The position numbers and the translations under genes were made by a program. The notes below the pieces were generated by a model. It saw only the letters and a program-made list of their open reading frames with translations, ran no database searches and was not told the origin of the DNA. A DNA stretch of 64,000 nt from Xestospongia muta (taxonomy: Eukaryota > Porifera > Demospongiae > Haplosclerida > Petrosiidae), in NCBI GenBank assembly GCA_963693285.1, contig OY848918.1:4407876-4471875 (forward strand), in the 5' to 3' direction. Every line of letters begins with the position of its first letter. Within the stretch, counting starts at the first letter, position 1. Positions 1-64,000 of the stretch are shown here, piece by piece.

Positions 1-150
1 ACATTTTATGATATGGATTATAACAATCATATTTACATTGAGGAATATGCTGTAAAACTGACTGATAAATCAGTCACTAGATGTAAATGCCTTGCTTCGC
101 ACTCCCTCTCTAACCTCCATACCAAGTACATCATCATCACTGACTATTAA
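1..150 (+). CDS. Possible 3' end of a coding exon, partial
   Basis: The frame starting at base 1 stays open for 49 codons and ends at TAA (148-150). It has no in-window start, so it would be the last exon of a gene lying to the left. The residues include tyrosine-containing stretches (IYIEEYAV, HTKYII), as in a cytoplasmic tail. No family is recognisable. In DNA this AT-rich a chance frame of this length is quite possible. Confidence 0.2.
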   Translation, partial: TFYDMDYNNHIYIEEYAVKLTDKSVTRCKCLASHSLSNLHTKYIIITDY

Positions 151-702
151 TATTATGTCTCCATCACCTACTGAACTATGTACAGACTGTGATAATAGTA
201 TGCTATAAAACATACTGATCTGTCTATGACATTATGTTACTCTATACTAGACATTGTAAAGTAGTAGTAGTAAGTTAATGTTCTATGACATATGGTATTA
301 GTAAATGTAATTGAGGTAACATTCTTAACCTCTTTGATAGACATATATGGTTACAGAGCCAGTTAAACAATGTAATAATTGATATACAGTATTATATTTT
401 CTTAATTACATAATATCTTTACAAACCACATCCTATCATTCCACCCACCACTATTAATTACAAACCCCACCCTATCATCTCATCTATTAATTTTATGGAC
501 TAACATACCTACTACTACTACTACTCCATCTTCCACACCAAGTGTGTCTTCAATGACAAATACACTAATATATCACTTAATGTATTGTGTATTATAATTT
601 GAGAAAATTGAAATTTAATATTATATCACATACCTGACCAAGTATTATCTAATGATCCTATTGCTCCACCTACTCTCCATTCTACAGTACCATATATTAC
701 AG
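151..702. other. Gene-poor stretch with a possible S/T-rich exon
   Basis: No convincing gene. Around 507-570 the + strand reads a Thr/Ser/Pro-rich stretch (PTTTTTPSSTPSVSS), the type of sequence used as a receptor stalk, and it would fit upstream of the tail exon at 703. A splice acceptor (TTACAG) ends at 702. The rest is AT-rich and without features I can support. Confidence 0.3.
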
Positions 703-1010
703 TAGTACATGAGACACTAATAATGGAACAATATAGTTTAGTACAACAATATCAGTCTTCATATTTAGTAAATGGACCATCTAATGAGGAATATACCAGA
801 CTTAATCATAATGTACATGCTAGTACTCAACTTTATGATCATACTCAACATCCTCATTCTCATACTTTAACACCTATTCCACCTATGTATTCTACACTAC
901 CTACTAATGTTGACATGACAAGTCATATATCATCATCTGACAGTCAGTACTCTACTTTGTCTAATAAAACAAGTGATAAATTAACTATTAAGAAGACAAC
1001 AAGTCAGTAA
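703..1010 (+). CDS. Terminal exon of a receptor: tyrosine-rich cytoplasmic tail
   Basis: An open frame runs from a splice acceptor (TTACAG before 703) through the ATG at 723 to TAA at 1008-1010. The roughly 100 residues are hydrophilic and carry a series of tyrosine motifs: YSLV, YLVN, EEYTRL, MYSTLP and QYSTLS. Three of these fit the loose YxxL pattern of ITIM-like or SH2-docking sites. There is no hydrophobic segment, so this would be the intracellular end of a membrane receptor whose TM and ectodomain exons lie upstream, perhaps outside the window. It lies on the strand opposite to the receptor genes that follow. It may instead be a chance frame, but the density of spaced tyrosine motifs argues for a real tail. 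Confidence 0.4.
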
Positions 1011-1514
1011 ACATTACTATATAGTAGATATTATATTATATTTATTATATTAGAGTTAACTCATAAAGATCTAGTTACTTATGTTGCTCCACATGTAACT
1101 ACAAAACTACAAGAGATAGGTACTGCCCTAGCACTAACTCCAACTGAGCTAGATGACCACTGGTGTGTTCCACTGGTATGAGACTAAGAGATGTACATAT
1201 ACCTGGGACTAAATGCTAATGATATTAAGATCTAGCTATAAATAAACTTGAACTAGCTGACCTTTTAGAGATAAAGATGCTTAATGACTATATCAACTGT
1301 AGTACTTGTTTGTGTGTGAAGTTAATGACTACACTAACTGTTTGAGTGTGTGTTTGTATATATTGTGTATATATTATGTTGTTTTATCATTTAACTTATT
1401 ATCTTGTTTTGACATTGATAAATTATTATAAATAAATAAGATCATTTGGATTAAAAAATGGTTTTAGTATAACAGTTACCAAGTAAGCACACACACCACA
1501 CACACTTATATTAT
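1011..1514. other. Intergenic, contains a dispersed repeat
   Basis: No gene seen. About 1148-1240 is a diverged copy of a sequence also present at 5948-6030 (shared core: ggtgtgttcca, gagactaagagatgt, aatgatatt). The rest is AT-rich 3' flank of two convergent genes. Confidence 0.4.
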
Positions 1515-3756
1515 TTACTGCTTTATCACACCATATGCAGCACATGTGTTCATCTCTAGTTCAGTAGTAGGTAGTGTATTAGTGATAATATCAACATACT
1601 CATAGTGAGGTATAACTTGATGAGGGACAGTATCTGTTAGTGGATTAACAGGAGATGGTACAGTACCTACAATGGATAATACCATTTACAAACTATTCCC
1701 ACTGTTAGCATTACCTTGTCTCAGTGACTTAGTTCTTCTTATCCAACATATCACTATATGTACTAGTACAGTACATACCAGTATTAGAACTGACACACCC
1801 ACTAGACTACCTATATATTACATATAGTATAAATAGTAACATATAAAGTTTTTCAACTACATTATGTATGGTTCTGGTAATATATTGAAGCTTGAATATA
1901 ATGTAATATAATATTGAGTATATGTACATATAATATTATTATGAATTAGTGAAGTTAGTTCAAGTATAATATTATTTTGATAGACTTTTAGTCAGAGATA
2001 TAGTTTTTTGTTTGCCTTTCCTATTGTAAGCTTTTAAATATAAATAAACTTTTCATTATAAATTACATACCTCCTAATGCAGCTGTTACGTAACTTGTGT
2101 TCTTATGAACATGTGTATCTGTAGGACATGTGACAAATAATTGAAAACATCTTATGGTAATAACATATTTGTGTTACACTGACTTGGATAATCAGTTATT
2201 CCTTTAGTTACTATTACTGTAAGAAATGGTACAACGGCCACAGGAGGAGATGGTTCTAATCCAGTAATAGTGATATTAGTAAATGATATTGCCCAGTCAT
2301 CTGATAATGTATCCTCCTCTTCAATATCATATACATACATATTATATATACCACTAGGTATATCATATGTACATCCAATTACTGTACTAGTACATACTGG
2401 AGAACACATCAATGATATGTTAGTACTGTAGGTAGAGGAGGTTAATGAAATAAGACAACCTTTAACAATAGCTCCTCTTATAAAATGACAGCTGTAACAT
2501 ATTCTACCAATATTAATTAGGTCATTATATAGAGTAGCTTCAGTAATATCGTATGTACCTAATCAATGAGAAAATATTTGTAAGTCATTTATAATGTACT
2601 TACTTAGTACAGTTGATTCTGTTACATCAATAACAACTCCACTTGGTAATGATAAACTCATTCTTGTCTTCCATATTTTATTCTCAGTTATATTTACAAT
2701 ATAGATAGTAACAACAATAACTCCTTCATCAGTTATAATTATTGGATTATTTAGAAATATAGAAGAATTATCTTCATTGTATATAACAACATTTAGTTGA
2801 CCTGACTCCACTGTGTCTGGACATTGTTGAAGTTCCTAATATCACAAACATGAGGTACCTAGAGATATCATAATGTAACTTACCAAATCATATATTGTTA
2901 TATTTAGTATCCAACTATTAATTGATCTGATAAATGTAGTTGTTAAAGTACTTATATTAACTAAAACCAAAGTAACAAATTATACTTTAGTAACCATAGT
3001 GATAATACCTCCTGGAACATGTAGTAATGTAGTAGTTATCTCTCCTTCTCCAGCTGAATTATTACAGGCTACACTAATTGTATAGTTACCAAATTGACTG
3101 GGACAATAGTTGTACTTCCATATTGTAGAAGATGTAGTGTTCTGTGCAAGTAGTTCTCCTCCATAAGTAACATTGACGATATAACCAGGTATGGATACCA
3201 GAGAGAAGGGAGGAGTCCAGGAACAGTTTATATACTGACTTTGTACACGACATATCAAGTTGTTAACAGCAGCTAGTTCACCTAATGAGAGGAGATATAA
3301 TGACATATATCAGAGAGTGTGTTACCTTGTATTTTCAGAGTAGCTAGTTCACTGTTGTTACTATAAAGATTACCATCAACAAGTCCTGAGGCAATACATC
3401 TCACTACTGTATTGTTATATTGAGGATATCCAGGTATGATAAGACTGGATTTAGATGATCCTGCTCCATTTGTAACAATACCAAGTTTAATAATGGCATT
3501 GTTAGTAGAACCTGTTCCATTTATATACCAAGTAATACCCACACCATTATGATCTACTGAACATTGGTAATGTGCTAATTGATAGACTCCAATGTTAGGA
3601 GATGGAGTAAATATGAACTGAACAGCTATATAATAAAACTAAATAAAATAGTACATTAGTTATTAATATAATCATACCTGTACATTTTAATATAATAGAT
3701 ACTAACAATATCAGTAGTAGCCATGTTGTCTTCACTAGATCCATATTGAGGTCCAT
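1515..3756 (-). CDS. Ig/FN3 transmembrane receptor with tyrosine tail, best preserved copy
   Basis: Exons, read on the minus strand: signal peptide (3744 or in-frame 3756 to 3678; MDLVKTTWLLLILLV), Ig domain (3625-3326; cysteines in AHYQCSVD and VVRCIAS), FN3-type domain (3281-3009; INCSWTPPFS, NYTISVACNNSAGEG), a linker exon (about 2968-2884), extracellular exons near 2840-2608 and 2556-2150, a juxtamembrane exon (2118-2071), a 96-bp TM exon (1810-1715; GVSVLILVCTVLVHIVICW then basic IRRTK) and the tail exon (1666-1515; YEYVDII, AAYGVIKQ, stop). Nearly all junctions have GT..AG and phase 1, so domains are modular. The only weak point is the donor of the 2556-2150 exon: its frame stops near 2152 unless a weak GTCAGT donor is used. 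Likely a type I plasma-membrane receptor; the ligand is unknown. This family is repeated across the window. Confidence 0.75.
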
Positions 3757-5152
3757 ACTGAGGTTGTCTTTACAACAAATGTGTTATGAAAATTGTAATA
3801 TATTTAATATCATTTATTTGAATTATCTTGTCATGTTATTATCAATTGTTACACATTGTGTAATATATTTAGTTAATGTTGTCATTATGATATTGTTAAG
3901 TTTATCAATCATTACTAATAAATTTATAGTATAACAAGTACATGTTTTTTACTCTGTCCTTATACTTTAATAACTAAGAATTATATCTTGTAGTACACTA
4001 CGGTCATCATGTCTGCAATATAACTGGTCAAATAAGTACTATTTGATATAATCTTTCTTGTAGTCACACCAAGGGAATAACTGTATTTATGAGTGTAAAA
4101 AAATTGACAACCTAAAATCCACACTGTAACATAGGATCACTTACCTCTTAGTACAGATAGTAATGTACTACATATCTCTTCTTCTCCAAAAAGTATACAA
4201 CAAATCCCATACACCATTTACTATCTTCTAGTCAGAGTTAGTATCTTTATGACATGGGATGGAATGCTTATTGGCAGCTGCTTATAGGGTAGGCCAGAAA
4301 TTAAAAGGCTCGATAATGGTGTAGACTGATTAATAATTAATAACAGCTAGTCAGTAAATTAGTAACAAATATATAATGATATGTGTGTGGATTGTATGTA
4401 AATAACATTGTTAATGGACATTATAAAGTATATCTCTTAAAATTATGGTTTATAAAGTTTATAAAATTATTTATGTATATTATAGTAGGTTACTAACCAC
4501 ATGTAAAGAATTCTACTATAATGTACAATATGTACATTATAGTAGTGCTCTTTAAGTGAACTTAATAATTTATTATAACAATAATTATTGAATCTTTCTA
4601 GCAGTGTGACTTCTGTAGAAGATACATGAAAACATGATAGATAACAAACCACATACATGTAATAACTTGTCATACATGTACATAATTTTATATACCTTAT
4701 ATAGAGTTAATATATAGAGTTATATTTACATGTACCTGGGATGTTCATATACATGTACATAGTATAATTTATTTGCTCAAGCTCCCAATATGCTGGTTCA
4801 CTAGTGATATTAACAAAGTCCTGAATTTGCTTGCAGTCTACTGTATGAAGGAATGATAAAAATATATTTGTTCTAATTATAGTTTAGATGACAGTCACAT
4901 CAATAATATGATATAGTGAAAGTGAAAAGTGGTGTCAATTTTTAAGATATATAAACATTAGTTTCATGGTACTCACTACCACTCACTGTAGTTACATATA
5001 ATGTTATAAAGTTACCCTTTGTACATTTAATGTTGCCAGTTGAGTATATCTCATATCATAACAGTTACCTAAGGAGAGATAAACATAAAATAACATTACT
5101 GATTAGAATTAACAAGATTATAATTGAAAGGAGATACTTTAAGTTGATGACA
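3757..5152. other. Intergenic flank of the receptor gene
   Basis: No gene I can support. It should hold the promoter of the minus-strand receptor that starts at 3744/3756. Two stretches (about 4140-4195 and 11990-12055) resemble each other and the FN3 exon end (tctctccttctc), so they may be decayed receptor exons. Several palindromic acatgta tracts occur at 4670-4770. Confidence 0.3.
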
Positions 5153-5269
5153 CTAGTACACCAACTTCATTGCTCCAATTACTATTACCAATCCGATACC
5201 TATACTTAGTACAGAAGCAACTTTAAGTGAATAAAAAAAATTTTTGTTTTTACTGTGAAACATTTTCAT
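5153..5269 (-). CDS. Small ORF or exon with one membrane helix
   Basis: ATG at 5269-5267 opens 38 codons ending in TAG. A basic N-terminus (MKMFHSKNKN) is followed by a hydrophobic helix (VASVLSIGIGLVIVIGAMK). It could be a small membrane peptide, or the TM exon of a decayed receptor, because a CTTAAAG acceptor-like site lies inside it. No homology is recognised. Confidence 0.25.
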   Translation of the reverse strand: MKMFHSKNKNFFYSLKVASVLSIGIGLVIVIGAMKLVY

Positions 5270-5299
5270 CATATTACACTCCTTTTATGGTAGTTCATT

Positions 5300-5473
5300 C
5301 TCCCTCCCTAAACAAAACACCAGATACTAGGTCATACTCTCTCACTAAACAAAACACCAGATACTAGGTCATTCTCTCTCACTAAACAAAACATCAGATA
5401 CTAGGTCATTCTCCCTCACTAAACAAAACATCAGATACTAGGTCATTCTCTCTCACTAAACAAAACATCAGAT
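5300..5473. repeat. 37-bp tandem repeat, about 4.6 copies
   Basis: The unit (ctaaacaaaacaccagatac followed by taggtcattctctctca) is repeated head to tail with few mismatches. A single partial unit recurs at 12832-12853, so the sequence is also dispersed. Confidence 0.85.
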
Positions 5474-6388
5474 GCATTAGCTTTAGTTATAAATTCATCC
5501 TTTATACACAAAAAAGAAAATTGGTCATTGATAATGTATACTTGCCCCCACAATTTTGTCTCTTATAAATATCAGTATTGCTACAGATCATTACTTAACA
5601 GTGACTGTGATTTAAATATTTAAAAGAAGGTTATCAAACTGATCATAGAGATACTATAGTGGAGTGATCCCAGGCTATATAAAAAGTTGTGTAATTTCTG
5701 GCCATACTACATGTAGCTGTGTACATCTGTTAAGCAAAGTGTTACAATAAGAAATATAGCTTTTTTTTTGTCATAGTAGTCAATAAAAACAAATAGTGGG
5801 TATATTGATATCACAATAGTTACCTAATTAATTTATTATATGTCCATATCTAATTAGATATGTTTGTCACACTATAGTTTTTACAAAATTGAAAATCTAC
5901 TTATCATGTTGCCTCACCCTACCTTCATTAGTGAGAACCATCAAGGTATCACTGGTGTGTTCCAACTCTGGCATGAGACTAAGAGATGTCCATGTACGTG
6001 GGATACATTGTTAATGATATTGAGATCATAAACAAGAACATATTAATAAATTATATAGTAAAGTGAGTAATTAAAAACAGTTGTCAATAAAAATGTATGC
6101 ATTGTTCATCTTTTTGTATTGAAATCTCATGGATAGATCAACAATGACAGAACAAGGAAAAACAAATGTAGTATATTCTAACAAGTTTTATAAATTATAA
6201 AAGGAGAGTTGTAAAATATCGAGAATTTAAATACTAAAAAGATTATTAGCACATTCTATTCCAATAATCTATTAAGCGCTAGCTGACGGTGTTGTCTTTC
6301 AGTTTCAGAGAATAAGAACAGTATACAAATTCAAAAAAATTATCTGATAAATAAGAAAATATTAACTCTTGGACTTCTATTTATATAG
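5474..6388. other. Intergenic, dispersed repeats only
   Basis: No gene. It includes the second copy of the 1148-1240 repeat (5948-6030) and, at about 6290-6375, a diverged copy of the segment found at 48165-48240, 51410-51500 and 57825-57900 (core: acagtatacaaattcaaaaa). Confidence 0.4.
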
Positions 6389-6620
6389 TTAATGAGACTG
6401 AATTATCAACCCACATTATTGAACATACAGATGACATATACTCCTTCCTTACTGATGGGATGGTATATATGATATTTTTGATCATCATTATCTGAGTTAC
6501 TTTATACAGTTGTCTGAGTCATCGGCTTATAGATTTGCAGAAGATGGACAATATAGTAAAGACACTGTCATGATCATTACCGTCCAATCAATGTGTTTGT
6601 TTAGAACTTGTACTGTTAAA
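6389..6620 (+). pseudogene. Broken copy of a + strand exon of unknown family
   Basis: After a TATATAG acceptor the frame reads VNETELSTHIIEHTDDIYSF.. then LTDGM and runs into a stop near 6490. Homologous and better preserved copies are at 52233-52432 and 58217-58482. This copy has an altered stretch (ttttgatcatcatt) that breaks the frame. The function is unknown. Confidence 0.4.
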
Positions 6621-6691
6621 TGTTGATTCATAAATCAACCAATTCTAGAAACTGCTTGCAAAGATGAGGAGTATCAAATAAATATATTATA

Positions 6692-6740
6692 ATGAGAACA
6701 CAGTTACTAGCTATACTGTTTCTTATCTCTGTTACATGTA
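6692..6740 (+). CDS. Orphan signal-peptide exon
   Basis: ATG at 6692 opens a typical signal peptide (MRTQLLAILFLISVTC) and reaches a GTATGC splice donor after phase 1, the same phase as the receptor signal exons on the other strand. Related copies are at 15463, 52547 and, decayed, 58538. Without a splice the frame ends four codons later. No downstream + strand ectodomain exon is visible before the opposing receptor tail at 6945, so the exon seems detached from its gene. Confidence 0.45.
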
Positions 6741-6944
6741 GTATGCTATTATAAGGAATAGTCTCATTATATACATCTGAGATAAAATCTGTTATTATTC
6801 ACTTGTCTCAAGCACTTTTTAATACTGAAATCTGTTTATAATAAATTATAAACACAAATAAGAAAGAAAATAAGTTTTAGTTTTGTGCGTATAATAGTAT
6901 GCATGATTTTAGTAATGTTTAAATATTACATTACACTATATGGT

Positions 6945-7193
6945 GTACATGTGTTCATCTCTAATTCAGTAGTTCAGTAGTAGGAGTGATCATCTCAGCA
7001 TTCTCATATTAAGGAATAACTTGGTGGATTAACAGGAGATGGTACGGTACCTACAATAGATATACCATTTACAAACTATTCCCACTGTTAGTATTACCTT
7101 GTCTCAGTGACTTAGTTCTTCTTATCCAACATATCACTATATGTACTAGTACAATACATACCAGTATTAGAACTGACACACCTACTAGACTAC
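6945..7193 (-). pseudogene. Receptor TM + tail cassette B, tail broken
   Basis: The 96-bp TM exon (7193-7098) is intact, with donor and acceptor, and nearly identical to that of the 1515-3756 gene. The tail exon (from about 7052 down) has a deletion after the VPSPVNP segment and an in-frame TGA soon after, so the tyrosine motifs are lost. No ectodomain exons follow to the right. Confidence 0.7.
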
Positions 7194-7461
7194 CTATAAT
7201 ACAGTATTATATATATTGTTATTATAGTAAGGTAAATTACATTACTACATACTAGTCCGTGTATTATCAACTAGTTTATTTACTATAATATAAAGATATA
7301 AAGTCAGATCATGTGACATATGATTTATTCATTAAAATATTATTTTTACTTACAAATCAAATAGTCATATACTGTTATAGTAATTGCTGATCTAGACAAG
7401 ACAGACCAATCAGTAAGAATATATACATATAATGTAATATATGAATGATGATATAATTTTA
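7194..7461. other. Short flank between receptor cassette and retroelement fragment
   Basis: Only the 5' side of the cassette is seen, including a diverged remnant of the juxtamembrane region (about 7350-7385, caaatagtcatat), which also occurs next to the cassettes at 20280 and 59195. Confidence 0.3.
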
Positions 7462-7620
7462 ACAGGATACACTAAGTCTGTCATAAAAAATTGTGTTAAC
7501 TGTCGAAAGGAATTTCTTGCACCTTTAGAGGAGACAAATTGCATACTACCAGATGATAAAATAGTTTATTACCAAGATCCAATTCTTGAGTGCCCATTTC
7601 GTGATGAAAGACAATTTTGA
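7462..7620 (+). pseudogene. Possible retroelement integrase zinc-finger fragment
   Basis: An open stretch encodes KSVIKNCVNCRKEF, then LPDDKIVYYQDPILECPF before TGA. The CVxC pair followed by a leucine/proline segment recalls the zinc-binding H2C2 end of BEL/Pao-type integrases. This is a weak, memory-based match; the fragment has no flanking long terminal repeats that I can see. Confidence 0.25.
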
Positions 7621-9056
7621 TTTCAATTAAATCTGGACTTTAGGCCAGAGTTTGTATACTTTAAGAATTAAACTACTTCGTTATCAATGTCCTAAATTTA
7701 ATATCATTGAGTTTATTAATTAAAAATTAGTTTTTCATAATTTCAATGTCTTGTAATAAGTGCAAAAATAGCTGGAGTTTTTTATTTGGTGTAGTGGGTG
7801 TGCCAATATTTTCATCAAACTTAAACTTCTCAGCATAGACTTTTAAATTCATTCAAACATAAAGATGATTTGTTTCTGTAATTATCTCCTGCATATTGTA
7901 ACAATGCATAATCGAGCATGCATTTGTAGTCTGAGGTCCCTAGTTTAAGTTTTAAATTCATTATGACTTGAAACGTATAACACTTATTATATTGTTCTGG
8001 TAAAAATAGTGTTGTAATTGTTTAACAATAACTAAAACTAAAACCAATTTTGTAAAAGGGAAATCATTATTGTTAACAATAACAAAACTATAACTAAAAT
8101 TAGTTAGAAATCATTAACAAACAATAACTAAAACAAAAATTGCAGCTCTATACTAGTAAAATAAGAAAAAATTATTAACCCGTTGATGTGTAAACAAGGT
8201 GCATAGACCTATTGAATGGTCAAAGAACTTTTACAATACCACAGGTCATCACCTGACTTGACTGTTTATATGAGGATTTATTTGTTTCGTTCAAAAGGAG
8301 AAGAACATTATAAAGGAAAAAGAGTCAGTTTTGGCAAAGTCAAAAAGGTCCCAATGTAATTTTACTTAAACATTTGACATTGTACATTTGGCACTTAAAT
8401 GTTATCCTTTAAAATAGACTTTCATCAATAACAATAACAAAGATTTGATTCACTAACAATAACTAAAGCAAATACTCACATCAATTTTGTGAACAATCAA
8501 TAACAAAAACTAAAATTCAAACAAATTTTGTACAATAACAATAACAGTAACTAAATACAAATTCAATACTTTTACAACACTAGGTAAAAAATGAAGTATT
8601 TCAGGAATTCCACCTATAGTTTCACAACATTTGCTTCTTCTAATATTGTGATGATTTCAGTCATTTACAAGAACATCTAGTTCCTTCTCAATTATTGGTC
8701 CAAAGCAATAATGTGATGTCTCACTATAAATTGACTAAAAATTGATTGAGTAATTGCTAAGTATTAGTATTATGAACTCACAGTGTGCATTCCAAAGAAT
8801 CATCAAAGCAGCCATTGATTTGTAAATCCTGGCAATTTATTATAAAGAATTATAGCTCCTCTAAATGCAAGATTTAGCTTGCATGGAAAAATTAGATCCA
8901 CCAGTCAGTCAATTTGCATCTCAAGAAGGCCCACCAAGCTTCAATTCTCTATATAATTAGCAATATTTTTAAGTTTCATTTAGTTTAGTTTAAGTTTAAG
9001 CTTCATTCATAATAAACTAATCATAAAGTTTATGAGAGTTTAATAACAGCTTAAGA
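7621..9056. repeat. Gene-free stretch with an irregular AACAATAACTAAAA repeat field
   Basis: Between about 8020 and 8560 the motif aacaataactaaaac and variants recur many times at irregular spacing, separated by ordinary sequence. No ORF or RNA gene is evident. 8560-9056 shows nothing recognisable. Confidence 0.5.
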
Positions 9057-9096
9057 ATGCTATTCTCGAAAAGAAGGAATCTTTCTTAAAAGCTAT
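9057..9096 (+). pseudogene. 40-bp exact fragment of the glycosyltransferase gene
   Basis: These 40 bases are identical to 9691-9730 inside the glycosyltransferase gene that starts 230 bp downstream. The sequence on either side is unrelated. It is a displaced scrap of the gene in its own 5' flank. Confidence 0.85.
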
Positions 9097-9325
9097 ATAA
9101 AGATTGCTGTACTGGTCCACATTCCATTGATTCCAATGCGACTATAAGTCTAGTTTGCTTCTAGAGCCTCTTTCGCCCTTCAGCTTATCAAAAAGGATGT
9201 GAGTCTAGCTAGCTATAGTCACATGATAGCACTTTTGTTATGATAAATGAAAATACGGAGGTTCACGGATGGAAGAAACAGACTAGACTACGTGATTTAT
9301 AGTAGCTATTACCTACTGTAGAACT

Positions 9326-10807
9326 ATGGTTGGACGTTGCAAGGGTCTGTATTCGATTTTATTCCTATTTATTTTCATTGTAAATATATATTTTATTGTG
9401 ACGTACTATCATCCAAAAGAGCTGAGTAATTGGTTAATAGAGAACATAGTGCAACTAAGAAATGACGAACAAAATCGAAACTGTTCAAATATAGCAGGCT
9501 TACAAGAGGACTGTTTTCCACTTGTCAACTGGACATTATACACAGGTAAATCGACACATCAAGAGATATCGCCATTAATTCCCAAAGATCTCAAAGAGGC
9601 TGCTATGCTTTTCAGGAAAAATAGCCAGATTTTACGTAAAACATCGCCGACCCAACTACTAAGAAAATTACTACAAGGTCTGCCGTTGTCATGCTATTCT
9701 CGAAAAGAAGGAATCTTTCTTAAAAGCTATGAGAATTTGTTAACTACCCTCTCTAACTACACTCAAATATACCAAAATCTGTCGAAAGAAAATTCAAGAA
9801 CCACTAGAACATTGGTATGGCAATGTCATATTGACCAGGTTTGTGGTGGAATAGCAGACAGATTAAGAGGTATGACATTTGCTTTGTTTTTAGCTGTATT
9901 TAGTAGAAGAAAATTGGTGTTAGACTGGAAATCATCTTTTGAAAGCCAATTATTCAAACCCAATCTAATTAACTGGGAACCGGACAATGCCCTCCTTCAG
10001 ATAATAAAGAATCCTAAAAATATTGTTAAAATTCACGTGCAGTCAACTACTAAAGATCCATACTTGTCTAAGTCTAAAAGAAAGTGGAAAAATTACCTAC
10101 ATATAATAGGTGGTAATCAGCCTCATGTTGTCATGGTAACTAACGTTATGATGATAGCTCTTACAACTAAAACATCTATGGCCAACCACCATTGGTTAGC
10201 TGAAGGAGTTAAATCAGCAGGACTATTGAACCTATCCATTAGCAACCTAAATGGAATTATTGGAATAGCTTTTAGGTATTTGTTCCAATGGGACGAACGC
10301 TTCTTAAGGGAACTCTCCAAAGCAGAGGAAATTTTAAAGTTGACTAATCAACCTTATATTGGAGTTCATGTAAGAACAGGTTTTTATGGTGTGAAATATG
10401 TCCAAGATTTTCAACATAAAAAATTGATCAAAGATGAACATGTTTGGAAGTCTGTGTTACAATGTGCAGTGTCTATAGCTAACAAGTTTCTAGGTAATAA
10501 TAGTCTTCTATTTTTAGCTACAGACTCCAATGTAGTCAAGGAAATGGCAGTCAGTACATATGGGATGAGATTTCGATCACTTAATAACTATCTTGCACAT
10601 GTCGATAGGAAAATAAAGTTACCAGGTAGACAAGAAGAAGGAGCTCTATATACTCTAGTTGATTTGTTTCTTCTTGGACAATCGTATGTGTTGGTAAGAG
10701 GAGATAGTGGATATCCATGGTTAGCTAGTCTGTTGTGTGGTCTACCTAAAGAACATGTTATTGATGGTAGTAATTGCAAAGTGTATGATGATAGTGTTGT
10801 ACAATAA
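9326..10807 (+). CDS. Fucosyltransferase-like type II membrane glycosyltransferase, copy 1
   Basis: 493 residues in a single exon. A short cytoplasmic end is followed by a signal-anchor helix (about residues 9-27) and a luminal domain with several N-glycosylation sequons (NWT, NYT, NLS): the layout of a Golgi enzyme. Motifs: CGGIADRLRGM (about 172-182), a glycine-rich GDP-sugar loop like those of alpha-1,2/1,6 and O-fucosyltransferases; GVHVRTG (about 345-351), resembling motif I of that superfamily; FLATDS (about 395-400), like the LATDD motif of FUT8/NodZ enzymes; and DLFLLG...GDSGYPWLASL near the C-terminus. These suggest GDP-fucose as donor, by inference; the acceptor is unknown. The start ATG is supported by alignment of all four copies. 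Confidence 0.6.
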   Translation: MVGRCKGLYSILFLFIFIVNIYFIVTYYHPKELSNWLIENIVQLRNDEQNRNCSNIAGLQEDCFPLVNWTLYTGKSTHQEISPLIPKDLKEAAMLFRKNSQILRKTSPTQLLRKLLQGLPLSCYSRKEGIFLKSYENLLTTLSNYTQIYQNLSKENSRTTRTLVWQCHIDQVCGGIADRLRGMTFALFLAVFSRRKLVLDWKSSFESQLFKPNLINWEPDNALLQIIKNPKNIVKIHVQSTTKDPYLSKSKRKWKNYLHIIGGNQPHVVMVTNVMMIALTTKTSMANHHWLAEGVKSAGLLNLSISNLNGIIGIAFRYLFQWDERFLRELSKAEEILKLTNQPYIGVHVRTGFYGVKYVQDFQHKKLIKDEHVWKSVLQCAVSIANKFLGNNSLLFLATDSNVVKEMAVSTYGMRFRSLNNYLAHVDRKIKLPGRQEEGALYTLVDLFLLGQSYVLVRGDSGYPWLASLLCGLPKEHVIDGSNCKVYDDSVVQ

Positions 10808-11449
10808 TTTATCATTTGCTATTATTATGCAATTGGTGAGAATTATGAAGTATGTTTCTATAGTTAACACTAAGAATGTGGAATTGTTGAAGCATACCGG
10901 TGGTTACTCCATACAGGTCTTAAGATACACTTCATTGACTAAATTTACAATAACAATTGTTTAGTTTATATAAATTAATTTATCTTTAAATATATAGGAA
11001 TGTTTGATTTGGGTTAATTTGAACATATCCCTGTTATTTTTGACGTTTTTATTAATAGAATTCACAAAGCTATACACTCATATAAATTTATGCGTGAACT
11101 AATATTAATTACAACAGAAGGAGAGTATATTTTATCTAGTGTATTATTTTGATGATGTATAATACTTCCCATGATGATATGGACAGAATTATCATACTGT
11201 TGAGTGGGTACAATATTTAATGACTTGACTTTACAACAGTCTGGTAGTTAGCTTTGCTGTCAGTTTAGAGAATTGTTGTTTAAATTGCTGTTATGATCAT
11301 AATAATTATGAATATGTGCAATCAAAAAATTCAGCCGTCATATTAAATTAGTGACAATATAATTATTTTTAGGTGAGATATCTATTTTGACATGCATAGC
11401 AGTCATTTGTCACATCATTTTTGATTAAAAACTTTGTAAAAGGCTATAA
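10808..11449. other. Intergenic, nothing recognised
   Basis: 3' flank of the glycosyltransferase gene. The first about 150 bp resemble the 3' flanks of the other copies (tttatcatttactatcat, ttggtg). No gene or structured RNA seen. Confidence 0.4.
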
Positions 11450-11815
11450 TACCTCCTCGAATTGTTGTTACTATAAATGGATACCAGAGAGAAGGGAGGA
11501 GACCAGGAACAGTTTATGCACTGACTTTGTACATGACATATCAAGTTATTAACAGCAATTAGTTCACCTGATGAGAGGATCCGGAGATCTAATGACATAT
11601 ATCAGAGAGTGTGTTACCTTGTATTCTCAAAGTAGCTAGGTCATTGCTGTTACTATAAAGATTACCATCAACAAGTTTTGAGGCAATACATCTCACTACT
11701 GTATTGTTATATTGAGGATATGTAGGTATGGTAAGACTGGAGTTACGTGATCCCGGTCCATTTGTAACAATATCAAATTGTACAATGTCATTGTTAGTAG
11801 AAGCTATCAACACTT
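11450..11815 (-). pseudogene. Receptor fragment: partial Ig and FN3 exons
   Basis: 11815-11629 encodes the second half of the Ig domain seen in the 1515-3756 gene (SSLTIPTYPQYNNTVVRCIA, then LATLRIQG with a GTAACAC donor). 11575-11450 is the first half of the FN3 exon, interrupted after the INCSW-like region. The signal peptide, TM and tail are absent nearby, so this is a relic. Confidence 0.75.
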
Positions 11816-12246
11816 ACAGTAACTTTCCACAACAAATACATACACTATTATACTGTGTTGTTATACTAAATAGCTTAAGATAATACATTCTAGTTCACTA
11901 CATAGTCATCATGGATCAAATAAGTATCATTTGATAATCTTTTGGAGTTACATCAAGAGAAATAAATGTATTTATGGGATATTAAAAATGTAAATATATT
12001 TTGTGATCACACAAAATGTAGTTAGTACTTATCTCTCCTTCTCTAGTTATACACGAAGGTTATAAATGAAAGTGTATCATTATAGTGTGAAATGACTAAT
12101 TAATGATCCATTTATAGATCCATTAATGTAAGCTTACAATTATATGTATATATACACTATTTTTATAACAATACTTTAGTATATTAGTTAGTATAGAACT
12201 AACAATTTAGATATATTCTCCATAATGAATGTGTACTAAGTTTTGT
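11816..12246. other. Receptor-locus flank, no gene
   Basis: Resembles the 5' flank of the receptor gene at 3950-4190 (ggatcaaataagtatcatttgata, agagaaataaatgtattta), so the duplicated receptor piece carried its upstream DNA with it. No coding sequence found. Confidence 0.4.
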
Positions 12247-12690
12247 TTATACAACTTCCACCGATAGACATCACTGTTGATTCTATTACTCTTTCAATGT
12301 TGTTTAACTCTATCTAGTTTATTGTAGATTATTCTCACACCACTTTATAATGTTCTTCTGTGCTAATATATGTCTGTCACTAGCTTATGACTTATCTCTC
12401 CTCATACATTAGGTTGTAAATTACTGGTCTATCGATCCAGGAGCTTTAATATTACAAGTGGACCAGCACATTGGGAACTTCTGATTAGATTACAGTGAAT
12501 GGCAGTGAGCTAAATACGTTTACACAACCTCTACAGACAGACATCACTGTTGATTCTATTACTTTTTAAATGTTGTTTTACCTCAGTCTATTGTAGATGT
12601 TCTCATACCACTTTAAGGTGTTTTCCTATGTTTTAACTTTCTTCCATATATTAGACTGTAAATTACTTGCCTATCCAGGTGCTTTTAACA
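12247..12690. repeat. Two diverged direct repeats, offset about 275 bp
   Basis: 12247-12470 and 12522-12690 share long stretches (gacatcactgttgattctat, gtaaattact, gcttttaa). A third partial copy of the end (ttaggctgtaaaccactgg) is at 45075. Noncoding as far as can be seen. Confidence 0.6.
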
Positions 12691-12903
12691 CAAAAAGTTG
12701 ACTACATTGGAAGCTTGAGTAAATAAATAATATTCTACACTTGTATTATGTGTGTAGTTGTAGGTGAGTAAAGAAAGTTTTTGGTTGTTACTCTCAAATA
12801 CTTGTAATAAATCATGTTACATTTCTTCTATACTAGGTCATTCTCCCTCACTGCATGTGTAGTTGACAGAGAAGAATATTATATAACTATAGTTACTTTA
12901 AGT

Positions 12904-13322
12904 CATAACGTAACTCACCTGTCTACTGTGTCCTAATGTAAAACTTCCATCTACTGTGTCATAACGTAACTCAACTGTCTACTGTGTCCTAATGTAAAAC
13001 TTCCATCTACTGTGTCATAACGTAACTCAACTGTCTACTGTGTCCTAATGTAAAACTTCCATCTACTGTGTCATAATGTAACTCACCTGTCTACTGTGTC
13101 CTAATGTAAAACTCCCATCTACTGTGTCATAACGTAACTCACCTATAACGTAACTCACCTGTCTACTGTGTCCTAATGTAAAACTCCTATCTACTGTGTC
13201 ATAACGTAACTCACCTGTCTACTGTGTCCTAATGTAAAACCCATCTACTCAACTGTGTCATAACGTAACTCACCTGTCTACTGTGTGCTAATGTAAAACT
13301 CCCATCTACTGTGTCATAACGT
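12904..13322. repeat. 56-bp minisatellite, about 7 copies
   Basis: The unit reads cataacgtaactcacctgtc, tactgtgtcctaatgtaaaa, then cttccatctactgtgt, head to tail with few substitutions and one short internal duplication (cataacgtaactcac) at about 13128-13150. Confidence 0.9.
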
Positions 13323-13434
13323 GTTTAACATATTTGTAATTATAATTTGAAGTCAGCTGCAGCATCAGATAAAGAGGATAAACCTATTAATTAACAAAAT
13401 AATTTATGGTATCTTGTGGTTAAGGAATTGATAT

Positions 13435-13598
13435 ATTGTAGCAGCTAGAGGCAATATCCTGGAGAGTCTTGGTATATATTGTAGCAGCTAGAGGCAATAT
13501 CCTGGAGAGTCTTGGTATATATTGTAGCAGCTAGAAGCAATATCTTGGAGAGTCTTGGTATACATTGTAGCAGCTAGAGGCAATATCCTGGAGAGTCT
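13435..13598. repeat. 43-bp tandem repeat, about 4 copies
   Basis: The unit attgtagcagctagaggcaa followed by tatcctggagagtcttggta tat is repeated almost perfectly four times. No ORF spans it. Confidence 0.9.
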
Positions 13599-13939
13599 TA
13601 GGATGATGCTAACATCATATGTAACCAAACTGTTTGTAGAGTAATATAGAAACAAATGAACTCATATGTAAACATCAATCCACCATCCATTCATTCATAT
13701 TGTTACATTTGATGACATATTAAATTACATGTTAATGTGTCCAACAAAGTCTCAGATGATTGACAGAGTTAATCAATTTTTAAAATTGTAGTTCAACTTT
13801 TATCTGTCAACACTCACTATGAGGTTATATTGGTTGATACTTTGTTGATTTAAAGTACATCAATCACATTAACTCTTACTTGGACAGTCAATATACATCC
13901 ATATATGGTCATATATATGAGTATATTATATGTACCCTC

Positions 13940-14047
13940 TTATGTTTTTCTACAAACTACCACTATCACTGTCATTATGATGATAGCTAATATTGATATT
14001 ACCACTAGTATAATAATAATATAACATTTGTGTTCTTGGACTGTCAT
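13940..14047 (-). CDS. Orphan transmembrane exon of a different receptor
   Basis: After a CTATTAG acceptor the minus strand reads MTVQEHKCY, then a long helix (IIIILVVISILAIIIMTVI VVV) and CRKT before TAA at 13942-13940. The basic residues after the helix suggest a type I orientation. It does not resemble the repeated TM exon of the main receptor family. No ectodomain was located to the right, so it is an isolated exon or the end of a diverged gene. Confidence 0.35.
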   Translation of the reverse strand: MTVQEHKCYIIIILVVISILAIIIMTVIVVVCRKT

Positions 14048-15462
14048 CTAATAGATATGTAAAAGAATGTATCATTAAAGGACCTTATCTTTGATTTACT
14101 TAGTTATTTGATGAGCTAATAGTCTGACTACATATAAAGAGATTGATCTGAATACTATACTAACAAGTCTCACAAATAAAGAGAGTTCTTTAACATAAAG
14201 TGACCTTTGTGATAGGAAGTGAACACAGCAAGATAAGGAAGGATGAATTACCATGATCAGTTAACTAATTGTTTAATCTTTTAGATTCTAGTTACCACTA
14301 TCTTTTCTGTTCTATTACTATAGTGTACATATTATCTGTGAACAACCTAGAATTTAAAGTAGACTAGAATTTAATATGAAAAATAATATATAATATATAC
14401 TGATAGTATGTACACAGAGAGTGATATAATGATACCATCAATATGAGATATGTCTTTGTTTCTTATGTTACTTGTCTAATATATTCTGTACACTCTCCTA
14501 GTATTGGTTAACAATATGTAATGAAGTAACTAGTACCATAAGGACAATTAAAACATTTAGGTAATACAATGACTTGTACTCCATTAGATGTTGCCTTTTG
14601 GACAAGTTTAGTAGCTTGTTGAAAATTATTAATTTTATTTTATACAGCTAGGAGCTATATACTATAGATCAGGATAAAATATTTGAGTAACTGTGACTGA
14701 GAGATCATTGTATCATATTAATAATAAGTATCAATACTACAGTAATGCAGTAAGATTATAGAGATGTTACGTAGTACCGAGTTATACTAGTCAGGACATA
14801 TAACACAGTAGTATAAACATATGGTATAATATCATTTATTCCTTAATAAGACTATATAGTATAATAATATTATGTACCACAAAATAAATCACATGCTTAC
14901 ATGTACTCTAATAACAGGTGGTGACTAGAATTTTTTATAATGAGAACTATCTTAATTAGGTCAGTAATTGTTAGCATTTTCTCAAGAAGATAATATTAAT
15001 TTGTGTCTAATCACTCTTATGGGTGGGTATTTATAAGTACTCCTTTTACATAAATCTATATGTATAATAGAAGACAACAGTGATATGTCTGTTATCCCTA
15101 GAAGTTAAGACAAAAACGATTTACATACAAAATTATCAATACAGTCACGTGCATGTATAGACTGTCCATATAATATCAATGTGTATAAACACACTCCTTG
15201 AACATATAATAATATAGTAGTATAATAAGTCTTCACTTAATACAGTAAAAAACAAGAGGAGTTTGATTTACTCATAGTCTGTCACAACATACTGTATATA
15301 AATTATCACCATTCATGTGTGTACACAGTGTATCATTCTATATAATTATAATAACAAAACTATGATATATATGATACTATACTCTTATATTATTATGAAA
15401 TAAGTCAGTCAATACTGGAAAACTGCTTGCAAAGATGAGGAGTACCAAATAAATATATTATA
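14048..15462. other. Long gene-poor stretch with dispersed repeats
   Basis: No gene that I can support. About 15000-15250 has diverged parts of the repeat found near 19480-19600 and 46700-46790 (attatcaatacagt, aatatcaatgtgtataaac). Confidence 0.35.
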
Positions 15463-15511
15463 ATGAGAATACAATTACTAGCTATACTGTTTCTTATCTC
15501 TGTTACATGTA
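15463..15511 (+). CDS. Orphan signal-peptide exon, second copy
   Basis: Encodes MRIQLLAILFLISVTC, one substitution from the copy at 6692. The donor is changed to GTTTGC. It sits about 170 bp from the opposing receptor tail, the same arrangement as at 6692, so the pair was duplicated together. Confidence 0.4.
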
Positions 15512-15681
15512 GTTTGCTTTTACAATTATAAAGATAGACTCATCACATACTTGTGAGATACAATCAGTTATCATTCAGTTATTTCAGGTACTTTTTTAAT
15601 ATTGAAAACTCTTTATAGTAAAATAGATAGAATATTTTTTAGTTATGCATATATAATATCACACACAATTTTAGTAATGTT

Positions 15682-15930
15682 TTAATATGTTATCACACCA
15701 TATGCTGTACATGTGTTCATCTCTAGTTCAGTAGTAGGTAATGTATTAGTGATCATATCAACATTCTCATATTGAGGTATAACTTGATGAGGGACAGTAT
15801 CTGTTAGTGGATTAACAGGAGATGGTACAGTACCTACAATGGATGATATCATTTACAAACTATTCCCACTGTTCGTATCACCTTACCAATATTACAACTG
15901 ACACACCCAGTAGACTACTTATAACACAGT
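15682..15930 (-). pseudogene. Receptor TM + tail cassette C, TM truncated
   Basis: The tail exon (15833-15682, 152 bp) is fully open, with YENVDM and AYGVI motifs and a normal stop. The TM exon (about 15930-15878) has lost its central part and runs into a stop after GVSVVILV. A second scrap of TM-exon start (gacacacccactagactacct) is at 15962-15982. It cannot make an anchored receptor as it stands. Confidence 0.7.
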
Positions 15931-15949
15931 ATAATCTATAGATAGTTAT

Positions 15950-17480
15950 TATTGTTAAAGCTGACACACCCACTAGACTACCTGTGTAACAAAATTAACA
16001 ATTTAACAACAATATCCCATTTCAAAAGGTGTGCTACTCACACTTGCAACCAACTCAGTGTCGACTTGAGCACACTTCATGAGTGTGAACAGTACTCCAA
16101 ACTTTTATATACACATTTATCACACAATGGCGTGATATATGTAACAATGTCAGTTGTCTTCTTATATATGGCAAGAACAGAATGATCAACTAAATCAGAT
16201 TGCTTTTTAAAAACAAAAGATGGAGAGGTATGATGACAGATTTCATAGCTATGAAAGTGGAAAATGAAACAGATGGTATGAAGAGTTTCACAGACAAGAA
16301 AACAGTTGTCAACGTCAAAAATTATAATATCTTGAGATAAGGCCAAAGTTTGAAAGAAGGTTGACTGAAAGAACAACTATACCACCACACTTATAACGTG
16401 CTCCCAATACTTCAATCCAATTCGATCTATTGACAAAAATGTATTACATGTATTATCAATGATAGAATGTAAGTACCTTGTAACAAGTTTCTCTGGATCA
16501 GCAAGTTTAGAAAATGCTTGAGTTAGTTGAGAGTAGTAGCCAAGGCTAGCTGAATACACTTTTGAGGCTAGTACAAAGAAGACTATTATACACTATAAAA
16601 TTATTGTCCTGTCACTTAATTTACTTACCAGGACCAGCGGCAATATTTTTCAGAAGTAAATTATCATTAATAAAATTAGAGTACAAACAGGACAACCTTT
16701 GGTGATGGTTTGCCAGAGTTTGTGGAATGTTCTGGAAACATCGAACTCGAAGAGTAAGCTCTTTAAAGTTGTTATGTTTGGTCTGATACCTCATATACCA
16801 AAATCTAGTTAAAGGTCCACACCTTCAAAGAGATTATTAATCGCACATTTAAATACAACCATGTTGTGTTACCTGCTAATCCATTTAGGGTAGTGTAACA
16901 TATAATGAAGTGTTGGAGTAATATTACAAGATGGGTAGAGCTGAGAAAAGGATAAATGGTGCTCTTCAATTAGAATACAAGATAAGAAATATCCATCTTG
17001 TGACAATACCGGAGCAAAGATTAGATTAATAATTTCAAGAAGTTGAAGAAAATTCTGCCACATAATAAGTCTCTGGGATGTTATCACCAATCATCAATGG
17101 CAAAAACTGGCACAAACACAACATTTGGGCAGCTGTGTTACAAAAATAATGTTATAAATTCCTACACAGATTAATACCTTTTTGTTCAAGTGAATGATCC
17201 GATGAATGAAAAGTCGTTGAAGGAATAACTATAGGTTTATTCCAAGCATCCAAAGAAGAGTATAGAAGTGGTCATTGATTTAATTCAGAGTAACAATCCA
17301 TGGGCTAATTAAGTACTTCAGTTCTTTCACAGTATAAGAAGCACACCCTTCCAGCACATCCTCGATACTATGACAAACATGGAATCGTGGATCATGAGCG
17401 TGAACCACTGCCATGTGCATTACTACTCCTTTCAGATTTGGAGCAGCAGCACTGTAAAATACCCAATACACACACACTTC
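15950..17480 (-). pseudogene. Multi-exon gene of a repetitive uncharacterised family, frameshifted
   Basis: Read on minus: an exon near 17130-16868 encodes QMLCLCQFLPLMIGDNIPET, then a frame change near 17055, then QNFLQLLEIINLIFAPVLS, EHHLSFSQLYP and TLHYMLHYP. The next exon (about 16830-16630) reads GPLTRFWYMRYQTKHNNFKE and continues to INDNLLLKN. Further exons lie to about 16100. From memory, a high-copy animal family has the same signature (GPL..FW.MRYE.KHNFFK, ..HHFMVHYPR), often thought to be mobile-element derived; I cannot name it. The shift inside a conserved block suggests a pseudogene. Confidence 0.4.
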
Positions 17481-17649
17481 TTCATGATTCGATCTCTAAA
17501 TAATACATGTACCATAATGCATATTAAGATATGACCACACCTTTTCCATTAGCACGTGGTCGTGATGAGAAGGAGGGTGAGAACTTGACTACTTGAACTA
17601 CCAGTATCTGTTAGCAACACTAAATTATAGGTCTTCAAGATGAAAAACG

Positions 17650-19080
17650 GTGATGCTCTCCTACCTTGAAAGGAACAAAATCATTAAAGTACCTGAAAAG
17701 TTTGAGGGTAATGAACTGGAATATTTAGAAGAGGAGTTTCGAAAGAACTTTTTCTACCAAGGAAACGTGTCCATTTGTATTTCAATTCTTTTCACAAACT
17801 TGATCCTGATTGGGATAACTACATTGAGGTAGAAAAGGGCACACCAATAGATGACGACAAAAGCTGAAAGCTATTGTGATCCCACAACTAATGACTCCTG
17901 TCTGCAGTGCTGACTTTGCTGTAAATGATACCTCAGTTCACCTCAAGTTTTCTTGTCCACTCCGTCAGGATCTAAGGAAATTGAACTTTATCCCAGAGTC
18001 TTGTTAGATGATTATTTACCTGTACGAAGGAGGCAACCTAGAGTACTAAATGATGTGAGTGATGATGAGTCTGCTGGAGGTTCTACAGTCATTCTAGATT
18101 CAGAAAAAGCTCTGGGTGATGTTGAGGTCATTGTATCATCAAAGAATGTGAAGGCTGTGAATAAGAAAGATGATGCCATTCCTTTTACAAATCCATTCCC
18201 TTTATCATTATCGTTCTGAAGTTAAGATTGTGCTGAAACTAGGTAGATTAAGTAATATCACAAGGCAAACTTTTATAGCTAGAATAGCTTCATTAATGTT
18301 CAATTAAAAAAGATATTCCAGCAGTGAGGATTATGTTAATATTGGTCAGGCTATTATAATGAAATATCCTTTTCTTAGGTCACCTGTTGGTTCTCCTCCT
18401 GTATGTTTTTATTTGTTAGTGTGTGTTTTTAAATGTTCTTAACTTTTTAGGTTGCCATTGTAGCATCTCTGAAAAATTATTTTAAAAAATTCCGAAGAGA
18501 TAATGAAGAGTAAGAAGAGGAGGCCAAGTTCTTCATTTCAACCTCTGTTCTGAGAAGAAAAAAGTACCTGGTAGCTCAGTTTTGTTATCACCTCCAATTG
18601 TTCAGTCAGGTTTGTTTATGTCAATTATTGTATGCTTAATGCTATTTATAGTACAGGAGAGGATGATGTATCTTTTCTGAGAAATGTGAAAGCACTACAA
18701 ACAGAGTACAAGAAGATGCGTCATAATCCACAGTTTGTCAATGAACTAATGATATCTACATTTCCAAAGTGCTGAGATGATATCATTAAGAACCCTTATG
18801 ATCTCTGCACCTTATTTGAAAAATATCCATTTTTGAATAATATTAACGAGGTAATAAATAGTACATACATGAGATGTAATTACAGTAATTATTATATCTA
18901 TAGATAATGTTGGAGATGTCTAGGATTGTTTGTGTTGTAAATTGAGCTAACAAAGGACATGTTACGTGGGATGAGACTATTAAGAAAATACTGGAACAAG
19001 TTAGTGTGGAGATTACTCATAATAAACAACTGAGTAAACTAGAGGAAGAAAGAGAAAAAGGTAAATTTATACTTTCACTG
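17650..19080 (+). pseudogene. SAMD3-like gene remnant, copy 1
   Basis: Pieces in order: KFEGNELEYLEEEFRKNFF (about 17700), DPDWDNYIEVEKGTPIDDD in another frame (about 17805), a PRVLLDDYLPVRRRQPR acidic segment (17953-18219), VAIVASLKNYFKKFRR (about 18450-18510), LQTEYKKMRHNPQFVNELM then TFPKC-stop-DDIIKNPYDLCTLFEKYPFL (about 18690-18850) and WDETIKKILEQ (about 18970). The order and the RR..I..P..L...YP pattern recall sterile-alpha-motif-domain 3-like proteins; the SAM domain itself is not seen. A TGA replaces the expected arginine codon. The same TGA occurs in the second copy at 26990-28340. Confidence 0.4.
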
Positions 19081-19899
19081 ATTTGACACAGAATATTAAT
19101 ATAGATTAACAGCCTCAACCTTTTGTTCTTGTTTCTGGAGACATCTGATCACCTGACAAAACTTTTATTGTGGTTGATTGACAGTTATTTGGAAAAGTAT
19201 CCTGCCGAGTGTTTTGGTTGTGTACTTTATATTAAACATTTGCTATATCAAAGGTTGTCACAAGACATTCTTGTATTTGAAATTTTATTTCTCAATACTA
19301 GTTGTGAAAGTTCTGTCATTTGTCAAACACTTGATGGCGGTCTTGAACAATATCTGACACTGTATTTTAAACTACAGACTAAAGTAGTACACATGAGAAA
19401 GGTATGTATTTGATTGGATGAATAGAATGATGACTAGCTGACCTTAACTGATAAAAGTAAATAAAGTGTCAAAGAAGCATAGAAGGCAACAATGATATGT
19501 CTGTTATCTTGAGGATTTAAGACAATTTACTTATTACAGAAATAGACTGTTCATATTATATCTTATTATATTAACGTAGTAAGTCTTCTTTTAATACAGT
19601 TATCAGGTGCAGATGTACCACACATAATACCATTGTGTATATAGTGTGTAAACCTATATCTTAATTACAAGAAAAGGGCTTTTATAAGTATTCCTATTTC
19701 ACATGCTTGTGCATGTAGTATGCTAAGGATAGTCTCATTACATACGTCTGAGATAAAATCTGTTATTATTCAGTTGTCTCAAGCACTTTTTTAATACTGA
19801 AAACTGTTTATAATAAAATAGATAGTAAACACAAATAAGAAAGAAAAGAATTTAGTTCTGTGCGTATAACAACATGCATAATTTTAATAATTTTTAAAT
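19081..19899. other. Flank with an open frame of doubtful value
   Basis: 19123-19413 (+) is open for 96 codons and its start continues the SAMD3-like remnant in a shifted frame (LIDSYLEKYPAECFG), so it is probably the decayed C-terminal end of that gene. After 19440 come dispersed receptor-locus repeats, including a remnant of the signal-peptide repeat (gcatgtagtatgctaaggatag at about 19713). Confidence 0.35.
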
Positions 19900-20515
19900 A
19901 TTACATCACACCATTGCACCACATGTGTTCATCTCTAGTTCAGTAGTTCAGCAATAGAAGTGATAATATCAACATTCTCATATTGAGGAATAATTTGATG
20001 AGGGACAGTGTTTGTTAGTGGATTAACAGGAGATTATACAGTACCTACAGTGGATAATACCATTTACAAACTATTCCCACTGTTAGTATTACCTTGTCTC
20101 AGTGACTTAGTTCTTCTTATCCAACATATCACTATATGTACTACTACAGTACATACCAGTATTAGAACTGACACACCCACTTGACTACCTATAAGGTATC
20201 TACTACAATATAAGGATATAAAGTCAGATCATGTGACATATGATTAATTTTATTCATTACAATATTATTTTTACTTACAGGTCAAATAGCCATATGTTGC
20301 TATAGTAACTAGTGCCGTAACCAAGGAAACAGAACATTATGAACTCTTCAATGTCATATACATACATATTATATATACTAGTAAGTATATCATATGTACA
20401 TCCAATTACTGTACTGTACTGGAGAATACACATCAGGGATATGTTAGTACTGTTGGTATAGAAGGTTAATGAAATAAGACAGCCTTTAAAAATAGCTCCT
20501 ATTACTGGATGGTAA
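19900..20515 (-). pseudogene. Receptor cassette D: TM exon, broken tail, ectodomain scraps
   Basis: The TM exon (20188-20093) is intact. The tail exon (from 20044 down) has an early TAA (GTACTGTATAA) and a deletion at the AYGVI end. Upstream, 20515-20320 keeps parts of the extracellular exon seen at 2556-2150 in the first receptor (YDI, NMYVYDIEE), broken by indels. Confidence 0.7.
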
Positions 20516-20573
20516 TATAAAGTTTATGTACAAATGTCATTTCCATTTGTCTCTATGCATTTTACTGGTAAAG

Positions 20574-21149
20574 ATGGCGAGTGTGGTAAGTAAATGATGT
20601 TAGTTTAGTAATGTTGGATATTGTAAAAGCTTTTTTAGTCATTTATATACGATATGACATATAGATTAAGGTTTTAGAAAATATATTCAAAAATTTTTTT
20701 ATAAGCTTAAGTTTTGTCACAGATTTTTTTTAATATAAAATATTTGTTAAAAATAGCAGTTTGGCCAATTTTCTCGTCCACTGTTTGTTAGATCATAGCA
20801 AAGCTCATATTAAAAGAAAGTTCACAACCACCTCCGTGCATTAGTTTTGGCTTTGTTGTCGTAATTGGAAACCTAAGAGACTGCAGAGTAAAAAGCACAT
20901 AGGACATGTTCCTAGAAGACACTTGTGCACAATATCAACGACTCACAATCTTCTTGTCACTGTATGTTATATCTATATGTGTTGCTATGATAATTTTGTC
21001 ATGTTTCAATTCAGGAACCATTTAAAACTATACCACAGGAAGTAAAATCACTTTCTCAAGAGTGGATAGTGCTACAGAATGAGGAAGATATATTTTTAAA
21101 CATCAAGTCATTCTCACTCAGGAAGTCAGCTGAAGAGAGCATTCTTTAA
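20574..21149 (+). CDS. Possible small spliced gene, uncharacterised
   Basis: ATG GCG AGT GTG (20574-20585) is followed directly by a strong GTAAGT donor. A later exon after a TTCAATTCAG acceptor (about 21016) is open to TAA at 21147-21149 (EPFKTIPQEVKSLSQEWIVL, then SLRKSAEESIL). Between them a middle exon near 20850-20960 can be read (RNWKPKRLQSKKHIGHVPRR), ending at a GTATGT donor. The protein would be short and basic. I do not recognise the family, and the frame through the middle exon is uncertain. Confidence 0.25.
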
Positions 21150-22434
21150 CAGCTCGAAACACTCCGCTATGAGTGACCGAAGATCTCAATTTCATGGTCG
21201 TCGTCAGAGATACCGTTGTGCTCCTAAGAGCAAGGAAGCATGTTACCATCGTAGACTAGATGTATATGACTCCATTAGTCCTGCTACACCTAAGGCTCCA
21301 CACTTCTGTCCATCTTGGTGCCATCCGTCTGGTAGAAAGACCATGCTTCATTGAACTTTTGTAGCAGTTTTTTACCTTATTTGGAGTTTTCTTTATCCAG
21401 TCATGTACTGCATCATACTTGTTTACAATGTATGAATATCTTGTTTACAATGTATGAATATTATTATCTAGTCTATATAAGTCTCTTATTTGTTTGCTTT
21501 TTTAGTGTACTGACTTTTTTGAAATTAAATTTTCAAAACTTAATATATCTTTAAGAGATAACATTATAGTGATTATCTCCTAAGTTTGGATCTTACTTGA
21601 AAAGTGTGTAGGGCCAGGTGATGCTGTGCTGCTCAAATTAGTATCCACTGTGTTGGCATCTTGAGCACCTATTCACTGAACCTTGTGCTGTTTATAGGGT
21701 CTGGCTTGACAGTCAGTCATACTGGTATTTCCCGAAAGGGTTGTGCAGCACTATTATTCAGTACATTGGTTCACTTCAATTAAAGGAAGATATATCTTTA
21801 TTCACAGTAGTACAGAGAGATACCCTCCCTGATATTGAGCCATTTGTCATAACAAGATTGTTAGTATTAAGTAAATGTCTCTCTTGGAAACTATTTATTC
21901 ATGGAAATTTTATGTAACACAAATCTATGAAATGATAAAATAAATGAAGTAATTATCATGTAGTAACCTCTTTAGTCATTTCAGAAATCACAATTTTAAT
22001 TGATAATAGCAATGATCCATTTGCCATCACTAAAGTCTTCTCATTCTCTACAACTTTCCTACTTCTTGGGGTAGCTATTTTAAAATTGTCCAATGCTTAA
22101 ACACCTTGAAGATTTTCTGTTGTGTACATTCATAGATATATATGTCATATTCTTGATACTAAATAGAGTTTAATCCAATTCTCTTAGCAAGGACAAAACA
22201 TCAATATATATATATATATACACACATAGAGAAAGTTCTAGAACACACACAAAGGAATAGACAATTGGACATAATGACTAAGATATGATATAGACACTTA
22301 TCAGGGGTGGAAAAAGCTCAAATGAGCTACCCAGGCCATTGCAAATAAAGTGCTGAAATTGCAGCAATTCATGATCATAGAAAAAAAAATAAAATAGATG
22401 TTTATTGTATACACAAAAATCAAATGCTTGTTTC
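21150..22434. other. Gene-poor stretch with a TA microsatellite
   Basis: Two short open frames (21169-21354 and 21351-21554) have no recognisable content. A (TA)n tract lies at about 22205-22222. Nothing else can be supported. Confidence 0.3.
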
Positions 22435-23690
22435 TTAAGGAAATATTCTAAAATGTTTACAACATTCATCATTAGCAGTGATAAAGTTATTATGTATTTC
22501 TTTATGATTAACTGTGTCAGTTAAATGTTTGTTAATATGTAATATCATGATATTATTCATTCTTTGCTGCGTCATCGTTGTACGAAGATAAGTTTTTATT
22601 CTACACACAGCAGAAGCACTCCTTTCAGAGACGGTGTTGGTACTGGGCATTAGAAGAATGAACTTGACTACCAAAACTACCTGATTTAGGTATCTGATTT
22701 GAGAGTCAGGCAATGATTTGAAGTGCTGGTGAATATCATAAATATTCAAAAATCTTCCACTTGGTTGAATATCAATTAATACAATCCTAAATGTGGAATC
22801 AACCCAACGCAAGCAAACTATCACTTGCTCCTTGTTAGAAGAATCACCACATCGGGTTGTTCCCAGAATGTCTAATCCCAGAACATCTAATCTCAGAATG
22901 TCTAAACTAAGAATGTCTAATCCCAAATTTTCTAATCCTCATCAGCTTGCAATGTGAAATAATGTGATTTATTGATGTCTGCTGCAATCAAAGATAAGTG
23001 ATTAAGGGCCAAGATTTTAAGCAACTTATCTTGAATATGATGGTTGGTATACTTTTTGGATTTCCACTTGAGGAACTCATGAATACTGGGATCATCATTC
23101 GATCACAATAGTAGGAGTTGATGGAAATTTGAATTGATCTCTGCACAAGCACCATCAGGGTCATCAGGAGAGCCAGAAAACCATGTTCCTCTGAATGGTA
23201 AACCTTGTCTAGCCAGAAAAATGACATTCTGTAACAGCATTAGAAGGTATGCTCAGTTAATTTCCTTTTCCTTTTGGAGTTCAGTGGATAGAAGGTTACC
23301 AACATCTGCAAATGAATTTGAGGCTATCTGAATGCTGTATTTATGAACATCACTTTTCTCATGAACAGTAAATCCTCCATACATCCCACTAACATCCTTC
23401 CAATTTGAATAATCTCTACTTAAAAATGACTCATCAGCTATGCTGACAGAACACTTCAGTATACCATTCTTTTAGCTTTCAAACAAGTAAAGCAAAATGC
23501 TTGATCATAATGAACCTAAGGCCACCTCTTGTACCAGGATGACTGGAATGAACAAAAAACAGGAGACTTCTTTCCAAATTTTCTTTTTGGATAAGAGGTT
23601 TGGACATCCTCCAAAACTTTCTAATATCTGTGATTCTGAATTAGCAGCTGTACCAGAAGCCATGTTTGACACCTGACCTAATGACATGAC
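22435..23690 (-). pseudogene. hAT transposase (ZMYM1-like type), decayed
   Basis: Read on minus: FQSSWYKRW..HYDQAFCFTC (about 23565-23490), as in the TTF-type zinc finger of ZMYM-like hAT proteins; then LLQNVIFLARQGLPFRGTWF (about 23235-23175) and KYTNHHIQDKLLKILALN (about 23050-22990); then the C-terminal dimerisation block STNTVSERSASAVCRIKTYL and MTQQRMNNIMILHI (22670-22530). These blocks are in the order expected of a complete hAT transposase, but frames change between them and a stop lies in the middle. No terminal repeats were identified. The relic lies directly upstream of glycosyltransferase copy 2 and seems to have replaced the 5' flank that the other copies share. Confidence 0.7.
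22862..22937. repeat. 15-bp tandem repeat inside the hAT frame, 5 copies
   Basis: The unit agaatgtctaatccc and variants are repeated five times. On the minus strand it stays in frame and reads repeated LxLDI/LxLDV pentads, so the expansion inserted a short leucine/aspartate repeat into the transposase remnant. Confidence 0.75.
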
Positions 23691-24000
23691 TAGATATGGT
23701 GTTAATTATAATGTCCTTACTCAATACTCATATTTGCAAAACTCGAGAATTTAATTACTATAGTTAAAAGAAAAAATAGTTGCCCTCAAATTATTGCCCA
23801 GGCCATGGCCTGAAGGGCTGGGTGGAATCTCCAGACCTGGTTTCAAGTAACAATTCAGTGAACTTCATAATACTTCCACATTATTCACGTTATTTAAACT
23901 TATTTCACGATTTGAGATCACTACGTCATATTCTACCGCTATGCATGTGGACATCCGGCTTAGCATAGTTTCACTGTCGTATAGTATCTATAGTAGAACT

Positions 24001-25485
24001 ATGGTTGAGCGTTGCAAACGTTCGTATTTTATTTTATTCCTATTTTTTTTCATTGCCGTTATATATTTTTTGGTGATGTCCTATCATCCAAAAGAACTGA
24101 GTAATTATTGGTTAATAGAGAACATAGTGGACCAAGGAAATGACGAACAAAATCGAAACTGTTCAAATATACCAGGCTTACAAGAGGACTGTTTGCCACT
24201 TCTCAACTGGACATTATATACAGGTAAATCGATACATCAAGAGATGTCGCCATTAATTCCCGAAGATCTCAAAGAGGCTGCTATGCTTTTCAGCAAAAAT
24301 AGCCAGATTTTACGTAAAACATCGCCGACCCAACTACTAAGAAAATTACTACAAGGTCTGCCGTTGTCATGCTATTCTCGAAAAGAAGGAATCTTTCTTA
24401 AAAACTATGATAATTTGTTAACTACCCTCTCTAACTACACTCAAATATACCAAAATCTGTCGAAAGAAAATTCAAGAACTACTAGAACATTGGTATGGCA
24501 GTGTCATATTGACCAGGTTTGTGGTGGACTAGCAGACAGATTGAGAGGTATGACATTTGCTTTGTTTTTAGCTGTATTTAGTAGAAGAAAATTGGTGTTA
24601 GACTGGAAATCATCTTTTGAAAGCCAATTTTTCAAACCTAATCTAATTAACTGGGAACCGGACAATGCCCTCCTTCAGATAATAAAGAATCCTAAAAATA
24701 TTGTTAAAATTCATGTGCAGTCAACTACTAAAGATCCATACTTGTCTGAGTCTAAAAGAGACTGGGAAAATTACCTACATATAATAGGTGGTAATCAGCC
24801 TCATGTTGTCATGGTAACTAACGTAATGATGATAGCTCTTACAACTAAGACATCTATGGCCAACCACCATTGGTTAGCTGAAGGAGTTAAATCAGCAGGG
24901 CTATTGAAGCTATCCATTAGCAACCTAAATGGAATTATTGGAATAGCTTTTAGGTATCTGTTCCGATGGGATAAACACTTCTTAAGGGAACTCTCCAAAG
25001 CAGAGGAAATTTTAAAGTTGACTAATCAACCTTATATTGGAGTTCATATAAGAACAGGTTTTTATGGTGTGAAATATGTCCAAGATTTTCAACATAAAAA
25101 ATTGATCAAAGATGAACATGTTTGGAAGTCTGTGTTACAATGTGCAGTGTCTATAGCTAATACGTTTCTAGGTAACAATAGTCTTCTATTTTTAGCTACA
25201 GACTCCAATGTAGTCAAAGAAGTGGCAGTCAGTACATATGGGATGAGAATTCGATCACTTAATAACTATCTTGCACATGTCGATAGGAAAATAATGTTAC
25301 CAAGTAGACAAGAAGAAGGAGCTCTATATACTCTAGTTGATTTGTTTCTTCTTGGACAATCGTATGTGTTGGTAAAAGGAGATAGTGGATATCCATGGTT
25401 AGCTAGTCTGTTGTGTGGTCTACCTAAAGAACATGTTATTGATGGTAGTAGTTGCAAAGTGTATGATGATAGTCTTGTACAATGA
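24001..25485 (+). CDS. Fucosyltransferase-like type II membrane glycosyltransferase, copy 2
   Basis: 494 residues from the ATG at 24001, chosen because it aligns with the starts of the other copies (MVERCKRSYF versus MIERCKRSYF); an in-frame ATG at 23941 would add 20 residues that no other copy has. All key motifs are kept (CGGLADRLRGM, GVHIRTG, FLATDS, GDSGYPWLASL). By eye about 90% or more identical to copy 1. Unlike copies 3 and 4 its 5' flank is not the shared one; it follows the hAT relic, so expression may differ. The 3' flank is followed by the DDE transposase and SAMD3-like remnants, forming a unit that is repeated with copy 3. Confidence 0.6.
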   Translation: MVERCKRSYFILFLFFFIAVIYFLVMSYHPKELSNYWLIENIVDQGNDEQNRNCSNIPGLQEDCLPLLNWTLYTGKSIHQEMSPLIPEDLKEAAMLFSKNSQILRKTSPTQLLRKLLQGLPLSCYSRKEGIFLKNYDNLLTTLSNYTQIYQNLSKENSRTTRTLVWQCHIDQVCGGLADRLRGMTFALFLAVFSRRKLVLDWKSSFESQFFKPNLINWEPDNALLQIIKNPKNIVKIHVQSTTKDPYLSESKRDWENYLHIIGGNQPHVVMVTNVMMIALTTKTSMANHHWLAEGVKSAGLLKLSISNLNGIIGIAFRYLFRWDKHFLRELSKAEEILKLTNQPYIGVHIRTGFYGVKYVQDFQHKKLIKDEHVWKSVLQCAVSIANTFLGNNSLLFLATDSNVVKEVAVSTYGMRIRSLNNYLAHVDRKIMLPSRQEEGALYTLVDLFLLGQSYVLVKGDSGYPWLASLLCGLPKEHVIDGSSCKVYDDSLVQ

Positions 25486-26001
25486 TTTATCATTTACTAT
25501 CATATGTCATTGGTGGTTTCATTGCATAATAACTATACTCCATATAGGAGGCTGAGGGTGGAGACGAAGGGGGCTAATGCGCCCCAACTTTTACATAGAG
25601 TAATAAATGTTCTTTGCCACTTGTGTTAAACAGTTAGAATTACTCACTGTTAAAAGTGTTAAATATTTTATGCCTATTTTTATGCATAACAGGAATGCCA
25701 ACTTATCTCTATTACTGGTAATTAAGCACTCCATAAGTGACACTATGTACAAATATGTTAAGCCCCCCCCAACTTTTTTGTGTTAATTGTGTGCAAACTT
25801 TCCTCATTCATGGATTTCTGTAATAGTCCTTATCTTTGTCCATTTAGTTTGATCTTTGTTATTTGTTTGGTTTCTGTTATAGATACCTATACCTAAATAA
25901 TGGGTGTGCCATATTGATATAGTATCAATATCAATGATATTGTTCAAATAACTTCTCAATTTTCATTTGTAAATTTTGAGTATCGTCCATCACTAACTGA
26001 A
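25486..26001. other. 3' flank, nothing recognised
   Basis: A short C/G-rich patch (about 25560-25595) and a C8 homopolymer (about 25760) stand out from the AT-rich surroundings. No gene or repeat family recognised. Confidence 0.35.
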
Positions 26002-26062
26002 GTACATTCATAGATATTATAGACTAGAAAACTAGTTAACTAGTCTATAATATCTATGGTAC
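26002..26062. mobile_element. 53-bp palindromic insertion flanked by GTAC repeats
   Basis: Arms 26009-26027 and 26040-26058 are perfect 19-bp inverted repeats around an AACTAGTT core. GTAC flanks the insert at 26002-26005 and 26059-26062. The homologous site downstream of glycosyltransferase copy 3 (30323) has a single GTAC and no insert, so this is a filled site with an empty counterpart, or a deletion in the other copy. Confidence 0.7.
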
Positions 26063-26097
26063 GTTTTAATATTATTCATTATATGATCACGTGAATG

Positions 26098-26870
26098 TCA
26101 TGCGAACAGACCACGTTTTCTCTGGTGCTCGTTAAGTGAAGATGATGACAAGGGGAGAGACTGAGGTCACAAACAAAGGAGGTTCTTGGGAATGTCTACT
26201 ACTGCTTCAAGGAACTCAACAGGCGTCAACGGACTCAAGGACCTATTAAACGAACAGCTGATGGCACAGAAGTTTCGTGTGCCAGCATCAAGAGGCTACG
26301 AAAAGAGTTAGTTGACACTGGTGGAGCTGCTTTTTCAACTCCAATAAAGAGATACAGACACTCCAGGCACCTGTTAGTTGATGATTTTGATCGTGAAGCC
26401 ATCAGACGAATAATCTACAACCTCTATCAGGCCAAAGAGCATATGACACTTACCAAGTTGCTTGTTGTATTAAAAGAGGATATCATCTTTCGGGGTCAGA
26501 GGTCAACCCTTCACATTTTGCTAAGGGTAATGGGTTTCAAGTGAGTCACCATGACTTTTGTTATGATGTCTATTAATATTGTACTTTATAGATATAAGAG
26601 AGTGGATGACAGACACCACTACTACGAACAACCTCTCATTATTGAACAGAGGCACGCTTACCTTTGTCGAACGATGAAGAACTGCCAAGAGAATAGGCCA
26701 GTTGTTTACCTTGATGAAACCTGGGCCAATGCTCACGATGATAAGGATTGTGCTTAGGTGGAGAGGTATGATGTGATTGGTGGAACCCTTAGTGGTATAA
26801 AAGGTTCTTTTCAGAACCACGGTGGCTTCATAGCTGCCTTAAATCACAAAAGACAATACCTGATTATTAT
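26098..26870 (+). pseudogene. Tc1/IS630-type DDE transposase remnant, copy 1
   Basis: Exon 1 (about 26190-26530) reads ELNRRQRTQGPIKRTADGTE, then LVDDFDREAIRRIIYNLYQ. After a short intron, exon 2 (about 26590-26755) contains RPVVYLDETWANAHDDKD. YLDETWxxxH is the second catalytic block of IS630/Tc1-like DDE proteins, where D is the second acidic residue. The next codons are TGT GCT TAG GTG GAG: the TAG stands where the family has a tryptophan before VE. Exon 1 is disrupted at its 5' end. The same stop is present in the copy at 30358. Confidence 0.65.
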
Positions 26871-26989
26871 TTTAATAGTAATAATTGTTATGATAAAACA
26901 TCTATTTATATAATTAGAACTGTAATTTTAAATTGCCATGTGACACACTGACTTCTCAAGGTTAAAAATGTTATTCAAAGGCGTGGAGT

Positions 26990-28340
26990 TTGAAGTATGT
27001 TCCTCTCTTCTCTATTAACTGCTGTTATTACTATAATTACTGTCTATTTCATTACAAGAAGGAGCTCAGTTCACCTCAAGTTTTCTCATCTACTTCATCA
27101 GGATCTAAGGAAATTGAACTTTATCCCAGAGTCTTGTTAGATGATTATTTACCTGTACAAAGGAGGCAACCTAGGTACTAGATGATGTGAGTGATGATGA
27201 GTCTGCTGGAGGTTCTACAGTCATTCTAGATTCTGAAGAAGCTCTGGATGATGTTGAAGTCATTGTATTATCAAAGAAGGTGAAGGCTGTGAAAGGAAGA
27301 TGATGCCATTCTTCTTCTTAATCCATTCCCTTAATCATTATTGTTCTGAAGTTAAGATTGTGCTGAAACTAGGTAGATTAAGTAATGTCACAAGGCAGGC
27401 TTTTATAGCCAGAATAGCTTCATTAATGCTCAATTAAAAAAGATATTCCAGCAATGAGGATTATGTTAATATTGGTCTGGCTATTTTAATGAAATATCCT
27501 TTTCTTAAGTCACCTGTTGGTTCTCTTCCTGTATGTTTTTATTTGTTAGTGTGTGTTTTTAAATGTTCTTAACTTTTTAGGTTGCTATTGTAGCATATCT
27601 GAAAAAATCTTTTAAAGAATTCCGAAGAAATAAGAGTAAGAAGAGGAGGTCAAGTTCTTCATTGCAACCTCTGTTCTGAGAAGATAAAAGTGCCTGGTAG
27701 CTCAGTTTTGTTATCACCTCCAATTGTTCAGTCAGGTTTGTTTATGTCAATTATTGTATGCTTAATGCATTTTACGTAACAGGAGAGGATGACGTATCTT
27801 TACTGAGAAATGTGAAACCACTACAAACAGAGTACAAGAAGATGCGTCATAATCTACAGTTTGTCAATGAACTAATGATATCTACATTTCCAAAGCGTTG
27901 AGATGATATCATTAAGAACCCCTATGATCTCTGTACTTTATTTGAAAAATATCCATTTTTGAATAATATTAACAAGGTAATAAATAGTACATACATAAGA
28001 TGTAATTACAGTAATTATTACTTTATAGATAATGTCAGGATTGTTTGTGATGTAAACTGGGCTAAGAAAGGACAGGTTATGTGGGATGAGACTATTAAGA
28101 AAATACTGGAACAAGCTAGTGTGGAGATTACTTATAATAAACAACTGAGAGATAAACTAGAGGAAGAAAGAGAAAAAGGTAAATTTATACTTTCACTGAT
28201 TTGACACAGAATATTAATATTGATTAACAGCCTCAACCTTTTGTTCTTGTTTCTGGAGACATCTGCTCTCCTGACCAAGTTTTCATGAAGAAATTAAAGA
28301 GAATGGCAAGTTGATGAAGCTGTTCTTGCAAAGTATATTT
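26990..28340 (+). pseudogene. SAMD3-like gene remnant, copy 2
   Basis: Same blocks as at 17650-19080: PRVLLDDYLPVQRRQPR (about 27125-27178), KSFKEFRRN (about 27610), YKKMRHNLQFVNELM and TFPKR-stop-DDIIKNPYDL (about 27830-27935), then DVNWAKKGQVMWDETIKKIL (about 28055-28105) and QPQPFVLVSGD (about 28230). The TGA between PKR and DDII is shared with copy 1; a CGA arginine codon would become TGA by one C-to-T change. Other indels differ between the copies. It is inactive and part of the duplicated unit that carries the glycosyltransferases. Confidence 0.4.
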
Positions 28341-28691
28341 TTAGAAATAACTTAATTTTAAATGAATAATTACATAAGTGTTCATAGGCAGTATGGCAAC
28401 GACCTGGAATCTTCTCAAAGATGTTTTCTTTAAAACTTTTATTTAGTACTGTAACAAAATGTCCATGGGTTCAGTAATTATTTATTAGCTTGGCGTCATA
28501 AATTCCAATTTGGAAGGACAACAAAAACAGATAAAAATAACTCATGGGTTCACTTCATCACTTGGCAATTGTAATAACAATTTGTAACCACTATGTAATC
28601 CGCAGCTCCGCCCCTCAGCTTATCAAAACGGAAGAGGGTGTAATTAGCTAGACCACGAGATCAACAACTGTTACTTACTTACTATAGAACT

Positions 28692-30173
28692 ATGATTGAA
28701 CGTTGTAAGCGTTCATATTTTATTTTATTCCTATTAGTTTTCATCACTGTTATATATTTTTTGGTGACGTCCTATCATCCAAAAGAACTGAGTAATTATT
28801 GGTTAATAGAGAACATAGTGGACCAAGGAAATGATGAACAAAATCAAAACTGTTTAAATATAGCAGGCTTACAAAAGGACTATTTGCCACTTGTCAACTG
28901 GACATTATATATAGGTAACACGACACATCAAGAGATATCGCCATTAATTCCCAAAGATCTCAAAGAGGCTGCTATGCTTTTCAGCAAAAATAGCCAGATT
29001 TTATGTAAAACATCGCCGATCCAACTAAGAAAATTACTACAAGGTCTACCGCTGTCATGCTATTCTCGAAAAGAAGGAATCTTTCTTAAAAGCTATGAGA
29101 ATTTGTTAACTATCCTCTCTGAATACACTCAAATACATCAAAAGCTGTCAAAAAAAAATTCAAGCACTACTAGAACATTGGTATGGCAGTGTCATATTGA
29201 CCAGTTTTGTGGTGGAATAGCAGACAGATTAAGAGGTATGACATTTGCTTTATTTTTAGCTGTATTTAGTAGAAGAAAATTGGTGTTAGACTGGAAATCA
29301 TCTTTTGAAAGCGAATTTTTCAAACCCAATCTAATTAACTGGGAACCGGACAATGCCCTCCTTCAGATAATAAAGAATCCTAATAATACTGTTAAAATTC
29401 ATGTGCAGCCGACTACTGTAGATCCATACTTGTTTATGTCTAAAATGGACTGGGATAATTACCTACATATAATAGGTGGTAATCACCCTCATGTTGTCAT
29501 GTTAACTAACGTAATGATGATAGCTCTTACAACTAAAACATCTATGGCCAACAACCATTGGTTAGCTGAAGGAGTTAAATCAGCAGGGCTATTGAAGCTA
29601 TCCGTTAGCAACCTAAATGGAATCATTGGAATAGCTTTTAGGTATCTGTTCCGATGGGATAAACACTTCTTAAGGGAACTCTCCAAAGCAGAGGAAGTTT
29701 TAAAGTTGACTAATCAACCTTATATTGGAGTTCATATAAGAACAGGTTTTTATGGTGTGAAACATGTCCAAGATTTTCAACATAAAAAATTGATCAAAGA
29801 TGAACATGTTTGGAAGTCTGTGTTACAATGTGCAGTGTCTATAGCTAACAAGTTTCTAGGTAACAATAGTCTTCTATTTTTAGCTACAGACTCCAATGTA
29901 GTCAAGGAAGTGGCAGTCAGTACATATGGGATGAGATTTCGATCACTTAATAACTATCTTGCACATGTCGATAGGAAAATAATGTTACCAAGTAGACAAG
30001 AAGAAGGAGCTCTATATACTCTAGTTGATTTGTTTCTTCTTGGACAATCGTATGTGTTGGTAAGAGGAGATAGTGGATATCCATGGTTAGCTAGTCTGTT
30101 GTGTGGTCTACCTAAAGAACATGTTATTGATGGTAGTAGTTGCAAAGTATATGATGATAATATTGTACAATAA
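28692..30173 (+). CDS. Fucosyltransferase-like type II membrane glycosyltransferase, copy 3
   Basis: 493 residues, intact, single exon. Differences from copies 1 and 2 include QFCGG instead of QVCGG before the sugar-nucleotide motif, SPIQLRKLL with one residue deleted, and HVQPTTVDPYLFMSKMDWD in the middle region; the last is shared in part with copy 4, so copies 3 and 4 form a sub-pair. The 5' flank (28440-28690: tttggaaggacaacaaaaa, actcatgggttcac, cagcttatcaaaacgg) is also shared with copy 4 and may hold the promoter. Motifs and predicted Golgi topology are as in copy 1. Confidence 0.6.
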   Translation: MIERCKRSYFILFLLVFITVIYFLVTSYHPKELSNYWLIENIVDQGNDEQNQNCLNIAGLQKDYLPLVNWTLYIGNTTHQEISPLIPKDLKEAAMLFSKNSQILCKTSPIQLRKLLQGLPLSCYSRKEGIFLKSYENLLTILSEYTQIHQKLSKKNSSTTRTLVWQCHIDQFCGGIADRLRGMTFALFLAVFSRRKLVLDWKSSFESEFFKPNLINWEPDNALLQIIKNPNNTVKIHVQPTTVDPYLFMSKMDWDNYLHIIGGNHPHVVMLTNVMMIALTTKTSMANNHWLAEGVKSAGLLKLSVSNLNGIIGIAFRYLFRWDKHFLRELSKAEEVLKLTNQPYIGVHIRTGFYGVKHVQDFQHKKLIKDEHVWKSVLQCAVSIANKFLGNNSLLFLATDSNVVKEVAVSTYGMRFRSLNNYLAHVDRKIMLPSRQEEGALYTLVDLFLLGQSYVLVRGDSGYPWLASLLCGLPKEHVIDGSSCKVYDDNIVQ

Positions 30174-30357
30174 TTTATCATTTACTATCATTATGTATGT
30201 CATTGATGGTTTCATTGCATAATAACTATATATATTCTGAATTGAGCCTTCATTAAAACGGTGTTTTATGCATATGATGTAAGATGACGTAATTCTTCCT
30301 GCTATTATTCATTTGCGCTGAAGTACATTTTAATATTATTTATTACATATTCACGTG

Positions 30358-31080
30358 AATGTCATGCGAATAGACCACGTTTTCTCTGGTGCTCGTGAAG
30401 ATGCAAAGGGAAAGAGACTGAAGTCACAAACAAAGGAGGTTGTTGGGAATGTCTATGTCTATTTCGGGGAACTCAACAGGCGTCAACAGACTCAAGGACC
30501 TATTAAACGAACAGCTGATGGCACAGAAGTTTCGTGTGCCAGCATCAAGAGGCTACAGAAAGAGTTAGTTGACACTGGTGGAACTGCTTTTTCAACTCCA
30601 AGAAAGACATACAGACACTCCAGACACCTGTTAGTTGATGATTTTGATCGTGAAGCCATCAGACGAATAATCTACAACCTCTATCAGGCCAAAGAGCGTA
30701 TGACACTTACCAAGTTGCTTGTTGTATTAAAAGAGGATAGCATCTTTCGGGGTCAGACGTCAACCTTCCACATTTTGCTAAAGGAATGGGTTTCAAGTGA
30801 GTCACCATAATTTTTGTTATGATACGTATTAATATTGTACTTTATAGATATAAGAGAGTGGATTATAGACGTTACTACCTTTGTCGAATGATGAAGAACC
30901 GTCAAGAGAATAGGGCAGTTGTTTACCTTGATGAAACTTGGGCCAATGCTCACGATGGTAAGGATTGTGCTTAGGTGGAGAGGGATGATGTGATTGGTGG
31001 AACCCTTAGTTGTATAAAAAAGTTCTTTTCAAAACCTTGATGGCTTCATAGCTGCCTTAAATCACAAAAGACAATACCTG
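30358..31080 (+). pseudogene. Tc1/IS630-type DDE transposase remnant, copy 2
   Basis: The better preserved copy. Exon 1 is open from ATG 30355 to about 30795 (REDAKGKRLKSQTKEVVGNV, then ASIKRLQKELVDTGG and LVDDFDREAIRRII). A short intron with a GTGAGT donor follows. Exon 2 (from about 30848) reads RAVVYLDETWANAHDGKDCA, then TAG. The third catalytic residue region is not recognisable. It begins less than 200 bp after the stop of glycosyltransferase copy 3, as the other remnant follows copy 2. Confidence 0.7.
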
Positions 31081-32606
31081 ATTATTATTTTAATAGAAAT
31101 AATTGTATACTAGAACATCTATTTATATATTTAGAACTGTAATTTTGAATTGCCACGTGACACACGGCTGACTTCTCAAGTTGAAGAATGTTATTTGAAG
31201 GTGCGGAACTTGGTATGTTCATCTCCTCTATTAACTGCTATTACTACTATTACTGACTTTCATTAGGAGAAGGAGGAGTTACAATAAAGACTCCACCCAC
31301 TACTACTGACTAATTTTATTGAGATTATGACATAAATTGATAATAACAGTGTTGATTATTCTTAGTTTGATAATGACATCATCAATGATTTTAAAATACA
31401 ACCAAATAATATGACAATAAGTAAATTTAAGCAAATAATTAATGTGCATTAGATTTTGTAGAATTTTAATGTTGAATTTGCAATTTGCTTTTTGATTAGA
31501 CCATTATATAATTTATACAAGTATAGATCTCAATAGCACTCACGTATACAGTAATTATAACATGTGGTCTGTTCAGTTTACATTAACTATCATAACATAT
31601 GTACTTCATTTCCTTCAACAAAATATAATATACAGTATATAAAACAAGGAAAGGTGACAATATTACTAGTACATTTTATGTGTGTGTGGCTCAATTACAA
31701 GTTAGACTATAGTAACATGTTCAGTGTTAATATTTAAGGCAAAAAGGCTTAACTTAGAATGGACCAGTTACTTTTACAAGTGAGTTTAATTTTTCATCAG
31801 ATTTTTGCAATTTTTACCACAAATCCCATTTTTAGATCATCCTCAATACATGTAGATGTACATGGATATAGTACTCAACAACACCCACATATTGAGCAAT
31901 TATAACATTTAGTCTGTTCAGTTTATATTAGCTATCATAACATATGTACTTCAATTCCCTAATAACCAACATTGTACGGCTATGAAAACAAAGAGACATC
32001 TCTATATTATATATTTATAAATGAAATAACATACTGGGAGATTACAATATGGGGTACTAATAGTAAGTAAATAATGTATAGAGATTTGGTGTAGTAAATC
32101 AATTTCATATAACAATTCATTTACATATATGGAACAGTTGATATCACAATATTATAAATCTCATGTAGTGATTGTTATATTGAAGTGATGTGTTAACTTA
32201 TTTGTTTACTTTTTAGTATTAATTGTCAACACTAGACGTTCTGTCACTTTTAAATTGATTTTTATTATTTTTATGATTTTTATTAAATTTTTCAGTAATG
32301 ACATAATTATGTTAGGTGGTATCATATCATTAGATATATTATTTAGCATATAGTGACACACTGAAAATGATACCACATATTAATATTACTTACTAAAGGA
32401 ATTCTCATTAGTTTGTACAGCTTGCATTATAAAATATCAGAGGATGAACTAAGACTGGTATTGTGTTATGTTGAACAAGATGTACATGACTACAAAAGAC
32501 AAAGTACAGCACATTCCGGCTAGATTGAAGGTATGCAAGATCAATTAGCACTCACTTAACTCATATACAGACAAGGTGTGAGCACTTCAATGATACTTAA
32601 TTCAAG
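31081..32606. other. Gene-free stretch with one direct repeat pair
   Basis: 31551-31620 and 31900-31965 are a direct repeat (gtctgttcagttta, aactatcataacatatgtac). No coding sequence or RNA gene seen. Confidence 0.4.
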
Positions 32607-32670
32607 TATCTGTTGATTGCCTTATAAGGAAGACAGTTTTAATGATCCCCTGCTCCTAAGATACTACTAA
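32607..32670. repeat. Left member of an inverted repeat pair flanking U6
   Basis: tgttgattgccttataagga followed by a short spacer and ctgctcctaagatac. The reverse complement of 38690-38790 shows the same order (tgttgattggcttataagga, cttgctcctatgatt). Confidence 0.5.
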
Positions 32671-32953
32671 AACAGTATTTGTATTAATCTTGTTTAAAAG
32701 TAGCTATTACAAAACCTGTCAAAAGCCACATGAAGCGTTTGTACATGCTTGTTAATAATATTCATAACAGTCACTTCCTGCTTGTGTACATTCTTGATCT
32801 AATAACAATGATAACTATAACCACTAATTACTATCATTTCACTATGTTCCCGGCAAACGGCGGCATGTTGGCATTAGTGTCAATGATATTCATTGATACT
32901 ATTGTCTTTGCTATTGTTGCAACCCCATAGGACTTCATTTCAAAATCCTCAGT

Positions 32954-32963
32954 AAATATAAAA
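32954..32963 (+). promoter_or_regulatory. TATA box of the U6 Pol III promoter
   Basis: AAATATAAAA lies 20-29 bp before the likely +1 (32983). This is the expected place for the TATA box of a type 3 Pol III promoter. No proximal element could be assigned. Confidence 0.6.
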
Positions 32964-32982
32964 GAAAACCAAAGCATCCCTG

Positions 32983-33000
32983 GTTGTACCGCAAAGCGGT

Positions 33001-33040
<40 letters not shown>

Positions 33041-33053
33041 GGCCCCTGCGCAA
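32983..33053 (+). ncRNA. U6: U6 snRNA, 5' part (gene split by transposon)
   Basis: Starts with a 5' stem-loop (GTACCGC / GCGGTAC at 32986-33002), then the strongly conserved U6 core: ACATATACTAAAATTGGAAC, the ACAGAGA box (33024-33030) that pairs with the 5' splice site, and the AGC triad (33036-33038). The match to U6 stops exactly after GCGCAA (33048-33053). The remaining part of the gene resumes 5.4 kb away at 38480. U6 is the catalytic RNA of the spliceosome; this copy can no longer give a normal transcript unless the insert is excised. Confidence 0.95.
33048..33053. repeat. Target-site duplication GCGCAA, left
   Basis: Identical to 38480-38485. The bases before and after differ between the two sites, so the duplication is 6 bp. 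Confidence 0.85.
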
Positions 33054-33075
33054 AAGCTATCAGCCAATCTTCTCT

Positions 33076-33190
33076 ACAATGGGGGAAAAAGGGGGGAAGA
33101 AGGGGGGAAAAGAGAAAAGGGAGGAGAAAGGAAGGAGGAGGTGGAGGAGGAAGGAAAAAAGGGAGGAGGAGGAAGAAAGTGGTGGGAAAT
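33076..33190. repeat. Purine-only-like tract at the transposon's left end
   Basis: About 110 bp of nearly pure A/G on the + strand (runs of GGGGGGAAGAAGG and GGAGGAGG), immediately inside the element. Such a tract could form triplex or quadruplex structure; whether it matters for transposition is unknown. Confidence 0.7.
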
Positions 33191-33522
33191 ATGAATTGTT
33201 GAAACATGTTTTTCCTTTCTCTCTCCCTTTGGTTCAAACACAGTGTGTTGAAACATGTTTTTCCTTTCTCTCTCCCTTGGGTTCAAACACAGTGTGTTAC
33301 TTATATTATAGAAAAGATAGTGCATTAATTAGAATAACAACTTTGTGGGAACACAAGGATTTAGTCAAAACATGTTTTCCTTTCCCCTCTCTTCTCCTTT
33401 TTGTTCAAACATAGTGCGTTACATATATTATACAGAAAATAGTGCATTTAAGTAAAGATATAAAAGATAGTACATTAAATGTATATATAAAATATAAATA
33501 TTCAAAATATAAATATACTATG

Positions 33523-36500
33523 TTATTTCTTCAAAAGTTGTGTTTTGATTTGAGCCAGCCACTCCTCTTTTGGTATTTGACCAGGTGCGTGGGGACAGTA
33601 GCGGTGGCCACGATATTGTGTGTGGCCAGGGTCAGATGTTGCATTCCCACACACCCGGCAAGAATATTGTTTTCGCTGTTTTGGGAGTGACTGGCTCTTT
33701 CGATGCCTCCACTCGGTTGTTCTTGAGATTTTACTTGAGGAGGCATCAGAAGGTGTAGAGAGCTTGCTAGTGGTGGCATCTGATGGTGTAGGTGGTAATG
33801 GTGATGTCTCGGCAGGAATAAAAGAGGACAATGGAACCACCTTCCTCCGTGTTTGGGCTTGGCCCATGGTATCTGGTGGCTCAGGGAAGGGGTGTGGATC
33901 ATTAGTAAGAGGTGGAGGTGTAGTAGGGAGATTTTGTGCAGGAGGGAGAGATGTTGATGAACATAAATTTGGAAATGGTAGTTCCAAACCTTGCATCAAC
34001 ATTTTTATTTCATCCCTCCTTACATTATTTTTGTACCACCTAACTAATGTGGTCTTGTTGATGGGGAAGAGCACGAGGCTCGTTCCCTCCAACAATTCCT
34101 GACTGTTGAAGAGCCTCACCCTTATCCCATTGTACTCTGTTAATATTAATCCCCACCGAGACATATATGGTACCTGATGCCTACTGTCTGCCCTCCTCGG
34201 ATGAGTAATTTTTTGGCATAAGTAAATGCAGATGGCCTCAACCAGTCTGCTTTTAGCTGGTGATAAAGCTGGTGACCCCGCAGACAGAAAACACCTGAAT
34301 TAATTGACAATGAATGATAAAAACCCATTGAATACCTACCTCTTCATGGCTGTAATACCTACATGTCCTGACCGAGATGACTTGGTTCGAGCAAAGCGCC
34401 CCTGTGATCTCTTTGCCCTTGCTTCGTATGACATAGGTTTTTTGTCAAAGTCAAGGAGCTCATCATAGAGACGTTTGATCTCTCTGGCTTCATCACTACT
34501 AACAGAGAGACCACGAAGGTCAAGCAATGCTCTCGCCAATCTGTCAACTCGATCCCATCCTCCAATTCCCCGAATATCAATAGACTCTCCACCCTGAGTT
34601 AATTCATCCTATAAATAAATAAGACTAAACATTTTTGGAGATATTGGAACATACTTCTTCCTCTTCACCACTATCACTGTCATCATCTGAGGCCTCTGGA
34701 ATTGCAATTGTTGGCTCATCTACATCTACAAGTGGTGGTGGCGTACTTGCGTCATCAATATCCCCAAACCCCTCATCGATTTCTGTGTCAAGGTCCTTCT
34801 TAAGAAGGGAGAGACAACTTTGATGGTAAAGGTACTCAACTCCAAAGAGCTCTCCAGTATATTTATGTGGAGGTCGGTAAAGGGGGAAGATGGTGCTCCC
34901 ATGCAGAGATTGAGAGAGGACATTCACGCGGTGTTTCAGAGATGTGTCAAATGTCCTTAGAGATATAGAAGATGACTGAAGAGCTTGTGAAGCACGCTCA
35001 GCATTCCAACGAGTGATACCATCAAGCAGATATGCTTGAAAGTTCACTGCATTGGCACACGATCCAGGGATGAATCGTGACAGATGTAAATGAAAACTCT
35101 CCAAAGAGGTTGACCCCCTGGCGCAGCGAAAAACAGGAAGTCTGACACCCCCCTTCATTGAATAGCTCATGATGGTATAGAGCTGAATGTTGGGAGGATC
35201 TTGAAGACAACGGACATGGTGCTTTTGCTCCGCCCAGATGTCTTTCATGTCTTCCCTTAACACAGGCACTCCAAGAGGGTCTGTGGCAGTTGACAAACCC
35301 AGCAAAAGTTTTTCAATGAGATCTGTTGTCCACTCAGTTCCTCGAGTTCTTCTCCGACAGTGTCTGGCTAACTCATCCTTTGTTATGGCATTCTTTGCAG
35401 CATTGTCAGATGGATTAGCAATGCCTGCTTTGACTAGCTCACTCTTTTTGGCACTAATTAAGAGGTCAAAGTCATCTGCATCCCACTCGAAGATGCAGTT
35501 TGACAATTTCCCCATAAATGTACCATACAGAGGATGTGACTCACTAGTGCAACCACAAGCTAATCTCCGCATAAAGTGCCATATATCGAGACAAACATGT
35601 AAGCCAGACCACCTGGAGAAAAGAACATTGAACTTTGAGGGACCATTTTGAGAACAACAGTCTCGATCGGTGTAAAGGATTTGAGGAGATTCTTGCTGAG
35701 CATTATCAAACCTGTCCATCAAACCATTGGCGAGCCTCTGCAAATCCAGTATTCCTTCCGACTGAGTCAGGACAGAGATAAGAATCTCTCCCTTCTCATT
35801 ACCTACATTAGTGGCCCATGCAGCTGTGTCTGCATCAGCTCCCTGTAATTTCTTACAGACCTTCTTAGTTGAATCAATCTTCAAGATTGACCCATATACA
35901 GAAGTAGCTTCAGCAAGAAGAGTAGGAAGCCTACTCCACACGTCTCTCACGTACACAGCTAGGAACCACTTAGGTGTCGGAAGAGGTTTGAAGGGTGGTG
36001 TCTGGTCGTAACAGGGGACGAGCTGGTGGAACTGCTCAAGTCCTCGTTTATGATGTTGACAGTCAGTGAGGTAGTGTAGTTGTCTTCTAAGCCATTCCTC
36101 ACTATGTACCTCCTCGAGCTGATTTCGCAGCGCAGTAGAACTGTTCCCAAGTGTTCTGGAACGTAAAAGAGTAACCACAGACTGGTCACAGGCATACTTC
36201 CGGGTTAAAACAACTGGAAAGCGTGCTCTGACACCATCAGAAAGCTGCTCTAACATCCTGTTGTCCCATGACACAAATGTACCATTACAGGCATTACAAT
36301 CCATGTATTCTCCCGCCAGATAATAAAAGTCCCTGATGTCAAGGACCAGGCGAACATGGTTGTAAACACCTTTTGATCTTAGATGTTGTCGGCTCTTACA
36401 ATGTGGACAGTGGAATAGAACTTGCCACATTCTAAGTGGCATCCACAGAAAGAGCCGTTTGTGGTAGTAATTTTCAACCACTGGTTTTGATTTTGGCAGC

Positions 36501-37908
36501 ATTTCTGATGGGGGGTGCCACCAAAGGCTTAAATTGTTTGTCAATTTGCCCTTAGAGACAAACAGAGCACGACCAATCCAATTCCTGTCCCCTTCAGCAA
36601 TATTCTGCAACCAGCCCTTAGGAAGACGTAGAGTGTAGTCTATTGACTGTCGTGGTGGGGATTGGAACGAAGTTGAAGATGAAGATGGTACTGACGATAA
36701 TACGGATATCTAATTTACAATAATAATAATATTAACAAAAAATTATCAATTAAGAAATACCTGGGGTTGAGTACCAGGCTCAGAGTGACACGGAGAGAGA
36801 TTTGAGAGAGATGGGGAAATTGAGAGAGGAGCTGGTGGTGATGGTGGTAGAATTGATGATGACAGAGGAGAGGATAATGACAGAGGAGATGATGGTGATG
36901 AAGGAGGAACTGGGGAAGCGGAGAGAGTACTGGTGAAAACTGATGAGGTGATGAAAACTGATGAGGTGGATGGTGGACAACTGGTTGTGACCGATGAGGT
37001 GAAACGAGGAGCTGATGATAGAGATGTGGTTGAGGCCAGAGGAGGGAGAAGTATTGAAGATGTGGATGGTGACATGGGAGGACACTATGGTCAAAAAAGA
37101 AATCAACAACAACTCAACTAGTTTTAACTAGTTTCTACAAGGCCTATATGGTAGTTGCATATACCTCAGTTGAGCAAGTCCTCTTTGAAATAGGAGAGAG
37201 ATTTGAGATCGTCGGTTTGTATACTTTCTAAAGTGAATGGATGTCTTAAACTCAGACTCACATATGAAATTACTACCTTTGGAACACCTCCAAGAGTAAA
37301 GCCTGCTTTTCTCTTTGTTGATAAAGAGCATACATTAGATTGAAACTTGTTACTAATAATTATCTTACTTTGGAAGCGGTGAGAAGAGATGATTGAGCTG
37401 ATGGTACCTATATGCAAGGTAAATTATCTCTTTGGAAACATATTACTAATGATTATCTTACTTTAGAGGTAGTGGGAAGAGATGATGGAGATGGCTGAGA
37501 TGATGGTACCTATATGCAAGGTAAATTATCTCTTTGGAAACATATCACTAATGATTATCTTACTTTAGAGGTAGTGGGAAGAGATGATGGAGATGGCTGA
37601 GATGATGATTGAGACTGAGATGATAACTGAGATGGTTCCTACATACAGTATTACATTAACTGTGATACTCTATTTTCTTGTTTATATCAACCTACCGAGT
37701 GATATCCACACGTACAATGAACCTTCCCACCAAATGGATCGAGACCTCGTCTGTTTTTATGTCTTGAGCATTGCTCGATTTTTAGTATTTCTCTTGCCCA
37801 ATGAGAGTCGCTTGGAGGTTTCATTCCTCGCCTAAATTGGAATTCTCCATTAGCGAACGCAAATAACCTCTTGCGCCATTCTGATGATGGTAAAGCTGTC
37901 TTCGGCAT
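33523..37908 (-). CDS. Transposase, Dada/DUF6729-like, multi-exon
   Basis: Likely exons on minus: N-terminal (37908 to about 37690; MPKTALPSSEWRKRLFAFAN), small exons in a repeat (37640-37360), a Ser/Pro/Thr-rich exon (about 37085-36762), the main exon (36709-34655), exon 34608-34340 and the C-terminal exon (about 34300-33523). In the 661-residue main frame: zinc pairs C68/C71 and C105/C108, the LLRSRTLGNSS and HSEEWLRR blocks of DUF6729-type proteins, then an RNase-H-like core with IDSTKK (D246), YTDRD (D315), DIWH (D342/H345) and SLESFHLHLSRFIPG with the likely glutamate near residue 520. Next comes RLARALLDLRGL, then MSRWGLILTEYN and a final CRVCG..GHTQYRGHRYC zinc motif. No stop breaks the large exons, so the gene may be active. 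Confidence 0.75.
37360..37640 (-). repeat. About 102-bp repeat of small exon plus mini-intron in the transposase
   Basis: Three copies share gagatgatggagatggctga (two exact, one diverged), a GGTACCTATATG block (37403, 37505, and GGTTCC at 37634) and tatctta / cttta. On minus each unit has an acceptor-like CATATAG and a donor-like AAAGTAAGAT, so the repeat may have multiplied a Ser/Pro-coding exon of about 48 bp together with a 54-bp intron. Confidence 0.6.
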
Positions 37909-37929
37909 TTGAAATAGCTAGAATAACAC

Positions 37930-38265
37930 CTTAGCAAAATATTTCAAATATTTTGAACTTACAGAAATTAATAGCAGCAGAACAACTTCAATAACACTTT
38001 GCAACAAAAAAACCCAGCTAGACCTTAGCTAATTAATAGCAGCAGAACAGCTCCAGTAACACTTTGCAAACAAAAAACAGCTAGAAGAATAACACCTTAG
38101 CAAAATATTTCAAATATTTTGAACTTACAGAAATTAATAGCAGCAGAACAGCTCCAGTAACACTTTGCAAACAAAAAACAGCTAGAAGAATAACACCTTA
38201 GCAAAATATTTCAAATATTTTGAACTTACAGAAATTAATAGCAGCAGAACAGCTTCAATAACACT
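37930..38265. repeat. About 101-bp tandem repeat at the transposon's right side
   Basis: aattaatagcagcagaacag, cactttgcaa, ctagaagaataacacc and aaatatttcaaatattttga recur three to four times, with the last units almost identical (38131 and 38232 start the same way). It lies directly upstream of the transposase start codon at 37908. Confidence 0.8.
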
Positions 38266-38281
38266 GCAGCTGAAAAATGAC

Positions 38282-38394
38282 CACGTGTTTTGTTTCAAAT
38301 GTTTCAATTTTTGCTCACGTGATCTTCCGCAGCTCACGTGATCCTGTTCCAAATGTTTCAATTTTTGCTCACGTGATCTTCCGCAGCTCACGTG
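38282..38394. promoter_or_regulatory. Cluster of five CACGTG E-boxes
   Basis: CACGTG at 38282, 38316, 38335, 38370 and 38389, four of them in the longer form TCACGTGA within two copies of a 54-bp repeat. The cluster is between the transposon end and the transposase 5' end, a good place for a promoter bound by bHLH-ZIP factors. Confidence 0.55.
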
Positions 38395-38479
38395 ATCCTG
38401 TTCCAAATGTTTCAATTTGTTTCAATTGTTTCAAATGTTTCAAATGTTTCAATTTATGGCGAAGCACGGGCGATAATAG

Positions 38480-38524
38480 GCGCAAGGATGACACGCAAAT
38501 TCGTGAAGCGTTCCAAATTTTTTT
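38480..38524 (+). ncRNA. U6: U6 snRNA, 3' part with terminator
   Basis: Begins with the second GCGCAA, then GGATGACACGCAAATTCGTG and AAGCGTTCC: the U6 internal stem-loop region and 3' end, unchanged from the animal consensus as I know it. A T7 run (38518-38524) is a standard Pol III terminator. Together with 32983-33053 it makes up one complete U6 gene once one GCGCAA is counted. Confidence 0.95.
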
Positions 38525-39554
38525 CTTTTGATCATGAACATACCTCCCAAGGCATCTCATTTTTTAGTAGTATACAGTATATAAGATATAAACATGCCAT
38601 GCCATAGTCAAAACTTGTGTCCTAAACTAAATAGACTAAGTTAGCAAATTAAATTTCCTAGTATCTGAATTACTAGTCTTTTATTATAGAAGATACTAAT
38701 CATAGGAGCAAGGGACTTATTATACCTGTTTTCCTTATAAGCCAATCAACACACACTTCAGTACTGTATAACTCTTTTCCTTATAAGGCAATCAACACAC
38801 ACTTATTGTTAAGAGCTAGCTCAGCACTCAACTTTATTTTACATCAAGCTTTGATAAGTGGATGTGTTGATCAACACTACATGTCCTCTTGAACTCCTGA
38901 TACAAGCTGCATAAACTTACACTTAATTTATACTATATTGTACTGAGTGAGTATTTCTATAGGCCATTCTCACTAGAAAGTTTCTAGTTGTAGAGTTACA
39001 TGATGTAATGAGTAAGATATCAGAACTTGTTGTCAACAGTGACACTAGTAAAGTTTGAGCAAATAGCAGACACGTAAGTAGCCCCACCCCCTAATTATAC
39101 CTTTAACAAGTTATTACATATGACGTAGGCTGTGTTACAGTTTATGCTGACTTATACATTGGGTAAAAAGATAAACAAGTTTTAGATTTTTTTGTTGCTA
39201 ATATCAGGTATGGACTAGTTCATGATCACGTGACAATCGTGTGATCTATTGCAGCTATGAGGAACAACCTGGACATGAATCGGTTTTAGAGATGTTAAAT
39301 CTTATCTTCAATAAATATCCAGAGGTAGTCTTATCTTATTGCTGTAATAAGATGTCCCTGGGTTCAATTATTATTTAATAGCTTGGGATCACAACTTCCA
39401 ATTTGGAAGGACAACAAAAAAAAGATAAAAATAACTCATGGGTTCACTCATCACTTGGCAAGTAATAACAATTTATAACCACTATGTAATCCGCCCCTCA
39501 GCTTATCAAAACGGAAGAAGGTGTAACTATAAGATCACGAGATCAACAACTGTT
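38525..39554. other. Flank between U6 and glycosyltransferase copy 4
   Basis: 38690-38790 holds the right member of the inverted repeat that flanks U6 (see 32607), with an internal duplication (ttttccttataag.caatcaacacac). At 39256-39325 the + strand reads YEEQPGHESVLEMLNLIFNK and YPE before a GTAGTC donor: perhaps a stray exon of the SAMD3-like gene. From 39330 on, the sequence matches the 5' flank of glycosyltransferase copy 3. Confidence 0.45.
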
Positions 39555-41003
39555 ATGTCTGAACGTTACAAGTGTTCATATTTGACTTTAATCCTATTTG
39601 TTTTCATTGCTATTATATATTTTTTGGTGACGTCCTATCGTCCAAAAGAACTGAGTAATTGGTTAATAAAGAGCATAGTCCAACTAGGAAATGATGAACA
39701 AGAGGACTATTTGCCACTTGTCGACTGGACATTATATACAGGTAACCCGACACATCAAGAGATGTCGCCATTAATTCCCGAAGATCTCAAAGAGGCTGCT
39801 ATGCTTTTCAGCAAAAATAGCCAGATTTTAAGTGAAACATCGCCGACCCAACTACTAAGAAAATTATTACAAGGTCTGCCGTTGTCATGCTATTCTCGAA
39901 AAGAAGGAATCTTTCTTAAAAGCTATGAGAATTTGTTAACTATCCTCTCCGAATACACTCAAATACACGAAAAGCTGTCAAAAGAAAGTTCTAGAACTAC
40001 TAGAACATTGGTATGGCAGTGTCATATTGACCAGGTTTGTGGTGGACTAGCAGACAGATTGAAAGGTATGACATTTGCTTTGTTTTTAGCTGTATTTAGT
40101 AGAAGAAAATTGGTGTTAGACTGGAAATCATCTTTTGAAAGCGAATTTTTCAAACCCAATTTAATTAACTGGGAACCGGACAATGCCCTCCTTCAGATAA
40201 TAAAGAATCCTAATAATACTGTTAAAATTCATGTGCAGTCAACTGCTGTAGATCCATACTTGTCTATGTCTGAAATGGACTGGGATAATTACCTACATAT
40301 AATAGGTGGTAATCAACCTCATGTTGTCATGTTAACTAACGTAATGATGATAGCTCTTACAACTAAAACATCTATGGCCAACAACCATTGGTTAGCTGAA
40401 GGAGTTAAATCAGCAGGACTATTGAAGCTATCCGTTAGCAACCTAAATGGAATCATTGGAATAGCTTTTAGGTATCTGTTCCAATGGGACAAACGCTTCT
40501 TAAGGGAGCTCTCCAAAGCAGAGGAAATTTTAAAGTTGACTAATCAACCTTATATTGGAGTTCATACAAGAACAGGTTTTTATGGTGTGAAACATGTCCA
40601 AGATTTTCAACATAAAAAATTGATCAAAGATGAACATGTTTGGAAGTCTGTGTTACAATGTGCAGTGTCTATAGCTAACAAGTTTCTAGGTAACGACAGT
40701 CTTCTATTTTTAGCTACAGACTCCAATGTAGTCAAGGAAATGGCAGTCGGTACATATGGGATGAGATTTCGATCACTTAATAACTATCTTGCACATGTTG
40801 ATAGGGAAATAATGTTACCAGGTAGACAAGAAGAAGGAGCTCTATATACTCTAGTTGATTTGTTTCTTCTTGGACAATCGTATGTGTTGGTAAAAGGAGA
40901 TAGTGGGTATCCATGGTTAGCTAGTCTGTTGTGTGGTCTACCTAAAGAACATGTTATTGATGGTAGTAATTGCAAAGTATATGATGATAATGTTGTACAA
41001 TAA
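39555..41003 (+). CDS. Fucosyltransferase-like type II membrane glycosyltransferase, copy 4
   Basis: 482 residues from the ATG at 39555 (MSERYKCSYL). The frame is open further upstream to 39438, but that part is untranslated flank in the paralogs. Relative to the other copies about 11 residues are missing from the stem region just after the membrane helix (NDEQEDYLPL joins directly), which should not affect the catalytic domain. CGGLADRLKGM carries Lys for Arg, and GVHTRTG has Thr in motif I; both are otherwise unchanged positions and could alter activity. It lacks the DDE transposase remnant downstream that follows copies 2 and 3. The inverted-repeat element at 41143 lies 140 bp past the stop. 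Confidence 0.6.
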   Translation: MSERYKCSYLTLILFVFIAIIYFLVTSYRPKELSNWLIKSIVQLGNDEQEDYLPLVDWTLYTGNPTHQEMSPLIPEDLKEAAMLFSKNSQILSETSPTQLLRKLLQGLPLSCYSRKEGIFLKSYENLLTILSEYTQIHEKLSKESSRTTRTLVWQCHIDQVCGGLADRLKGMTFALFLAVFSRRKLVLDWKSSFESEFFKPNLINWEPDNALLQIIKNPNNTVKIHVQSTAVDPYLSMSEMDWDNYLHIIGGNQPHVVMLTNVMMIALTTKTSMANNHWLAEGVKSAGLLKLSVSNLNGIIGIAFRYLFQWDKRFLRELSKAEEILKLTNQPYIGVHTRTGFYGVKHVQDFQHKKLIKDEHVWKSVLQCAVSIANKFLGNDSLLFLATDSNVVKEMAVGTYGMRFRSLNNYLAHVDREIMLPGRQEEGALYTLVDLFLLGQSYVLVKGDSGYPWLASLLCGLPKEHVIDGSNCKVYDDNVVQ

Positions 41004-41142
41004 TTTATTATTTACTATCATTATGTATTTGATTGGTGGTTTCATTGCATAATAACTATATTCTGAGTTGATGAAATCATAGAATGATATTTTATACTTC
41101 AATGTGAAATTAATATTAAAACCAGAACCCTAATCCATATTA

Positions 41143-41347
41143 CAGTTGTCATATGTTATAGAAGATATATAAACAGTGAGTTAAAATGAGTAATATAATA
41201 TTTGTGATAATATTGTAACTAACATACTATAGCCCTACATATATTAATTTTGCATTGAAGTATATTAGTTGCAATATTATCATAAATATTATATTACTCT
41301 TAATTTTAACTCATTGTTTATATATCTTCCTAAACACATGACAACTG
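41143..41347. mobile_element. MITE-like hairpin element with TA target duplication
   Basis: Ends CAGTTGTCAT and ATGACAACTG; the two arms (about 88 bp each) are inverted copies of each other with few mismatches around a loop of about 30 bp. TA flanks both sides (41141-41142, 41348-41349), as with Tc1/mariner-derived miniature elements. No ORF. Confidence 0.75.
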
Positions 41348-41399
41348 TAATAATATTAACTAATAATGATATTACCTTTATAACAGCTGATAATATCAC

Positions 41400-43282
41400 A
41401 TAAGATATATATCACTTACCACTAGTGGTAAACTCATTATTATAACATTGTGATATATCAGTAGATATGGTAGTAATAGATATAACTATAGATAAGTATA
41501 TTAATTGTTTGATAAATTTAAACAAGGATATAGTTATATACACAGACAGAGCTAACCTCTCCTCCCAGAGATGTACACAAGATAAGATATATTAACAACA
41601 GTACATTATATAATGGAGGTCATTACCTGTTATAGTAGGTACTTCACAAACACTATCAGAGATATTAGTAGATATCCCATTAGATGGACTAAAAGGTTCT
41701 ATAGATATTCTGCCAATGATACTAATATCAGTTAATATAACAGCTTACAACAACAGACTTCACATGTTGTACATTATATCTTATAACTTACTACTTATTG
41801 AGGTAGTAGATGTTATACTAGTACTAACAGAGGAACTAATAGCTGTCACAGTAGATGAACTAGAAATTCTGTCAATGAAATTAATATCATGCAGTTAATA
41901 TAACAGATAGATTAGAATATGTATTACTGACGTTAGGTAGGACTCCATCACATACATAATTTATAATGTTCAATTATTACCAGAAGGTATATCATTGAAA
42001 CATTTAGTAAATGTACTTTGATTGTTGCTAAAGATATTGCCAATTTGATAGCTTTTGTTACTACTCTTCAAATAAAGATTCACTTCATTTGTTGTACTTC
42101 CATTAACAAAGATAAACTGAAGACATAATATATCATTTGATGTATTAGTTGTAACTAACTGTTGTAGATCATGACTACCTGTTATCAATGATAGTAATGA
42201 CATATGTAACACATACAATATACTTACTGATAACTACTGGAGTAGTTTGAAATATCTGTCTACTCTTATATTGTAAGTATACAAATGTATTGAACTTCTC
42301 TCTAGGAGGAAGATCAATTACTGATATTATAGTCTTATATCCATTAGAGTCAGTGATAATAGTAACATTAGTACTGTTATAACAATCAGAAGAGTTCTTT
42401 AAATTACAACACATCACTGTTGTATTCACAATAGGTTGAATACAGAGTTGATTGTACTGTAAGAGAGTAAGTCATACGACATATCAACAAATTATGTGAT
42501 TGCTTACTGTTAATTATTAGTTATTAGTAATAGGTCCACTTGTTATTTTGCCGATAAGTCATGTGATTATCTGATATATATTACCTGTTTTAAACATTGT
42601 AGTGTTACTGCTTCATATTCCAGTCCCTGCTCCATTGATTATAGTAATATTGAGTCTATATTCTCCATTAGTTAGGTCAATAGGACAATAAGTGTAGTTA
42701 GTAATATAGATTACTTCTGATGACATCACTTCTTCTCCTACACTTAATGTCACTTGATACCACACACTTAACTGTCCTAATGTGAATGGAGGAGACCAGG
42801 AGAAGACAATACAACAATGATCTAACTGATATCCATGAAGTGGACCTAGTTGAGATGATTTATTAAAAGTTCACTAATTATACTAACCTTGAACATAAAC
42901 ATTAGCTAATGAAGTCAACATTGATGTGTTAACATTGTGATCAGCTCTACATCCAACTCTAGTACCATTGAGTGTACTAGTGACAGTAAAGGTAGTTGAG
43001 ACTTTTATACCATCATCAGGTAGATTACACCTCTTCAATGTTGGAGTTATAGATCCACCTCCAAAGATGTAGTCAAATGTGAGAGTATATCCAGTTAAGT
43101 TAGTAGCACACTCAAATGTCACATTATGATTGAGGTAGACATATTGTGTCTTTGGTACAATAGTGAAGATAACTATAAAATAATGTCAGTATTAACATAA
43201 TTCTTATATTGTACTTACTGGTAACACAAGGTATAATATACCAGCTGTAAATTAATAGTTGGATCAGTAGACCTATCATCAT
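41400..43282 (-). CDS. Second-type Ig/FN3 receptor gene, possibly frameshifted
   Basis: Signal peptide from ATG 43282 (MMIGLLIQLLIYSWYIIPCV) with a GTAAGT donor; Ig exon (about 43175-42890; NHNVTFECATN, TRVGCRADH); FN3 exon (about 42847-42590; CIVFSWSPPFTLG, NYTYCPIDLTNGEY); two novel extracellular exons (about 42458-42231 and 42184-41987; cysteine-containing, N-glycosylation sequons); then small Ser/Thr-rich exons (about 41850-41780, 41725-41630, 41460-41400). At about 42619 an extra T puts a TGA near the end of the FN3 exon; without it the frame continues to the donor. The TM and tail were not identified. The domain order resembles the main receptor family but the sequences are well diverged, so it is an old paralog. 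Confidence 0.55.
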
Positions 43283-43860
43283 ACCCCAACTCTCTATAGT
43301 GACCAGATCTATTCAATATACTGAACACTATTGATCATTGATATAACCACACAGTAAAAACTGATTGGTCGATTTAACCAATACATGGTTATACAGGTAT
43401 TATCTATATAGCTTTAAGCAAAAAGTAAACATAATACTGTTTTGATTACAAATCACTATATGAGATTGAATGTAAAATTTAATAATAAATAATGGCATAG
43501 TATTTCATATATGAATTAATATGTATCACTACATGAGAAATGGACAGTTAGTTTAATAAACATTTGGGAATGGCTAGATTATGGTTAGATTCAATTAGAT
43601 ATTTTGAGATCACAAGATCACTGCACATACTGTTTGTGTACAAATATGATAGTATTATTACTAACAGCTTGAGTTTATACAGAAGATCATTCTGTATTAT
43701 ATCAATTAATATCCCGTTATATGTATAATAAACAATATTAGCTGTCATTATGTGAATATCTATTATTATTAATGAATTTAATTCAATTCAAATTATAACC
43801 AGCTCAACTCTTAACTAGCTCAACTATACTGATGTGACTCCATCATGTTATGGTCTTGTT
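43283..43860. other. Upstream flank of the second receptor gene
   Basis: Should hold the promoter of the gene starting at 43282. A 66-codon open frame (43748-43548, minus) has no recognisable features. Confidence 0.3.
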
Positions 43861-43938
43861 GCTCCTCTTAATCTCTGCACTTCAGTATCATATAATATAG
43901 TACTGTAAAATGGAGATTAAGAGGAGCATCATCCTATC
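43861..43938. repeat. Imperfect hairpin
   Basis: gctcctcttaatctc and gagattaagaggagc are perfect inverted 15-mers, and the match continues inward with mismatches (ttcagta / tactgta). The transcript of either strand would fold into a stem of about 30 bp. Confidence 0.6.
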
Positions 43939-44040
43939 TTTTTTGCAATAGAGCTTATTTGGTGAAATGAAACAGAATACCAATGTCAGTTTGAATTTTA
44001 GCAACAACCACAGTGATGTTTAGTGTAACATATGCTAGAA

Positions 44041-44108
44041 AGTTTATTCCGTTATAATAACAATGACAATGACGCTGACAATGACGATGACGATGACAAT
44101 GATGATGT
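44041..44108. repeat. (AATGAC/GATGAC)n microsatellite
   Basis: Hexamer-like array aatgacaatgacgctgacaa tgacgatgacgatgacaatg atgatg. Simple repeat. Confidence 0.8.
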
Positions 44109-44587
44109 TACACTGTACCAATCTATAATGATACTATCTATAAGCCAAATTGATCATGTAATAGTGTAGACTAATTAAACTTTGCTACATAATAAATACA
44201 TTGGTAGTTATAATCACTGTGTTATACTGTAAATTCTAACTTCATGACATATGGTACTTGTTGATGTAGGTATGTGTGTACTTTGACTGCTAGTGTAATT
44301 CCATATGTAGTTATAATCACTATGTTATTTTACTATAATTAATTTTTACAATGACAATTATATTAATGTGACTTTTTTATACTAAAATATGATAATTACT
44401 ATACCTTGTTCCTCCAACAAATTCTTTCCAATCAAATAAGCATGTACAATGTCACATAATAGTATAGGAGGAAGTTTCATCTCATATCAGCCTCCTCTTT
44501 TCGTAAAATAAATGTTGTTATTCATTAATAAAACCTATAATTATACTACTTGTTATACCATTAGATAAAGGTATTAATACTGGTAGA
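44109..44587. other. Intergenic, nothing recognised
   Basis: AT-rich sequence without a gene, repeat family or structured RNA that I can support. Confidence 0.4.
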
Positions 44588-45000
44588 AATATATTACAGC
44601 TGTCATTTTATAAGAGGGGCTATTATTAAAGGTTGTCTTATTTCATTAGCCTCCTCTACCTACAGTAGTAACTTATCATTGATGTGTTCTCCAGTATGTA
44701 GTAGTACAGTAATTGATGTACATATGATATACCTACTGGTATATATAATATGTATGTATATGATATTGAAGAGGAGGATACATTATCAGATGACTGGGCA
44801 ATATCATCTGCTAAAATAACTATTACTTTATTAGAACCAACTTACCAATCTGTGTATAATAAAGTATTCTAATCATATTACATTTTTATAGTTAAAATAA
44901 TCATCTATATGTTATTGTCATATACAAGCATTTCAATGGGTGTGTCAGTTCTACTAGTATGTATACTAATATTATATAGTATGTATACTAATATTATATA
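44588..45000 (+). pseudogene. Inverted receptor fragment on the + strand
   Basis: 44588-44840 is the extracellular exon seen at 2556-2150 in the first receptor, in opposite orientation (CHFIRGAIIKGCLISLASS, then VYDIEEEDTLSDDWAIS after a one-base frame change). 44932-44985 is the start of the TM exon (GVSVLLVCILI) without the rest. It shows that the array also suffered inversions. Confidence 0.7.
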
Positions 45001-45339
45001 TTACATTATCATCTTAATTTATTTCCTTTCAATTTACTCTGACAATTTATTTAAATGTTTGTCTTTCCTTCACACGTTAGGCTGTAAACCACTGGTCTTA
45101 ATTGCCTACAGTGCACACTGATGATATAATATAATTAATACAATAACACATATAATGATATAGTTATTGTATTTGTACCACTAATTGGTTAGCAAGGTCA
45201 GGTTCATTTACAGCTGGTGACCTCAATATATTAACATTGTGTTAGTTTAATATTTTGTTGTTTGTCATTGACAGTCGCACAATACTTTTATGTAATCTAA
45301 TAAAATAATGAACAAACTATAAATGTATTTGTGTATAAA

Positions 45340-48240
45340 GTAATAATAAACTGGAATAAGAATGAAATAAAATGGTACACATACACACACACACACATAA
45401 TAGCTCCAAGAAGTGTTGACAGAACTCAATGCATAATCTAATATATCAACTTATCTAACACTGCTACTAGTGTGTTATTATACATAATACATATGTACAC
45501 ATACTGATCCTCCATTGGGCATCATGGCATGTGTAATTAAACCAATGAGTTCAAACTTCACTGTACCAGGATTACTAAAGTTTAACAACACAAGAATTAC
45601 ATGTTATACCTCAGGAATTGTTACAGGTGTAGTTTTTATTAAGAGAAGGATTGATACTATATTGAGGATACAGGTTAAACTATATAATAAATGATGTGTC
45701 ACATCTTATATAATAGTTTTTATTTATATACAAGTAAGTTAGGTATTGTCAAGAATTTGCATTATTCTATGCCAAACAAATGTTATTGGTTAGTCTATTG
45801 TGATATATCAATAAAATTTAAATCAGAAATAGATCCATAAAGTGATATTCATCAACTGTGTTTGGATGGATGGATTGTTACTATAAATAGCATTGTTCTA
45901 TTAATAGAGACATGTGTTTGTATTATAATAGTCTTATGACATTTACATTAAAGTACAACTAGCATTGTGTTATAAGTAACATGACTTCAAGTATTGAATG
46001 TACAACTCTTACAGAATTTTACTATGACCTATGAGTCATTGATATTCATAGTTTTTAGCCTAATGTTTATCTGGAGGGAGGTACAATTTTGATAAACTGT
46101 ACATCAACACAAAAAGGAAATAGCTTAGATGATAACAATAACAATAATAACAAAAGTAACATCAAGTACAAAACAAAGAAGACAACTGTTAGTTCAAACT
46201 TCTGGTTTATACTCTACATGTATAAATCCATTGTTATGTTTTGTCTTTACAGCAGTCATACTATAACAAAACAATACTATTAATCTTTAACACTAACCAG
46301 TATAATCTAGTAATGTTTTAATGGATTGTATATACCTCTAATATTAAAGGTTGTTATATATACTTAATTATATAAGTATAAAGTGCTATCATATACAACT
46401 ATAGTGTTATACCTTCCTCTAATTAATAGAGCTTTAAATTACCAAATGTGACTATATGTAGTGTGATGACATTACTATATACATACTAAAGATGAACATC
46501 TATGATATAACATTATACAAACAATAATAATATGTTTTATAATTTTCTATTCTACATTTCTGTGACACATTATTTACTCATTTCTACACAGACCAATTCC
46601 ATCTTTGATCCACTTGCTTATTTCATTGTCTCATTTATCTTATTCTTCATTGGTCTGTTTCATCATACATTACATACATTGTTAGAATATGATTACAAAA
46701 TGACCTTTATTAACATTCACTTATTACATTATCAATACAGTACATATATAAACTACCTATATAATATTAATGTATATAAACTCACACATATATGTATATA
46801 ATTATTATTATATTGTACACTAAGTTTTTTCAGCGTTACTACTTCAGTGTACATATAATACTACTAGTTCAGTAAATCTCATATTATAACATATACCTGT
46901 TATTTGATACTACTCATATTTTCAGTTAACAATTCAATCTTACCTTTACCCTTTTACACATAAAATTGTTTCCTCAGCTTATATGCATTATATACTGGGA
47001 GGGTATGAGAATGGTATATGTAATTAGTACTAATTGCATGGTTACCAGTAATGAAGATATAGTATCGTGAGTGACATATTCAATTAGATGAACTCATGTT
47101 GTATTACATTATCATGAGTCATATAGTTAGTTAGTTGTCTTTTACATTATTATAGCCAATTAGAATCAATGATTGTACAAGCTGTTACAGGATGATATAA
47201 ATATAATCACTGGTACACTTCCTATACCAGATATATTATTATACACAACATTATTATAAATCTTATTATTTTAAGTATTAAGTAAGTTGTTTTTCATGTT
47301 TTTACATACCAGTGAACATTGAGATCCTGAAATCGTTTATGAATATGTTGAAACTATCATTACTGTTATATCCTTTTAATACTGACACAAGTTTATACAT
47401 TATCTCAATGTATTAACTCACTCTTTCTACATATGGTGCTACTACCAGTTCAATAACTATTTATAGTCTATTTGTTACCAAATGTAAGCATAAGATAACA
47501 TTAAAAGAGCAATATACAATAATGGATTGATGTTTGTGTTCACTAGATACGGTAGAGATTACACAAAGTGTTTGGGAGTTATTATTTTTCTGGGGAGTGT
47601 CATTAGTCATTGCTGTTTACATAGTAAAGTTTCAATGTTGTAAATCTAATGACACATAACAAATTACTCACTCTAAAATATATACATGTAATTATAATTA
47701 TAATTAACTGTGTTTATATTGTAATCAAGTTAAATCCCATGTTTTTAAAATACAATAATAGACTAAGGAACTAAGTCACTGAAAAAAGGAGATACCACAA
47801 AGTAGACTACTGCTATTAGATAGTATCTGTCAAATAGTTGTATATTTAGAATGTATTTGTCACACACACGCGCACGCATGAAATGTGTGTTGTTGTTTGT
47901 GTGTGTGTGTGTGCGTGTGTGTCTGTGTGACAAGAAGAAGGTGTGCTTGTTCATATCAAGAGATAAATGTTGCATATAACCTTCCAAACAAAGTGTACTG
48001 GTCTTTCGTCATATTGAAATCTTCTGCCAGATAGATCTGTTGATGACAAAATGACAAACATACTACGTGGTTTACAAGTTGTAAAAGAAGAGTTTTGGAT
48101 AGTAAGAATGATATAGTAAACACATAATTATCACATCTCACTCCTAACAAAATCTATTTTGCTAACAGAGCTGTCCTCAGTTTCTGGGAAACTAACAGTA
48201 TACAAATTCAAAAAATTACCTGACAAATAAGGAAATACTA
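45340..48240. repeat. Segmental duplication block, copy 1
   Basis: Homologous in the same order to 49660-51480 and 55360-57900. Landmarks: ttatacataatacatatgta (45478), gttgtcatattgagg-type segment, the ORF-like tract 46532-46801 (hydrophobic, TQTNSIFDPLAYFIVSFILF), ccaaatgtaagcataagata (47476) and a GT microsatellite (47890-47935). The 46532 frame is also open in the second block (50138-50377) but broken in the third, so it is not convincing as a gene. Confidence 0.65.
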
Positions 48241-48250
48241 ACACCTGGAC

Positions 48251-49024
48251 AATATCAGGTGATGTCCTCAAACAGGCATTTGGTTCATCATTGTTTATTA
48301 TACTACATCTTTTGAGATTGTAACTTGTAAGTCTATCATTAACAATTAAGAGGATTGATGATTTTAGATAAAGCTTAGCAATGACATTTGAAGACAACTA
48401 CATGTGTGCATCTGAAAGTGACACTTAATGGTGGGCACCTATTGTAAATTTATTATTAACAATAGTGATTACTCTAGGTAAAGGTTGGTATCATTTTGAA
48501 GATACCTGCACATGTGAATCTCAAAATGGCTTTTGTGTTATAATCACATATCTTCTCATTACAAGAATAGAACTATGTTGTAAGTAAACGTATATAGGTG
48601 ATGCCTACAGCCAATAGAAGTAAGCATGTGATATTTAACAAAGTGTAAATGTAACTGTACTATATTACCTACAGTAATAATCAACAATACATGTTAGTGT
48701 GTGTTTATTACATAAACTGGTTTATTATATTGCACATACTGAGAATATAATGTTAACATAATAGCATATGATATTATTATAATGTTATATGATTACACAG
48801 GTGGCTGTCAACATGACAATTCCTTATTTGCCAATTACTTTATCGATTTATACTTTGCCACTATAGTGTAGACTTACAATCTTGATAGAGGTATATACAA
48901 TGATGAAGCAAATAGCTGTTTGGAGATATCACTTGAACTTTCAATTGGATAGACTTACAATCTTGATAGATGTAGTAACAAACAATGATGAAGCAAATAG
49001 CTATTGGAGACATTACCTGATATC
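48251..49024. mobile_element. Inverted-repeat element in the receptor array, copy 1
   Basis: Left end AATATCAGGTGATGTCC and right end GACATTACCTGATATC are inverted copies; the similarity extends about 80 bp inward (caaacaatgatgaagcaaat on one side, its complement on the other). The right arm is present twice in tandem (48880 and 48950). No transposase. Related: 53100-53892 (inverted) and 60062-60838. Possibly a nonautonomous DNA transposon. Confidence 0.5.
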
Positions 49025-49327
49025 ATCTAGCAACAATGTCAATAGTTGATGTTGCTCTAGTAAGATCAACTATTTACTTGTCATTGATATCAAAAGTATA
49101 AATTATTTGATATTTCATATTTGATCTACTTTGAAAAAAATAAACCAGCTGCTTTTAGAATACAACCCATCAACAAAAGTATAGCTAAAGTCTGTTTGCA
49201 GATGGAAGTGATACCTTATGTGAGATTATACACATGAATTTATATGGAATGTTGTCAATATTATTATTATAATTAATGGAAGTAAATTAGCAGTGTTCAG
49301 AAATTGTTTATTTAAACCCACACACTA

Positions 49328-49623
49328 TTAATATTTTATCACACCGTATGCATCACATATGTTCATCTCTACTTCAGTAGTAGGTAGTGTATTAGTGATC
49401 ATATCAACATTCTCATATTGAGGTATAACTTGATGAGGGACAGTATCTGTTAGTGGATTAATAAGAGATGGTACTATACCTACAATGAATAATACCATTT
49501 ATAAACTATTTTCACTGTTAGTATTACCTTGTCTCAGTGACTTAGTTCTTCTTATCCAACATATCACTATATGTACTAGTACAGTACATACCAGTATTAG
49601 AACTGACACACCCACTAGACTAC
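49328..49623 (-). CDS. Receptor TM + tail cassette E, open
   Basis: TM exon 49623-49528 and tail exon 49479-49328 are both intact, with canonical splice sites and phase 1 (tail: SLINPLTDTVPHQVIPQYEN.., YENVDM, DAYGVIKY, stop). No ectodomain exon lies directly upstream: from 49660 the sequence changes to a duplicated noncoding block. It could only be used by splicing from a distant ectodomain. Confidence 0.55.
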
Positions 49624-49659
49624 CTAGTATAATATAATACTACATAATTATATCGCTGT

Positions 49660-51480
49660 TCTACTTAATTATCAACTATTGAATGTACAACTCCTACAGA
49701 ATTTTACTATGACCTATGAGTCATTATGGATATACATAGTTACAGCCTAATAACATTCTGGAAGTAAGTACAGTTTTGATAAACTGTGCATTTACACATA
49801 AAGCAAATAGTTTAGATGATGACAACATCCTTTGTTCATGTACATGATCTACTTTAACTAGAAGTTCCTAATGTTCTGTTTTATGTTGTCATATTGAGGG
49901 ATAAAGAAAATAAATAATTTTATTGGATTGTACCTCTAATATTAAAGATGGTTATATTTACTTTCATATACAACTATAGTGTTATACCTTCCTCTAATTA
50001 ATAGAGCTTTAAATTACCAAATGTGACTATATGTAGTGTGATGACATTACTATATACATACTAAAGATGAACACTTATGATATAACATTATACAAACAAT
50101 AATAATATACTTTTATAATTTTCTATTCTACATTTCTGTGACACATTATTTACTCATTTCTACACAGACCAATTCTATCATTGATCCACTTGTTTATTTC
50201 ATTGTCTCATTTATCTTATTCTTCATTGGTCTGTTTCATCATACATTACATACATTGTTAGAATATGATTACAAAATGACCTTTATTAACATTCACTTAT
50301 TGCACTATCAATACAGCACATATATAAACTACCTATATAATATTAATGTATATAAGCTTACACATATATGTATATAATTATTATTATATTGTACATGTTT
50401 GTTCAGCATTTCTACTTCAGTATATATATAATACTACTAGTTCAGTAAATCTCATATCATATAATGTTTGACTAATTAAATAGATCATTATAAATTGTTA
50501 ATTCTCTTAATAATAATGTTCTTTACTGTCTTATATATTTCTATTATAAATTGTACATGTCATAACATGTATCAACAGTTCATATTTAAATTCATATTAC
50601 ATTATAAAGACTAATATATTGTATATCATTGTATATACAACATAACTATAGATGTATCTATCAAGAGTTATATAAATGGATGGAGGAATAGATAGGATAA
50701 AAGATACCGAAAGATGCAAAGGACCTAAAGTAAGTTGTAGTATAAATTATAAAGTTCAGACGTCAGATATCCTTAGTTGACTTAATTATTAAATTCTGAT
50801 ACAGGATTACAAATATTTAACACTGTTTAGGACAGGATACCGATAGGAGTCTTTAATCCTGGTATTGAATTACAAACTTTAACACTTCTTTTTAACAATG
50901 ATAATGTAACTATTAATAGTATAGTGTACAGTGACAGGATATCAACAATATAATGCATTATTATTAAGTATTCTTAATTTCCATATAAATTTAGGTGTAT
51001 AATCTCCCATAAGGATTTTACTTACAAAATGTATCCTTAGTGATGCTCCCTATACCTTAACATTATAAAGACTAACAATAAATAAGAACTCATTGTTTAA
51101 TAACTATACACTATAGTAGAGTAAACTCTCACCATGAGAGAGCTCGCTACTTATTCTCTAATTGTCACTAAATGTAAGCATAAGATATGCTTACATTTAG
51201 TGACATGTCAAGGGATAAATGTTGCATATAACCTTCCAAACAAAGTGTACTGATTTATCATCATATTGAAATTTTCTGCCAGATAGATCTGTTGATGACA
51301 AAATGACAAACATACTATGAGGTTTATAACTTGTAAAATGAGAGTTTTGGATAGTAAGAATGATATAGTAAACACATAATTATCTCATTTCACTCCTAAC
51401 AAAATCTATTTTGCTAACAGAGTTGTCCTCAGTTTCTGGGAAAACTAACAGTATACAAATTCAAAAAATTGCCTGACAAA
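49660..51480. repeat. Segmental duplication block, copy 2
   Basis: Second copy of the 45340-48240 block, internally shortened; 49860-51160 matches 55870-57180 closely (e.g. the ORF-like tract at 50138 and 56190, and tataaagttcagacgtcaga at 50747 and 56798). Confidence 0.65.
51163..51205. repeat. Perfect 20-bp palindrome with 3-base loop
   Basis: TGTCACTAAATGTAAGCATA (51163-51182), AGA, then its exact reverse complement (51186-51205). The homologous sites at 47465 and 57205 have only the first arm, so the second arm arose at a rearrangement point. Confidence 0.85.
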
Positions 51481-51519
51481 TGAGGAAATGCTAACACTTG
51501 GACTTAGAATAACAGAATT

Positions 51520-52120
51520 GATATTCTCCTGTGAACTCACATTACAACAAATATTGACATTACCTGTGAACTCACATAACATTATAATAATATCACATGT
51601 AACATGATGACATTATACACTCAGCATTAAATATATAATACAACAATACTATATTTAAACAGTCACAGTATATATTACTAACATACAGTACAGTAATAAA
51701 GTACAATTAAAAGTAACAATGACAGTGGTGTTAGTAAAAAATGCTAGTACCTGGACTTAGAATGACAGTATTGACATCACTATATTTAAACATTATTGTT
51801 AATGTCATAACAGTATTGACATTACTATATTTAAACAGTCACAGTATATATTACTAACATACAGTACAGTAATAAAGTACAATTAAAAGTAACAATGACA
51901 GTGGTGTTAGTAAAAAATGCTAGTACCTGGACTTAGAATGACAGTATTGACATCACCTGTATACTCAAATAACAATATAATAATATCACATGTAACATGA
52001 TGACATTATACACTCAGCATTAAATATATAATACAACAATACTATATTTGAACAGTCACAGTATATATTACTAACATACAGTACAGTAATAAAGTACAAT
52101 TAAAAATAACAATGACTGTG
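51520..52120. repeat. Tandem repeats of a 165-220 bp unit
   Basis: The unit contains aatatcacatgtaacatgat, cattatacactcagcattaa, actatatttaaacagtcaca and taaagtacaattaaaagtaa. Three full or partial copies occur here, with others at 57945-58110 and 59215-59360. Confidence 0.8.
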
Positions 52121-52232
52121 GTGGTAATAGTTCAGTGCACATATTTTCCCAAAATAATCACCCTTCCTACTGCTAGAACATAATACATAGTTTAAATAGT
52201 ATAGTAATATAGTAAGTGTTCTGTTTATATAG

Positions 52233-52432
52233 TTAATGAGACTGAATTATCAACCCACATTATTGAACATACAGATGACATATACTCCTTCCTTACTGAT
52301 GGGATGGTATATGTGATATTTCATCATCTCAGTTATCTTATACAGTTGTTTGAGTCATCTGCTTGTAGATTTGTAGCAGATGGACAATATACTAAAGACA
52401 ATATTATGATCATTACTGTCCAATCAATGTAA
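52233..52432 (+). CDS. + strand terminal exon of unknown family, intact copy
   Basis: After a TTTATATAG acceptor, 66 codons are open to TAA: VNETELSTHIIEHTDDIYSF, LTDGMVYVIFHHLSYLIQLF, then ADGQYTKDNIMIITVQSM. Homologs at 6389 and 58217 are frameshifted. The acceptor phase is 1, as in the receptor exons. A middle hydrophobic part (VYVIFHHLSYLIQLF) could be an amphipathic helix. Function unknown; no similar protein comes to mind. Confidence 0.35.
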
Positions 52433-52546
52433 TACAATATATCTATCTTGATTCTTTAGAACTTGTACCGTTAAATGTTGACTCATAATCAACCAATTCT
52501 AGAAAACTGCTTGCAAATTTGAGGAGTATCAAATAAATATGTTATA

Positions 52547-52595
52547 ATGAGAACACAATTATTAGGTATACTGTTTCTTATCTCTGTTACATGTA
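52547..52595 (+). pseudogene. Orphan signal-peptide exon, third copy
   Basis: MRTQLLGILFLISVTC from ATG 52547, but the donor GTATGC is changed to ATATGC, so it cannot splice as the first copy could. A fourth copy near 58536-58580 has lost its ATG. Confidence 0.45.
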
Positions 52596-52765
52596 ATATG
52601 CTATTATAAGGATAGAGTCATTACATACTTCTGAGATACAATCAGTTATTATTCAGTTGTACTTTGATAATAATCAAAACTTTTTATAATAAAATACAAA
52701 TAAAAAAATAAAAGTTTTAGTTCTGCATGTATAATAAAATGCACAATTTTAGTAATACTTTAACA

Positions 52766-52849
52766 TTATATCACACCATATGCAGCACATGTGTTCATCT
52801 CTAGTTCAGTAGTAGGTAGTGTATTAGTGATCATATCTACATTCTCATT
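52766..52849 (-). pseudogene. Receptor tail fragment F
   Basis: Only the end of the tail exon remains (ENVDMITNTLPTTELEMNTC, AYGVI, stop). The sequence breaks off at 52850 into unrelated DNA; TM exon absent. Confidence 0.7.
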
Positions 52850-52979
52850 ATCTTTCAGTTATCTAATTGAAGTATCTACATTACATGGCAGTTTACATAT
52901 TACCATTTCTAAACGAAGCATATATACTGGCCTATGTTGTTATAGTTATAGCAAACAAGGAAAGACAAACATACAATAG

Positions 52980-53099
52980 TTTATGAGAGCTGTGGATAGT
53001 AAGAATTAGTGTAATAAACACATGACTACAGCATTCTGCTTCTAACAAATCTATTGTGCTGACTCATTTGTCATATCAAAGACTTCCAGTGTAAAGTAA
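52980..53099. other. Remnant of duplicated block
   Basis: 52970-53060 resembles the 48080-48150 part of the duplicated block (tggatagtaagaat.agt, taataaacacat), diverged. No gene. Confidence 0.35.
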
Positions 53100-53892
53100 T
53101 AGTCTACAGTATAATGACAAAATATAAATCAATAAAGCAATTGGCAAATAGGAACCATCGTATTGACAGCCACCTGTGTACTCACATAACATTATAATAA
53201 TATCATATGTTACTATGCTAACATTATACTCTCAGTATTATTTAAAGAATGTGTAATTTAAATAAACCAGTTTTATATAATAAATACACACTACATTTAC
53301 CCTTTGCTAAATATCACAGGCTTACTTCTATTGGCCATAGGCATTACCTACATACATTTAACTGCTACAACTGCTTGTGAACAAATGTTACAAAAATAAC
53401 TTGTCTGTGGTTAAGGAAGGGCAGTAATTAGCAAATAGATGTTACATTATTTAGATAGATTCTGAAGCATATATCCTTACTATAGATAGTTCAATTATGA
53501 TGACAATTTGAGTATTATAATAACTTTTGAATCATTTTAAATGTTATTTAATTATATAGCAGAATACATGAAGAAGATAGTTACTGACAGGAATATTCTT
53601 CTAATGAAAGGATATGTGATTATAACACAAAGGCCATTTTGAGATGCACTTGTGTAGGTGTCTTCAATATGACTACCAAGCTTTAACTCCTGTTAATAAT
53701 AGATTTACAAGAGGTGCTACCGCTAAGTGTGTCACTTTCAGATGCACACATGCAGCTGTATTCAATGTGATTGCTAAGCTTTATCTAGAATCATCAATCT
53801 CATTAATTGTTAATGATAGACTTACAACCTCAATAGATGTAGTAATAAACAATGATAAAACAAATAGCTGTTTGGGGACATTACCTGATATT
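53100..53892. mobile_element. Inverted-repeat element, copy 2, reversed
   Basis: Reverse complement of the 48251-49024 element (e.g. tgacagccacctgtgta, cacaggcttacttctattgg, caaaggccattttgagat), ending ACCTGATATT. The other terminal repeat is truncated. The open frame 53644-53901 across it is incidental. Confidence 0.5.
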
Positions 53893-54161
53893 GGGTTTTG
53901 ATCATCTAGCAACAATTTCGATATTTATCAAAAGTGTAAATAATTTGATATTTCGTATTTGATCTACTTTGAAAAATAACCAGCTGCTTTTAGAAAACAA
54001 CCCATCAACAAAGGTATAGCTAAAGTCTGTTTGTGGATGGAAGTGATACCTTATGTGAGATTATACACATGAATTTATATGGAATGTTGTCAATGTATTA
54101 TTATAATTAATGAAAGTAAATCAGCAGTGTTCAGAAATTGTTTATTTAAACCCACACACTA

Positions 54162-54785
54162 TTAATATTTTATCACACCATATGCAGTACATATGTTCAT
54201 CTCTAGTTCAGTAGTAGGTAGTGTATTAGTGATCATATCAACATTCTCATATTGAGGTATAACTTGATGACAAATAATATCTGTTAGTGGATTAACAGGA
54301 GATGGTACAGTACCTACAATGGATAATACCATTTACAAACTATTTCCACTGTTAGAATTACCTTGTCTCAGTGACTTAGTTCTTCTTATCCAACATATCA
54401 CTATATGTATTAGTACAGTACATACCAGTATTAGAACTGACACACCCACTAGACTACCTAGTATAGTATAATACTACATAATTATATTGTTGTTGTACAT
54501 AATTACCTCCTATCCTAGTCCATTTACTATTAATTTGCTTGTCTGTATAGTATAAAGATATAGGAATGAGATCAGTGGAATATTAATAAGTTGATTACTC
54601 ACTAGCCAAACAGTCACATCTCCTTGTTGTTCCTTTTGTAACTAATACAGGAGATGTCAATGCACTATTGCATAATGAAGTAGCAGTCATATTAAGAGAT
54701 GAGTAAGTTAGTTCCAACCCAGTAACAGTGATATTAGTAGATGATATTGCCCACTCATCTGATAATGTACCCTCCTCTTAGTGTG
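54162..54785 (-). CDS. Receptor cassette G: partial ectodomain, TM and tail
   Basis: TM exon 54457-54362 and tail exon 54313-54162 are open (tail: NPLTDIICHQVIPQYENVDM, TAYGVIKY, stop). Exon about 54780-54606 encodes DEWAISSTNITVTGLELTYS, then NMTATSLCNSAL and KGTTRRCDCLA with a GTGAGT donor. It is the 3' half of the membrane-proximal extracellular exon, truncated at 54785. The signal peptide, Ig and FN3 exons are missing. It joins phase-compatibly to the TM exon, with a remnant of the juxtamembrane exon in between not clearly identified. Confidence 0.5.
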
Positions 54786-55359
54786 AATTGGTAATTAGTT
54801 TACTATCTTAGTAAACTATAAAATAAGATGATTTAAATAAATGTCAGAGAAACATTGATAGGAAACAAATTATAATGATATGGTACTAGTAGACCAACTC
54901 ACCAAATATATACAGTTATTGTAATTAGTTCACACATAATTAAGGACTATGAACAAACTCAACTACTGATCATTGTCTTATTATTTATATATTAGTGACT
55001 TCTCAAAATTCTCACATCATTACACATTACATTATCATTTTAATTTGTTTTAACTTAATCTGACAGTTTATTTAAATTTTCTTTGTCATATTTATCATTC
55101 CTCACATGAAAAAAGAAAAAGGTAAGTAATAAAATTCATGTTAGTAATACTAGATTTAATGACACTTACCGACTATAATAGTACAATATATGTATATATT
55201 ATCATGACATTTGGAACAAAGATGAAGAGAGACATATGAAAAAGGAAAAAGTCAAGTAATAAAAGTAGTTATTGTAATACTACATTTGATAACACATACC
55301 AACTATAAAGCACAATATAGGTATAGATTATCGTCTGATAATCCTGTACTTGTGTATTA
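54786..55359. other. Decayed flank, related to 44990-45340
   Basis: Shares short stretches with 45000-45075 (attatcat.ttaattt, ttactctgaca). A 60-bp direct repeat (gaaaaaggaaaaag.caagtaataaaa, catttgataacac) lies at 55110-55160 and 55240-55300. No gene seen. Confidence 0.35.
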
Positions 55360-57900
55360 AGTAATAACAGAATTGGAATAAGAATTAAATAAAGTAATAC
55401 ACACACATACACATGTATATAATAATTCCAAGAAGTGTTGACAGAACTCACTACATATTGTAATATATCCACTTATCTAGCACTACTACTAGTGTATTAT
55501 TATACATAATACATATGTACACATACTGATCCTGAGTAATAAGTAATATGATTTTATCTATCAAATGCACAACTCCTACAGACCTTTTACTATCACCTAT
55601 GAGTTATGGAGTGGAGTACAGCACTGTTCTATTAATAGCTATATGTCTTTGTATTATAATAGTCTTATGACATTTACATTGAGGTACAACTAGCAATCTG
55701 TTATAAGTAATATGACTTCAACTATTAAATGTACAACTCCTACACAATTTTACTATGACCTATGAGTCATTATGGATATACATAGTTACAGCCTAATAAC
55801 ATTCTGGAAGTAAGTACAGTTTTGATAAACTGTACATTAACACATAAAGGAAATAGTTTAGATGATGACAACATCCTTTGTTCATGTACATGATCTACTT
55901 TAACTAGAAGTTCCTAATGTTCTGACTTATGTTGTCATATTGAGGGATAAAGAAAATAAATAATTTTATTGGATTGTACCTCTAATATTAAAGATGGTTA
56001 TATTTACTTTCATATTCAACTATAGTGCTATACCTTCCTCTAATTAATAGAGCTTTAAATTACCAAATGTGACTATATGTAGTGTGATGACATTACTATA
56101 TACATACTAAAGATGAACATCTATGATATAACATTATACAAACATTAATAATATTTTTTTTATAATTTTCTATTCTACATATCTGTGACACATTATTTAC
56201 TCATTTCTACACAGACCAATTCTATCATTGATCCACTTGCTTATTTCATTGTCTCATTTATCTTATTCTTCATTGGTCTGTTTCATCATATGCATACATT
56301 GTTAGAATATGATTACAAAATGACCTTTATTAACATACACTTATAACATTATCAATACAGCACATATATAAACTACCTATATAATATTAATGTATATAAA
56401 CTTACACATATATGCATATAATTATTATTATATTGTACATGTTTGTTCAGCATTTCTACTTCAGTATATATATAATACTACTAGTTCAGTAAATCTCATA
56501 TCATATAATGTTTGACTAGTTAAATAGATCATTATAAATTGTTAATTCTCTTAATAATAATGTTCTTTACTGTCTTATACATTTCTATTATAAATTGTAC
56601 ATTTCACAACATGTATCAACAGTTCATATTTAAATTCATATTACATTATAAAGACTAATATATTGTATATCATTGTATATACAACATAACTATAGATGTA
56701 TCTATCAAGAGTTATATAAATGGATGGAGGAATAGATAGGATAATAGATACAGAGTGATGTAAAGGACCTAAAGGTAAGTTGTAGTATAAATTATAAAGT
56801 TCAGACGTCAGATATCCTTAGTTGACTTAATTATTAAATTCTGATACAGGATTACAAATATTCAACACTGTTTAGGACAGGATACCAACAGGAGTCTTTA
56901 ATCCTGGTATTGAATTACAAACTTTAACACTTCTTTTTAACAATGATAATGTAACTATTAATAGTATAGTGTACAGTGACAGGATATCAACAATATAATG
57001 CATTATTATTAAGTATTCTTAATTTCCATATAAATTTATGTGTATAATTTCCCATAAGGATTTTACTTACAAAATGTATCCTTAGTGATGCTCCAAGTAC
57101 CATAACATTATAAAGACTAACAATAAATAAGAACTCATTGTTTAATAACTATACACTATACTATAGAAAACACTCATCATGAGAGAGTTCACTATTTATA
57201 GTTTATATGTTACCAAATGTAAACATAAGATAACATTAGAAGAGCAATATACAATAATGGATTGATGTGTGTGTTCACTAGATACAGTGGAGATTACATA
57301 AAAGTATTTGAGAGTCATTAGCTATTGGTGTCTATATAATAAAGTTTTAATGTAACTCTAACGACACATAACAAATTACTCACTCTAAAATATATATACC
57401 TGCAATTATAGAACACAGAGAAAAAATTTAAATAAACTGTTTTGACAATAATATTGTAATTAACTATGTTTATATTGTAATCAGCTTTAATGACATGTTT
57501 TAAAATACAGTAATGGACTTTCTTTATGGTAACGCACGTACACACACACACACAAATTTCATGTTTGTCTATGTGCATGTGTGTGTCATATAGAAGAGGG
57601 ATGTTTGTTAATATCAAGAGATAAATGTTACATATTACAACTTTCAAACAAAGTGTATTGGCCTATTGTCATATTGAAATATTTGCCAGGTAGATCTGTT
57701 GATGACAAAATGACAAACATGCTACGAGTTTTACAAGTTGTAAAGAAGAGTTTTGGATACCAAGAATGATATAGTAAACACGTTATCATCACATTTCACT
57801 TCTAACAAATATAGTTTGTTAACAGAGTTGTCTTCAGTTTCTGGGAAAACTAACAGTATACAAATTCATAAAAGTAGCTGACAAATAAGGAAATGCTAGT
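55360..57900. repeat. Segmental duplication block, copy 3
   Basis: Third copy of the block at 45340-48240, and closest to 49660-51160. The ORF-like tract at 56190-56400 is frameshifted here. It ends with the + strand exon-like frame at 57590-57769. Confidence 0.65.
57590..57769 (+). CDS. Exon-like + strand frame, unknown family
   Basis: From an ATATAG acceptor to TGA: EEGCLLISRDKCYILQLSNK, VYWPIVILKYLPG, then RSVDDKMTNMLRVLQVVKKS and a short end. Homologous segments at 47940-48110 and 51210-51370 have frame breaks, so only this copy is open. It sits about 450 bp upstream of the + strand frame at 58217 in the same relative order as in the other blocks. No known domain recognised. Confidence 0.3.
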   Translation: MEEGCLLISRDKCYILQLSNKVYWPIVILKYLPGRSVDDKMTNMLRVLQVVKKSFGYQE

Positions 57901-58216
57901 ACCTTGACAATAACAGTATTGAATGACAGTATTGACATTACCTGTGCATGAACTCACATAACATTATAATAATATCACATGTAACATGATGACATTATAC
58001 ACTCAGCATTAAATATATAATACAACAATACTATATTTAAACAGTCACAGTATATATTACTAACATACAGTACAGTAATAAAGTACAATTAAAAGTAACC
58101 ATGACAGTGGTGTTAGTAACTCAGTGCACATATTTTCCCAAAATAATCATCCTTCATAGTGCTAGAACATAATACATAGTTTAAATAGTATAGTAATATA
58201 GTAAGTGTTCTGTTTA

Positions 58217-58482
58217 TATAGTCAATGAGATTGAATTATCAACGTATATTATTGAACATACAGATGACATGCATGTACTTCCTTACTGATGGGATGAGAT
58301 ACATGATATTTCATCATCTGAGTTACCTTATACAGTTGTCTGAGTCATCTGCTTATAGATTTGTAACAGATGGACAATATAGTATAAACAATGTTATGAT
58401 CATTTCTGTCCAATCAATGTATTACAGTATATCTATCTATCTTGATTCATTAGTACTTGTACTGTTAAATGTTGACTCATAA
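58217..58482 (+). pseudogene. + strand exon of unknown family, frameshifted copy
   Basis: The start (VNEIELSTYIIEHTDDM) is in one frame and the rest (FLTDGMRYMIFHHLSYLIQL, then DSLVLVLLNVDS) in another, with the shift near 58270. The C-terminal part is longer than at 52233 because the TAA there is TAT here. Confidence 0.4.
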
Positions 58483-58698
58483 TCAACCAATTCTAGAAAC
58501 TGCTTGCAAATTTGAGGAGTATCAAATAAATGTTATAATCAAAACACAATTACTAGCTGTTATGTCTCTCATCTCTGTTACATGTAACATGCTATTATAA
58601 GGATAGACTCATTACATACTTGTGAGATAAAATCTGTTGTTTCAAGCAATTTTATAATACTGAAAACTATTTATAATAAATCACAAAAAGAAAAAGGT

Positions 58699-59039
58699 TT
58701 AGTTCTGCATGTATGTAATAGCACCCATAATTTTAGTAATGTTTAAATATTTTATCACACCATATGCAGCACATGTGTTCATCTCTAGTTCAGTAGTAGG
58801 TAGTGTATTAGTGATCATATCAACATTTTCATATTGAGGTATAACTTGATGAGGGACAGCATTTGTTAGTGAATTAATAGGAGATGGTACAGTACCTACA
58901 ATGGATAATACCATTTACAAACTATTCCCACTGTTATTATTACCTTGTCTCAGTGACTTAGTTCTTCTTATCCAACATATCACTATATGTATTAGTACAG
59001 TACATACCAGTATTAGAACTGACACACTCACTAGACTAC
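58699..59039 (-). CDS. Receptor TM + tail cassette H, tail extended
   Basis: TM exon 59039-58944 is intact. The tail exon from 58895 reads VPSPINSLTNAVPHQVIPQY, YENVDM and AAYGVIKYLN, then runs 20 residues further (to ITYMQN) than in the other copies because the usual stop is lost. Both tyrosine motifs are kept. No ectodomain exon is found to the right (59045-59400 is duplicated noncoding repeat). Confidence 0.5.
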
Positions 59040-60061
59040 CTATAATATAGCATTATATATATTGTTATTATACTAAGGTAATTATATTACCTCCAATAGT
59101 AATCCATGTATTATCAACTGGTGTATCTATTATAGTCACCTCATATGACTTATGATTTGATTAAAACATGTAAAACAATATGTTTACTCACAGGTCAAAT
59201 AGTCATATGTTGTCATAGTAATATCATATGTAACATGCTAACATTATACACTCAGCATTAAATATATAATACAACAACACTATATTTAAACAGTCACAGT
59301 ATATATTACGAACATACAGTACAGTAATAAAGTACAATTAAAAATAACAATGACTGTGGTGTTAGTAACTCAGTGCACATATTTTCCCAAAATGATCACC
59401 CTTCATACTGCCAGAACATATACCTAGTTTAGGTAGTATAGTAATATAGTAAGTGTTCTGTTTATATAGTCAATGAGACTGAATTATCAACGTATATTAT
59501 TGAACATACAGATGACATACATGTAGTTCCTTTTGTCCAACATTTTATCCATATAGTGACTTAGTTCCTTTTATCCAACATTACCTCCAATACTAGTCCA
59601 TGTATTAGGTATATTTATTATAGTATAAAGATATGAGGTTAGATCATATGACTTATGATTTGATTAAAACATGTAAAACAGTATGTTTACTGAAAGGTCA
59701 AACAGTCATATGTTGTAGGGGAGGGTGCTTAACGAAGGATAAAAGTCATGCTATATTGCTAACCTAATTTGTAAATACGAAAGTTAGACTTGTGAGATGG
59801 TGGAATTGTGCATATGGTAAATTACAATTAGTATTGAATTGTTAGTATAAATCTGTACTTGTATCCCTCAATGCAAAGTAGATGAACATTACCCCTGTCT
59901 ATTAGGTATAAGTGAGTTATTTAATTAAATTATCTACATTAAATAGCAGTTTATATATACAATTTCTAAACAAAGCATACTGCCCTATGTTGTTATAGTT
60001 ATAACAAAACAAGGAAAGACAAAACATTTGTTCACAAGTACTACTAAGTCTGTCCAAATCC
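59040..60061. other. Duplicated noncoding blocks, no gene
   Basis: Contains scraps of the cassette 5' flank repeated twice (59085-59210 and 59570-59720: tatgacttatgatttgatta, aaaacatgtaaaac), and one unit of the 51520-52120 repeat. About 59715-59890 is sequence found nowhere else in the window. Confidence 0.4.
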
Positions 60062-60838
60062 AATATCAGATGATGTCCCCAAACAGGTATTTGGTTCATC
60101 ATTATTTATTATACTACATCTTTTGAGATTGTAACTTATAAGCCTATCATTAACAATTAAGAGGATTGATGATTCTAGATAAAGCTTAGCAATGACATTT
60201 GAAGACAACTACATGTGTCCATCTGAAAGTGACACTTAATGGTGGGCACCTATTGTAAATTTATTATTAACAATAGTGATTACTCTAGGTAAAGGTTGGT
60301 AATCATATTGAAGACACCTGCACATGTGAATCTCAAAATGGCTTTTGTGTTATAATCACATATCTTCTCATTACGAGAATAGAACTATGTTGTAAGTAAA
60401 TATATATAGGTGATGCCTACGGCCAATAGAAGTAAGCATGTGATATTTAACAAAGTGTAAATGTAACTGTACTATATTACCTACAGTAATAATCAACAAT
60501 ACATGTTAGTGTGTGTTTATTACATAAAACTGGTTTATTTATATTGCACATACTGAGAGTATAACGTTAACATAATAGCATATGATATTATTATAATGTT
60601 ATATGATTACACAGGTGGCTGTCAACATGACAATTCCTTATTTGCCAAGTACTTTATCGATTTATACTTTGCCACTATAGTGTAGACTTACAATCTTGAT
60701 AGAGGTATATACAATGATGAAGCAAATAGCTGTTTGAAGACATCACCTGAACTTTTAATTGGATAGACTTACAATCTTGATAGATGTAGTAACAAACAAT
60801 GATGAAGCAAATAGCTATTGGAGACATTACCTGATATC
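60062..60838. mobile_element. Inverted-repeat element, copy 3
   Basis: Nearly identical to 48251-49024, base for base over most of its length, including the doubled right arm. It lies in the same position relative to the adjacent receptor tail (about 300 bp away), so the two were copied as one segment of about 1.4 kb. Confidence 0.55.
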
Positions 60839-61140
60839 ATCTAGCAACAATGTCAATAGTTGATGTTACTCTAGTAACATCAACTATTTACTTGTCATTG
60901 ATATCAAAAGTATAAATTATTTGATATTTCTTATTTGATCTACTTTGAAAAAAATAAACCAGCTGCTTTTAGAATACAACCCATCAACAAAAGTATAGCT
61001 AAAGTCTGTTTGCAGATGGAATTGATACCTTATGTGAGATTATACACATGAATTTATATGGAATGTTGTCAATATATTATTATAATTAATAAAAGTAAGT
61101 TAGCAGTGTTCAGAAATTGTTTATTTAAACGCACACACTA

Positions 61141-63430
61141 TTAATATTTTATCACACCATATGCAGTACATATGTTCATCTCTAGTTCAGTAGTAGGTAG
61201 TGTATTAGTGATCATATCAACATTCTCATATTGAGGTATAACTTGATGACAGACAATATCTGTTAGTGGATTAACAGGAGATGGTACAGTACCTATAATA
61301 GATAATACCATTTACAAACTATTTCCACTGTTAGAATTACCTTGTCTCAGTGACTTAGTTCTTCTTATCCAACATATCACTATATGTATTAGTACAGTAC
61401 ATACCAGTATTAGAACTGACACACCCACTAGACTACCTAGTATAATATAATACTACATAATTATATTGCTGTTCTACTTAATTACCTCCTATACTAGTCC
61501 ATGTACAATTAATTTGATTGTCTGCATAGCATAAATATATAATACAAGAATGAGATCAGTGGAATAATAAGAAATATTTTACTCACATGTTTTAATTGTT
61601 CCTTTTGTAACTAATTCAGGAGATGTCAATGAAATAATACTCACACCAAGAGTTGGTTCTAATCCAATAATAGTGATATTAGTAGATGAAATTGCACAGT
61701 GATCCTACATAATTATATTCTTATTGTACTTAATTACCTCCAATGCTAGTCCATGTACTATTAATTTGCTTGTCTGTATAGTATGAAGATATAGGAATGA
61801 GATCAGTGGAATATTAATAAGTTGATTACTCACTAGCCAAACAGTCACATCTCCTTGTTGTTCCTTTTGTAACTAATACAGGAGATGTCAATGCACTATT
61901 GCATAATGAAGTAGCAGTCATATTAAGAGATGAGTAAGTTAGTTCCAACCCAGTAACAGTGATATTAGTAGATGATATTGCCCAGTCATCTGATAATGTA
62001 TCCTCCTCTTCAATATCATAACATCCATATTATATATACCAGTAGGTATATCATATGTACATCCAATTACTGTACTAGTACATACTGGAGAACACATCAA
62101 TGATAAGTTAGTACTGTAGGTAGAGGAGGTTAATGAAATAAGACAACCTTTAACAATAGCTCCTTTTATAAAATGACAGCTGTAACATGTTTTACCAATA
62201 TTACTTAGGTCATTATATAGGGTAGCTTCAGTAATATCATATGTACCTAGTCATATATACAGTCAATTTAATGGCCAATGGTATTATAAATCTTACTTAA
62301 TGGTAATGTGTTTTTTGAAGTGATAACAAGACCAGATGAGTAGGCCAAGCTGAGTCTTGTCTCCCATATCTGATTTTCTGATAGATTTAGTTGTACTAAA
62401 GCTGTTATCTTTGTCATCAAAACTGTTATTTCCTGATCAGATAAAGTTAACAACAATGTTTTGTTTGATCCTAGCAACTGTATGTTAATTGACGCAACGA
62501 AATTTATACATTGCTACAAATAAAAATAGAAACATATAATATATATACACACACCACGTATGTGCATACTTGACTAATTGTGGCTTGTACACTGGAAGTC
62601 CATGATGAGTTCAATGACCTACTGATTACTATAATGTCCCAACTGGTTAAATATGCTGATTAAATTTTAACTTCATTGATATAGACTCATAATATGATAT
62701 TATATCTTACCCTTTGGAAGTATAATGGCTTGACTTGTTACATCTCCTTCTCCAGCTGAATTATTACCAGCTACACTAATCGTATAGTTACCAAATTGAC
62801 TGGGACAATAGATCCAGCTGGTAGTATTACTAGTTGTAGTATATTGTGTATTATCTCCTTCATTAGTGACATTAATAATATAACCATATATAGGTACTCC
62901 ATCAAGAGAGAAAGGAGGAGACCAGGAACAGTTTATACAACAATGACCTTGTCTGGTACATGTTAAGTTGCCAACTTTTGAAAGTTTACCTTTTAAATAA
63001 CAATTTACAAGTTAATGAATTAATTTGATGTACATACCTTGTATTATTAGTATACACTGAATAGTATTGAAATAGATTTTATTATTTACATATCCTGCAG
63101 CAACACACTTTACTACTGTATTGTTATATTGAGGGTAGCCAGGTATTGTAAGACTAGAAGAAGAAGTTGCTGTTCCAACTGTAACAATACCAAGTTGAAC
63201 AATAGCAATATTTGTTGAAAGAGAATTATTGACTGTCCAAGTAACAGTCACACCAGTATGATCCACTGAACATTGGTAATGTGCTAGTTGATAGACTCCA
63301 ATGTTAGGAGATGGAGAAAGTATGAACTGAACAGCTATATAATGAAACAGTATTTTTTTGAATTTCTATACATGATGGTCATACTATACCTTCACATTTA
63401 GTTGTTAAAGTTATTAATAGAAATATCCAA
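61141..63430 (-). CDS. Ig/FN3 transmembrane receptor, nearly complete copy I
   Basis: Exons on minus: hydrophobic leader (about 63429-63392; NVWIFLLITLTTKCE, no ATG in the same exon), Ig (63334-63038; AHYQCSVDHTGV, VVKCVAAG), FN3 (62989-62711; INCSWSPPFSLDG, NYTISVAGNNSAGEG), linker (about 62640-62575), exon 62517-62268 (LTLSDQEITVLMTKITALVQ), exon about 62247-61990, a short duplicate of the next exon (61690-61590), TM (61436-61341) and tail (61292-61141; YENVDM, TAYGVIKY, stop). A one-base deletion near 62022 shifts the frame in a conserved stretch. With the missing start codon, this copy may be a recent pseudogene or use an unseen first exon. Confidence 0.6.
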
Positions 63431-63769
63431 ACATTAGTTTGCCTATATTAAAAATGTACACACACACACTTAATACAGTTAGGGTGAATTTCCCAAAGGT
63501 TAGAATTAATTTTTGAACTAAAGTAAAGTGTCAGCTACTTAGATGCAGCCAATAAAATCAAACATATTATGTAGCAGTCTGAACCTTGGACCACATATTT
63601 TCACGCTTAATGTAGGGATCAATATATTAAAATATGCTGATCTGGACTTACTCACTGGGCTCAACATTCTATACTAAAATTAATTTAATTAGGCAAGACA
63701 TGTGTTTGCAAGGTAATATAAATATAAGTTACTGCTGCAGGCATGATATATATTGACTAGCCAACTACC
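63431..63769. promoter_or_regulatory. Possible bidirectional promoter region
   Basis: Lies between the leader exon of the minus-strand receptor and the start of a + strand gene. An ACACACAC tract is at 63459. No TATA box or known site can be assigned with confidence. Confidence 0.25.
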
Positions 63770-63811
63770 ATGCTCAAGTTTCTTTGGATATCGCTGCTGC
63801 TTGCGCATGCA
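63770..63811 (+). CDS. First exon of a secreted or membrane protein, signal peptide
   Basis: ATG at 63770 encodes MLKFLWISLLLAHA, then a perfect GTAAGT donor (63812). Length, hydrophobic core and small residues at the end are typical of a signal peptide. The rest of the gene is beyond the window or in 63812-64000, where no second exon is evident. Confidence 0.5.
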
Positions 63812-64000
63812 GTAAGTTGCTACATATTATAATAATATACATAAATAGATTTTAAAATTATACTAATTTATGCATCTTCAACTTACCTCGTTGTCATGTT
63901 GAGCTGGTTTCATCGGCCGCTATCAATGGTCATTGTGCGCTACCACAGAAGTTATAAACTTTCCCTAGCAAAGCACGCCATTATTTCTCCTAGTACTAGT

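What the first reader, a model, noticed from the sequence alone, without database searches (positions are those of the whole stretch)
32983..38524. U6 snRNA gene cut in two by a Dada-like transposon with exact 6-bp target duplication
The sequence shows U6 from the 5' stem-loop through the AGC triad to GCGCAA at 33053, and its exact continuation from GCGCAA at 38480 to the T-run terminator. Both parts are otherwise uncorrupted, so the insertion is recent. The transposase inside has the features of Dada, a superfamily known for small-RNA-gene targets, so this appears to be target-specific transposition into the catalytic spliceosomal RNA of an early-branching animal.
Basis: partly seen in the sequence, partly recalled or inferred. 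Interest (0 to 1): 0.92.

Follow-up and report, generated by a model that had tools for sequence, protein, structure and literature searches.

The report
Sponge jumping gene splitting U6 genes
In what is very probably a barrel sponge genome, two of the three U6 genes found (U6 is the RNA at the heart of the splicing machine) are each cut at the same letter by a near-identical jumping gene of the known Dada type, which takes this U6-targeting parasite outside the animal groups in which I found it reported and into a genome that seems to have very few U6 genes to spare.

Summary
U6 (32986-33053) is interrupted after GCGCAA by a 5426-bp element (33054-38479) and resumes with a second GCGCAA at 38480. 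The element has nearly all features of a Dada-U6 transposon: same U6 site and 6-bp duplication, antisense transposase, DDE and DxxH motifs, CCCC and CCHC fingers, and a predicted fold nearest the IS256-family transposase ISCth4. One feature fails: the right end lacks the published motif. Kojima and Jurka (2013) described this kind in fish, Daphnia, oyster and Capitella. Six contig lengths point to the sponge Xestospongia muta.

The new part is the genome-wide picture. Three U6 loci were found. Two, on different chromosomes, are split at the same base by copies differing at 1 of 5426 positions; the third is intact. All 14 matches to the element's right end lie inside these two elements or within about 5 kb of the C15 one. 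Older, decayed copies on C1 are not in a recognisable small-RNA gene.

Caveat: the two split genes are also identical over the 36 bp upstream, while their outer flanks are unrelated, so gene conversion of one insertion is about as possible as two insertions. Verdict: new member of a known kind, with an unusually low-copy target.

The parts
32922..32930 (+). degenerate proximal sequence element of the split U6 gene (CCCCATAG; the other two U6 genes have CCCACAA here)
   Evidence: CCCACAA at -63 in the C15 and C7 U6 genes and at -57/-58 in three of three U1 genes; not exact in this copy
32950..32985 (+). 36 bp proximal promoter with TATA-like AAATATAAAAG, identical to the C15 split U6 gene
   Evidence: 36/36 to C15, 25/36 to the intact C7 U6
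32986..33053 (+). U6 snRNA gene, 5' part, including the left copy of the target duplication
   Evidence: Rfam RF00026, E 6.1e-15
33048..33053 (+). target site duplication, left copy, GCGCAA
33054..38479 (-). Dada-U6 transposon, 5426 bp, coding strand antisense to U6
   Evidence: same unit with 1 mismatch in the second U6 locus on C15
33068..33075 (+). left subterminal motif TCTTCTCT, 14 bases from the duplication, mirror image of AGAGAAGA in U6 at the same distance on the other side
   Evidence: published motif TCTTCTCTG/CAGAGAAGA in PMC3706591
33523..34164 (-). 3' coding part of the transposase gene with C-terminal CCHC finger (CRVC-x8-H-x8-C); the limits are those of the ORF list, not of an exon
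34310..34608 (-). further coding stretch between the core ORF and the 3' part; the upper limit is from tblastn, the lower one was read by eye
   Evidence: tblastn with P0007, P0023, P0030, P0043
34625..36610 (-). transposase core ORF, 661 aa, no stop: CCCC finger C68 C71 C105 C108, D246, D315, DIWH 342-345, E504
   Evidence: model with mean pLDDT 89.1
35936..36607 (-). Pfam PF20499 (DUF6729), the N-terminal zinc-binding part
   Evidence: E 7.5e-84
37699..37884 (-). probable N-terminal coding stretch
   Evidence: tblastn with P0019, 37% identity, E 3.6e-8
38480..38485 (+). target site duplication, right copy, GCGCAA
38480..38524 (+). U6 snRNA gene, 3' part, to the T-run terminator
   Evidence: pattern search

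Best explanation
A Dada-U6 DNA transposon with an open core reading frame, in a demosponge (very probably Xestospongia muta), sits in U6 genes at the site that Dada-U6 elements use in other animals. Inferred mechanism: the transposase (zinc fingers plus an RNase-H-like DDE core of the IS256/hAT type) binds its own left end, which carries a mirrored copy of U6's AGAGAAGATT, and binds the same motif in a U6 gene. It cuts 14 bases further on with a 6-bp stagger and joins, leaving GCGCAA on both sides. Shown here: the site, the duplication, the mirrored motif, the motifs and predicted fold of the enzyme, and two near-identical copies in two U6 loci. Inferred: binding, cutting order, introns, and that the element is still active. 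How the second locus was filled (own insertion or conversion) is left to the first rival.
Confidence: 0.9

Rival explanations
1. Only one insertion event; the second U6 locus received the element by gene conversion (homology-directed repair between U6 loci), not by its own transposition. This is compatible with the element being Dada-U6; it competes only with two independent insertions.
For: C2 and C15 are identical over 36/36 bases before U6, all of U6 and 5425 of 5426 element bases, then unrelated; the third U6 gene differs from them at 11 of 36 upstream bases. A stretch of identity that starts inside the promoter and ends at the terminator looks like a conversion tract between genes that share only U6 and its promoter.
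Against: Conversion of the two U6 genes could have come before two independent insertions. In zebrafish three full-length Dada-U6_DR copies over 99% identical are reported and read as recent transposition (PMC3706591).
Confidence: 0.45
2. The unit 36 bp + U6 + element + U6 was duplicated as a block to a second place, with no U6 gene there before.
For: The shared block ends sharply on both sides.
Against: Both loci keep promoter letters further upstream that differ between them but resemble C7 (-45..-37 at 8/9 to C7 in each; CCC of the PSE at -63 in both), as expected of separate U6 genes; I saw no duplication at the outer edges when reading, but made no formal test.
Confidence: 0.12
3. Assembly artefact: one split locus was joined wrongly or duplicated from haplotypes.
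For: The X. muta paper reports primary k-mer completeness of 58.3%, 84 corrected misjoins or missing joins and 28 removed haplotypic duplications (PMC12398682 passages).
Against: Two loci on different chromosomes with different flanks show base-exact junctions and a target duplication that matches the published biology; the X. muta assembly is HiFi based.
Confidence: 0.04
4. Chance hit of a transposon without target preference.
For: Decayed relatives on C1 outside recognisable small-RNA genes.
Against: Three U6 loci were found in 158 Mb; both intact copies are in them, at the base predicted by the published families.
Confidence: 0.01

Closest known systems
Dada-U6 transposons (Dada-U6_DR, _DPu, _CGi, _CT and others; Kojima and Jurka 2013, PMC3706591)
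   Same: Same U6 site, GCGCAA 6-bp duplication, antisense transposase as in Dada-U6_DR, left subterminal TCTTCTCT at 14 bases, no terminal inverted repeats, coding sequence in several stretches, CCCC and CCHC fingers, DDE with DxxH, near-identical copies.
   Different: Host very probably a sponge (published hosts: Chordata, Arthropoda, Mollusca, Annelida); the right end lacks CAGAGAAGA; left motif ends in A, not G; D2-to-E spacing differs by 13; three U6 loci in the assembly against 654 intact U6 genes in zebrafish.
Other Dada lineages (U1, 5S, tRNA; Kojima 2022, PMC8869645)
   Same: Same enzyme type and 6-7 bp duplications in small-RNA genes.
   Different: Different target genes; the three U1 genes here are whole; 5S and tRNA genes were not checked genome-wide.
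IS256-family ISCth4 and hAT Hermes transposases
   Different: 7-10% identity in the alignments; no such target choice is known to me for them (recalled).
Non-LTR retrotransposons of U2 snRNA and rRNA genes (Utopia, Keno, R2)
   Same: Life in multicopy RNA genes (Keno and R2 named in the parts of PMC3706591 read; Utopia from the search listing only).
   Different: Copy through RNA; no transposase (recalled).

Membership tests
Dada superfamily | DDE transposase with DxxH after the second D | tested here: met
   D246 in 119/121 rows, D315 in 118/121, D342 in 121/121, H345 in 120/121, E504 in 114/121 (the query and the 120 listed hits of 515); transposase/integrase fold
Dada superfamily | N-terminal CCCC finger | tested here: met
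   C68 C71 C105 C108, offsets 0, 3, 37, 40 against published 0, 5, 40, 43; C1 to first D = 178 in both
Dada superfamily | C-terminal CCHC finger | tested here: met
   CRVCGNATSDPGHTQYRGHRYC, offsets +3, +12, +21 against published +3, +13, +22
Dada superfamily | 6-7 bp target duplication in a small-RNA gene | tested here: met
   GCGCAA on both sides
Dada superfamily | position of the third catalytic residue (E) | tested here: inconclusive
   E504 lies 189 after D315; 176 in Dada-U6_DR; the published alignment is a supplement and could not be opened
Dada superfamily | groups with labelled Dada transposases in a tree | not testable with these tools
   no labelled Dada protein available; tree of 59 rows built with homologues without target labels
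Dada-U6 | insertion in U6 with GCGCAA or GCGAAA duplication after CCCCT | tested here: met
   both loci
Dada-U6 | 9-bp subterminal TCTTCTCTG at the left end | tested here: met
   TCTTCTCTA, 8 of 9, at 14 bases from the duplication
Dada-U6 | 9-bp subterminal CAGAGAAGA at the right end | tested here: not met
   AGAGAAGA absent from the right 400 bp; only a weak left-right likeness of 12/24, fraction of shuffles 0.013. [quoted passage not shown] the element sits in U6 as Dada-U6 does
Dada-U6 | no terminal inverted repeats | tested here: met
   no perfect repeat at the tips; best local alignment of the two 60-bp ends scores 7 and begins at base 5 of each

The most novel reading that the evidence does not exclude
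A target-specific transposon lives on an almost single-copy essential gene: two of three U6 loci are occupied and one intact U6 gene feeds the spliceosome. The element spreads between U6 loci at least partly by homology-directed copying through its U6 arms, behaving like a homing element of a spliceosomal RNA gene. The C15 U6 locus has received such elements repeatedly and has become a graveyard of them.
Probability: 0.25. Interest if true: 0.7.

Novelty: new member of a known kind. Interest (0 to 1): 0.48.

Why it matters
Dada-U6 had been described from four bilaterian phyla. A sponge member implies either that U6 targeting is as old as animals or that it moved between phyla. The standing idea is that such elements survive because their target is abundant; a genome with about three U6 loci, two of them occupied, tests that idea directly. 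It also gives the unnamed Pfam family DUF6729 a likely identity (inference): the N-terminal zinc-binding domain of Dada transposases.

Tried and rejected
Protein search of the own genome with the transposase core never ran. It was replaced in substance by the Pfam search (21 of 21 candidates scored) and by DNA searches with both ends and one inner stretch. A COX1 family search to name the host by a marker gene also did not complete; the host name therefore rests on contig lengths only.

Search for U6 remnants at the ends of the older copies: none beyond short or low-identity matches at chance level. The C1:25.10 Mb relic keeps a left tip preceded by CCTGTGCAA (U6 has CCTGCGCAA), but its upstream flank is another Dada relic, and nothing past element position 4111 was found of it, so its right tip is missing. 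I cannot tell a decayed U6-derived flank from an insertion into Dada.

A neighbouring host gene was searched to name the host; none of its 72 hits carries a name. Profile search against solved structures by sequence: no match up to E 0.1. The tree has no rows with known targets and does not place the element among target groups. The 14 control genomes of the U6, U1 and DUF6729 searches gave no match, so they served as no positive control.

Papers: PMC3706591 parts 1-3 of 4 and PMC8869645 parts 1-3 of 5 read; PMC12398682 outline and passages; all others search listings only. Supplements could not be opened.

Full report
Observation. The Rfam U6 model matches window 32986-33053 on the + strand (67.6 bits, E 6.1e-15, positions 1-68 of 105) and is the only match above a curated threshold in the window. 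U6 then stops and resumes at 38480 with GCGCAAGGATGACACGC and runs to a 7-T terminator at 38524. GCGCAA flanks the 5426-bp insert on both sides.

Genome-wide picture. The window is part of a 158.0-Mb assembly in 28 contigs. The U6 model gives five matches, which are one whole gene (C7:8168755-8168859, minus strand, 114.1 bits) and the two halves of two split genes (C2, the window; C15:4991177) (47 of 16106 first-look candidates were scored). A 29-mer from each half of U6, with up to 3 mismatches, finds the same three places and no others. U1 has three loci, all whole (41 of 1610 candidates scored). So few snRNA genes seem to be normal here, unless arrays were collapsed in assembly, which I could not test.

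The second copy. The C15 locus holds the same element at the same base of U6. From 36 bp upstream of U6 to the terminator the two loci differ at one base, inside the element; beyond that they are unrelated apart from short promoter motifs. The intact C7 gene differs from both at 11 of the 36 upstream bases and by one compensated pair in the 5' stem. This shows recent spread but leaves open how: two insertions into already similar U6 genes, or one insertion and a conversion tract.

Promoters. CCCACAA occurs at -63 in the C15 and C7 U6 genes and at -57 or -58 in all three U1 genes, 5 of 6 snRNA genes. As background it occurs twice on one strand of 30,000 bases (L006, L008, L009, L010, L012), and one of these two should be the C15 site itself, because L006 contains it. 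This is a likely proximal sequence element. The window's U6 has CCCCATA instead, so its promoter may have been weak before or may have decayed since.

Target recognition. Read outwards from the duplication, the element's left tip and U6 share TCTTCTCT at 14 bases, within a 10-base run (reached by a fraction 2e-5 of 200,000 shuffles) and 14 of 24 letters (0.0004 of 100,000). Kojima and Jurka saw this in their Dada-U6 families and suggested a role in target recognition. The right tip does not show the motif here; it resembles the left tip weakly (12 of 24, 0.013) and U6 no better than chance (7 of 24, 0.47).

Relatives in the genome. The tool warns that such counts are lower bounds. DUF6729 has 15 matches (21 of 21 candidates scored): the two intact copies, five fragments on C15 beside the split U6 (one with a stop, four without), and eight on C1, all with stops, two of them from one place. 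All 14 matches to the right 300 bp lie inside the two elements or within about 5 kb of the C15 one, and all 15 matches to an inner 180 bp lie likewise. Of 6 matches to the left 507 bp, five lie at these loci and one on C1 (81%). The C15 relics span 4984066-5002148, up to 7.2 kb before and 5.5 kb after the intact copy. This clustering at a U6 locus suggests repeated arrival there, though no U6 remnant was found at the relics. The older C1 relatives (77-86% over their main matches) were not found in recognisable small-RNA genes: of eight C1 loci (L053, L033, L024-L029) four were scanned against all of Rfam (L053, L033, L024, L025), and all eight were compared with U6 by blastn. A left tip on C1 is preceded by CCTGTGCAA, close to U6's CCTGCGCAA, but lies in another Dada relic.

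Host. Contig lengths C1 35.350, C2 22.145, C6 8.574, C7 8.284, C9 7.156 and C15 5.301 Mb all lie within about 0.01 Mb of chromosomes 1, 2, 6, 7, 9 and 15 of Xestospongia muta (35.36, 22.15, 8.58, 8.28, 7.16, 5.31; PMC12398682). These are six of six contigs whose lengths I had. The total (158.03 against 158.52 Mb) and the number of pieces (28 against 298 scaffolds) differ. I take the host to be X. muta; no marker gene was tested. A protein 98.6% identical to the core over 440 aa exists on another public contig of 3441 bp (P0001).

Known or new. Three papers in the library contain Dada-U6. Searches combining Dada with sponge (48 papers, 20 listed), Porifera (2 papers) or Amphimedon (1 paper) showed no paper on Dada in sponges, judged from the listings. 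The 2022 survey of the group names at least four phyla for Dada-U6, all bilaterian. The kind is known; the host phylum and the low number of targets are what is new, as far as these searches reach. The finding is real, recent and informative, but not a new kind of system.

Noticed in passing
window 9326-10807, 23941-25485, 28692-30173, 39438-41003: Family of long single-ORF fucosyltransferase-like genes (weak NodZ/FUT8 matches below cut-off) in tandem; the split U6 lies between two of them.
   Followed up: partly
C15:4998937-5002148 (L008, L052): Four similar units made of Dada pieces (element 3044-3277 joined to 4645-4999 and 5022-5212) in inverted orientation beside the split U6.
   Followed up: partly
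C1:22972329-23148633 (L024-L029): Six similar decayed DUF6729 copies spread over 176 kb with similar stop counts, probably amplified as part of a larger repeat.
   Followed up: no
U1 and U6 loci (L057-L059, L006/L007, L009): CCCACAA at -57 to -63 in five of six snRNA genes: a candidate proximal sequence element of this sponge, degenerate in the window's own U6.
   Followed up: yes
window 33054-33208: Purine-rich left arm without TTTT for the first 155 bases in U6 sense, so Pol III could make a U6-element chimera before stopping.
   Followed up: no
P0001: Near-identical transposase fragment on another public 3441-bp contig, sign of the same element in another data set.
   Followed up: partly
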